In this document: positions 1 to 38,693 of the stretch, piece by piece
Layout: each line of letters begins with the position of its first letter
Position numbering within the stretch: the stretch's first letter is position 1
NCBI GenBank assembly: GCA_903881565.1
Contig: CAIRTR010000040.1
Span: forward strand, 1-38,693
Reading direction: 5' to 3'
Length of the DNA: 38,693 bases
From: Oligoflexia bacterium
GTDB lineage: Bacteria; Bdellovibrionota; UBA1018
Notes under the pieces: generated by a model
Told to the model about the DNA's origin: nothing
What the model saw: only the letters and a program-made list of their open reading frames with translations
Database searches by the model: none
Translations under genes and position numbers: made by a program

Positions 1-126
1 CCGGGCTTCTGTCCTGGTTTTTGGCCGGGCTTCTGTCCTGGTTTTTGACCGGGCTTCTGTCCTGGTTTTTGGCCGGGCTTCTGTCCTGGTTTTTGGCCGG
101 GCTTCTGTCCTGGTTTTTGGCCGGGC
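1..126. repeat. 24-bp tandem repeat (five copies)
   Basis: Five consecutive 24-bp units run from 1 to 120, followed by the first six bases of a sixth unit that diverges. Four units are identical; the second differs only at its last base (A for G at 48), a synonymous change in the minus-strand reading frame. The unit length is a multiple of three, so copy-number change would keep the frame of the gene it lies in. The array continues off the left edge, so its true length is unknown. Confidence 0.95.
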
Positions 127-257
127 ATTTGTCCACCATCATCATATGCAGGGACAGAGGCTGGCAAATTGTTATCAGCAAATACCAAAGCTGCTGAGTT
201 ACTCAGCACAAAAGCAATGGCACCTGCAAGAAGCGAGATCGATGCGAAACGTTTCAT
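1..257 (-). CDS. secreted PGQK-repeat protein (3' end beyond window)
   Basis: The frame opens with ATG at 257-255, seven bases after a perfect AGGAGG (265-270). The first ~27 residues (MKRFASISLLAGAIAFVLSN then SAALVFA) form a Sec signal peptide, followed by a short linker (DNNLPASVPAYDDGGQM) and then uninterrupted PGQK tetrapeptides, two per 24-bp DNA repeat. At least 85 codons are visible and no stop occurs before the window edge. Period four with Gly and Pro is not a collagen G-X-Y pattern; it resembles low-complexity cell-wall-spanning or surface-exposed linkers. The Lys-rich repeats should be extended and strongly basic. It follows a second small secreted protein by 68 bases on the same strand, so the two may be co-transcribed. 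Function is unknown. The start and secretion are well supported; the mature protein could be surface, periplasmic or extracellular. Confidence 0.85.
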   Translation of the reverse strand, partial: MKRFASISLLAGAIAFVLSNSAALVFADNNLPASVPAYDDGGQMPGQKPGQKPGQKPGQKPGQKPGQKPGQKPGQKPGQKPGQKP

Positions 258-325
258 GATCGTTCCTCCTGAGGAATGTGTGTGGTTCGTCTCACTACGG
301 CCGAGTTGCAACCCAGGTGCCATCC

Positions 326-739
326 TCATCCTGGGAAAAATGCGCGATCATCCAAAATGACAGGCACCACAAGAGGGGCGCCCGAAATTGAAATATCCCG
401 CTCGGTCAAAGGGACTTCACCCGCTTGCTGGTGACTTGCGCCGACGCTCGATATACCCTCGCTCTTTACTTCGACAGGCTCGCCACCAATAATCATGACG
501 TGATCGCCAATACGCAACTCAGGACTCATCGCAAGATCGCCAGACAGATCCCCGGATCTTCTTAACTGTCGGGTACCTAATCCATTCTGGATGACAATGA
601 CCTGGGGAGTGAGCTCAATCACTTGGCCGAAAAAAGTAAGCGATTGCTCCCGCAGCGTCAAGTCCTCTGCCCTGCTCTGAGCGTCGCCAAAAAATGCACA
701 TAACACCGATAAATAGAAACAAACTTTCATCTTTTTCAT
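326..739 (-). CDS. small secreted protein of unknown function
   Basis: This encodes 137 residues from ATG at 739, with GAGGTG a few bases upstream. The N-terminus (MKKMKVCFYLSVLCAFFGDA) is a signal peptide with likely cleavage near QSRA-ED. The mature part contains alternating short strands around a 'GQVIEL..QVIVIQN..LRIGDHVMIIGGEPVEV' pattern. That looks like a small OB-like or DUF5666-like beta-barrel in which a 'vGD-V-v-G' turn recurs; this is an inference from pattern only. There are no cysteines in the mature part and no lipobox. It precedes the PGQK-repeat gene on the same strand and is divergent from the GT20 gene, with 64 bases between the two starts. No enzyme motif is visible. Confidence 0.75.
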   Translation of the reverse strand: MKKMKVCFYLSVLCAFFGDAQSRAEDLTLREQSLTFFGQVIELTPQVIVIQNGLGTRQLRRSGDLSGDLAMSPELRIGDHVMIIGGEPVEVKSEGISSVGASHQQAGEVPLTERDISISGAPLVVPVILDDRAFFPG

Positions 740-803
740 GATTCACCTCGAATGACCTCTCAGCAAACGAGAAGCCAAGTCTCCTCACTTCTGGAAACAA
801 GGC

Positions 804-2339
804 ATGTGGGTTGCACAAACTCATAGACGCATGCTCAAGAATCACGAGGCCGCACGCATCAATCCACCCACACACACATCAGCAAGCCCTAACCTTGACG
901 ATTTGCCACGGATCATTGTCATTGCAAATCGAGAACCCTACATCCATGAAAACATGGCAGGACAAACGACGGTACTTCGCCCTGCTAGTGGGCTTGTCTC
1001 AGCGCTAGAACCTTTCCTGCGAGAGCACGGAGGAATCTGGATTGCGCATGGGAGCGGATCCGCAGACGCAAACAATAGCAACCGCTTATCCGAGGTCTGC
1101 GGTGAGCTTCACGTCCCCCCAGAGCGCCCCAAATACAAACTCAGGCGGGTATGGCTAACGAAAGAAGAAGAGCAAGGCTACTACTACGGCTTTGCAAATG
1201 AAGGTCTTTGGCCCTTATGTCACCTCGCTCACGTTCAGCCCCGCTTTCGCCTCAATGACTGGGAACACTACAAAACGGTAAACCGCCGCTTTGCCTCTTG
1301 CGTGCCGCAAAACTCAACCGACCTTATCTTGGTGCAAGACTATCATTTTGCGCTTCTCCCGCGCATCCTGCGCGAGCAACACTCAAACCCTATCGCATTA
1401 TTTTGGCACATTCCCTGGCCTCATCCTGAAGCTTTCACGATCTGCCCCTGGGGCAAAGACCTCTTGTTCGGAATGCTCGGCGCCGATGTGATCGGGTTCC
1501 ACACCCAGCATCACTGTGAAAATTTTTTGCAAAGTTGTAAATTATTGGTGGAAGCCCGCATCAATTGGGACAACAGCTCCGTCACTTTCGGCGGTCAAGA
1601 AACGCTCGTCCGCGTCTTTCCCATTGGAATCGACACCACCCCCATCGTCGTCCTCAACGACGAAGAAAAAGTATCGCTCCGCAAACGCTACAAAATCACT
1701 GCCCCCCAAATTGCAATTGGGGTCGATCGAATTGACTACACCAAAGGACTGCCCGAGCGCCTTGACGCCATCGAGCGTTTCTTTGAAAAAAATCCAGACC
1801 ATATTGGCCAGACCAGCTATGTCGAAATGGCGTCTCCGAGTCGCTCTTCAATTCCGGCATACCAAAACCTGCTTACTGAAATTCAAACTAAAATCAGGCG
1901 CATCAACACTCGTTTTACCTCTCCCGCCGGAAACCGCTCCAAGGACCCAGAGTATCTCCCCATCGTGTTTCACTCCGGGCATTTTGAATGGGATGAAGTG
2001 CAACGTTTCTATCAACTCGGAGATGTATGCATGGTGACTTCGCTGCATGACGGAATGAATCTCGTCGCTAAAGAATACGTATGGTGTCAGAGGCCGGACA
2101 AAGGCTGCTTGATTCTCAGCCAATTTACGGGAGCAGCGCAAGAACTCAGCGAATCACTCCTGATCAACCCCTACGCCACCGAACACCTCGCCGACACGCT
2201 CGCAAGAGCCTTCAAAATGCCCGAGGATGAACGCGCACAAAGAATGGTGAGCATGAAGGAAAAAATCCACCGCTCCAACGCACATCATTGGGCCAAGAAA
2301 ATGATTGAGACACTCCTCAAGACTTTACATCAAGCATGA
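804..2339 (+). CDS. otsA: trehalose-6-phosphate synthase-like GT20 glycosyltransferase
   Basis: This encodes 511 residues. Family members make trehalose 6-phosphate from UDP-glucose and glucose 6-phosphate in the cytosol. GT20 landmarks appear in order: VIANREPY (39-46) with the conserved Arg, NEGLWPLCH (132-140), DYHFALLP (179-186), WHIPWP (201-206), GVDRIDYTKG (306-315) for nucleotide-sugar phosphate contacts, and HDGMNLVAKEY (415-425). The first strand reads 'IANREP' rather than the enterobacterial 'VSNRIA' type, so a related GT20 activity such as glucosylglycerol-phosphate synthesis cannot be excluded. The length fits a synthase alone; no OtsB phosphatase domain is fused or adjacent. GGAAA lies seven bases before the chosen ATG; the next ATG at 831 has no ribosome binding site. 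The last 23 bases overlap the end of the convergent lipoprotein gene. Confidence 0.85.
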   Translation: MWVAQTHRRMLKNHEAARINPPTHTSASPNLDDLPRIIVIANREPYIHENMAGQTTVLRPASGLVSALEPFLREHGGIWIAHGSGSADANNSNRLSEVCGELHVPPERPKYKLRRVWLTKEEEQGYYYGFANEGLWPLCHLAHVQPRFRLNDWEHYKTVNRRFASCVPQNSTDLILVQDYHFALLPRILREQHSNPIALFWHIPWPHPEAFTICPWGKDLLFGMLGADVIGFHTQHHCENFLQSCKLLVEARINWDNSSVTFGGQETLVRVFPIGIDTTPIVVLNDEEKVSLRKRYKITAPQIAIGVDRIDYTKGLPERLDAIERFFEKNPDHIGQTSYVEMASPSRSSIPAYQNLLTEIQTKIRRINTRFTSPAGNRSKDPEYLPIVFHSGHFEWDEVQRFYQLGDVCMVTSLHDGMNLVAKEYVWCQRPDKGCLILSQFTGAAQELSESLLINPYATEHLADTLARAFKMPEDERAQRMVSMKEKIHRSNAHHWAKKMIETLLKTLHQA

Positions 2340-4647
2340 GAGCGAAAATTCCCATGATCCTACCGCGATCCGCCTGAAGATCCCACAAAGGACGGGACTG
2401 ACGAAAAAGCCAGAATTTCATGGCACCTGAGGCCGAAACAGTCGGAGGCGCACCGTACTTCAAAAGATAAACCAAAAGCGCTTGCAATCGTTCCGTATCC
2501 TGAAAACCGCTCATTTTTTCAAGCATAGGCCTGAACACCGCAAACATCGGGTCTGTGCCGCCTAACACTTCACTCACATCAAGCACGCCTGAGTGATTCC
2601 GATCGAAGCGCGCAAACAAAGCCTCTACATAGTGAGGCAGCATCGCAAAACTCTCAGAGTCCGTCGAATCTACTGGCGCCTCGGACACACCCTTTTTGCG
2701 GGCCGAGCCTTCGAGATGACTCTCAAACGCACGGCGCTCTCCGCTATCCGCATTGCGATAATAAGCGGCAACTCCGCCTAAGCGATCCCAATAATGCTCG
2801 AAATTTCCGAAAAGCTCCCGCCGATAACAGGAGGCATCGATAACCGGAAATCCAAAATCATCTTGGGGACCGGTCGGACAACGAGTGGCTATTTCATTGT
2901 GAATCCGTCGCGATAAATGCTCCGCCGAGAGTATGAAAGTTAATTCCTGAGTCAGTTCTGCGGCCGAAAGAATCTCATCTCCATTTGCGGCAAAGGTGAA
3001 AAAGTTGGCTTCTTGATAACGAGCCATCGCGGATAAGGGATTCTTAGGGTCAAAATACCGCAGCTCAACTCCCAGTTCCTTCACGTCTTGGTACAGCGTC
3101 TTGAACTCAGGTAAATTGAGGCCCCCAACCATGAGAGCCCGTTTCTCATCTTCGGCATAAGATTCAATCAGGAGTCGTGCAACCTCACTCATTAGAAAAA
3201 CCTTTGAAAGCCCTTGATGCGAAAGTCTCCGATCCAGATCCGAGGTGACAAATGAAATTTCCTCATCCTCGCCAAAGAACGAGGGATACCGCTCACTCAC
3301 TAATTTACGGATTTGGGCCACGACATCCAAAGACACAGGACTGAGAGTGGAAACAGGGACTCCCAAGACCTGCTCCAAAGAAGGTCTGAGTAAATCCATC
3401 CCTACGAAGCCAATCGTTCCAGATCCCCCATGCCCCACTTGATTTTCAACGAAGGGGAAAAGCCTGTCCAAGTAACGCTGTCCCGAAGAAACATGTTCAA
3501 TAATCTTACCCGCCCGAAGTAAAGTCTCGTGAGAGATTCCCTTATCAGCACGGCCTCTACTTTTCCGCTCAACGCCGCCCAGAATTCGACGAACCAGGGG
3601 CCTGACAAAGTTTCGTACCGTTTGACCGGAAACGGGCAAACCGCCTTGTTTGAGCGACGCAAAAAAGTCATCCACTTCAATAAAAGAAATCACCTCTCCC
3701 GGATGGCGCGAGACTGAGGTTTCAAGGTAGCTCAACGCCTCACGCGCAAGCGTTACGCCTCTTTCCATTCCCGGGCCTGAAGTGAAAACCGTATAGTTGC
3801 TCTTAAAGTGCGCCGCCCTGAAGGTCCAGGCTCCCCAGCGTGCGATCGTCGAAAAGAATTCACCCCACTCTCCGCCTGAGATCCGATCTCCGGAGGGGGA
3901 AAGCAGGATCGACTTAAGCGCGGAAATTGTAGGAATATTCGAGCGAATAGCGGTTAAAATAGCGTGAGGCTTCTGTTCCGAATCCGAGATCGCTTCGAGT
4001 TCCTTGAGAATTTGATCCAGATGTGAAAAATAGTAGGGATAGCCCGTTTCCTGCAAAACCGTCCCTAAATCAACCGCGACACTCTCTAAAGTGTTTTGAA
4101 GCTCTTCAAGCCTTTTTTCACTCACCTTTTCATAAGCTTCCATATCCAAGGGAAGGAAAGGCCGCATGCGGATGCTCACGACTTTAAGCAGGGTAAAAAG
4201 GTTTCGAAGTCTTTCGATCTCACTGCCTGTCAGGACATCGGGCGCGCCGCCCAAGAGTCCCCGTTTCAGCTCCATCACTTCGGTGATCAACCCTTCGGGA
4301 ATTTTCCAATCAGCCAGGAAATACTTTTCCATGAACTTGGTCAATTCTTGAGGCGTATAAATCCCAGGCTTTGCGCCATGAGCTTGTTCGGTAAAACGCT
4401 TGAGAGAATCGGAGAGACAATCATAGGCCGCGGTGATTTCACCGTCTGAAGATTTCCCCTCCCAGTAATCAGAAAATGTTTGAAATGAACCCCCGAGGCA
4501 GGCCGTGGATTTAGAGCCACCCCCGGAGATCTGGGACATCGCAGCCGGCACTTCTTTTTCATGAAGGCTACAGCCCACGCCTCCCAAGACAATGAGAGTG
4601 GTCACGGCCCCCAGCAAAATCGCGTGCAAGGGATTCCTAAAAGACAT
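2317..4647 (-). CDS. large lipoprotein with an EF-hand loop
   Basis: The likely start is ATG at 4647, giving 776 residues that begin MSFRNPLHAILLGAVTTLIV and reach a cysteine at 'LGGVGCS', a lipoprotein signal. Upstream in-frame codons (to 4716) would bury the signal peptide and are rejected. The body is mainly helical with no family I recognise. At residues ~682-693 (2569-2604) the sequence DRNHSGVLDVSE matches an EF-hand loop: D at 1, N at 3, S at 5, G at 6, D at 9, E at 12. Two more DG/NGD segments, SSDGEIT near the N-terminus and ANGDEILSAAE in the middle, look like degenerate copies. Its start codon lies 11 bases inside the upstream barrel gene, implying translational coupling. Calcium binding is inferred; the role is unknown. 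Confidence 0.8.
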   Translation of the reverse strand: MSFRNPLHAILLGAVTTLIVLGGVGCSLHEKEVPAAMSQISGGGSKSTACLGGSFQTFSDYWEGKSSDGEITAAYDCLSDSLKRFTEQAHGAKPGIYTPQELTKFMEKYFLADWKIPEGLITEVMELKRGLLGGAPDVLTGSEIERLRNLFTLLKVVSIRMRPFLPLDMEAYEKVSEKRLEELQNTLESVAVDLGTVLQETGYPYYFSHLDQILKELEAISDSEQKPHAILTAIRSNIPTISALKSILLSPSGDRISGGEWGEFFSTIARWGAWTFRAAHFKSNYTVFTSGPGMERGVTLAREALSYLETSVSRHPGEVISFIEVDDFFASLKQGGLPVSGQTVRNFVRPLVRRILGGVERKSRGRADKGISHETLLRAGKIIEHVSSGQRYLDRLFPFVENQVGHGGSGTIGFVGMDLLRPSLEQVLGVPVSTLSPVSLDVVAQIRKLVSERYPSFFGEDEEISFVTSDLDRRLSHQGLSKVFLMSEVARLLIESYAEDEKRALMVGGLNLPEFKTLYQDVKELGVELRYFDPKNPLSAMARYQEANFFTFAANGDEILSAAELTQELTFILSAEHLSRRIHNEIATRCPTGPQDDFGFPVIDASCYRRELFGNFEHYWDRLGGVAAYYRNADSGERRAFESHLEGSARKKGVSEAPVDSTDSESFAMLPHYVEALFARFDRNHSGVLDVSEVLGGTDPMFAVFRPMLEKMSGFQDTERLQALLVYLLKYGAPPTVSASGAMKFWLFRQSRPLWDLQADRGRIMGIFALMLDVKS

Positions 4648-6010
4648 AGGTAATCCCCATGTGAATCCGATCATTGGTGCGATATTGCGAAATAAAATCA
4701 GTGCCACCGTCTGCACGAAAAGAGCTCAAGAAGTCAGCGCCTGCTCGCAGCTCCAACCCTCGGTACGCCCGAAAACTCAGCAGATGAGAAACAATCGTGC
4801 CCGAGTGACCCACGTCGTAAGTCAGATTAAAATCCCAGCTCAACCGGCGCCCCAGTGATCCGGGAAGCGCAGTCTTGGCCCCAAGTTTCCAGGCATTTTG
4901 ATAAGGATAACGCCCTTCAAACACGCTATCCATGCCACTGGCCATGGGGCCTTTATCCGGGGCTTGACCCCCGCTGATTGACCCGCCCCATTCTCGTAAA
5001 AAGCTTAAACTGATCGTCGCGGGATCTGGCGCCCATCCCCCGAAACGAAAGGCGAGGGTGGGACTTACGCTCAGCGTTTCGGTTAATTCCTGCGTGGTCC
5101 AAGTCCCCGGGGTCAAATCTCGATCCGGTTTCTCTTGGAGCATCGAAAGCGAAAAATCAAAAGCCCTACTGCTGTAGCCGGTCTCGGCAGCCAGAAGCTG
5201 GTGATAGGCGACACGAGGATGAAGGGTGACATTGGCTTCAGGTTCTGGGGCATTGAGATCAAGATAAGCTTCATAGCCCCACAAAATTTGATTGATAGGT
5301 TTATAGCCATAGGACCCGGAGATCCAAGGTCCCGTCTCTTTTCCCAATCTCAATTTGGCGCTGTAAACGGGGTTCAAAATCACTTTTTCAAGGTTGGGCA
5401 TTACGACGTTGTAACGAACCTGAGTGGCCGTTTGAAAAAGCATGACTTCGGTACTCGGAGCACTTCCCCAAGGCAGCGAAGGGGTAATCCGGCCATCGCG
5501 AACCGTGACCGGAACACCTCGCTCCGGAATATAAACAGGAGAAGCCAAGGCAACGAAGCGAACAAAACCGTCTTGTATAATGACGTTCCCGCCCACCAGC
5601 GCTGAAGCGGGGGGATCAAGGTAGTCCCATCGAAAGCGAGGCTGCCAGAGGCCCAGGCGCCACGAGTCATCTAAAGCACTCCAAGTCTCAAGGCGACGGC
5701 CGACCCCGATTTGCAGGCGACTCAGTTTTGGCGAAGTGCCGACATACAGTTCGGGGACATCCACGAAATCAAACGAGGGCTTAGGCGCCATCGCGATCCC
5801 CTCAAAGCGACCTTTGACTTCGAAAATAGAACCCGCGGAGGCGCCGTCCCAGCGAGCCTGAACAGACTTAAATTGGGTTTCGCGCTTGATATCAGGCGCA
5901 AATAGATAGCTCGTCGAATCCACTCCGAGCGAACCCGCAGCCCACAGGTCCGCGACGCCTAAACTGGCAAAAACGAGCGCAAGCTGCAAAAAGTTCCTGC
6001 ATCGTAGCAA
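4637..6010 (-). CDS. outer-membrane beta-barrel-like protein with TTG start
   Basis: This encodes 457 residues. The start is TTG at 6010, supported by GGAGG nine bases upstream; an ATG at 6002-6000 is out of frame. A signal peptide (MLRCRNFLQLALVFASLGVA) is followed by a mature chain starting near AAGSLG. The rest alternates short amphipathic strands rich in Tyr, Trp and Gly (for example GPWISGSYGYKPINQILWGY) and ends in an aromatic residue (GITYVF), as expected of a BAM-inserted outer-membrane barrel. It resembles porin or transport-type barrels in general style, but no specific family can be named. The gene overlaps the start of the downstream EF-hand lipoprotein by 11 bases, so the two proteins are probably made together and may work together in the envelope. 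Confidence 0.8.
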   Translation of the reverse strand: MLRCRNFLQLALVFASLGVADLWAAGSLGVDSTSYLFAPDIKRETQFKSVQARWDGASAGSIFEVKGRFEGIAMAPKPSFDFVDVPELYVGTSPKLSRLQIGVGRRLETWSALDDSWRLGLWQPRFRWDYLDPPASALVGGNVIIQDGFVRFVALASPVYIPERGVPVTVRDGRITPSLPWGSAPSTEVMLFQTATQVRYNVVMPNLEKVILNPVYSAKLRLGKETGPWISGSYGYKPINQILWGYEAYLDLNAPEPEANVTLHPRVAYHQLLAAETGYSSRAFDFSLSMLQEKPDRDLTPGTWTTQELTETLSVSPTLAFRFGGWAPDPATISLSFLREWGGSISGGQAPDKGPMASGMDSVFEGRYPYQNAWKLGAKTALPGSLGRRLSWDFNLTYDVGHSGTIVSHLLSFRAYRGLELRAGADFLSSFRADGGTDFISQYRTNDRIHMGITYVF

Positions 6011-6079
6011 AAGTCAGATCCTCCAAGGCGGTTAAAGCCCGACTGACTATGTACAGGAATTTTTGACGCAGCGCAAGAT

Positions 6080-6099
6080 AAAAGAGAGTTACCTCTTTT
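6080..6099. terminator. weak hairpin after the lysine-rich gene
   Basis: AAAAGAG and CTCTTTT flank a six-base spacer directly after the stop of the minus-strand gene. On the minus strand the second arm itself forms the T-run. The stem is only seven A/T-rich pairs, so this is a weak intrinsic terminator at best. Confidence 0.3.
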
Positions 6100-6318
6100 T
6101 TACTTTTTCTTGGTTTTCTTCTTTCGAAACGCGGCCTTCTTGTCAGTGGAGCGCTTTGATTTAGCAGCGAAGTAGGCTTTTGCGAATTCCTTGTCCTTGA
6201 TCAGACGTTCACCGCGCTTTTTGCGACCTTTAGCCTTGATGGTTTTACGAGAAAGCTTAGGGGTTCCGGCTGCTGCTTCGGTCTTTGCGGCAGGCTTTTT
6301 TTCTGTTTTGGTGGTCAT
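6100..6318 (-). CDS. lysine-rich small basic protein
   Basis: This encodes 72 residues, with about 23 Lys and 6 Arg against 6 acidic residues; it ends in FRKKKTKKK. The N-terminus (MTTKTEKKPAAKTEAAAG) is an Ala/Lys/Pro tail like those of bacterial H1-type histone-like proteins. The centre (SRKTIKAKGRKKRGERLIKDKEFAKAYFAAKSKRS is its extent, residues ~23-57) could form an amphipathic helix. No signal peptide or membrane segment is present. AGGAGC lies seven bases ahead of the ATG. It is a single-gene unit between the barrel gene and clpA, with a pair of palindromes just upstream. A nucleic-acid-binding role is inferred from composition alone; a ribosome-associated role is equally possible. Confidence 0.75.
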   Translation of the reverse strand: MTTKTEKKPAAKTEAAAGTPKLSRKTIKAKGRKKRGERLIKDKEFAKAYFAAKSKRSTDKKAAFRKKKTKKK

Positions 6319-6332
6319 TATACAGGCTCCTT

Positions 6333-6355
6333 TTACGCGTACGCATTACGCGTAC
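6333..6355. promoter_or_regulatory. paired TACGCGTA palindromes
   Basis: TTACGCGTAC occurs twice, at 6333-6342 and 6346-6355, with a 13-bp period. Each copy contains the perfect 8-bp palindrome TACGCGTA (6334-6341 and 6347-6354). The pair lies 15-37 bases upstream of the start of the lysine-rich protein gene, in the span where its promoter or leader should be, and behind the end of clpA. An operator for a dimeric regulator is plausible but not shown. Confidence 0.45.
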
Positions 6356-6385
6356 TCTTTAAGAATAATGTTGAGTATCCTAGGC

Positions 6386-8830
6386 CTACACCAAAATTTC
6401 AGATTCCGCTACCTCTGCGGCCGGAATATCTAAAGAAAAATCCGAGGCGACATCACTCAGGTCATCCGAAAAGTCATCCGAAGACAACTGACTTTGGTAT
6501 TCGAACTCAAGCTCATCGCCCATGAGGCCCACTCGCACCAGGCCTCCATGCTCAAGACGCCCAAACAGGATTTCATGGGCAAGCATTTTCTTAATCTGAT
6601 CCGCAATGATTCTCGCCATGGGTCTCGCCCCCAGTTTGCGATCATAACCTTTTTGTGTGAGCCAGATTCGCACTTCAGGCGAAAAGATCGATTCAACTTT
6701 ACGCGCAAGCAGCTGTGATTCAAGTTCACATAAGTGCTTATCGACGACTTGAGAAACCGCGTCACCGTTGAGTGCATTAAAATAAACAATCGAATCAAAG
6801 CGATTTCGGAACTCAGGAGAAAAAGTCTCTTCGACAGCCTTTTTCGCAGATCCCGCAGGCATCCCATCGGCTGCGCCAAGGCCCAGCGGATTGCGATCCA
6901 TTTCGCGCGACCCCACGTTCGAGGTCAAAATAATGACTGCATTTCTGAAGTCAGCCTTGCGCCCATTATTGTCCGTCAGCGTGCCATGATCCATGACCTG
7001 CAACAGAATATTCCAAACGTCTGGATGCGCTTTTTCAATCTCATCCAGAAGAATCACACAGTGTGGATTCTTCGAAACCGCCTCACTGAGCAACCCCTGC
7101 TGCTCAAATCCTATATACCCCGGAGGGGCCCCAATAAGCCGTGAAACCGTATGTTTTTCGCTGTATTCGCTCATATCAAAACGTAGAAAAGTCACGCCCA
7201 GCGCACTTCCCAGCTGCTTACTCAACTCCGTTTTCCCCACCCCCGTGGGCCCACAAAACAAGAAGCTCCCCACCGGTTTTTCAACCCCACGCAGACCTGA
7301 GCGCGCGAGCCGGATCGCCGTCACAAGCGTTTCAATGGCTTGATTCTGTCCAAAAACCACCAATTTAAGATTGCGCTCCAAGTGTCGCAGATTTTCTTTT
7401 TCAGAGGAATTGAGCGCCCGAACCGGGACACGTGCGATTTGCGCGACGACAGCTTCGATTTCGTTAACCCCAATCAGCGAGCCGATCTTTTGGCCGGTGA
7501 GTCGGGCTTTTGCCCCCGCTTCATCCAAAATATCGATGGCTTTATCAGGCAAGAATCGATCCGTCAGGTAACGCTTGGACAAACTCACGGCGGCGGTGAG
7601 TGAATTCGCACTGAAACGAATCTGATGGTGCTCTTCGATTTTGGCTTTGAGGCCTGTTAGAATTTTAACTGAATCCTCTTCGTTTGGCTCGACCACCTCA
7701 ATCCGCTGAAACCTGCGGGCAAAAGCGCGATCCTTTTCAATGACCGAGCGATATTCTGAAAAAGTGGTGGTCCCGATCAGCCGAATTTCGCCTCGCGAAA
7801 GTGCGGGCTTTAGCAGACTTGCCGCATCCATACTGCCGCCGCCCACGGCCCCGGCGCCCATCAACGTATGAATTTCATCAACAAGAAGAATCGGGGTTTC
7901 TCCCTTTTCCTTTAGCTTCGCAAGAGCCGCAAGCACCCGCTTGAGGCGCTGCTCAAAATCTCCTCGATACTTCGTGCCCGCGACCAAACTCCCCATCTCC
8001 AGGGAATAAACGACAGCGCCCTTCAAGAGTTCTGGAACTTTGCCCTGCACAATTCGCTGAGCCAGGCCCTCGGCAATGGCAGTTTTTCCGACCCCTGCCT
8101 CCCCCACCAGGAGAGGATTATTTTTTCGTCGTCTGCAAAGGGTTTGAAGGACCCGATCCATTTCATCATCACGTCCAATGAGAGGATCTAAGCCTCCAAG
8201 CAGTGCCCGTTGATTCAGATTTTCAGAAAAAGCCTTCAAAAAGTCTTCGGGGGCGGCACCCGACTCCGCTGCGGCTTGTGTTTCGCTTTCCCGATCATTT
8301 TCGGGGTCGTTTTCCGCTTCACCTGACTCACCAGCCCCCCCCGTGAGGTCCCCACCATGGCTGATAAAGCTCAAAAGGTCGAGGCGCTGAATCCCCTGCT
8401 GCTTGATCAAGAATAGCGCATGTGAATCTTGCGCTTGAAAAAGCGCGACCAATAAATCGACGGGTTGAATTTGCTCTTTGCCAGCTGACTGAACCTGAAA
8501 AAGGGCGCGCTGAACCAACCGCTGCACACTGAGGGTTGCGACGGGGTGCTCTACTTCGTCGAGCTCTTCTTGGGTTTCTTCAGCTTCCTTGGCTTGTGCT
8601 GCTTGCCCCGCGTCCACCACAGGCGCCTTCGGGACTTCTTTGTTCAAGAAGAGCTCAGTCTCTTCTCTGAGCCGTTGCACATCCCCCCCACAGGCCTGCA
8701 GAGCCTCGGTTACGAAAGGATCAGAGAGCAGGCAAAACAAGACATGTTCTAGAGTAAAATACTCATGTCTTTGTTCAAACGCTAATTGAACCGCTTCGTT
8801 TAGAATGGCTTCTGCCTTTTTCCCTACCAT
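6386..8830 (-). CDS. clpA: ATP-dependent Clp protease ATP-binding subunit ClpA
   Basis: This AAA+ unfoldase feeds substrates to ClpP in the cytosol. I choose ATG at 8830 (814 residues) because AAGGA lies seven bases upstream; the further in-frame TTG at 8848 lacks a site. An N-domain of about 150 residues is followed by a very acidic linker ([12 protein letters not shown]). AAA module 1 has Walker A GEAGVGKT (~243-250) and Walker [10 protein letters not shown]; module 2 has Walker A GPTGVGKT (~527-534), [13 protein letters not shown] and the ClpP-docking-type LGL (~649-651) within NPLGLG. The C-terminus carries an unusual acidic Ser/Asp/Glu-rich extension of about 35 residues ([20 protein letters not shown]). 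The gene sits 44 bases downstream of clpS on the same strand, the classic arrangement. No clpP is in the window. Confidence 0.95.
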
Positions 8831-8874
8831 CAGAAAATCCTTATCCAATCCCCGGCAACATTGCCAACCCCTCT

Positions 8875-9255
8875 TTACGCCGTTGAAGGCTTATGAGGCT
8901 CCATAACGCACTTCATTGGAAAGCCGCGCACTGCTGCAACCTCATGAACTTGATGTACTTTAGTCTCCGCAATCTCGTGCAAATAAACCCCCACAAGAGA
9001 TCGACCTTGATTGTGTACGCGCAGCATTATTTCTTCAGCTTCGAGCAAAGTCTTTCGGAAGAACCGCTGCAGCATTTCAATCACAAATTCCATGGTCGTA
9101 TAATCATCGTTTAGAAAAAAAACGGCATATTGAGTGGGCGCCTTGGGCCGAGCCTTGAGGCGCGAGACAATCTCCTCCAGCGGCTCCCCTTGATCTCCCT
9201 GTTCTCCGTGCTCTTGGCCACCTTCATGACCGCGGCCCTGTAAATTCCCCATCAT
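8875..9255 (-). CDS. clpS: ClpS adaptor protein
   Basis: ClpS binds the ClpA N-domain and delivers N-degron substrates. The 126-residue product has a flexible, Gly/Glu/Gln-rich N-terminal tail (~35 residues) followed by the folded core: YAVFFLNDDYTTMEFVIEML with the N-D-D-Y-T-T-M-E-F signature, then VHNQGRSLVGVYLHEIAETKV. These are the residues that form the N-degron pocket and the ClpA interface in known ClpS. Two adjacent ATGs (9255 and 9252) both follow a GGGGGG run; the first is used here. It is the first gene of a clpS-clpA unit and is divergent from the Fic/Doc-like gene, with 94 bases between them holding the promoter region. Confidence 0.95.
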   Translation of the reverse strand: MMGNLQGRGHEGGQEHGEQGDQGEPLEEIVSRLKARPKAPTQYAVFFLNDDYTTMEFVIEMLQRFFRKTLLEAEEIMLRVHNQGRSLVGVYLHEIAETKVHQVHEVAAVRGFPMKCVMEPHKPSTA

Positions 9256-9349
9256 TCCCCCCTTTAGGCCCCCTTACGCCTTGACCCCAGGCGAGAGTTT
9301 CTTCATTCTTCCAAAGAGGCTACAAAAAAAGCTATAGAAGAAACTACAT

Positions 9350-9889
9350 ATGACTGACCAACCCAGTAGACCTGACTCCCTGAAACGTCAACTTGAGAGA
9401 ACCCGCCTGGATCGCGCCTTGGCCGTCACCGAAAGCCTCGCTGATTGTCGAGCCTTACTCACCACGGCGGAACTTGCAAGAATCAACAACGTCTTAACGG
9501 GAAAAAATGAAGATCCCTGGCGCCGCGATCCTGTCACGATCAAGCTTCCTTCTGGTAAAATCGAAACTTTGGAATTAATTACGGATCCTGTCTTGAGTTC
9601 TCGCGACAAGCTCCACCGCGCCACCGAGCAAGCAGAACAAGGCGCCATCATCGATGCAGCTGTTGATCTTTATGTGGGCCTCGTACTCGCTCATTGTTTC
9701 AACGATGCCAATCGCCGTACCGCTGTTTTAGCCGCCCATTATCTTTTGAAACGCTATGGGGTGCCCCTCTCAGGGTTAGCGCTTCATGAAATCGGCTTGG
9801 GCGATTTGCGTGAAGAGGGCCAGGTTCAAGCGCTGCGCGAGACCATCGGCCAAATGGCGAAGTTTGCGGCGAGGAACAGATCGAGTTGA
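9350..9889 (+). CDS. Fic/Doc-family protein
   Basis: This encodes 179 residues. The Fic-fold active-site motif appears as HCFNDANRRTAV (residues ~116-127). In classical AMP-transferring Fic proteins this is HPFxxGNGRxxR. In Doc, which phosphorylates EF-Tu, it is H-x-F-N-D-A-N-K-R-T-A. The match here is to Doc, with Arg in place of the Lys. The N-terminal ~100 residues are longer than in Doc (126 residues total). No convincing (S/T)xxxE(G/N) inhibitory helix is visible, and no Phd-type antitoxin gene is adjacent: the upstream neighbour is divergent clpS and the downstream neighbour is a convergent DUF2804 gene seven bases away. The substrate and reaction (phosphorylation versus nucleotidylation) are unknown. 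The start has only a weak purine stretch before it. Confidence 0.8.
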   Translation: MTDQPSRPDSLKRQLERTRLDRALAVTESLADCRALLTTAELARINNVLTGKNEDPWRRDPVTIKLPSGKIETLELITDPVLSSRDKLHRATEQAEQGAIIDAAVDLYVGLVLAHCFNDANRRTAVLAAHYLLKRYGVPLSGLALHEIGLGDLREEGQVQALRETIGQMAKFAARNRSS

Positions 9890-9896
9890 ATCAGCC

Positions 9897-10874
9897 CTAC
9901 CATTTCAAATTCTGATCCTCACACACGGCGCGCACGGCCCCTAACTCCTTGCCGTTCACACTCCCGCTAAGGACTCCAAAGCCCTGGGAAAAATGACTGG
10001 AGAGAAGTCCTAGTTCACGATCTTCTTTGCGCCAGGCTTTTCCCTCAAAACAAAGATCAATCCCGGGCTTAATGCTCTTGATCCCCCACGCACGGTTCTC
10101 GTGAGAAAACCTCACCAAACCCACGGGCACTAAATCCGAGCCTAACCACAGTGCGTTTTCACTTTGGCCGCCTAAGTTATTTCCGACCGCAAGATTGCAA
10201 CCAAAAGGAGTGCCATCGGCAAGCGCCCCTGATCCCATGACCCAGTTCCAGCGCGTAACTCGCGGCAAATAGCCGGAGGTGAAATCTAATCCTCCAACCG
10301 CTCCCCGGAAATCTCGTTTGCGACCCTTGATTTTCACGCCACCGCTGACTTTGAGAAGGTTCGTCTTTTGTGTGAAAACACCCAATCCCTTTTTCATTTC
10401 TCCCACAACCGTTATTGGAGGAGGTGCACCGGTTGCGTCCCAGAACAATTCTGCGGAAACGCCCTGAGCTTCAAACAATAGCTCCATGCCAGAGCGATCC
10501 TCGCCCCACTCCATCACCAAGCGTTTTCCTAAGCCCACAAACTCCGCGTGTGCTCCGCGACCGGGCTGATCGTTCACAGAAGCCTGAAGTTTGGGGAGTC
10601 CCAAGAAGGACTTTTCAACCAAGAGTTTCCCGCGCTCCAAATCGGTCACAGAAACAAAAGCGTTGCCAATATAGCCACCATCAATCACGGCTGCGGTCAG
10701 CAAGATCTGATCGTTGGCGGCCCACACGTAGTGCCAACGCTTGTGCGACAAAACACCCCGAACCCCGGTTAAAGAAGGAATCTCCGCGAATCCCCCTTCA
10801 TAAGTCCCAACCTGAAGCACTTTTTGCGTCCCCCATGGGGAGGACGGAATTTTCTTAAACTTGCTTAGGTTCAC
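9897..10874 (-). CDS. DUF2804 domain-containing protein
   Basis: This encodes 325 residues from GTG at 10874, with AGGAGG four bases upstream. The family signature in the C-terminal half is clear: a 'GGLDFTSGYLPRVTRWNW' segment followed by an 'NLAVGNNLGGQSENALW' segment. DUF2804 proteins are uncharacterised, of beta-rich fold, and often annotated near lipid or carotenoid-related genes; no function can be given. No signal peptide or membrane helix is visible, so it is probably cytosolic. It lies 36 bases after ettA on the same strand and is probably its operon partner. No frameshift is seen, and the length is near that expected for the family. Confidence 0.85.
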   Translation of the reverse strand: MNLSKFKKIPSSPWGTQKVLQVGTYEGGFAEIPSLTGVRGVLSHKRWHYVWAANDQILLTAAVIDGGYIGNAFVSVTDLERGKLLVEKSFLGLPKLQASVNDQPGRGAHAEFVGLGKRLVMEWGEDRSGMELLFEAQGVSAELFWDATGAPPPITVVGEMKKGLGVFTQKTNLLKVSGGVKIKGRKRDFRGAVGGLDFTSGYLPRVTRWNWVMGSGALADGTPFGCNLAVGNNLGGQSENALWLGSDLVPVGLVRFSHENRAWGIKSIKPGIDLCFEGKAWRKEDRELGLLSSHFSQGFGVLSGSVNGKELGAVRAVCEDQNLKW

Positions 10875-10910
10875 AAAACCTCCTGGGTCATTTTACTCTT
10901 GGTGGCACTC

Positions 10911-12593
10911 TTAGTGAGTCAGCTTTTTGTAATGAACCCGATGAGGTTGCTGAGCATCTGCCCCGAGCCTCTTTTTGCGATCCAGTTCGTAATCCTGATA
11001 GTTTCCCTCAAAAAGGAGGACTTTGCTGTCACCCTCAAACGCCAAGATGTGGGTGCAAATACGATCCAAGAACCAGCGATCATGGCTGATGACAAGTGCA
11101 CAACCTGCGTAATTCAGAAGCGCTTCTTCAAGCGCACGCAACGTATTGATGTCCAGATCGTTGGTCGGTTCATCAAGCAACAAAACATTGCCTCCGGCTT
11201 TGAGCATCTTTGCTAAGTGCAGGCGATTGCGTTCTCCACCCGAAAGCTGTCCCACCTTCTTTTGCTGATCGCCGCCGCTAAAATTAAATCGGGCGCAATA
11301 CGCACGCGAATTGACCTCACGATTGCCTAAGAGAATGACATCGTTTTTCCCGTCCGAAATCTCTTCCCAAACCGATTTATCCCCATCCAAGGCTTCACGC
11401 GATTGATCGACATAGGCTATCTTGACGGTGTCGCCGACACGAACTTCGCCTGAGTCTGGCTTCTCTTTACCCGTGAGCATCTTAAACAACGTTGTTTTAC
11501 CGGCGCCGTTTCCGCCGATGATTCCGACTAAACTGTTAGGAGGCAACATGAAGGAGAGATTTTCAAAGAGCAGTTTCTCGCCGTAAGCTTTTGTAATCCC
11601 CTTGGCTTCAAAAACCAGGCCCCCAAGCCGTGGCCCAGGCGGAATGTAAATCTCCATCTCATCAATTTTGTCCGGACGATCTTCACTGAGCATTTGCTCA
11701 TAAGCACCGATACGCGCTTTGCTTTTGGCTTGGCGCGCTCGAGGTGACATGCGAATCCACTCAAGCTCTCGCTCCAGCGTCTTTTGGCGCTTGGACTCCG
11801 TCTTTTCTTCCTGCGCAAGACGGGCTTGCTTTTGCTCCAACCAAGACGAATAGTTTCCTTCCCAAGGAATTCCGTGACCACGATCCAGCTCCAAAATCCA
11901 GCCGGCGATATTATCCAAAAAGTAACGATCATGGGTAACGGCGACAACCGTGCCCTGGTAATTCTTCAAAAACTGCTCAAGCCAGCCGACGCTCTCTGCG
12001 TCCAGATGATTGGTCGGTTCATCGAGCAATAGTAAATCGGGTTTCTGCAGCAAAAGTTTGCACAAAGCCACGCGTCTACGCTCTCCACCCGAAATAATCT
12101 TAACCATCGTATCAGGCGGGGGCAACCTGAGTGCGTCCATCGCGATCTCCAAAGTGCGATCGAGCTCCCAGCCATTGGCATGTTCAATTTTTTCCTGCAC
12201 ATCGGCCTGCTCCAAGAGCAGCTTTTCCATTCGGTCTGGATCGATATCGGGGTTGGCAAACTCGGCATTGATTTCTTCAAAGCGCTTTAGCGAGCGAACG
12301 ATCGAGCCCAAACCTTCTTGCACGTTTTCTTTAACCGTTTTTGTGTCATCCAGTTCGGGTTCCTGCTGAAGATAGCCCACCGTAATGCCTTCGCCGGGGC
12401 GCGCTTCGCCGTTAAAATTCTTTTCAACGCCCGCCATGATTTTCAGCAACGTCGATTTACCCGATCCGTTCAAACCCAAGACGCCGATCTTTGCGCCGTA
12501 GAAAAACGACAGGTAGATGTCCCGCAAAACCTGCTTGTTTGGAGGATAGATCTTACTTACGCCCTGCATCGTAAAACAGAATTTCTGTGCCAT
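10911..12593 (-). CDS. ettA: energy-dependent translational throttle protein EttA (ABC-F)
   Basis: EttA is a soluble ABC-F ATPase that binds the ribosomal E site and gates entry into elongation according to the ATP/ADP level. The 560-residue length is typical. The first ATPase domain has Walker [10 protein letters not shown] (40-48), the signature [12 protein letters not shown] and Walker [13 protein letters not shown]; the second has [22 protein letters not shown] and [11 protein letters not shown]. The arm insert in domain 1 (around [20 protein letters not shown]) is the EttA-type P/E-site arm. There are no membrane segments. No Shine-Dalgarno precedes the ATG; a -10-like sequence ends within about six bases of the start, suggesting a leaderless message. 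A DUF2804 gene follows 36 bases downstream. Confidence 0.95.
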
Positions 12594-12598
12594 GGGGT

Positions 12599-12629
12599 CT
12601 TATATATCGAAGCAGGTTCAAAGGGACAA
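12599..12629 (-). promoter_or_regulatory. candidate leaderless promoter of ettA
   Basis: On the minus strand TTGTCC (12629-12624) is followed 17 bases later by TATATA (12606-12601), or 19 bases later by TATAAG (12604-12599). Only five or so bases (ACCCC) separate this from the ATG at 12593, so transcription would start at or within a base or two of the start codon. No purine-rich ribosome binding site is present. Confidence 0.4.
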
Positions 12630-12645
12630 GTGCGAAAGCCCCGCC

Positions 12646-13548
12646 TCACCAATCAATCAGCTCAGGAACCCCGTCGTTTCCTATGGGGGAGTTTGAGAAG
12701 TTTGATCCCCGATCAATCCCCACGACCCGCCGCTGGCCGTTTTGCCCCTTGATCGAGAGTTCGGAGTTAAAGACCCTGATATTTACTTCTTTCCAGACTG
12801 CATCGTGTTTTTCCAAAAACTTCCAGGCGGAATCAAGCAGCGGGTGGGTCCCTACTTTGTATTTTATCGAAGGGAGTTCTGGCTCCGGGACAGCACTTGA
12901 TTTTTCTTGAATGATGATCCCCTGCTCCCACTCTTCTTTTGTGCTTAAAATGTGCTTGAGCCGAAACGGGGGTTTGGCTCCGACGGGGAATTTACTCACT
13001 AACTCTTGCAAGTACAGCTGCAGAGCCCTCTCTCTTTGGATGAGCTTCGCAACCGTCGAATCGCTTAATCTTTCAGGCGCTAAAGTGGGATCATAGACTT
13101 TGATCACTTGTCCGGCATCCAACGGATGCTGAAAAACAAGCCGAGTACCTCCTTTACCGATGGGTTTGCCCAAATGAATAGAGCGTCCGAGCTTCCGCGA
13201 CAAAAACGCCTCGGCCATTTCTTGCGCACTTTTGCCGATGGGAATCGCATGATAAGTGAGTTCCGGAATAACAACCTCGGCCCCCCTTACCGTGACTGAC
13301 TGTCCAGCGAGATACATTCTGCGGCCTTCAGAAAATGCAGGGAAACTTGCGGGGTCCCGCCCCACTTTAGGGGTCACGACAGTCCGTGCTGAGATCGGAG
13401 CTTCACGCTCCTCTAGATGTGCGGGTCGGTTAAGGAGATCGTCGAAATTTTTTGCAAGGCAGCCCGAGCCAGCCCATGCAGGAGTGAGCGAGACTTCGCC
13501 CATGAGTACAAACGCGAGAATGAGAACCGCGCCCCGAAACAAACTCAT
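12646..13548 (-). CDS. secreted protein with protein-kinase-like pattern
   Basis: This encodes 300 residues with an N-terminal signal peptide (MSLFRGAVLILAFVLMGEVS, then LTPAWA-GS). From about residue 120 the sequence looks like a kinase N-lobe. It has a glycine-rich loop LGKPIGKGGTRLVF (~126-139), then GQVIKVY with a candidate ATP-binding Lys (~150), a charged helix RERALQLYLQEL, and a hinge-like GIIIQEK (~210). Further on, KEVNIRV (~253) resembles the K-x-x-N-I-x-V of a kinase catalytic loop, and GIDRG (~277) sits where DFG would be. The catalytic Asp two residues before the Lys is replaced by Val, so it may be inactive or use other residues. This reading is inference from pattern. It is flanked by ettA downstream and rlmN upstream on the same strand, with gaps that argue for its own promoter. 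Confidence 0.65.
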   Translation of the reverse strand: MSLFRGAVLILAFVLMGEVSLTPAWAGSGCLAKNFDDLLNRPAHLEEREAPISARTVVTPKVGRDPASFPAFSEGRRMYLAGQSVTVRGAEVVIPELTYHAIPIGKSAQEMAEAFLSRKLGRSIHLGKPIGKGGTRLVFQHPLDAGQVIKVYDPTLAPERLSDSTVAKLIQRERALQLYLQELVSKFPVGAKPPFRLKHILSTKEEWEQGIIIQEKSSAVPEPELPSIKYKVGTHPLLDSAWKFLEKHDAVWKEVNIRVFNSELSIKGQNGQRRVVGIDRGSNFSNSPIGNDGVPELIDW

Positions 13549-13632
13549 ATCTATCTCTAGGATAGCGCAAGATCACGGAAAATATGACTAATTAAGTCAA
13601 GTTAATGCGCCTTCTAAACTTATGCTTTAATT

Positions 13633-14769
13633 TCAATAAGATGTGACCGCAGAAAGACCTTGCGATGCGTCACTTGAGCGACTCTCCCGCGCAATCACCG
13701 CGCTTCGAAGTTGCCCGCAAGCCGCCGAAATTTCACGTCCCCGAGAAACTCGGACGGTGGCCGTCATCCCCGCATCCACGAGTAACTTCTGAAACGCGCG
13801 AACGGTCTCATCTGAAGGTCGCTTAAAATCCGCACTCGCGTGCTCGTTAAACGGAATCAAATTTATCTTCGAAGGAATTCCAACCACGAGCTTCATCAAG
13901 CGTCGGGCGTCATCAGGCGTATCGTTAAAATCCCGCAGCATCACATACTCAAACGTGATCCGCCTATGCGATCCCAACGGATACTCCCGACACGCTTTCA
14001 GAAGTTCGGCGATGTTCCATTTGCGATTCACCGGCATAATGGCAGAGCGCTGTTCGTCCGTCGTGGCGTTTAATGAAACAGCCAGAGAAACGTCCACACG
14101 TGCGCCAAGCTCAGCAATTGCCGGCACCAAGCCCGAAGTACTGACCGTTATTTTTCGTTTGGAGAAATTCATTCCATCAGTATCCAACAGAATTTCGCAG
14201 GCTTTTACGACATTATCGAGATTCTTAAGCGGCTCACCCATTCCCATGAAAACGACATTCGTGAGCGGCGAGACTTGCCTGAGCTCATAAACTTGAGCCA
14301 CGATTTCGTGAACTTCCAAGTTGCGCTCCACCCCTTGTGTTCCAGTCACACAAAACGCGCACTTCATCGCGCAACCCACTTGCGAGGAGATACACCCCGT
14401 AAATCGCTCGCCTTCGGCCGCAGGAATAATCACACCCTCAACGGTTTTCGAATCGCCCATCTCCCAGAGAAACTTGACTGTGCCGTCTGGAGATTCCTGC
14501 CTGGAGCAAACTTTCGGGCGAAACACTTCGAGGTTTGCGATGAGCCAGGCGCGATGATCTTTGGAGAGATCACTCATCTGCTCCCACTGCGATACCCCAC
14601 GTTGGTAAACCCAATGATAAATCTGCTGCGCATGAAAGCGCGCCTGTTTTTTTGCTTTAATGAGAAGCTCGGACTCTTCGAGCCTTGAACGGCGGCCGAG
14701 ACGATCGAGACTGAGTGGTAGCAGAAGCTCTGAGAGCTCATTTTGAGTAAGCGACTGAAAATAGATCAT
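13633..14769 (-). CDS. rlmN: 23S rRNA (adenine2503-C2)-methyltransferase RlmN
   Basis: RlmN is a radical-SAM enzyme that methylates A2503 of 23S rRNA, and A37 of some tRNAs, in the cytosol. The 378-residue product has the CxxxCxxC cluster motif C133-AMK-C137-AF-C140, MGMGEP (175-180) and C351 in ISAACGQL, the methyl-carrying cysteine. C126 lies just ahead of the cluster. The N-terminus (SLTQNELSELL) matches the normal RlmN start, which supports ATG at 14769 even though no Shine-Dalgarno is visible. About 25 extra residues rich in Ser and Ala follow the last conserved block. It stands alone between a secreted kinase-like gene and a secreted orphan, all on the minus strand. Confidence 0.95.
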   Translation of the reverse strand: MIYFQSLTQNELSELLLPLSLDRLGRRSRLEESELLIKAKKQARFHAQQIYHWVYQRGVSQWEQMSDLSKDHRAWLIANLEVFRPKVCSRQESPDGTVKFLWEMGDSKTVEGVIIPAAEGERFTGCISSQVGCAMKCAFCVTGTQGVERNLEVHEIVAQVYELRQVSPLTNVVFMGMGEPLKNLDNVVKACEILLDTDGMNFSKRKITVSTSGLVPAIAELGARVDVSLAVSLNATTDEQRSAIMPVNRKWNIAELLKACREYPLGSHRRITFEYVMLRDFNDTPDDARRLMKLVVGIPSKINLIPFNEHASADFKRPSDETVRAFQKLLVDAGMTATVRVSRGREISAACGQLRSAVIARESRSSDASQGLSAVTSY

Positions 14770-14825
14770 TGGGGTCGGGTATTAACAGATTTAGGCGCAG
14801 AGCGCAAGTCGAACACCAATCGTCG

Positions 14826-16106
14826 TCATTTCTTCATTTTTTCAAGAGCATTTTTCGCCCAAAACTGCGCCCGCGTATCGGACGATTGAGCAAGCTGAGT
14901 AAACGTCTTGATCATCCAAGTTCTTTCTTGGCCAGGTATCTTTCGCCCATAAGTCCGAGAGACAATCGAATACATCCCCCAGGCAAGCTCGCCTTGAACC
15001 TCCCCAGAACCTTGTCCCGCAAAATACGACACCAGCTCGCGCTGATAATCAGAGGCCGGGCGGTTTCTAAAGAGATTCACTAAAGCTTCAGCCCCCGCCT
15101 TTTGGTCACTCGGGATGTGAGAGTCCAAAGCGTCATATATGGCGTCTTCAGTCTTATCTATAAAATCCGCAGCACGAGTTACCCGCACTTCACCAGCGGC
15201 CCGCCCCACCATGACAACCCAAACCCCATACGCATTTGGGCTCAAAGTTTTCGTGTCAATTTCGAACAAAGCTTTTCGCGCAAGCGGCCCGGAACGAGCC
15301 CCCATCGCGAGCCACCCTAGCTGACGGATCGCCTCGGTTTTTGATAACTCTCGAGGGTCTTTCACAATAATCGCTTTCAGAATCTCGATGCCCGGCCCCT
15401 CGCCGACTGAGCTGATCGTTTTATCTTGCTCAGAGGGGTCGACACGACCCAATTCGGCCATCAACTTGTTCAGGATCTTTTGGGCACTATTCGAAAGGGG
15501 CGCGCCCAGCTCCAAATAGTCTTTTATCGAACAAGCTCTCTCAGCCTCTCCTTGTGCCTTTTCGTAAATTGAAGCAATCGCAAACGCCTTATGAAAAACA
15601 CCATTCCAGTCATCCAGAGTGATTAGCGCTTTCGAACCCACAGCCTTCACGCACTCCACCGCTATGTCACTAGGAGGCGTTCCAATATTCAGGCGGGTCA
15701 ACGCGCTTGGTGCCTTTAATTGACTCCATCGCCCCGGAACATCCGCGCCCCCTTCCGAAATACTTTTATCGGAAAGATCGTAAGACCCGGCCTCCAGAAT
15801 AAGATCATAGGTCTTGAGCACCGGCTGAAACCGAATCGCCGAATTTACAAATCCCATGGAGAAAGAGAGACCGCAAAAAGGTTTATTCCAATCAAGGTCT
15901 TCACCCTCAACGACGGCCCCAAACTGAATAAAAATTTTCTTGGAGAGTTGCTCTCGATTCTTAACGCTGACTTTAAATCCCCGCGCAAGAACGACGCGCG
16001 AGTCCGCAGGAATCTTATGAAGAGGCACTTCGCCATTCACGGCCTCAGCTAGCGCGCCGGTATGAATCGCAAATGCAAAAAAAATAACGAGAAGCCCGGC
16101 CCACAT
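14826..16106 (-). CDS. large secreted protein of unknown function
   Basis: This encodes 426 residues with a signal peptide (MWAGLLVIFFAFAIHTGALA, likely cleaved after ALA/AEA). The first half of the mature chain contains strand-rich segments (for example FIQFGAVVEGEDLDW and YDLILEAGSYDL) and three spaced cysteines. The second half (from about residue 190) is helical, with repeated 'LGWLAMGARSGPLARKAL' and 'FFxxRPASDYQRELVSYF' type helices reminiscent of HEAT/Sel1-like solenoids, and ends in a basic helix. I do not recognise a family. Only a weak ribosome site precedes the ATG. Its 3' end lies 56 bases ahead of rlmN on the same strand. Periplasmic or exported location is likely. Confidence 0.7.
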   Translation of the reverse strand: MWAGLLVIFFAFAIHTGALAEAVNGEVPLHKIPADSRVVLARGFKVSVKNREQLSKKIFIQFGAVVEGEDLDWNKPFCGLSFSMGFVNSAIRFQPVLKTYDLILEAGSYDLSDKSISEGGADVPGRWSQLKAPSALTRLNIGTPPSDIAVECVKAVGSKALITLDDWNGVFHKAFAIASIYEKAQGEAERACSIKDYLELGAPLSNSAQKILNKLMAELGRVDPSEQDKTISSVGEGPGIEILKAIIVKDPRELSKTEAIRQLGWLAMGARSGPLARKALFEIDTKTLSPNAYGVWVVMVGRAAGEVRVTRAADFIDKTEDAIYDALDSHIPSDQKAGAEALVNLFRNRPASDYQRELVSYFAGQGSGEVQGELAWGMYSIVSRTYGRKIPGQERTWMIKTFTQLAQSSDTRAQFWAKNALEKMKK

Positions 16107-16184
16107 TAACTCATTATTTCAGTTTTCAAGGCGCTTGCCTATCGTATTAAAGTAGGCAAATATTACCGCGCTCGATCTCTAACT

Positions 16185-16508
16185 CTACTCGGGATTTGTC
16201 TCTACTCCTGGCGCCAGTTCGATTTTAGGCTTCAACAATCTCACTTTACTTACCCGCTCTTCACCTTCGAGTTCAAAACGCCATAGAACTTCGCAGTTTT
16301 GGAGGTGAGCCGTGGTCTCTTCTTGATGAGAGGAAATGTGGACGATGCCATTCTCAAAAAGTGTCACGTCCGCATTATCGACGTAGGTGCCTTCTTCGCC
16401 AGGATAGAAAAAGATCACGCGCATGGCCTTGCCGCGTTTGATGACCCCGGGACCTGAGCCTACTTTGACCGAAGCGACCTTTTTAGAAAAACCTTTGAAC
16501 AAACTCAT
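16185..16508 (-). CDS. small conserved-looking cytosolic protein
   Basis: The preferred start is ATG at 16508 (107 residues, beginning MSLFKGFSKKVASVKVG), because GGGGAT lies just upstream; two earlier in-frame ATGs (16514 and 16520) lack a site. The product is strand-rich, with a central 'MRVIFFYPGEEGTYVDNADVTLFENGIVHISSHQEE' block (residues ~29-64) in which 'ADVTLFENGIVHI' looks like a small beta-sheet fold. There is no signal peptide, no membrane segment and only one cysteine. Nothing in the sequence points to a reaction. It is divergent from the small coiled-coil gene at 16766; the ~257 bases between hold no convincing ORF. Confidence 0.6.
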   Translation of the reverse strand: MSLFKGFSKKVASVKVGSGPGVIKRGKAMRVIFFYPGEEGTYVDNADVTLFENGIVHISSHQEETTAHLQNCEVLWRFELEGEERVSKVRLLKPKIELAPGVETNPE

Positions 16509-16765
16509 TTTCATCCCCATTTTTTTTTCAATCCTGAGCTATCAGTTTACCTACAGATTGGCAACCCCTCGCCAACGACCTCTCGCACCTTCTTATATCG
16601 TTAGTATGAAAGCGCTTCTGCCCATTGACAAGTGCTGCATGTGGTCGACCGCTAGATTTAGTTAAAATACTCATTGCCCCTTTCTTAGAAACGACTAAGA
16701 TCGGCAAGATGGGCTCGCAACAAGCGGCCGACATATCAGAATATTCAGAATATAACGAGGAACTC

Positions 16766-17005
16766 ATGTCAGAAGATATCAAGCAAGAACTCGAAAGACT
16801 CCGCGCAGAAAACGAAGCCCTCAAAAAAGTTTCAGCAAAGGGTCTCTCCATGAAGGTTAGCGAAAAAGGGGCACTCTCAGTCTACGGCCTCGGCAGATTT
16901 CCTGTGACTCTCTACAAAGAACAGTGGAACCGCCTCCTCGACACCACCGAGGACATTCGTGCGTTCATCAAAGCCAACGATAGCGCACTCAAAACCAAGG
17001 GGTGA
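16766..17005 (+). CDS. small coiled-coil protein (79 aa) coupled to an MBL hydrolase
   Basis: The start is ATG at 16766, six bases after GAGG. In-frame codons further upstream (to 16625) give a low-complexity extension and are rejected. Residues 1-22 (MSEDIKQELERLRAENEALK) form a heptad coiled coil; residues 26-60 contain 'SMKVSEKGALSVYGLGRFPVTLYKEQWNRLLD', a compact block that I recall as recurring in uncharacterised small proteins from several phyla. The function is unknown. Its stop overlaps the GTG start of the metallo-hydrolase gene (GTGA), so the two are translationally coupled and may be functionally linked. It is probably cytosolic. Confidence 0.75.
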   Translation: MSEDIKQELERLRAENEALKKVSAKGLSMKVSEKGALSVYGLGRFPVTLYKEQWNRLLDTTEDIRAFIKANDSALKTKG

Positions 17006-17658
17006 GTTCTAGGCCTGTGCTTCGCGATGAACCGATCGTTCAATACGAACTAGGAAGCCTTAGAAATTTCGTCTATTTGATTCTAGATTGGTCTACCCGG
17101 CAGGCCGGCATTGTAGATCCTGGCAAGGATCTCACTCCTGTGCTTTCGGACCTCACTAAGCAAGGATTTACGCTAGCAACGATTCTGCTCACTCACGGCC
17201 ATTTCGACCATATTGGCGGAGTATCTCCGCTGTGCAAGAAGTTTCCAGAGATCCAAGTTGTGGGACATCCTCACGCGCTGGGTTCATTCAAGTTTTCGGG
17301 TAGCGCGCGTGAGATTTCAGATCTTGAGGAAATCCGCATCGGCGATCTTCGCATTACCGCGCATCACACCCCCGGCCATACGCGCGGCGGGATGTGCTAC
17401 CTCGTACATTCGACACCTCCTCAATTGTTGACCGGCGATACGATTTTCATCGGCGATTGCGGACGAACGGATCTCGAATCCGGGAGCTCTGCCGAGATGT
17501 TTGAATCGGTTTCAAAGCTTCGCAAACTTCCGGGTGAGTGCGTGATCCTGCCTGGGCATCATTATGCGCAGGCCTGCACTTCGACACTGGAGCACGAGAT
17601 CAAGCATAGCAAAGTGTTTCAATGCAAGACGGTGAAGGAGCTAGAGGAGTTGCCGTAG
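17002..17658 (+). CDS. MBL-fold metallo-hydrolase, glyoxalase II-like
   Basis: This encodes 218 residues from GTG at 17002, overlapping the previous stop. The metallo-beta-lactamase metal site is complete: THGHFDH (64-70), PGHTRGG with its His (~126), GDTIFIGDCGRTD (145-157) with the bridging Asp, and PGHHY (184-188). The 'GDTLF.G.CGR.D' block is typical of glyoxalase II and persulfide dioxygenase-like members that hydrolyse thioesters or oxidise glutathione persulfide. The C-terminal glutathione-binding extension of true glyoxalase II is short or missing here, so the substrate is open. It is soluble and cytosolic. It is co-translated with the 79-residue coiled-coil protein. Confidence 0.85.
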   Translation: MSSRPVLRDEPIVQYELGSLRNFVYLILDWSTRQAGIVDPGKDLTPVLSDLTKQGFTLATILLTHGHFDHIGGVSPLCKKFPEIQVVGHPHALGSFKFSGSAREISDLEEIRIGDLRITAHHTPGHTRGGMCYLVHSTPPQLLTGDTIFIGDCGRTDLESGSSAEMFESVSKLRKLPGECVILPGHHYAQACTSTLEHEIKHSKVFQCKTVKELEELP

Positions 17659-17747
17659 GAGGATGGCGTTTATCACGGTGCCCACGAGCCAGCGTCACGA
17701 TCTTAACATGCCTAATTACTCTTTTATTTTGATAGCTTACGACTTTA

Positions 17748-17789
17748 CTCATTCGAATGAGATATTTTGCTCACTGGAATGAGCAAAAT
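17748..17789. repeat. doubled palindrome, operator-like
   Basis: CTCATTCGAATGAG (17748-17761) is a perfect 14-bp palindrome. CTCACTGGAATGAG (17770-17783) repeats it at 12 of 14 positions, 22 bp further on, about two helical turns. The second copy is embedded in a perfect stem ATTTTGCTCA / TGAGCAAAAT (17764-17773 and 17780-17789). The flanking A/T order (T-run before, A-run after) is opposite to an intrinsic terminator. This looks like a two-site dimer operator, but no regulated gene follows. Confidence 0.5.
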
Positions 17790-17881
17790 CAAATGGAAAC
17801 GAGATGGCCAGAAAGCTAGCCCCAGCTTTGCCTTCAGTTACTGATAGCACGACCTCTCGAGTTTAAGTTAATCCCATGAAC

Positions 17882-17948
17882 TTCTCAGAGTGCGAAGTTA
17901 CACCCCCACCCTAGCCTAGGGTAGCCTCTTAACTTCGCACTTTGAGAA
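17882..17948. repeat. 19-bp-arm inverted repeat with nested palindrome
   Basis: The left arm 17882-17900 (TTCTCAGAGTGCGAAGTTA) pairs with 17930-17948 at 18 of 19 positions. Between them lies ACCCTAG-C-CTAGGGT (17908-17922), a second perfect 7-bp stem. The transcript could fold as one long hairpin topped by a short one. No T-run follows on the + strand. It may be a mobile-element relic, a structured RNA or a regulatory site. Confidence 0.6.
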
Positions 17949-18051
17949 AATCAGAAACGATACAACACAAAATCGGTCAAAATCTTCAACCGCAATTGGC
18001 GATTTCGGCTTTTTCAACCAACCTCGCCACCCTAATAGCGGCCCTAACTAA

Positions 18052-18085
18052 AACGGGCCCACCCCAGCGAAGGAGTGAGCCCGTT
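18052..18085 (-). terminator. intrinsic terminator of the SRPBCC-like gene
   Basis: On the minus strand AACGGGCTCAC and GTGGGCCCGTT form an 11-bp G/C-rich stem with one mismatch or wobble around a 12-base loop. The stem is followed by a short T-rich run. It lies about 26 bases after the stop of the gene at 18112-18786. Confidence 0.75.
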
Positions 18086-18111
18086 CTAAATAAGAGATCG
18101 TGAAAACGAAA

Positions 18112-18786
18112 TTACTTCGAAAGAATCCCTCGCATCGTCTGAATCTGCTTATCCAGCAACTCACGACCGCCGGTGCGCTCTTTTTCAACCTGAGTGCGAA
18201 CCGCTTTGACGACGTCTTGAACTTGCTTCATCGCCTGTTTTTTCACTAAGCCTGCCATCGAAGAGCCGGGCACGACGAAGTTATAATAAGCCATGATCGT
18301 CGCTGTTCCCAAAGTTTCAAAACGGGCGTAGCCATCAGAAGACTTCGTTGAATCGGCGCGAACTAATTTCCATTCAACTTTATAACTTGTTCCACCATCG
18401 TAAGCGCTGAGAGTATCTTCTACCGTGTAGCTTTCATCAGAGAGAACAGGGATATGGACCGTGTAGTCGACATTCACCGCCGTTTTGCTGACTTGCTTTG
18501 ATATCTGAGACTTCAAAATATTAGGAATGTAATTCTTCTGACTATTATAGTCTGAAAAAACTGCGGCAGCCTCTTCGGGAGTCGAATCAATGCGAACATA
18601 AATGTAAGCTTTCGGCCATGGTGCGCCATCGACTTCTTTGGCAATGAAAACGGTCTCGCCCTTTTGAACTGAATTTTGCTGATCAGGGGTGAGGTCACTG
18701 TAAACACCAGCAAAAGCTGGCGCATGAAACCCAAAAAGACCGGCAACCAAACCCAAAACCGCAAAAATACTCAGAACGTTTTTCAT
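18112..18786 (-). CDS. periplasmic SRPBCC/START-like protein
   Basis: This encodes 224 residues from ATG at 18786, with AAGGAG seven bases upstream. A signal peptide (MKNVLSIFAVLGLVAGLFGF, then HAPAFA-GV) targets it to the periplasm. The mature chain shows a START/polyketide-cyclase-like fold pattern. 'YIYVRIDSTPEEAAAVFSDY' resembles the entry strand and helices of the domain (~62-81). It is followed by strands VDYTVHIPVLSDESYTVEDTL and YKVEWKLVRA, and by a long C-terminal helix (~178-200) that would cap the cavity. The family binds hydrophobic ligands; none can be named. The tail is a charged helix (EKERTGGRELLDKQIQTMRG). It has its own terminator and is divergent from the CysZ-like gene. 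Confidence 0.75.
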   Translation of the reverse strand: MKNVLSIFAVLGLVAGLFGFHAPAFAGVYSDLTPDQQNSVQKGETVFIAKEVDGAPWPKAYIYVRIDSTPEEAAAVFSDYNSQKNYIPNILKSQISKQVSKTAVNVDYTVHIPVLSDESYTVEDTLSAYDGGTSYKVEWKLVRADSTKSSDGYARFETLGTATIMAYYNFVVPGSSMAGLVKKQAMKQVQDVVKAVRTQVEKERTGGRELLDKQIQTMRGILSK

Positions 18787-18861
18787 CTCATCTCCTTATT
18801 ACAGTTAAAAACTAAGGGGCGAACTAGACTTTCCTACCGTTGATTGGATAAAGGGTCAATT

Positions 18862-19617
18862 ATGAAACTCTTCTCTCGCACGCGCTCCCTCTGGTTTGGC
18901 CTCACCTTACCTATAACGGCTTTGAAGCTAATTGTGACGCACCCCATTCTTCTCATGCTCTCAATTCTTCCCATCACCGTGTCGGCTGCCCTGTACGTGT
19001 TCCTCATCTCTAAAGCCCAAACAGCCGCAAAATCAGCGCTGCTGCATGGCTTTCAAAATTGGGGCTGGAACCCCGAAGGGTGGGGCGCAACCCTCTTAAT
19101 TATTTTAGTTAAGATCGGACTCGTTCTGGTCGGCGTCCTCACCTTCTCGCTCATCACCGGAATCGTCGCAGCCCCCCTCAGTGATTGGCTCGCCGAAAAA
19201 ACTGAAACGTTCACGGGACTCGCCATTCCCCCGTCGGTGACATTTACGATGAGAGCGCGCCTTTTACTCCTGGATCTTGGGAAGACGATTCTTGCCACGG
19301 TGGCCAGTCTCTTAGCCCTGCTTTTGTCCTGGCTCCCAATCGTAAACTTAGCCGTGTTTGGTTTTGCTTTTATCTTAGTCGCATTTCAGTTTTTGAGTTT
19401 TCCCCAAACGCGCCGAGGAATGGGCGTTCGCTTGAGTCTTGCGTTTCTCTGGCGCTACCTTTACGCCTGTTTAGGATTCGGAGCCTGCATTTCTGTGCTA
19501 TTTGCGATCCCCCTTGTTTCGATTTTCGCACTCCCGCTGGCCGTCGTGGGCGGAACGCTGCTCTTTGCAAGAGCGCAAGAAGATGGGAATCCAGGACAGG
19601 CGTTCAGGCTTAAATGA
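18862..19617 (+). CDS. EI24/CysZ-like integral membrane protein
   Basis: The start is ATG at 18862 with AAGGG seven bases upstream; an in-frame TTG at 18844 is less likely. The 251-residue product has about five or six hydrophobic segments. The first begins near 'LIVTHPILLMLSILPITVSA', the second near 'LLIILVKIGLVLVGVLTFSL', and a cluster in the C-terminal half runs from 'LATVASLLALLLSW' to 'LPLAVVGGTLLFA'. The 'APLSDWLAEKTE' and 'FLSFPQTRRGM' blocks fit the EI24/CysZ family. E. coli CysZ is a sulfate transporter, but most family members are uncharacterised. No sulfur-assimilation gene is near, so sulfate transport is not claimed. Confidence 0.75.
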   Translation: MKLFSRTRSLWFGLTLPITALKLIVTHPILLMLSILPITVSAALYVFLISKAQTAAKSALLHGFQNWGWNPEGWGATLLIILVKIGLVLVGVLTFSLITGIVAAPLSDWLAEKTETFTGLAIPPSVTFTMRARLLLLDLGKTILATVASLLALLLSWLPIVNLAVFGFAFILVAFQFLSFPQTRRGMGVRLSLAFLWRYLYACLGFGACISVLFAIPLVSIFALPLAVVGGTLLFARAQEDGNPGQAFRLK

Positions 19618-19748
19618 GATCCGTCAGGGCGACTAAAAGCACCGCATCATCAAGCCCTCAACCCCCCATATCCCCGGCAAACTTTACCTATTAAGAAACC
19701 CCCCCACCCCTCCGATGAGTCCTGTGAGGCAAGGAGGCTTCTCTTGAT

Positions 19749-20486
19749 ATGACGGCATTACGAGGAATCTATTTTTCAGGCCTTTTGTTTTTAGGCGTTC
19801 TAACACTTACGAGCTGTCGCTTCGGCAACAAAGTCGTGAACCCTCCTGGCACTCAAAATCCGGACACCCTATCCGGCTTTTACGAAACCGACCCTCAAGC
19901 CCTTAAAGTTTGCGCAACCCATGAATCGACAAAGTGCGCCGATATCAACCCAGGCAATGTACCGGACGAGATAGCGGTATACATGAGCAACCCTCTTTAT
20001 TTTCAAGTTTCAGACCCCAGCACGGGCGCAGCCTTCATTGAAGACCCTTTTGGGGTCGGCTACAAGCTGCACATCTTCGTCGACGCACAAGGAGCCCTGT
20101 CCTATATCGATTGGTCAGCACCCGCTCAGCTTTGGGAAGACCCCGCCTGCACGACAAGAATGTATATAGAAGAAAATGGTCAACTCATTCCCGCAACGTC
20201 CACTCGGATCGTCACGATTTCCAATTATGCATTGAAGATGGCAGGACGGATGGATCTCAGACTCCAACTCATCTACACCTACGAAGGCGAGTGCAAAGCC
20301 TCTCTTCAGGCGATGTATAATTGCTATGATGACGTCAATCAATGCGGCGCTTCTACGGACTCCGCTAACAAAAGTCGTCATGCAAACGTCCAAAGTCTCT
20401 TTAATTACTACATCAAACAAGGCGTCATGGAGCCACAAGACATCTTGACCCTCACAAACGTCGCCTACGATATTTCCTATCAATAG
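19749..20486 (+). CDS. lipoprotein of unknown function
   Basis: This encodes 245 residues. The signal MTALRGIYFSGLLFLGVLTL ends in a clear lipobox, LTSC, so Cys23 is the lipidation site. GGAGG precedes the ATG by 11 bases, a long but usable spacing. The mature chain has about eight further cysteines, several in pairs (CATHESTKC, CYDDVNQC), suggesting disulfide bonds in an exported protein. No domain is recognised. The downstream rdgB start follows by 21 bases on the same strand, so the two are probably transcribed together, though no functional link is evident. Confidence 0.75.
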   Translation: MTALRGIYFSGLLFLGVLTLTSCRFGNKVVNPPGTQNPDTLSGFYETDPQALKVCATHESTKCADINPGNVPDEIAVYMSNPLYFQVSDPSTGAAFIEDPFGVGYKLHIFVDAQGALSYIDWSAPAQLWEDPACTTRMYIEENGQLIPATSTRIVTISNYALKMAGRMDLRLQLIYTYEGECKASLQAMYNCYDDVNQCGASTDSANKSRHANVQSLFNYYIKQGVMEPQDILTLTNVAYDISYQ

Positions 20487-20507
20487 ACCCTGTGCTAGTG
20501 TCCGTTC

Positions 20508-21155
20508 ATGCGGATCACACAGACTCTAGTGCTTGCGACAAACAACTCAGAGAAGTTTGAAGAATTCAAAACTCTTTTCACAGGTTACCCGGAACTGCAC
20601 CTCACCCCCGCCTCTGCGGTACTTGCCAACCCTGACAAACTGGAACTTGTTGAAACCGGAGACACCTACCTGGAAAACGCGATCGCAAAAGCGCGTTCCG
20701 TAAACCGCGCCTGTCACTCACCCTGTCTCGGGGACGACTCAGGCCTGGAAGTCAAAGCTCTCGGAGATCTTCCGGGTCCCAAAAGCCGAAGATTTGCTCC
20801 GAAAGCGGCGCCCGGGACTGACAAACTCACTGCGGATCGGGCCAACACCGAGCACCTTCTCAAGGAGATTAAAAAAAAAGGAGGAGGAACCGAAGCCCAG
20901 TTCGTCTGCACGCTCGCTTTAGTGATTGAAGGAATTCTGCTACACGCTTCTGGCTCTCTCGAGGGAAACATCATCGACATTCCACGCGGCAACATGGGTT
21001 TCGGTTATGATCCCGTTTTTGTGCCCAAAGGGATGACAAAAACACTTGCAGAAATGACGTTAAACGAGAAGAATCTGATTTCTCATCGCGCCAAAGCACT
21101 TCATGCCTTGATGACTCAAGTGCGGGCACGTGGGATCTCTTTTGCTAAGCCATAA
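20508..21155 (+). CDS. rdgB: XTP/dITP diphosphatase (RdgB/HAM1 family)
   Basis: This enzyme removes non-canonical purine nucleotides (dITP, XTP) from the pool by hydrolysis to the monophosphate and pyrophosphate. The 215 residues include TNNSEK (11-16), GDDSGLEV (75-82) with the Mg-binding acidic pair, GFGYDPVF (164-171) and SHR (192-194), all diagnostic. The loop after GDDSG reads LPGPKSRRFAP instead of the usual PGxYSARYAG, a small departure at the nucleotide side. No strong Shine-Dalgarno precedes the ATG; coupling to the upstream lipoprotein gene (21 bases away) may compensate. It is cytosolic. Confidence 0.92.
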   Translation: MRITQTLVLATNNSEKFEEFKTLFTGYPELHLTPASAVLANPDKLELVETGDTYLENAIAKARSVNRACHSPCLGDDSGLEVKALGDLPGPKSRRFAPKAAPGTDKLTADRANTEHLLKEIKKKGGGTEAQFVCTLALVIEGILLHASGSLEGNIIDIPRGNMGFGYDPVFVPKGMTKTLAEMTLNEKNLISHRAKALHALMTQVRARGISFAKP

Positions 21156-21199
21156 TTTTATAAAACGCAGTTTTTAATAAGTAAAAAGGAAATCAAGAA

Positions 21200-21832
21200 A
21201 TGGAAATCACCACCACCGCTTTAGTCGCCTTGGCTCTCAACTCTTTTCTCGCGACGTCCCTGACGGGACGCCCGCTACCCCACCCGGGTGATCAACTTGC
21301 TTTTGAACTCAAAACCCAGATTCAGCAAAAAGCGAAATCCTGTGAAGCCACCTTTTCCCTTAATGTCACGGCCGCGCTTGAAAACCGAGACTCGCTTGTC
21401 GTGACTTCTACCACCACGCAGACCGTGGGCCCTTCAGGCTGTGGAAAGCCCACGAATGCGATCAAGTCCTGGCATTATCGGGCAACCGACAACGCCTTGA
21501 TGATGGTTACCGAATGCAAAACGGCGGATCTCTCTACTTGCGTAAGTCGTGATCCTGTTGCCGAAGACCAGTGGCAATCGCCCGAAGCTCAGGCCAACTG
21601 CAAATTCGTAGGCACTGAACCCATGCAAGGCCCTGAAGGCAAACTCAACACTCATCGCTACCATTGCGATAACTCCGCATCTGTTGGCGGTGTCGCATTA
21701 ACAGATTTCTGGCTCGATGAATCTTACTACCCTGCTTACCCGATCATCAAGACCGCCGCGCAAATTGAGATTCCACAGTATCAAGTGAAAATGCATGTGG
21801 AACAAATGCTGAAGTCGATGAAGCGGAACTAA
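21200..21832 (+). CDS. secreted protein of unknown function
   Basis: This encodes 210 residues from ATG at 21200, with AAGGAA eight bases ahead. The N-terminus (MEITTTALVALALNSFLATS) is hydrophobic but lacks a basic n-region, so it is a weak signal peptide. The mature chain has about seven cysteines with spacing that suggests disulfides (KSCEATF, PSGCGKP, TECKTADLSTC, ANCKF, YHCDN), consistent with export. Strand-rich segments dominate (LVVTSTTTQTV, YQVKMHVEQ). No family is recognised. Its stop codon overlaps the stop of the convergent gene by two bases. Confidence 0.6.
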   Translation: MEITTTALVALALNSFLATSLTGRPLPHPGDQLAFELKTQIQQKAKSCEATFSLNVTAALENRDSLVVTSTTTQTVGPSGCGKPTNAIKSWHYRATDNALMMVTECKTADLSTCVSRDPVAEDQWQSPEAQANCKFVGTEPMQGPEGKLNTHRYHCDNSASVGGVALTDFWLDESYYPAYPIIKTAAQIEIPQYQVKMHVEQMLKSMKRN

Positions 21833-23865
21833 TAATCGCCCCAGTTTCCGTTTACGACTTTTTCGCCGTAAATTTCACGGAGTTTTTTAATAAGCAAATC
21901 GATGGGGGGAGTGCCGTCTGGCTTCCTCCCCTTCCTTTTTTTCCACCACATCCATTCTTCATTATAGAGTTCTAGAGCTTTATTTAGATTACTTTTGTCC
22001 GTCGAACCCAGCTTCTCTTTTTCTAGACTATCCACAAGATCCAAAAAATAATTCTCGCTCATCTTAAGGTCATATAGACGATTCATAGCCAAGCAATAAG
22101 TCAGGTCATCGAGTACAGTTTTGTGCAATCCCACTGGTATTCGCGATTTTTCTCCACCTTTTGCGGCCTCAATCATATTGATGATCGGTTTTTGAGGCGA
22201 CAGCATCAAATCAAAGAGAGCATTACGGTTAATCTTAACGTGCTCATATTGTCTCGGAGAAAACGGTTTTGCATTCATTGCCCATAACCCAAACTCTCGA
22301 GCCCGATCCGGCATCGCCTTCGACAGAGCTTCGACGAAGATGTTTCTCTGAGCAAGATCCTCAAGCTTGAAAAGCCACTTATGAAACAAATCGGCGTTCA
22401 AATTCTGCTGGCCCATGCGTGAAAGCATCTCCGTGGTCACCAGATTCATAGTCTCCTCAAAATGCGCGAGATTGCGATCTACCGTTGACAGATTAATCAA
22501 TAGCTCGATGTCCACTGGATTAATCTTCTCCATTTTTCGAATCACCTGAGTCACATTAGTCTTCCACGCTCCTTTTAAAAGTCGACCCGACACGAAAGCT
22601 TCATAAAGCCCAAGATCCCCTCCCTCCGTTGACTTTCTTTCCTGGGGTTTACGATATCTGTCTTCAGGATGTTGAAAATCGATTTTTCGATTCGGATGAA
22701 TTTCAGCACCGTCGCGTTGCAGAAAACCCGCAGAATTTTGTTCAAAAGCTAAGTCAGAAAACTGAGCATGAGGATTACCCGAATACTCACTCAACAGCTC
22801 AGGCGCCTTACTGGCTGGGAGGTAGCGTTTGATGATTTCAGAGAGTCTCTTCACAAATTTTGCTTCATACGTCCGACCTAAATCGCCCGCAAAGCTTAAG
22901 ACAGATACTTCGAGATTTTGTCTACCGTCCTCCGGCATCTTGGAGACTCGCATCGCCATGTATTCAAGGTCATCGAAGGTTATTTTTCGAAGAGAGGAGC
23001 GAAGTGTGCTGAGACCTTTTTGCAAAGCCTGAAGGTCATTGGAATGAGATTCAAAGAGATCATGAAGTCTCTGATTCACTGAGAGCCGATGAGGCCACTC
23101 ATACCAGCTTCGCCCCTTCACGCTTATCACCGCTCGCGGGCCTTCAGACTTTGAATCAAGAAATGCAGTTTTCTTTACCCCCATTATCGCCGAATCAACC
23201 TCACGAACAATGAGCGGTTTGCGTTTACTCACATCAGCGGCAATCTTTTCAGCAAGACTCTTAACCGGGCCATCAAGCAGAGACTCAAGAGCGACATTCA
23301 ATCGATCAGGGTGCTCAAGCGCGAAACCTTTCCATTCCCTTATCGTGGCAAAATATTGTTTTTCAGATAACCCCAGTGCCTTCGCACGCTCAGTCCCAAG
23401 TTTGACGAGATTCTCATTCGTAAAATCTCCACCCAAGAGAGCTTCAATATTGGCAAATACGGCATCCCCGATTTTCCCACGCTGAACTTTATTCATGGCC
23501 CCAAATCCCTGCAAAAACACCTTGGCCTTTTCGGGCGTCGTATAACCCAATCGGACCAACTCCTCAGAAACCGCACGAACGGCCAGCGGGCTTTGGAAAA
23601 AGGGCTCATACTGTTGAAAGATCGCTTCGCGAATTGCGGATTCTTTATCGATCCCCGAGGCGACGAGGTCTTTTGCGATTTCGATAATGAGGTCATCACT
23701 GAGCGCATCGTGTTTTGCATTGCGAACTAGATCATCCAGAGCGCCACTTAGGCTACAAAGGCCATGACCAGGCTTTGCGAGCTCGCCATCGCAAAGTGCG
23801 ACTTGCGAGGTGAATAGAGCGAAGATAAGTGCCAGGGCAAAGGCCGCCCTTGAAAATGAATCCAT
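21829..23865 (-). CDS. large secreted helical protein of unknown function
   Basis: This encodes 678 residues with a signal peptide (MDSFSRAAFALALIFALFTS, then QVALC-DG; not a canonical lipobox). The rest is almost entirely alpha-helical and charged. A repeated 'KDLVASGIDKESAIREAIF' / 'ELVRLGYTTPEKAKVFLQGF' pattern in the first 120 residues resembles short helical-pair repeats. The middle has a disordered, His/Glu/Lys-rich region (~375-420). No enzyme motif is visible. Like the orphan at 14826-16106 it is a big exported protein in a single-gene unit. Only a weak ribosome site is seen. The gene-free 409 bases upstream presumably carry its promoter. Confidence 0.75.
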   Translation of the reverse strand: MDSFSRAAFALALIFALFTSQVALCDGELAKPGHGLCSLSGALDDLVRNAKHDALSDDLIIEIAKDLVASGIDKESAIREAIFQQYEPFFQSPLAVRAVSEELVRLGYTTPEKAKVFLQGFGAMNKVQRGKIGDAVFANIEALLGGDFTNENLVKLGTERAKALGLSEKQYFATIREWKGFALEHPDRLNVALESLLDGPVKSLAEKIAADVSKRKPLIVREVDSAIMGVKKTAFLDSKSEGPRAVISVKGRSWYEWPHRLSVNQRLHDLFESHSNDLQALQKGLSTLRSSLRKITFDDLEYMAMRVSKMPEDGRQNLEVSVLSFAGDLGRTYEAKFVKRLSEIIKRYLPASKAPELLSEYSGNPHAQFSDLAFEQNSAGFLQRDGAEIHPNRKIDFQHPEDRYRKPQERKSTEGGDLGLYEAFVSGRLLKGAWKTNVTQVIRKMEKINPVDIELLINLSTVDRNLAHFEETMNLVTTEMLSRMGQQNLNADLFHKWLFKLEDLAQRNIFVEALSKAMPDRAREFGLWAMNAKPFSPRQYEHVKINRNALFDLMLSPQKPIINMIEAAKGGEKSRIPVGLHKTVLDDLTYCLAMNRLYDLKMSENYFLDLVDSLEKEKLGSTDKSNLNKALELYNEEWMWWKKRKGRKPDGTPPIDLLIKKLREIYGEKVVNGNWGDY

Positions 23866-24274
23866 CTCAATGACTCATCGACGCAGGTCTGAGTAATCTG
23901 AAGGAAAATCCAGGACCTGTGACGAAAAATGACAATACCTGATAATTTTTGTCAAAAAGCCTGACTCGCGACAGGAGTGCCTGCGTCATTGCTATGCATT
24001 TAAAATCGTTCAGCATTAATTTCGGCACAGCTTAGATTTAAACTCGTTACAAAAATGCCGACAAGAACACAGGGTACTATCCTGTCCTCAGAGTTTCTTG
24101 AGCCGATACCCTAATGAAATAGAAACTCGGCACGCCCCCTGCGCAGGGTCCGGGTTTTGCGCAGATCGTCCGATTATCACCCACCCCAAAAAAGCTAACT
24201 CCATGAAATTACGCTAAAAGCTTTGGACTGGGTTATGCACCCGCTCTGTCTCCCCAAAACAAAAAGGAGGACCC
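23866..24274. other. intergenic region between divergent genes
   Basis: These 409 bases between divergent starts contain no credible ORF. Visible structure includes the perfect palindrome CCCTGCGCAGGG (24137-24148), a second TGCGCAG at 24158-24164, and an AAAAAGGAGG ribosome site for the downstream gene (24261-24270). An imperfect pairing of TGACGAAAAAT with ATTTTTGTCA lies near 23920-23955. I see no tRNA or recognisable riboswitch. Confidence 0.5.
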
Positions 24275-24520
24275 ATGTTTAATACCCTCAGATATGCTAA
24301 AATACTTGAAGAGGTCGGCTTTTCCAGAGAGCAGGCCGAAACTTCGATCAAGATTTTGGTGGAAATTATGGAAGACAAACTGGCTTCGAAACAGGATGTG
24401 CAGGAATTGAGAGTCGAGATTCAGCATTCGATGGCGCAACTCAAAACTGAAGTGTCTAATTCGATTTCTCAACTTGAATCCAAACTCACCATTCGAATCG
24501 CAATTCAGAAGCTCGTTTGA
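24275..24520 (+). CDS. DUF1640-like coiled-coil protein lacking its membrane anchor
   Basis: This encodes 81 residues behind a strong AAGGAGG. The N-terminus (FNTLRYAKILEEVGFSREQA) matches the DUF1640/CCDC90-type opening, in which 'L+xxGF+xEQAE' precedes a long coiled coil. Here the coiled coil runs from about residue 20 to 70 (QDVQELRVEIQHSMAQLKTE and on). Family members usually continue after 'LTIRLG' into a C-terminal transmembrane helix. This product reads LTIRIAIQKLV and stops, so the anchor is missing, perhaps by an in-frame deletion. It would be soluble. The function of bacterial members is unknown. Confidence 0.65.
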   Translation: MFNTLRYAKILEEVGFSREQAETSIKILVEIMEDKLASKQDVQELRVEIQHSMAQLKTEVSNSISQLESKLTIRIAIQKLV

Positions 24521-24538
24521 GCCTCACGGTCCCACCCC

Positions 24539-25222
24539 TCACGGATTCCAAAACAACTTATAGTAAATCCACTTCCAGTACTCATCCATCGTCACACGAA
24601 TCCCGTGAATGCTGAACCGCCACTCGCTGGCCTCAAACGGATCTTGGAAAACGGATTGGGTCTCGAGATGAACTCCAGGGAGTCTGCGCTCAAAAACATA
24701 ACGCGCCCGCTTCATATGATAGGGCGAAGTCATGAGCAGGATTTGGGTCCATCCCCTCTCACGCGCATACCTCGCAAAATACTCAGCGTTGGCGTCGGTA
24801 TTGCCACTTTCGGTCTCCAAAACGACATCACTAGGCTTGAGAGCCGAAAAGACTCCTCGCCTGACCTGATGTGAGAGGGACACCCAATTGGACTGATGTC
24901 CCATCCCGGAGACAAAAAGAACGGGGGTCATGAGAGCTAGAGTTGGAGCGGCCTCCCGATACCGATACCAAAGGTCAGCCGCAGCCGAAATTCGCCCCCG
25001 CCCCCCCGCCAGAACCACAATGACCTGCACCGGCGGCAAATGCACCCCATCCACCGTGTCTTGATATTCGTAAATGTCTCCGGCCAGGATAAAAGAAAAG
25101 AACCAAACCCCAAGAAAAGCCCCCAAAATCCCTACAATCGCCATGATCAGCGGTTTTCGGAACTTTTTCTTAAACCATCCTTGAAACTTAACCCGAAAAT
25201 TAAGTGGAAACTTGGAAGCCAT
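24539..25222 (-). CDS. DUF218 (SanA/ElyC/YdcF-like) membrane-anchored protein
   Basis: I choose ATG at 25222 (227 residues, MASKFPLNFRVKFQGWFKKK); a TTG at 25264 in frame has no ribosome site, and the chosen ATG has only a close GGGG. One transmembrane helix (about residues 26-50, IMAIVGILGAFLGVWFF) anchors a periplasmic DUF218 domain. That domain shows VIVVLAGGRGRI, ETESGNTDANAEYF and LLMTSPYHMKRARYVFE, the conserved blocks of the family. E. coli relatives SanA and ElyC influence envelope barrier function and enterobacterial common antigen or peptidoglycan steps; the reaction is undefined. It is convergent with the DUF1640-like gene. Confidence 0.85.
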   Translation of the reverse strand: MASKFPLNFRVKFQGWFKKKFRKPLIMAIVGILGAFLGVWFFSFILAGDIYEYQDTVDGVHLPPVQVIVVLAGGRGRISAAADLWYRYREAAPTLALMTPVLFVSGMGHQSNWVSLSHQVRRGVFSALKPSDVVLETESGNTDANAEYFARYARERGWTQILLMTSPYHMKRARYVFERRLPGVHLETQSVFQDPFEASEWRFSIHGIRVTMDEYWKWIYYKLFWNP

Positions 25223-25328
25223 AACCCCAACATAACGTGAGAGAGCCGTTTTTCCTACTTGCAAAAATCAAACGCTTCCACTACGTTAACTAGCCTCAGG
25301 TTACATTTTCAAAGTAAAGGAAAGAGTT

Positions 25329-25553
25329 ATGTCGCGTAAGTGTGATTATTGTGCAAAAGGCCCCACCACTGGAAACCTCGTATCCCATTCCAACATTAAG
25401 ACTCGTACGCGTTGGCTCCCAAACGTCCAGAGGATGAAAGCTGTCATCTCTGGATGCACCCAGACCGTTCGCGTCTGCACTCGTTGCATTCGCTCCGGCT
25501 TGGTTGTACGCCCCATCAAGCGCACCTATAAAGCTCCTGCAAAAACAGCTTAA
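25329..25553 (+). CDS. rpmB: 50S ribosomal protein L28
   Basis: This encodes 74 residues starting MSRKCDYCAKGPTTGNLVSH, the standard L28 opening, followed by the conserved KTRTRWLPNVQ. Four cysteines (C5, C8, C50, C53) make this the zinc-binding (C+) form rather than the zinc-free paralogue used under zinc limitation. An AAGGAAAG ribosome site lies just upstream. No rpmG (L33) follows, unlike the common rpmB-rpmG pair; a convergent ridA gene ends ten bases away. Confidence 0.97.
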   Translation: MSRKCDYCAKGPTTGNLVSHSNIKTRTRWLPNVQRMKAVISGCTQTVRVCTRCIRSGLVVRPIKRTYKAPAKTA

Positions 25554-25562
25554 ACTAAGCCG

Positions 25563-25952
25563 TTAGATAGCAATCGCTTCGATTTCGACTAAGACATCCT
25601 TAGGGAGGCGCGCCACTTCAACCGTGGATCGCGCAGGCGCAGGTGCCTTGAAAAACTCTTCATAGATCGCGTTGACCTTTGGAAAGTCACCCATCGATTT
25701 TAGAAAAATTGTTGTTTTTACAACCGACCCCAAATTCGATCCGCCCGCCTCAAGTACGGCCGACAAATTCGTCAGCACTTGGCGCGCCTGAGCTACAACA
25801 TCGCCTGAGCCCACCAAATCTCCCGTTTCCGGATCCAACGGAATTTGCCCCGAACAAAACAACAATCCCCCTGCCCGAATCGCTTGTGAATAAGGGCCAA
25901 TGGGTTTGGGTGCGTTCGGGGTCAAAATCACCTGCTTTACTGAATGGCTCAA
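25563..25952 (-). CDS. ridA: RidA family reactive intermediate/imine deaminase
   Basis: RidA hydrolyses reactive enamine and imine intermediates (for example 2-aminoacrylate) formed by PLP enzymes, preventing damage in the cytosol. The 129 residues carry the family signature: [41 protein letters not shown] and [25 protein letters not shown], including the active-site Arg in 'ARSTVEV'. Its ATG overlaps the maeB stop (ATGA), so it is translated as the second gene of a maeB-ridA unit. Confidence 0.93.
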
Positions 25953-28237
25953 GAGTTCTTCCCTGATTTCTGGAATTGAATTTCCATGGCCGTGATCGCG
26001 GCCATATTAACCACATCATTCACGTCTGAGTTCTGCTGCAACACAAACACCGGCTTGTTCATCCCGACCAAGATCGGGCCAATGGCTTCAGCCTGGCCGA
26101 TACGGGCCATGAGTTTATAGGCGATATTTCCCGACTGAAGATCCGGGAAGATCAAAATATTCGCATCCCCTGGAACACCATTGAAGGGAAAACTCTCTTT
26201 TGAAAGCTCTGGCACTACCGCGGTGTCAGCCTGCATTTCTCCATCAACCTTCAGATCCGGCCTACGCTTTTTGATGATCTCGGTTGCCAGTCGTACTTTT
26301 CGGGCAAGCGGATGATCGGTAGAACCAAAGTTTGAAAACGAAAGCATGGCCACTCGTGGCTCTTCAGTCGTAAAGCGCTGGGCGAGTTGGGCGGTTTGAA
26401 TCGCAATATCTGCAAGCTCTTCAGCCGTGGGCTCAATATTGACCGTCGTATCAGAGAACCAAAGCACTCGCTTCTTGAGGATCATCATATAAATCCCGGC
26501 TAACCGTGAACCCGGCTTTGCGCCAATGACGTGAATCGCAGGCCTGATCGTCTCAGGATAACTCTGAGAAATCCCCGCCAACAACCCGTCCGCGTGCCCC
26601 ATCTCGACCATCATGGACCCGTAGTAGTTTCGGTGCGCCATCAAATCACGCGCAGCTTCAAGAGAAACCCCCTTGCGCTTGCGCTTTTCAAAATAGGCTT
26701 GCGCATATTCGTCACGACGCTCGGAGTGAGTGGATCGAATGATTTGGACCCCTTTGAGGGCCTCAGTCAAACCCAGCTCAGCGATGCGAGCGCGAATCGT
26801 CTCTTCTTTGCCCAGGAGAATCGGCTCAGCAATCCCCTCTTCCCGAATCGTTTGAGCAGCCCGCAGGATTTTTACATGATCACCTTCTGGGAACACAATC
26901 GTCGGAACATGTCCCGCTTCTTGTTGCGTGGATTTTACCCGATTCTTGATTCCGCGCATGACCGAATAAGTGGTCCCGAGCAAAGTTTCAAGACGATCTT
27001 TGTACCAGGACATTTCGAACTTTTTGCGAGCGACGCCCGACTTAATGGCCGCTTCGGCCACAGCAGGCGCAACCCACATCAGCGCACGACGATCAAAGGG
27101 CTTCGGAATTAAATACTCGCGACCAAACTTAAAATGCTGCCCACCATAGGCGCGGGAAACGCTCTCAGGCACATCCTCTTTTGCTAATAGTGCCAAAGCG
27201 CGCACGGCAGCCATCTTCATTTCTTCATTGATCGCCATCGACATCGTATCGAGCGCGCCCCTGAAAATGAACGGGAACCCCAGAACGTTGTTCACCTGGT
27301 TAGGATAATCCGAGCGTCCCGTCGCCATGATGGCATCAGGACGAACTCTGAGCACATCTTCAGGCAAAACTTCGGGATCAGGATTAGCCATCGCAAACAC
27401 GATGGGATCGGCCGCCATTTTTTTGACCATTTCCGCAGAAATGCCGTCCTTTACTGAAACCCCGACGAACGCATCCGCGCCGTCAAGCGCCTCACCTACC
27501 GTGCGCTTAGAAGTTTCTACCGCATACCGTTCCTTGTAGGGGTTCATCCCCTCTTTGCGGCCCTTGTAAATGACTCCCTTGGAATCACACATGATGATGT
27601 TCGTCAGCTTCACACCCAAGTTGACATAGAGATTCGCGCAAGCAATGGCCGCCGCTCCGCCGCCACAAAACACCACGCGCACTTTGGTAATATCTTTTTT
27701 CACAATCTCAAGCGCGTTCAAGAATGCGGCCGCACTGATCACAGCAGTCCCGTGTTGATCGTCGTGAAAAACTGGTATTTTCAGCTTCTTTTTGAGTTCT
27801 TCTTCAATATAGAAGCATTCAGGCGCTTTAATGTCTTCGAGATTGATGCCGCCAAAAGTGGGCTCAAGCATTTCACAGGCGCGAATGACATCATTGGGGT
27901 CTTTGGCGTTGAGTTCGATGTCAAAGACGTCGATATCGGCAAATTTCTTGAAAAGAATTCCTTTGCCTTCCATCACTGGCTTTGCGGCATGAGGGCCGAT
28001 ATCACCCAATCCCAACACCGCCGTTCCGTTCGAAACGACAGCAACGAGGTTGCCTTTGGCGGTGTACTCATAGACAAGCTCTTCTTTTTCATGAATCATC
28101 CGACAAGGCTCAGCGACGCCCGGCGAATAGGCTAACGAAAGATCATGCTGAGTTGAGCACGGCTTAGACGGAATAACCTCAATTTTTCCTTTGCGACCGC
28201 GAGCGTGGTACTCCAGTGATTCTTTATAGATTGTCAT
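25949..28237 (-). CDS. maeB: NADP-dependent malic enzyme with phosphotransacetylase-like domain
   Basis: This enzyme converts malate to pyruvate and CO2, making NADPH. ATG at 28237 (762 residues, [20 protein letters not shown]) has GAGGGA upstream; longer in-frame versions lack a site. The N-terminal ~430 residues are the malic enzyme: [49 protein letters not shown] with metal and catalytic residues, and [10 protein letters not shown] for the nucleotide. Residues ~440-762 are the phosphate acetyl/butyryltransferase-like domain ([34 protein letters not shown]), which in MaeB is regulatory rather than catalytic and senses acetyl-CoA. The length matches E. coli MaeB (759). It overlaps ridA by four bases. 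Confidence 0.96.
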
Positions 28238-28357
28238 TTTTTTGTCCCTCGTTAGTGATCTCGTTAGATCTTTGAACCTACACCCCAACGGCTTTACCTT
28301 CAAGTGTCCAAAAATTCTGCTGGGAGGAATACCCCGGGTATGGCAATCTTATAGAAA

Positions 28358-29653
28358 ATGGCGAAGCAAAAACGTCCTCATAATCAACACCGTGCAACAA
28401 AAAAGTCTTTATCAGCCGCACTCGCGTTAGGCGTGCTTGTGAGCGTGCTTGACAGCACGAGCGCTAAAGCGGATTTCTTTTTACACCATTGGGAAGATCA
28501 ACGCGAGATGGCGAACAGTTTTCGACTCTCTGCAGACGTTTCTTACTATTCAACTCACGCTGACTATGACGCAACGGGGATTCAACTCCTCCCGGCGGGG
28601 CTCACGAACTACAGTCGAATCAACACGGATATCACTGCACGATACGGCTTCACAGATCGCATCTCAGGTTATGCTCGCATGAGCTGGGCTCGCATTGAAC
28701 TAGAACATGACACCCGCCCCGGAAGCAGTTTTGGTTTCACGGATCAGAGCCTAGGAACCACGATAAAACTTTATCAAAATAGCAGAGGATCAACCCTAGA
28801 ACCTCGCATTGATCTTCAGTTTCAAGCGGATCTTCCACTTTACAACAACTCCGTTTCGGAGCTGAATCTTCTTCCTTACCTAGGAGATGGCTCTACCGAT
28901 CTGACGGCGGGAGCCTTTGTCGTGTTACCGCTCTGGCAAAAAAAGGGGCGAGAAATTAGCAGTACTCTTGGTGGCGCTTACACCTATCGAACCTCAAACT
29001 TCTCTTCGGCAATCCCTTGGTCGTGGACCCTGCGATATAACACGCCAAACCAGGGCTTTTTTACTTCGGCTGGATTCTATGGGCTTCAATCACTCAAAAC
29101 AGATCCCAATGCGCTCAATGTCTCTGGCACTAAAGGCAGCATTGGAACGGGCGGAAGTTTCATTACCAACGCCGTAAACCCGTCGCATTTGACTGTTTTT
29201 GGACAAGCCGGCTTTCGCTTTAGCTCCACCCTTGCGGTCACCTTCACCGGGGATCAATCCCTTTGGGGTCAAAATTCACCGGTGGGATTGAATTTAATTT
29301 TCGGACTACAGGCCCACCTTGGCGGACCTGACTCCAAGGATCCCTCCTACCTGGCACCCAAGGATTATGGAAAATCCAACCAAGGGTTTGTAAATTACAC
29401 CCTCACCGCAAAAGTCATTCGTTCAAATGATCGCATGAATCTTTTGAAAATAGACAAAGGAACTGGCGAGGGCGTTGAAGAGGGGCAAGTTTTCGATATT
29501 TTCAAAGTGAAACCGGATGGCTCGGTGGATGAGGCTGTTGCTCGCGCTCGCGTGACTCATGTGAGGTCCGGTGAAGCCGCGCTAAGTGTCGATGAGTATT
29601 TCAAAGAAGTTTGGATTGATGAAGGTTTTATAGCAAAAAGACCGATTCCCTAA
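28358..29653 (+). CDS. outer-membrane beta-barrel-like protein with C-terminal extra domain
   Basis: This encodes 431 residues. A long basic n-region (KQKRPHNQHRATKK) precedes the signal core SLSAALALGVLVSVL, with cleavage near AKA-DFF. Residues ~45-330 alternate short strands of barrel type (SFRLSADVSYYST, YGFTDRISGYARMSW, VGLNLIFGLQAHLG). The last ~90 residues form a separate domain: 'TAKVIRSNDRMNLLKIDKGTGEGVEEGQVFDIF' then 'VARARVTHVRSGEAAL'. It resembles the C-terminal domain of FlgT-type and similar envelope proteins, where a 'G..GV..G..F.I' turn recurs. That relation is inferred from pattern. No Shine-Dalgarno is seen. An envelope protein gene follows 17 bases after the stop, on the same strand. 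Confidence 0.7.
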   Translation: MAKQKRPHNQHRATKKSLSAALALGVLVSVLDSTSAKADFFLHHWEDQREMANSFRLSADVSYYSTHADYDATGIQLLPAGLTNYSRINTDITARYGFTDRISGYARMSWARIELEHDTRPGSSFGFTDQSLGTTIKLYQNSRGSTLEPRIDLQFQADLPLYNNSVSELNLLPYLGDGSTDLTAGAFVVLPLWQKKGREISSTLGGAYTYRTSNFSSAIPWSWTLRYNTPNQGFFTSAGFYGLQSLKTDPNALNVSGTKGSIGTGGSFITNAVNPSHLTVFGQAGFRFSSTLAVTFTGDQSLWGQNSPVGLNLIFGLQAHLGGPDSKDPSYLAPKDYGKSNQGFVNYTLTAKVIRSNDRMNLLKIDKGTGEGVEEGQVFDIFKVKPDGSVDEAVARARVTHVRSGEAALSVDEYFKEVWIDEGFIAKRPIP

Positions 29654-29670
29654 GAAATGAAAATGGAGAG

Positions 29671-30402
29671 ATGAAAATGAAAAAAATATTACTCGCAACT
29701 TTACTCGCTGTCGCTCTTTTGCCAACCAGTAGTTTTGCCACAAAATTTGCCAACCAATTCACAGAATTTGAACTGCCTCCCCAGTGGCAATGTAACCTCG
29801 AAGGTGCGGAGTGGGTTTGCCAGAATACGAACGAAGCCAAGAAAAAAGATGCGATCATCGTGCTTGCCGCTAAACTCAAGGGTGATCAGGACAGCCTGGA
29901 TCAATATCTGACTTATCTTAAAGCCGCCAAGAGTTTTACCTCCGTTCAGGGAAAACCTGTGAAATCCGAACCGCGCTACGCCAAGACCGTGAACCTAAGC
30001 GGCCAAGCCTGGGTGGATTCTTTGCATTTAGAATCTGAAATTCCGGGTTTTTACACGCGCTACTTGGCGACGATCAAGCAGGATATTGGCGTGCTGGTTA
30101 CTTATTCCATTAACAAAGCCAAATATCAGCAGTATTTGGACGAATTTGAGAACATGGTCAAGACGTTGAAGGTCTTTAGAAAAGCAGGAGGAATCAATGT
30201 CGCTCCCGCCAACACCAATCTCTTCCAAAACGCGCAAATTCCTCAAGGCGTTTCTGAAGGAACTGTTTTCTCCGGCGCCGCTCCCGCAGGCGGATCTGAA
30301 GGCGATCAACCAAAGAAAAAAGACGAGTTGCCACTCACCTATATTCTCGTAGGTGCGGGCGCACTTGGGCTCTTGCTGATTTTGCGCAAAAAGAAGGGGT
30401 AA
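29671..30402 (+). CDS. exported protein with C-terminal LPxT-like membrane anchor
   Basis: This encodes 243 residues; AAAATGGAGAG lies just upstream. The N-terminal signal peptide (MKMKKILLATLLAVALLPTS, then SFA-TK) exports it. The mature part has a compact domain from about 24 to 165 (FELPPQWQCNLEGAEWVCQN, QYLTYLKAAKSFTSVQGKPV), two Cys that could pair, then a Gly/Pro/Ser-rich linker. The C-terminus is LPLTY, a 15-18 residue hydrophobic helix and RKKKG, the tripartite layout of sorting signals (LPxT-helix-basic tail). The canonical Gly after LPxT is replaced by Tyr. It probably stays tethered to a membrane. It follows the barrel gene and is likely in its operon. Confidence 0.7.
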   Translation: MKMKKILLATLLAVALLPTSSFATKFANQFTEFELPPQWQCNLEGAEWVCQNTNEAKKKDAIIVLAAKLKGDQDSLDQYLTYLKAAKSFTSVQGKPVKSEPRYAKTVNLSGQAWVDSLHLESEIPGFYTRYLATIKQDIGVLVTYSINKAKYQQYLDEFENMVKTLKVFRKAGGINVAPANTNLFQNAQIPQGVSEGTVFSGAAPAGGSEGDQPKKKDELPLTYILVGAGALGLLLILRKKKG

Positions 30403-30445
30403 ATAGGACGCACTCGCCTATTTTTCAAGCGCCTCTCATACGCAC

Positions 30446-30529
30446 TAGTTAATAAGTGGAATAAAGTGGAAACATGGATTTCGCGGTATTGCGTTAGCCC
30501 TAATTCCACCCTATTCCACTTATTAACTA
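30446..30529. repeat. 26-bp-arm inverted repeat built of AAGTGGAA units
   Basis: The arms 30446-30471 and 30504-30529 pair at 24 of 26 positions around a 32-base spacer. Each arm contains two copies of an 8-mer ten bases apart: AAGTGGAA at 30454-30461 and 30464-30471, and its complement TTCCACTT at 30514-30521 with the variant TTCCACCC at 30504-30511. One-turn spacing suggests cooperative protein binding. It lies 44 bases after one stop and 86 bases before the OmpA-lipoprotein start. Confidence 0.7.
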
Positions 30530-30569
30530 ATGAATCTCAGGCAACCATTTTTACGCCGTCGCGTCTCAT

Positions 30570-30599
30570 TTGGGCGCCGCCGCCCCAGGCACATATATT
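30570..30599 (+). promoter_or_regulatory. candidate promoter of the OmpA-lipoprotein gene
   Basis: TTGGGC (30570-30575) and TATATT (30594-30599) are separated by 18 bases. The predicted start of transcription is about ten bases before the ATG at 30616. No purine-rich ribosome site lies in that short leader (GCTCCACTCTACCTCC). Confidence 0.35.
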
Positions 30600-30615
30600 G
30601 CTCCACTCTACCTCC

Positions 30616-31221
30616 ATGAAAACACAAACTCTCGTCGGCCTAGCTTTCCTAATAACTCTAACGCTTAGCTGTGCAACGCCCGGCAAAAAAACCGCAATAG
30701 GGGCAGGCGTCGGCGCTGCGGGTGGTGCAGCAATTGGGGCCATTGCAGGAGGCGGGAAAGGCGCTCTCATCGGCGCGGCATCGGGCGCTGTCCTGGGGGG
30801 AATCGGCGGCAATATGATGGATAAGCAAGCTCAAGAGCTTGAAAAAGTTGCGCAAACAAAGCGCACCGAAGACGGGATCTTAGTCAGCTTAAAGAACGAC
30901 CTTCTTTTTGACAGCGGAAGCGCAGCACTCAGACCTCAAGCGATTGCAAATCTAAATTCCCTGGGCGACATCCTCACAAAATATCCGAATAACAAAATTC
31001 GTGTCGAAGGCTATACGGACAATGTAGGGACGACAGTATTCAACGAAGATCTCTCCAAACGTCGGGCCGAAGCGGTGAGAGATCTGCTCAAATCGCGCGG
31101 CGTAAAACCCGATCAGATGGTAGCCTTGGGACAGGGCAAAAATCTTCCTATTGCATCAAACGACACGCCCGAAGGTCGATCGCATAATCGACGGGTAGAG
31201 TTGCATATTGAAGAGTCCTAA
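30616..31221 (+). CDS. OmpA-family peptidoglycan-binding lipoprotein with glycine zipper
   Basis: This encodes 201 residues from ATG at 30616; earlier in-frame starts run into the inverted repeat and give no signal peptide. The signal MKTQTLVGLAFLITLTLSC ends in the lipobox LTLSC. Residues ~28-65 (GAGVGAAGGAAIGAIAGGGK then GALIGAASGAVLGGIGGN) are a glycine-zipper segment that may insert in or associate with a membrane. The C-terminal ~120 residues are an OmpA domain: FDSGSAALRPQA, VEGYTDNVG with the diaminopimelate-binding Asp, and SHNRRVEL with the binding Arg. It likely tethers the outer membrane to peptidoglycan. It is monocistronic, and recQ is convergent eight bases away. Confidence 0.92.
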   Translation: MKTQTLVGLAFLITLTLSCATPGKKTAIGAGVGAAGGAAIGAIAGGGKGALIGAASGAVLGGIGGNMMDKQAQELEKVAQTKRTEDGILVSLKNDLLFDSGSAALRPQAIANLNSLGDILTKYPNNKIRVEGYTDNVGTTVFNEDLSKRRAEAVRDLLKSRGVKPDQMVALGQGKNLPIASNDTPEGRSHNRRVELHIEES

Positions 31222-31229
31222 GACGCGTC

Positions 31230-33071
31230 TTAAAAGCGCAATTCAAACGAACGCTTCTTCTTTTTCGGCCCGCGACGCGCCTTCTTGGTTTTAGCTTTGC
31301 GCAAAATGGTTTTCGGACTCTTGGGAAACGCCGCAGCCTGAGTCACCCGCACCTCACGCTTCGCACCGGAACGCGCGCCTGACGCCGTAAGCGACGCCCT
31401 GACAAAATCAATCACGCGGCCGTCTTTTTCAAAAGAATCGCGCTTCAGACAAATAAGTTTCGCGCGCTGGAGATCCTTCAATAACTCTTCAAACTCATTG
31501 CGTTTGACCTTCGAATTCTTTTCGCCAAACGCTGTCTGAAACAAACGCCCCGTAGCCATATCATCAGACTCTCCAAGCGCGTCCATGATCTGATCAATGG
31601 CCGCCGCATCCTTGTCGGTCATGATTCGTGACGATTTAAGCACTGCGCGATCTGGGGCACAAGCGTCACAGATTCCGCACGCAACACCCGAATCTGCTTG
31701 ATCCCCAAAATGGCGAATGAGCTGAATCATGCGACATCCCGAAGAACCTGCAAATTGAATCGTTTTGTTAAGTTGTGCGATCTTATGCGCGCGTTGGGCC
31801 GCATAGGTTTTCTGCCAATTCGCATTCGGTCCCGCCAAAAGCTCGCCACCTGGGCCCTGCACAAAAGCACCATGAGACTGCAACTTTTGTAACGCCTTCT
31901 CCAATACGCCCTGCTCTAGTGCGCGAACCGCGCCCTTTGCACGCAGCTCATCAAGACTCTCTGCCGGAAGCGCGGCCTGCACTTTTTTCATCACCGCTAC
32001 TTCAGGATAATCGCGTTCATGAAAGAACTCGTGGGTTCGCTTATCCGCATGCGAATACAAAAGAATCGCCCGCGACGCCCCCCCATCGCGACCGGCGCGA
32101 CCGATTTCTTGATAATATCCTTCGACACTCCCAGGAAGAGCCGTGTGGATCACGGTGCGCACATTGGATTTATCAATGCCCATTCCGAATGCGACAGTGG
32201 CCACAATGACCTCCGTTTTTCCCGCAAGAAACTCGCTCTGCACGGACTCGCGAGTTTCAGGAGTAAGTCCGGCATGGTAAGCCGCCGCCCGCAGCGTTTT
32301 TTTCAAAATCAGCGCAAGCTCTTCGGCCGCCTTTCGCGTCGGAGCATAAATGATGGCCGGTGTGGACAGAGGCTCCTTCAAAAGATGCAAAACCGCATCG
32401 TTGCGTTGTGAAGGCTTTAGGTCCGCAATCTCAATTGCGATATTAGAGCGCCTGAATCCATGAATAAAACGCGCTTCGCCCACAAGCCCAAGCTGGCGAA
32501 CGATATCATCTTGAACTTCAGAAGTAGCCGTGGCGGTCAACGCAATCACCGGCGAGGGCCTAAGTTCCGGGAGCCGCTCACCTAAAAGCCGATAGTCCGG
32601 CCTAAAGTCATGCCCCCACTGCGAGATACAATGGGCTTCATCCACCGCGATTAATACGGGCTTGCGTTTGGCCAGCATTTGGACAAAACCCGGCACCGCT
32701 AGCCGCTCTGGCGCCACAAACAGGAAATCAAGCTCGCCTGAAAGATATTCCAGGCATGCCTGCCGGGAGACCTGTCGGTCAAGACCACTATGAATCGCCT
32801 TAGCGCGAAACCCCATCGAAGTAAGCTTTGAAGTTTGATCCTCCATCAAGGCGATGAGAGGGCTAATCACAAGTGTCGTACGCGATAACTCACTCCCCTG
32901 CTGAGCCAGAGCTTGACGTGCGAGCCCTGGCAATTGATAGCACAAGGATTTGCCGGCGCCCGTGGGCATGACCAAAAGAAGATCTCGACCTGAGACCGCA
33001 GCCTGGCATACGGCTTCTTGGTGTGGACGAAATGCGCCGTGCCCAAAGGCACGCTTCAAAAGCTCAAGCAC
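31230..33071 (-). CDS. recQ: ATP-dependent DNA helicase RecQ-like
   Basis: This is a 3'-5' SF2 helicase for recombination and replication repair. The 613 residues show Walker A MPTGAGKS (35-42), DEAHCISQWGHDFRP (~144-158), TATATSEV, FGMGIDKS and the arginine-finger motif QEIGRAGRDG. The RQC zinc site (GCR...CGICDAC, four Cys) is followed by a short winged-helix-like stretch. The usual HRDC domain is not seen; instead the C-terminus is a strongly basic tail (KAKTKKARRGPKKKKRSF) that could bind DNA non-specifically. The start is GTG at 33071, directly after the TAG of the upstream M20 hydrolase (zero spacing), so translation is probably coupled by re-initiation. Confidence 0.92.
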   Translation of the reverse strand: MLELLKRAFGHGAFRPHQEAVCQAAVSGRDLLLVMPTGAGKSLCYQLPGLARQALAQQGSELSRTTLVISPLIALMEDQTSKLTSMGFRAKAIHSGLDRQVSRQACLEYLSGELDFLFVAPERLAVPGFVQMLAKRKPVLIAVDEAHCISQWGHDFRPDYRLLGERLPELRPSPVIALTATATSEVQDDIVRQLGLVGEARFIHGFRRSNIAIEIADLKPSQRNDAVLHLLKEPLSTPAIIYAPTRKAAEELALILKKTLRAAAYHAGLTPETRESVQSEFLAGKTEVIVATVAFGMGIDKSNVRTVIHTALPGSVEGYYQEIGRAGRDGGASRAILLYSHADKRTHEFFHERDYPEVAVMKKVQAALPAESLDELRAKGAVRALEQGVLEKALQKLQSHGAFVQGPGGELLAGPNANWQKTYAAQRAHKIAQLNKTIQFAGSSGCRMIQLIRHFGDQADSGVACGICDACAPDRAVLKSSRIMTDKDAAAIDQIMDALGESDDMATGRLFQTAFGEKNSKVKRNEFEELLKDLQRAKLICLKRDSFEKDGRVIDFVRASLTASGARSGAKREVRVTQAAAFPKSPKTILRKAKTKKARRGPKKKKRSFELRF

Positions 33072-34313
33072 CTAGCGCTTTTCCAAAATCCATTTCATCG
33101 TGCGAGAAGCCAGAGAATCAAGTGCGGTGACGCCCATCTCAATGTGCTCCTCCAAAGTGTCTTCGATTTTGTTGTGACTGATCCCCTTCAAAGACTGCGT
33201 GAAGATCATCACCGTCGGAATCCCCGCGCGCGCCACTTCGGCCGCATCATGAAGGGGGCCCGAGGGCAAGCGAAACGCCGTACCCGAAGCCCTTTGCACG
33301 GATTCATCACAAAACGCCAGAAGCTCCGGATGAAACGGGATCGGCTCAATACTCCAAATTTTTTCCCACTCCACGGTGCAGCCTTCTTCTTCAGCAAACT
33401 GCCGAGATTTGGCCTGCGCTTCTTCAAACATCTGTTTCAAAACCTTCGGATCCAAATCCCGCTGATCCAGCGTCGTTTCACAACGCCCCACGACGGCCGT
33501 CACAATCCCGGGCCACGTCTTCACACTTCCCATCGTACAAACGGCATCTGCGTGCTTGCCAGCGATTGAGCGAATCTCAAGCGCAAGCTTTGCAGCCGCG
33601 GCCAACGCGTCTTTGCGCACATTCATCGGAGTGGAGCCCGAATGCGCGGCTTGGCCGGTAAAATTAATTCCCCATCTTTCAACACCTTTTGTTCCCGTCA
33701 CAACCCCTAAAGCCAAACCCTTGCGCTCAAGCACGGGGCCTTGCTCAATGTGAAGCTCTAGATAAGCTGCGGCGTTTTTACGCTCAGCCCCGGCCTCGGG
33801 AAAACGATCGATGTCGACCCCACATTTTTTCTGCGCGTCTTCTAACCTGACCCCTTCACGGTCCGTGCGTCCGCGATCCGCGGCGATTGTGTGGGTGCCT
33901 GCAAAAGCAGAAGATCCCAGCAGGCTTCGACCGAATCGCGCGCCCTCTTCATCGGCCCAATCCACGAGACGGATTGTCACGGGAGGTTTACCATTATATT
34001 GAGTATTGATCCGTCTCAACACTTCGAGCCCTGCAACAACGCCTAAGCATCCGTCAAGCCATCCGCCGTTAGGCACGCAATCCAAGTGACTGCCCATGAG
34101 CAGCGCCTGGTCGGATTCGCCCTTGAGGGTAGCCCAGATGTTTCCAGCAGCGTCTTGATGAACTTCGACAGGTAGGTCTCTTAATTTATCTTTGAACCAT
34201 TCACGCGCTTTCAGCCAAGTATCGGTCCAAGCCACGCGCTGACCACCCCCGTCGGTGGCGGTGAGGGTTCGTAATTCCTTGAGATCCTTTACGGTACGTT
34301 TCGCATTAAGCAT
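33072..34313 (-). CDS. M20-family amidase (N-carbamoyl-amino acid / allantoate hydrolase type)
   Basis: These zinc enzymes hydrolyse C-N bonds of N-carbamoyl-L-amino acids, ureidopropionate or allantoate. The 413 residues have GSHLDCVPNGGWLDG with metal ligands H76 and D87, DEEGARF (~121-127) with the general-base and metal Glu, ELHIEQGPVLE (H186) and KGISHNKIED (H380). A dimerisation-domain motif GQAAHSGSTPM lies in the middle. This pattern is specific to the AmaB/HyuC/AllC subgroup rather than to generic peptidases, but the substrate cannot be chosen; no hydantoinase, allantoinase or dihydropyrimidinase gene is present. It is cytosolic. recQ follows with no spacing on the same strand. Confidence 0.88.
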   Translation of the reverse strand: MLNAKRTVKDLKELRTLTATDGGGQRVAWTDTWLKAREWFKDKLRDLPVEVHQDAAGNIWATLKGESDQALLMGSHLDCVPNGGWLDGCLGVVAGLEVLRRINTQYNGKPPVTIRLVDWADEEGARFGRSLLGSSAFAGTHTIAADRGRTDREGVRLEDAQKKCGVDIDRFPEAGAERKNAAAYLELHIEQGPVLERKGLALGVVTGTKGVERWGINFTGQAAHSGSTPMNVRKDALAAAAKLALEIRSIAGKHADAVCTMGSVKTWPGIVTAVVGRCETTLDQRDLDPKVLKQMFEEAQAKSRQFAEEEGCTVEWEKIWSIEPIPFHPELLAFCDESVQRASGTAFRLPSGPLHDAAEVARAGIPTVMIFTQSLKGISHNKIEDTLEEHIEMGVTALDSLASRTMKWILEKR

Positions 34314-34348
34314 ATTGCTGGCGAGTCTGTACCAGGAGCCCTAAGCGG

Positions 34349-35566
34349 TCAAGAGTTTCGAAGCCACTGTAACGCCGACTTTAGGCCGCAGGGCCTGGGG
34401 ACCGCAAATTCCTCTTTAAGAACCGCAGTTTTTGGGTCGCCTAAGAACTCCTGAAGAACGGGCAAAAGTTTGGGAACCGCCTGTTTTCCGAGGATCAGAT
34501 CGACGTGACCGGTACTCGGAACTTCATAACTTCTCACGGGAAGACCGTGTGCCCGAAGCTTCTTTACCATCGCCCGAGTGCGCTCGGGATCCGCGAGCCG
34601 ATCCTGCTCAGCCGTGACCCGCAGAATGGGCACATCGGTTTCTAGGGCTTTTTTGAAATCAAATCCATCTCGCGAATCAAAACTCCTATGCGCCACCCAA
34701 CGAAGAAAATCTTTGGTGAGATCCGGATGCATTCCTGAGAGCGCCTTGTACATGAGCAGAAAAAACTCTTCGTCTTCGCGACTCAGGTTTGAATGCTTTA
34801 ATACACCCCCCGGAATTTCGATCGGACTTCGCTGCAGTACTTGGGCTAGGAGTTTCCATACGCGACGCTCAATCTCCCGCACTCCCTGCGCACTTTGCTG
34901 TTGAGTGGGCGCGATATCGGGACCGACTACAGGCAGAGCAATCCCACGCTTTGCCAAAGGTTCCAAGGCGCGGGTAAAGATTTTGAAAAAGAGCGGAAGG
35001 TCATCAAAGTCAAAGGGCGAGCCCACAGTAACCACTCCCTTCACCTTTTCAGCAACCTGTCTGCGCCTTGCGGCAGTATCCACGATAGGACTTTTGGGAT
35101 TCTGAGGATTGGAGCGCGTAACACCGGCGACATATTTTTCAGCAACGAGCCCCCCTAAGGAGTGGCCCATGATCAAAACTTTTTGACCGGTGATTTGAAA
35201 AATGCGATCGACGCTCATCGGGAGATCTTTTGTCACCAGAGATTCAAAAGAATAATCGCCTTTTTCAGGACTGTGAACTGTGGACTTCTGATCACCCTTT
35301 CCATGCCCACTCCAATTGATCATCCAGACATCGTAGCCTTGTGCATGCAGCGCCTCGCCCATGTCTTTCCAAACGCGCGTGTTTTCAAAAATGCCGTGGA
35401 GGAGTAGTACAGGAGGGCCCTTGCCGGCATACCGCACGCCTTTGACGACTCGCCCCGCTTCTTCGAATGAAATCTCCTCAAGAGGTGGCGCCGCCAGGCA
35501 AGTGACGGCCGCTGCGTAGGCGAAAAACACAGAAGCGGCGATTACGCGAAAAAGGGGGAACCACAT
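34349..35566 (-). CDS. secreted alpha/beta-hydrolase (lipase/esterase-like)
   Basis: I use ATG at 35566 (405 residues), with AAAAGGG four bases upstream. A signal peptide (MWFPLFRVIAASVFFAYAAA, then VTCLA-AP) sends it to the periplasm or outside. The hydrolase fold is clear: HGIFENTRVW for the oxyanion side, the nucleophile elbow GHSLGG (Ser at ~136), an acid in TAEQDRLADP, and His in PSTGHVDLIL. A lid-like insertion of ~100 residues (from AGVTRSNPQN to GVLKHSNLSREDEEFF) between Ser and Asp suggests a lipase or polymer-depolymerase type. The substrate is unknown. It stands 35 bases downstream of a membrane-protein gene on the same strand. Confidence 0.85.
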   Translation of the reverse strand: MWFPLFRVIAASVFFAYAAAVTCLAAPPLEEISFEEAGRVVKGVRYAGKGPPVLLLHGIFENTRVWKDMGEALHAQGYDVWMINWSGHGKGDQKSTVHSPEKGDYSFESLVTKDLPMSVDRIFQITGQKVLIMGHSLGGLVAEKYVAGVTRSNPQNPKSPIVDTAARRRQVAEKVKGVVTVGSPFDFDDLPLFFKIFTRALEPLAKRGIALPVVGPDIAPTQQQSAQGVREIERRVWKLLAQVLQRSPIEIPGGVLKHSNLSREDEEFFLLMYKALSGMHPDLTKDFLRWVAHRSFDSRDGFDFKKALETDVPILRVTAEQDRLADPERTRAMVKKLRAHGLPVRSYEVPSTGHVDLILGKQAVPKLLPVLQEFLGDPKTAVLKEEFAVPRPCGLKSALQWLRNS

Positions 35567-35601
35567 CAAACCCTTTTCGGCGGATTTGGCTTATTTCTTC
35601 A

Positions 35602-36165
35602 TCATTTTTTCATTAAAACTTCGACAAAACCAGAGAGAGTTTTGGAATAGATATCGCCGAACACGAACCAGGGCACCACGCCAACCCCGATGACCCAAAA
35701 GAGAAGCAAAGTCCACGTCTTGACCCATAGCTTCTTAAACCAATGGTTTGTGCGCGAGAGGCGCCAGGATCTGAGAATCAGAAAAATGACAAGCCAGCCC
35801 ACCTCAAAATAGACGAGGTACATGCGCTTGGGATGGTTTACCAACTGCTCCGTTCCTTGAGAAAACTCAGGACTTGAAAAAAGTCTGAGATAGCTCTTGG
35901 TCGCGGGGTGATTGAGCAGTTTTTGAAGCTGCTCCATCCCGGCGGGAAGGTTCTGAGGGGGCGCACCCGGCTTTCCATATTGTGCGCTCATCGGATTCAG
36001 CGCATTGATGGCGCCAAAGGCTTTTTGCTGTTCTTCGTTTAATTTTTGAATTTCGGCAATGGGATCATCGCCGCCTTGTTGGGCTTGCGGATTTTGCGAT
36101 GGCCCGGCGGCAAATACCGTCGCACTCAGACAGACACTGAGCAGTGCCAGTAAAAGAGCACGCAC
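35602..36165 (-). CDS. exported or inner-membrane protein of unknown function
   Basis: This encodes 187 residues from GTG at 36165, five bases after the stop of the degenerate sigma-54 regulator gene. A signal peptide (MRALLLALLSVCLSATVFA) is followed by a Gln/Pro/Asn-rich hydrophilic stretch (~20-110). Two transmembrane helices follow near the C-terminus (about 'LVYFEVGWLVIFLILRS' and 'TWTLLLFWVIGVGVVPWFVF'), separated by a basic loop (RSWRLSRTNHWFKKLWVKTW). No family is recognised. Its coupling to the regulator gene suggests they share a message, and the hydrolase gene follows 35 bases later. Confidence 0.75.
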   Translation of the reverse strand: MRALLLALLSVCLSATVFAAGPSQNPQAQQGGDDPIAEIQKLNEEQQKAFGAINALNPMSAQYGKPGAPPQNLPAGMEQLQKLLNHPATKSYLRLFSSPEFSQGTEQLVNHPKRMYLVYFEVGWLVIFLILRSWRLSRTNHWFKKLWVKTWTLLLFWVIGVGVVPWFVFGDIYSKTLSGFVEVLMKK

Positions 36166-36170
36166 CGCAG

Positions 36171-37247
36171 TTACGCGACCTTTTTTACTTCGTGCTCGTC
36201 TTCGCGATATTGTGCCGATTTAATGGCGTGGCGACGCAGGAGTCGCAAGAAGTTACTGCGATCGAGTTTCGATTCGCGCGCAGCCGAGGAGACGTTCCCC
36301 TCGTGACGGGTAAGGAGTTTCACGAGATAATCTCGCTCAAACGTATCGGACCATTTCTTTTTGATTTCGGTATAGCCTTCATCACTATCGGTAGCAACTG
36401 GAGGGACGAATCCAGGACGAACAAGTTCCAACACGCGGCCGCCTTCGCGACCTTCTGGGCGGTTCGGGGTCACGAGTCCCATGAACGCGGCTTCTCCTAC
36501 TGCTTTACCCGAAGTCCAAACCAAGGCTAATCGTTGCATCATCACCCAAAGCTCACGCACGTTGCCTGGCCAAGAGTAGATGCGAAGAATGCGTTCGGCC
36601 TCCGTGGTGAAGCCCACAAAATGTTTTCCATAAACCTTAAAAGTCTTTTCGGCAAAATGCATTGCCATCGGCATCAGATCTTCGGTCCTCTCACGCAGCG
36701 AGGGGATCTTCAGAGTCGCCGTTGCAAAATATTCGCGCACTTCAGGCGTAATCTGCGGGAAAATCTCTTTAGTCACCGAAGCCAGTAATCTGAAATTCCA
36801 TTGATGTTTTTTCATGCCCTCGAAGAATCGGCGCTGATTAACGACCGCCATTTTCGAGATATCACCTAAGAACAATGTGCCTCCTGTAGCTAATTCGCAG
36901 GCTCCAACTTTTTCTGAAAAGAGTTCGGTTTCTTGCTCCTCTGAAGTGAGTCCGGAAAGCGAGACATTAATCCAAGGCCCTTGGCTTCTTCGCGAACCTT
37001 CGTGAATCAAGTGCGCGAGCATTTCTTGCCCCACTCCCGTTTCGCCTACCAAAAGAACCGGCACCTCGTGAAAAGCGGGTCCGGTGGGCTCAGGCTTGAT
37101 CGCCTCCCTCCGAAGCGCGGTGAGGACTTCATTAATGGGGGCCATCAAAACGTCTTTAGAAACAAATCGAAGCTGCTGCTCCTCACGTCCTTCGAAACGG
37201 GCAAGTCGTTCAGCCAATTGTGATTCAGATGAGTTTTTATTTGCCAT
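36171..37247 (-). CDS. degenerate sigma-54-activator-like protein with Fis-type HTH
   Basis: I use ATG at 37247 (358 residues), with AGGGGG five bases upstream. The AAA+ domain is recognisable (VPVLLVGETGVGQE at 63-75, ATGGTLFLGDI, IPSLRER at 181-187, SWPGNVREL at 225-233) but has lost key parts. The Walker A Lys is Gln (Q74), the GAFTGA sigma-54 contact loop is deleted (LFSEKVGACELATGG), and Walker B reads LFLGD instead of LFLDE. The C-terminal Fis-type helix-turn-helix (~316-340, EGNVSSAARESKLDRSNFLR) is intact. It therefore should bind DNA but not remodel sigma-54 holoenzyme. There is no receiver or other sensor domain; the N-terminus is ~55 residues of charged helix. A membrane-protein gene follows by five bases. 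Confidence 0.85.
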   Translation of the reverse strand: MANKNSSESQLAERLARFEGREEQQLRFVSKDVLMAPINEVLTALRREAIKPEPTGPAFHEVPVLLVGETGVGQEMLAHLIHEGSRRSQGPWINVSLSGLTSEEQETELFSEKVGACELATGGTLFLGDISKMAVVNQRRFFEGMKKHQWNFRLLASVTKEIFPQITPEVREYFATATLKIPSLRERTEDLMPMAMHFAEKTFKVYGKHFVGFTTEAERILRIYSWPGNVRELWVMMQRLALVWTSGKAVGEAAFMGLVTPNRPEGREGGRVLELVRPGFVPPVATDSDEGYTEIKKKWSDTFERDYLVKLLTRHEGNVSSAARESKLDRSNFLRLLRRHAIKSAQYREDEHEVKKVA

Positions 37248-37261
37248 GAAGCCCCCTTGGT

Positions 37262-37336
37262 TCATATTACCAGACCAAACTGCTCTGTTACTAGTCCTAT
37301 CGGACATAGGTCAAAAATAAGTAAGAGGCTTAACAA
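37262..37336 (-). CDS. possible 24-residue leader ORF
   Basis: A TTG at 37336 lies ten bases after a perfect AAGGAGG (37347-37353) and opens 24 codons, mostly hydrophobic (LSLLLIFDLCPIGLVTEQF). Its TGA (37264-37262) overlaps an ATG (37265) in frame with the regulator gene. The strong ribosome site is otherwise unexplained. It could be a leader peptide or a chance frame. Confidence 0.25.
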   Translation of the reverse strand: MLSLLLIFDLCPIGLVTEQFGLVI

Positions 37337-37405
37337 TTGAGTTAATCCTCCTTAAAAATTAGCCATTTACTGGCAATTCAAAAGAGAGTTACCCTGAACG
37401 TCACA

Positions 37406-38134
37406 ATGGCAATTGTAAAGACATCCCCCACTAAACACCTTCTGGTCGACCTCGACGGCACCCTTCTCGGGAACAATGCCCTTCCTTTATCCGTGGAATT
37501 TGTGAAGGAGAGCATGCTCTCCTTAAACCGCTTTGGCGGCTGGAGAAAATCGGCTTCCGTACTTCTCGCAATTCAAAAAGAATTTAGCACCAAGGGCTTA
37601 AGGAAAAACGACATCCGCATCGTGGAGCTTTTTGCCAAGAAGATGGAGCTCTCGCTTGAAGAGTCTCGCTCCGTTTTGCGCGAATCACTTTTCGTGATTT
37701 TCCCAAAGCTTGAAAAATATTTTTTTCCCATCCAAGGCGCCAAGGAATTCTTAGACTGGGCCAAAGATCATTACGAACTTATTCTGGCCACCAACCCTGT
37801 CTGGCCACCCGAGATCGTCGAGATGCGCGTGAAGTGGGCCGGGATCGAGCCGAAGCTTTTCAGCTACATGACTCATATCCGGGAGATGCACGCGTGCAAG
37901 CCCTCAGCCGAGTATTATAACGGGATCTTAGAAACCAAGAAACTTAAAGCTGAGGAATGTCTGCTCATCGGCAACGACATGAAAATGGATCTGCCAGCTC
38001 AGCGGGTCGGGATTCGCGTTTTCATCGTCGGGGATTACAAGAAGCTCACGGTGCTCGAGGGTTCTCGAAAGGACGCCGCCGCGTGGCGCGGTTCGTATGG
38101 ACATTTGAAGGAGCTGCTGCTGGGTCAAGGGTGA
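37406..38134 (+). CDS. HAD-superfamily hydrolase
   Basis: This encodes 242 residues. Motif I is VDLDGTLLG with nucleophile D15 and acid D17. Motif II is ILATNP with its Thr. Motif III is a Lys in ACKPS (~170). Motif IV is LIGNDMKMDLPAQRVG with the acidic metal-binding pair. The alpha-helical cap (about 25-100) is of the C1 type, and the layout fits phosphoglycolate-phosphatase-like enzymes; the substrate is unknown. No signal peptide is seen. No clear Shine-Dalgarno precedes the ATG. It is divergent from the degenerate sigma-54 regulator and convergent with the LivG-type gene. Confidence 0.85.
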   Translation: MAIVKTSPTKHLLVDLDGTLLGNNALPLSVEFVKESMLSLNRFGGWRKSASVLLAIQKEFSTKGLRKNDIRIVELFAKKMELSLEESRSVLRESLFVIFPKLEKYFFPIQGAKEFLDWAKDHYELILATNPVWPPEIVEMRVKWAGIEPKLFSYMTHIREMHACKPSAEYYNGILETKKLKAEECLLIGNDMKMDLPAQRVGIRVFIVGDYKKLTVLEGSRKDAAAWRGSYGHLKELLLGQG

Positions 38135-38447
38135 TACACTCACCGCACGAGTGCTTCATGATGAGTTTTCGCGCCACGTTCCGTGCCGCTGTTGTTAAGC
38201 GTGCTCTTTGAGACCCCATTCTCTAAGTCCTGATGATAACGCATTGAGTCGCAAATAAAAGCCATTTACAAGGAGATTTGGACATGGGAAACTATAGTTG
38301 ATCGATATCGTCAACTTTGATTCAACATAACTTATTTATGAATAAGGCAAGAGAAGAGCAAGGAATGAGAAAACTGTTTCTAGTAACTTTCCGTTGGCAT
38401 TGCCACTCCTCCCTCCCAGATTCTTTACCTGAAGGTCTTTTCGTCTC
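38135..38447. other. intergenic region between convergent genes
   Basis: These 313 bases hold no convincing gene. There is a small stem near-palindrome around GTTGATCGATATCGTCAAC (38297-38315, one bulged base). An AAGGAG (38269-38274) precedes an ATG that opens only five codons. Another ATG frame of 34 codons (from ~38366) lacks family or structural features and runs into the LivG 3' end. No clear intrinsic terminator is visible for either flanking gene. Confidence 0.4.
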
Positions 38448-38693
38448 TCAATGCGTGGCGTGTTCATGACCGAGATAAGCCGCGACGACTGCGGGGCTTG
38501 CTTTGACTTCAGCGGGGGTGCCGTAGGCGATGAGTTGGCCGAATTCGAGGACAGCGACGTTATCGCTGATGTCCATGACCACGCCCATATCGTGCTCGAT
38601 CAGCACAATCGTGGTGCGCTGCTCCTCGCTAATATCGAGGATAAAGCGGGCCATGTCCTCTTTCTCCTCGCTATTCATCCCGGCCATCGGCTC
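38448..38693 (-). CDS. livG: ABC transporter ATP-binding protein, LivG-like (5' part beyond window)
   Basis: Only the C-terminal ~81 residues are visible, entering from the right edge. 'EPMAGMNSEEKEDMARFILD' is the Walker B/D-loop end of a branched-chain-amino-acid-type ATPase (canonical 'DEPxAGLN'). 'IVLIEHDMGVVMDISDNVAVLEFGQLIAYGTPAEV' has the H-loop His. The tail PAVVAAYLGHE is the usual LivG ending. This family powers uptake of branched-chain amino acids or related amides and sits at the cytosolic face of a LivHM permease. No partner gene lies inside the window. Confidence 0.88.
   Translation of the reverse strand, partial: EPMAGMNSEEKEDMARFILDISEEQRTTIVLIEHDMGVVMDISDNVAVLEFGQLIAYGTPAEVKASPAVVAAYLGHEHATH

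Follow-up and report, generated by a model that had tools for sequence, protein, structure and literature searches.

P0001, a gene for a degenerate NtrC-type protein in an Oligoflexia bacterium, probably encodes a DNA-binding regulator that has been uncoupled from sigma-54, and is in our judgement a working gene rather than a broken one. It lies in a window of 38,693 nt, the whole stretch of DNA that was analysed, which is contig C40 of a 4.56-Mb, 323-contig MAG (G000). The protein derives by degeneration from a copy of the NtrC-type response regulator (RR) of an operon that also encodes an HDOD protein, a kinase (HK) and a GGDEF protein, and because its linker helix, a probably folded AAA scaffold, the helix-turn-helix (HTH) and the C-terminal tail remain, it was taken to be a constitutive regulator that is controlled by its amount.

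P0001 is encoded on the minus strand, as are all features of the window given below; the plus-strand frame over 36171-37247 is interrupted by several stops. The reading frame adopted here (358 aa; 36171-37247 including the stop codon) begins at an ATG at 37247 that has AAGGGGG a few nucleotides upstream, and it coincides with the interval given in a preliminary description of this DNA. The longest frame from a first ATG covers 36171-37307 (378 aa), and a start at 37307, giving a longer protein, is possible. Pfam matches were obtained to Sigma54_activat (8.6e-15), AAA_lid_14 (8.4e-15) and HTH_8 (1.2e-4), the last with a score barely above the cut-off (22.1 vs 22). The whole receiver domain (REC) is missing and the protein begins at the REC-AAA linker helix, the counterpart of which was assigned from alignments to residues 4-50 (37098-37238), which are helical in the predicted structure.

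Alignment with full-length relatives revealed that the Walker A sequence GESGTGKEG has become GETGVGQEM in P0001 (residues 68-76; 37020-37046), with Lys replaced by Gln at position 74 (K74Q), that the GAFTGA stretch between ELF and the counterpart of KRG is absent, ELF being followed by SEKVG with 11 alignment columns gone at the junction F110/S111 (36915-36920), and that the Walker B sequence LFLDE reads LFLGD (residues 125-129; 36861-36875), with Gly-Asp at 128-129 in place of Asp-Glu. The AAA+ lid (residues 185-250; 36498-36695), delimited by the AAA_lid_14 match, keeps WPGNVREL, of which GNVREL occupies residues 228-233. The linker and Fis-type HTH (residues 292-348; 36204-36374) are the best conserved part of the protein by alignment and identity, and here LDRSNFLRLLRRH is identical to the family consensus. 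Relative to 22 full-length family members, the median identity of P0001 is 33% in the AAA core and 64% in the HTH, the latter being conserved to much the same degree as in active relatives. The preliminary description, which had reported the same three lesions together with retention of GNVREL and of the Fis-type DNA-binding domain, and which had recognised a former sigma-54 activator that lost its ATPase and sigma-54 contact, is borne out on these points and somewhat understates the losses. The stretch FREDLYHRL of full-length relatives, which we take to contain the arginine-finger residues, reads EVREYFATA in P0001, AATN is represented by ASVT, and some 11 residues are gone around RRVGG. ATP hydrolysis is not credible because the Walker A Lys, the Walker B Asp-Glu and the arginine fingers are gone; sigma-54 contact is not credible because L1 is gone; and there is no phosphorylation input because the receiver is absent.

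An AlphaFold2 model of P0001, built from 27 aligned rows, contains the AAA core and lid with all five AAA strands (mean pLDDT 81.6, pTM 0.64), although it constitutes weak evidence of folding because the input alignment contained intact relatives. In Foldseek the predicted structure was matched to NtrC1 (1ny6) with a TM score of 0.83 by target length, and Foldseek and sequence searches together matched P0001 to NtrC1, NtrX, PspF and the GAFTGA-less VpsR.

G000 contains 16 strong PF00158 matches besides P0001. In a 44-row tree, a 30-row family (support 100/100) includes P0001 and one of them, L013, and the other G000 activators of that tree fall outside it. L013 is an intact family member on contig C100, encoded in an HDOD / PAS-HisKA kinase / response regulator / GGDEF operon. 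P0001 has neither an HDOD gene nor a kinase gene beside it, and the only element that it has in common with the operon is c7, which encodes a 187-aa protein 5 nt downstream (35602-36165) and has relatives located 3' of the intact operon in six loci (G025, G002, G019, G006, G003 and G004). Because c7 adjoins P0001 while the intact operon is on C100, P0001 appears to be a copy of the operon regulator that became separated from its kinase. Relatives of c7 are present in 29 of the 58 genomes searched, G000 counted in; its product gave no Pfam or NCBIfam match and, by eye, has a signal-peptide-like start and hydrophobic stretches. The median identity of L013 to the 22 other full-length members is 77% in the AAA core and 56% in the HTH, the HTH value being the lowest among the 23 full-length members, narrowly (the next is that of G023, 58%). 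The order of genes HDOD, PAS/HisKA kinase, NtrC-type regulator, GGDEF and c7 was observed at L066:5546-10559 and recurs at matching loci across many of the order's genomes, where KamA, ExbB/ExbD-like genes and a short-chain dehydrogenase are often its neighbours. Literature searches returned no published account of this operon.

The family was surveyed with a 58-residue linker-HTH query, which found a match (E 1e-9 or lower) in 47 of the order's 55 genomes. Matches in G035 and G040 were weak (41-46%) and were set aside. Clear matches remained in 45 genomes, of which G000 has two family copies and every other genome has one. Between the corresponding piece of P0001 and the other clear family copies, identity is 53-72%. 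A pattern search for related loci that used P0001 alone found nothing, and one that used the family alignment returned 44 loci, all in MAGs and mostly in Oligoflexia, Bdellovibrionales or Bacteriovoracaceae. From 44 of the 45 clear-match genomes (all but G032), 45 family proteins were read. Full-length REC-AAA-HTH proteins with all motifs present account for 23 of these, and seven have a degenerate AAA+ domain, namely P0001 and the copies in G009, G014 (its start cut by a contig end), G017, G022, G027 and G039. Eight others are REC-HTH proteins from which AAA+ is absent (G038, G043, G045 and G050-G054); these belong to one genus, whose other species have full-length forms in the same operon. 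Four consist of the HTH with a degraded or unrecognisable REC and without AAA+ (G013, G026, G031 and G034), the copy in G041 is odd in having GAFSGA and altered arginine-finger residues, and two were left unclassified (G005, cut by a contig end, and G037, with a 62-residue frame). At the G037 locus, L148 (G037:C1, near 207238-207387), a named record of the same place matches more of the query upstream of this short HTH frame, and it may represent a pseudogene or a sequencing error. In a 19-member alignment including all architectures, the invariant columns lie between K296 and R348, apart from M1.

Losses of the same kind as those of P0001 were thus seen in orthologues, in both the alignment and the architecture survey. 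Retention of the Lys and of GAFTGA by orthologues had been expected to indicate a recent pseudogene or an error in P0001; 23 relatives do retain both, but 18 other family proteins have a stripped AAA+ domain or none, and the stripped pairs that could be tested evolve under purifying selection. The degenerate pair G009/G027 is under strong purifying selection, with a dN/dS ratio of 0.06 overall (0.02 in the HTH and 0.07 in the part that precedes it), while four REC-HTH pairs gave 0.03-0.05, G031/G026 gave 0.14 and three full-length pairs gave 0.07-0.21; G030/G020 and G034/G026 were saturated. These figures come from relatives, as no relative close enough for a dN/dS estimate of P0001 itself was found. 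Neutral drift was simulated to at most 37% identity in 400 runs for each of three family members, and the frame stayed free of stops in 7, 2 and 2 runs. Because drift left nearly no stop-free runs, the open frame of P0001 is unexpected at this divergence without selection.

A count of changes on an rpoN tree of 36 genomes, with G005 and G041 omitted and G000 scored as full, gave five steps from the full to a lost state, and four to seven over 1000 bootstrap trees; the tree is weakly resolved, its starred branches alone forcing only three changes of the label 'full'. Sigma-54 itself was found in 51 of the 55 genomes of the order, and was not found in G014, G025, G027 and G034, all of which are at most 88% complete. 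A single origin of all degenerate forms was recovered in the 44-row tree (71/59) but in only 30% of the bootstraps of a trimmed tree, in which G041 fell outside the group, and both results were regarded as unsafe because of long branches. The branch leading to P0001 is itself long (2.2-2.6 changes per site), and its placement as sister to the G017 copy (98/86 in the 44-row tree and 95/66 in the trimmed tree) was rejected as a long-branch join. A sister relation of P0001 and L013 was not rejected (AU p 0.131).

The presence of the kinase tracks the integrity of the receiver. A kinase gene was found directly upstream of all 32 response regulators with an intact REC (23 full-length, eight REC-HTH and G041), four of which loci had supplied the query kinases, and upstream of none of the 11 proteins with a lost or degraded REC, of which G014, G022 and G031 have little or no upstream sequence. 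Likewise, the HDOD partner was found in all 11 intact-REC genomes that were tested, and genome-wide searches did not find it in any of the 10 other stripped-REC genomes; because the latter are incomplete MAGs (71-97% complete), an individual absence may reflect a gap. HDOD was also missing in G011 and G012, genomes without a detected family member. HDOD was preferred over the kinase as a marker because a kinase search at E 1e-40 missed the diverged kinase of G041 itself.

Besides the HTH, the extreme C-terminus was found to be conserved. Ala-Ala, Val-Ala or Ile-Ala ends 41 of the 45 family proteins, the other four ending in Ala-Ser or Ala-Gly, and the same endings occur in 11 of 234 neighbouring ORFs of at least 150 aa, a comparison in which the counts derive from related sequences and the Fisher p, which ignores relatedness, is not to be taken at face value. 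Among 12 other G000 activators, one ends in Ala-Ala. Within the family, anywhere between 23 and 50 residues separate DRSN from the C-terminus. In the motif table of PMC9775585, the ends KKVA and KKAS match those listed for YbaQ and PncB, and the KKVA of P0001 (36174-36185), as a C-terminal motif, agrees with the definition of ClpXP C-motif-1/2 given there, resembling C-motif-2. ClpX was found in all eight genomes searched, and the family tail is likely a ClpXP-type degron, judged from these endings. The ClpXP substrate CtrA is, like members of the P0001 family, a transcription factor that ends in AA or VA. CtrA belongs to another class of response regulators than the NtrC-type proteins. Receiver, AAA+ domain and kinase are disposable in the relatives of P0001, and the HTH and tail are kept.

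P0001 would thus act constitutively, probably as a dimer, by binding DNA at the sites of the family HTH, independently of ATP hydrolysis and of sigma-54, with its level probably set by ClpXP-type proteolysis and not by phosphorylation. Its effect might be exerted by site occupancy, through repression or competition with L013, or alternatively by assistance to the sigma-70 polymerase, as with other GAFTGA-less NtrC proteins. Site occupancy is favoured, being somewhat the likelier of the two, since no part other than the HTH and tail is common to all forms. A dyad search over 43 upstream regions yielded only TCAA-N4-TTGA, in seven regions (shuffled maximum five), three of them from related genomes, and no target site was established from it. 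In L062, L066 and L068 the dyad lies 52-61 nt before the HDOD match and is followed by a shared TGTGTCCG, a possible regulatory site specific to these relatives.

In the preliminary description, P0001 was proposed to repress sigma-54 promoters or to act there as an antagonist or anti-activator. Such a role is possible in G000, where P0001 and the intact L013 occur together, and P0001 could then be a dominant antagonist of L013, a special case of site occupancy, blocking sigma-54 activation at the same sites or through mixed oligomers. P0001 keeps the family-consensus recognition helix, the HTH of L013 being somewhat diverged (64% vs 56%), and persistence of the predicted AAA fold would make mixed oligomers conceivable. 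The oligomer interface is formed by the arginine fingers, L1 and L2, however, and these parts are largely lost from P0001; in addition, the two linker-HTH regions are only 53% identical over 58 residues, so their sites may not be shared. Moreover, the two-copy state is confined to G000. Because no second family copy was found in the 10 other stripped-REC and eight REC-HTH genomes, the family has no active member there that could be antagonised, and antagonism cannot be why stripped forms have been kept in those genomes. Antagonism of L013 is accordingly considered rather unlikely, and as a general explanation a regulator that works independently of sigma-54 is preferred. Activation or repression of sigma-70-type promoters, another special case of that explanation, is possible but doubtful. 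According to PMC10274813, Caulobacter NtrC, which lacks GAFTGA, is both an activator and a repressor at sigma-70 promoters, with precedents in Rhodobacter and Vibrio, and PMC3162934 lists TyrR, DhaR, HupR, VpsR and YplP as activators without a sound GAFTGA that are sigma-70 dependent or probably not sigma-54 dependent; L1 deletions are found among these precedents. The REC-HTH relatives of P0001, which keep the kinase and lack AAA+, cannot work by sigma-54 remodelling. Against this, the same account of Caulobacter NtrC has its AAA+ and REC domains as needed for growth on ammonium (PMC10274813), and P0001 has neither a REC nor a credible ATP site; nor did the dyad search find a target site for it.

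Decay of P0001 as a pseudogene that is redundant with L013 and whose frame happens still to be open would be compatible with its long branch and with the failure to find a close relative, and it could be a lineage-specific duplicate, since a sister relation to L013 was not rejected. This reading is made improbable by the simulations, in which no fewer than 393 of every 400 neutral-drift runs acquired stops, and by the pattern of loss, which is concentrated in the AAA core while the HTH and C-terminal tag are kept; furthermore, codon-position GC is as in neighbouring genes, and a comparable degenerate gene elsewhere is constrained (dN/dS 0.06). An artefact of sequencing, assembly or binning is far less probable still. 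The MAG has 323 contigs, of which the window is one, but no frameshift has to be invoked, and the losses consist of several deletions that preserve the frame and of replaced catalytic residues. Other genomes have analogous forms, and P0001 adjoins c7, the operon neighbour in six other loci.

Compared with functional bEBPs (PF00158), P0001 has the AAA+ domain and lid but not the Walker A Lys, Walker B Asp-Glu, GAFTGA or arginine fingers. It shares NtrC ancestry, an L1 deletion and a kept Fis HTH with GAFTGA-less bEBPs, and the conserved linker-HTH and its place inside the family tree identify it as a member of the family specific to this order. RegA/PrrA/ActR-type response regulators have a REC-Fis layout, which is that of the eight REC-HTH relatives but not that of P0001, which has no receiver. 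As described in PMC10274813, Caulobacter NtrC and Rhodobacter capsulatus NtrC resemble P0001 in their in-frame L1/GAFTGA deletion and kept HTH; they keep the receiver, whereas P0001 lacks it along with the Walker A Lys, Walker B Asp-Glu and arginine fingers, and they belong to another phylum and another operon. TyrR, DhaR, HupR, VpsR and YplP share activator descent and loss of GAFTGA with P0001 (as listed in PMC3162934), but each is known as a single end point, whereas the P0001 family ranges in steps from intact proteins to ones without AAA+.

NtrC proteins that lack GAFTGA and act at sigma-70 promoters are thus known. The novelty of the P0001 family, on which literature searches found no paper, is that a single orthologous group contains graded stages, that loss of the receiver goes with loss of the kinase, and that the tail is conserved. 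The route from a sigma-54 activator to sigma-54 loss has usually been inferred from one end point, and single cases are known. The P0001 family is a single orthologous group whose genomes have, with few exceptions, retained sigma-54. It contains intermediates from the intact protein through a dead ATPase to AAA-less forms, and the kinase is lost or retained to match. Because intermediates and kinase states occur in one group, the order of losses is testable. The series suggests that DNA occupancy and turnover, and not polymerase remodelling, are the selected functions of the regulator. More tentatively, its functional core in this uncultured order may be the Fis-type HTH plus the C-terminal ClpXP tag, with receiver, kinase and sigma-54 engine detachable and lost about four to seven times, and the ancestral regulator may have split in G000 into L013, with the ATPase kept and the HTH drifting, and P0001, with the HTH kept and the ATPase dying. 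If this is true, an activator driven by phosphorylation and sigma-54 became a DNA-binding protein controlled by proteolysis.

Two further loci in G000 were noted. L018 (G000:C271, about 21044-21427, plus strand) encodes a second odd activator-like protein, in which Walker A is intact (GSSGSGKG), the GAFTGA region and Walker B Asp-Glu are missing, and no HTH is visible in the 307-residue frame. At L249 (G000:C153), the KamA/ExbBD/c8 neighbourhood that is usually located 5' of the operon is present without it, and a transposase-like ORF, recognised from its translation, lies downstream (7947-8498, minus strand).
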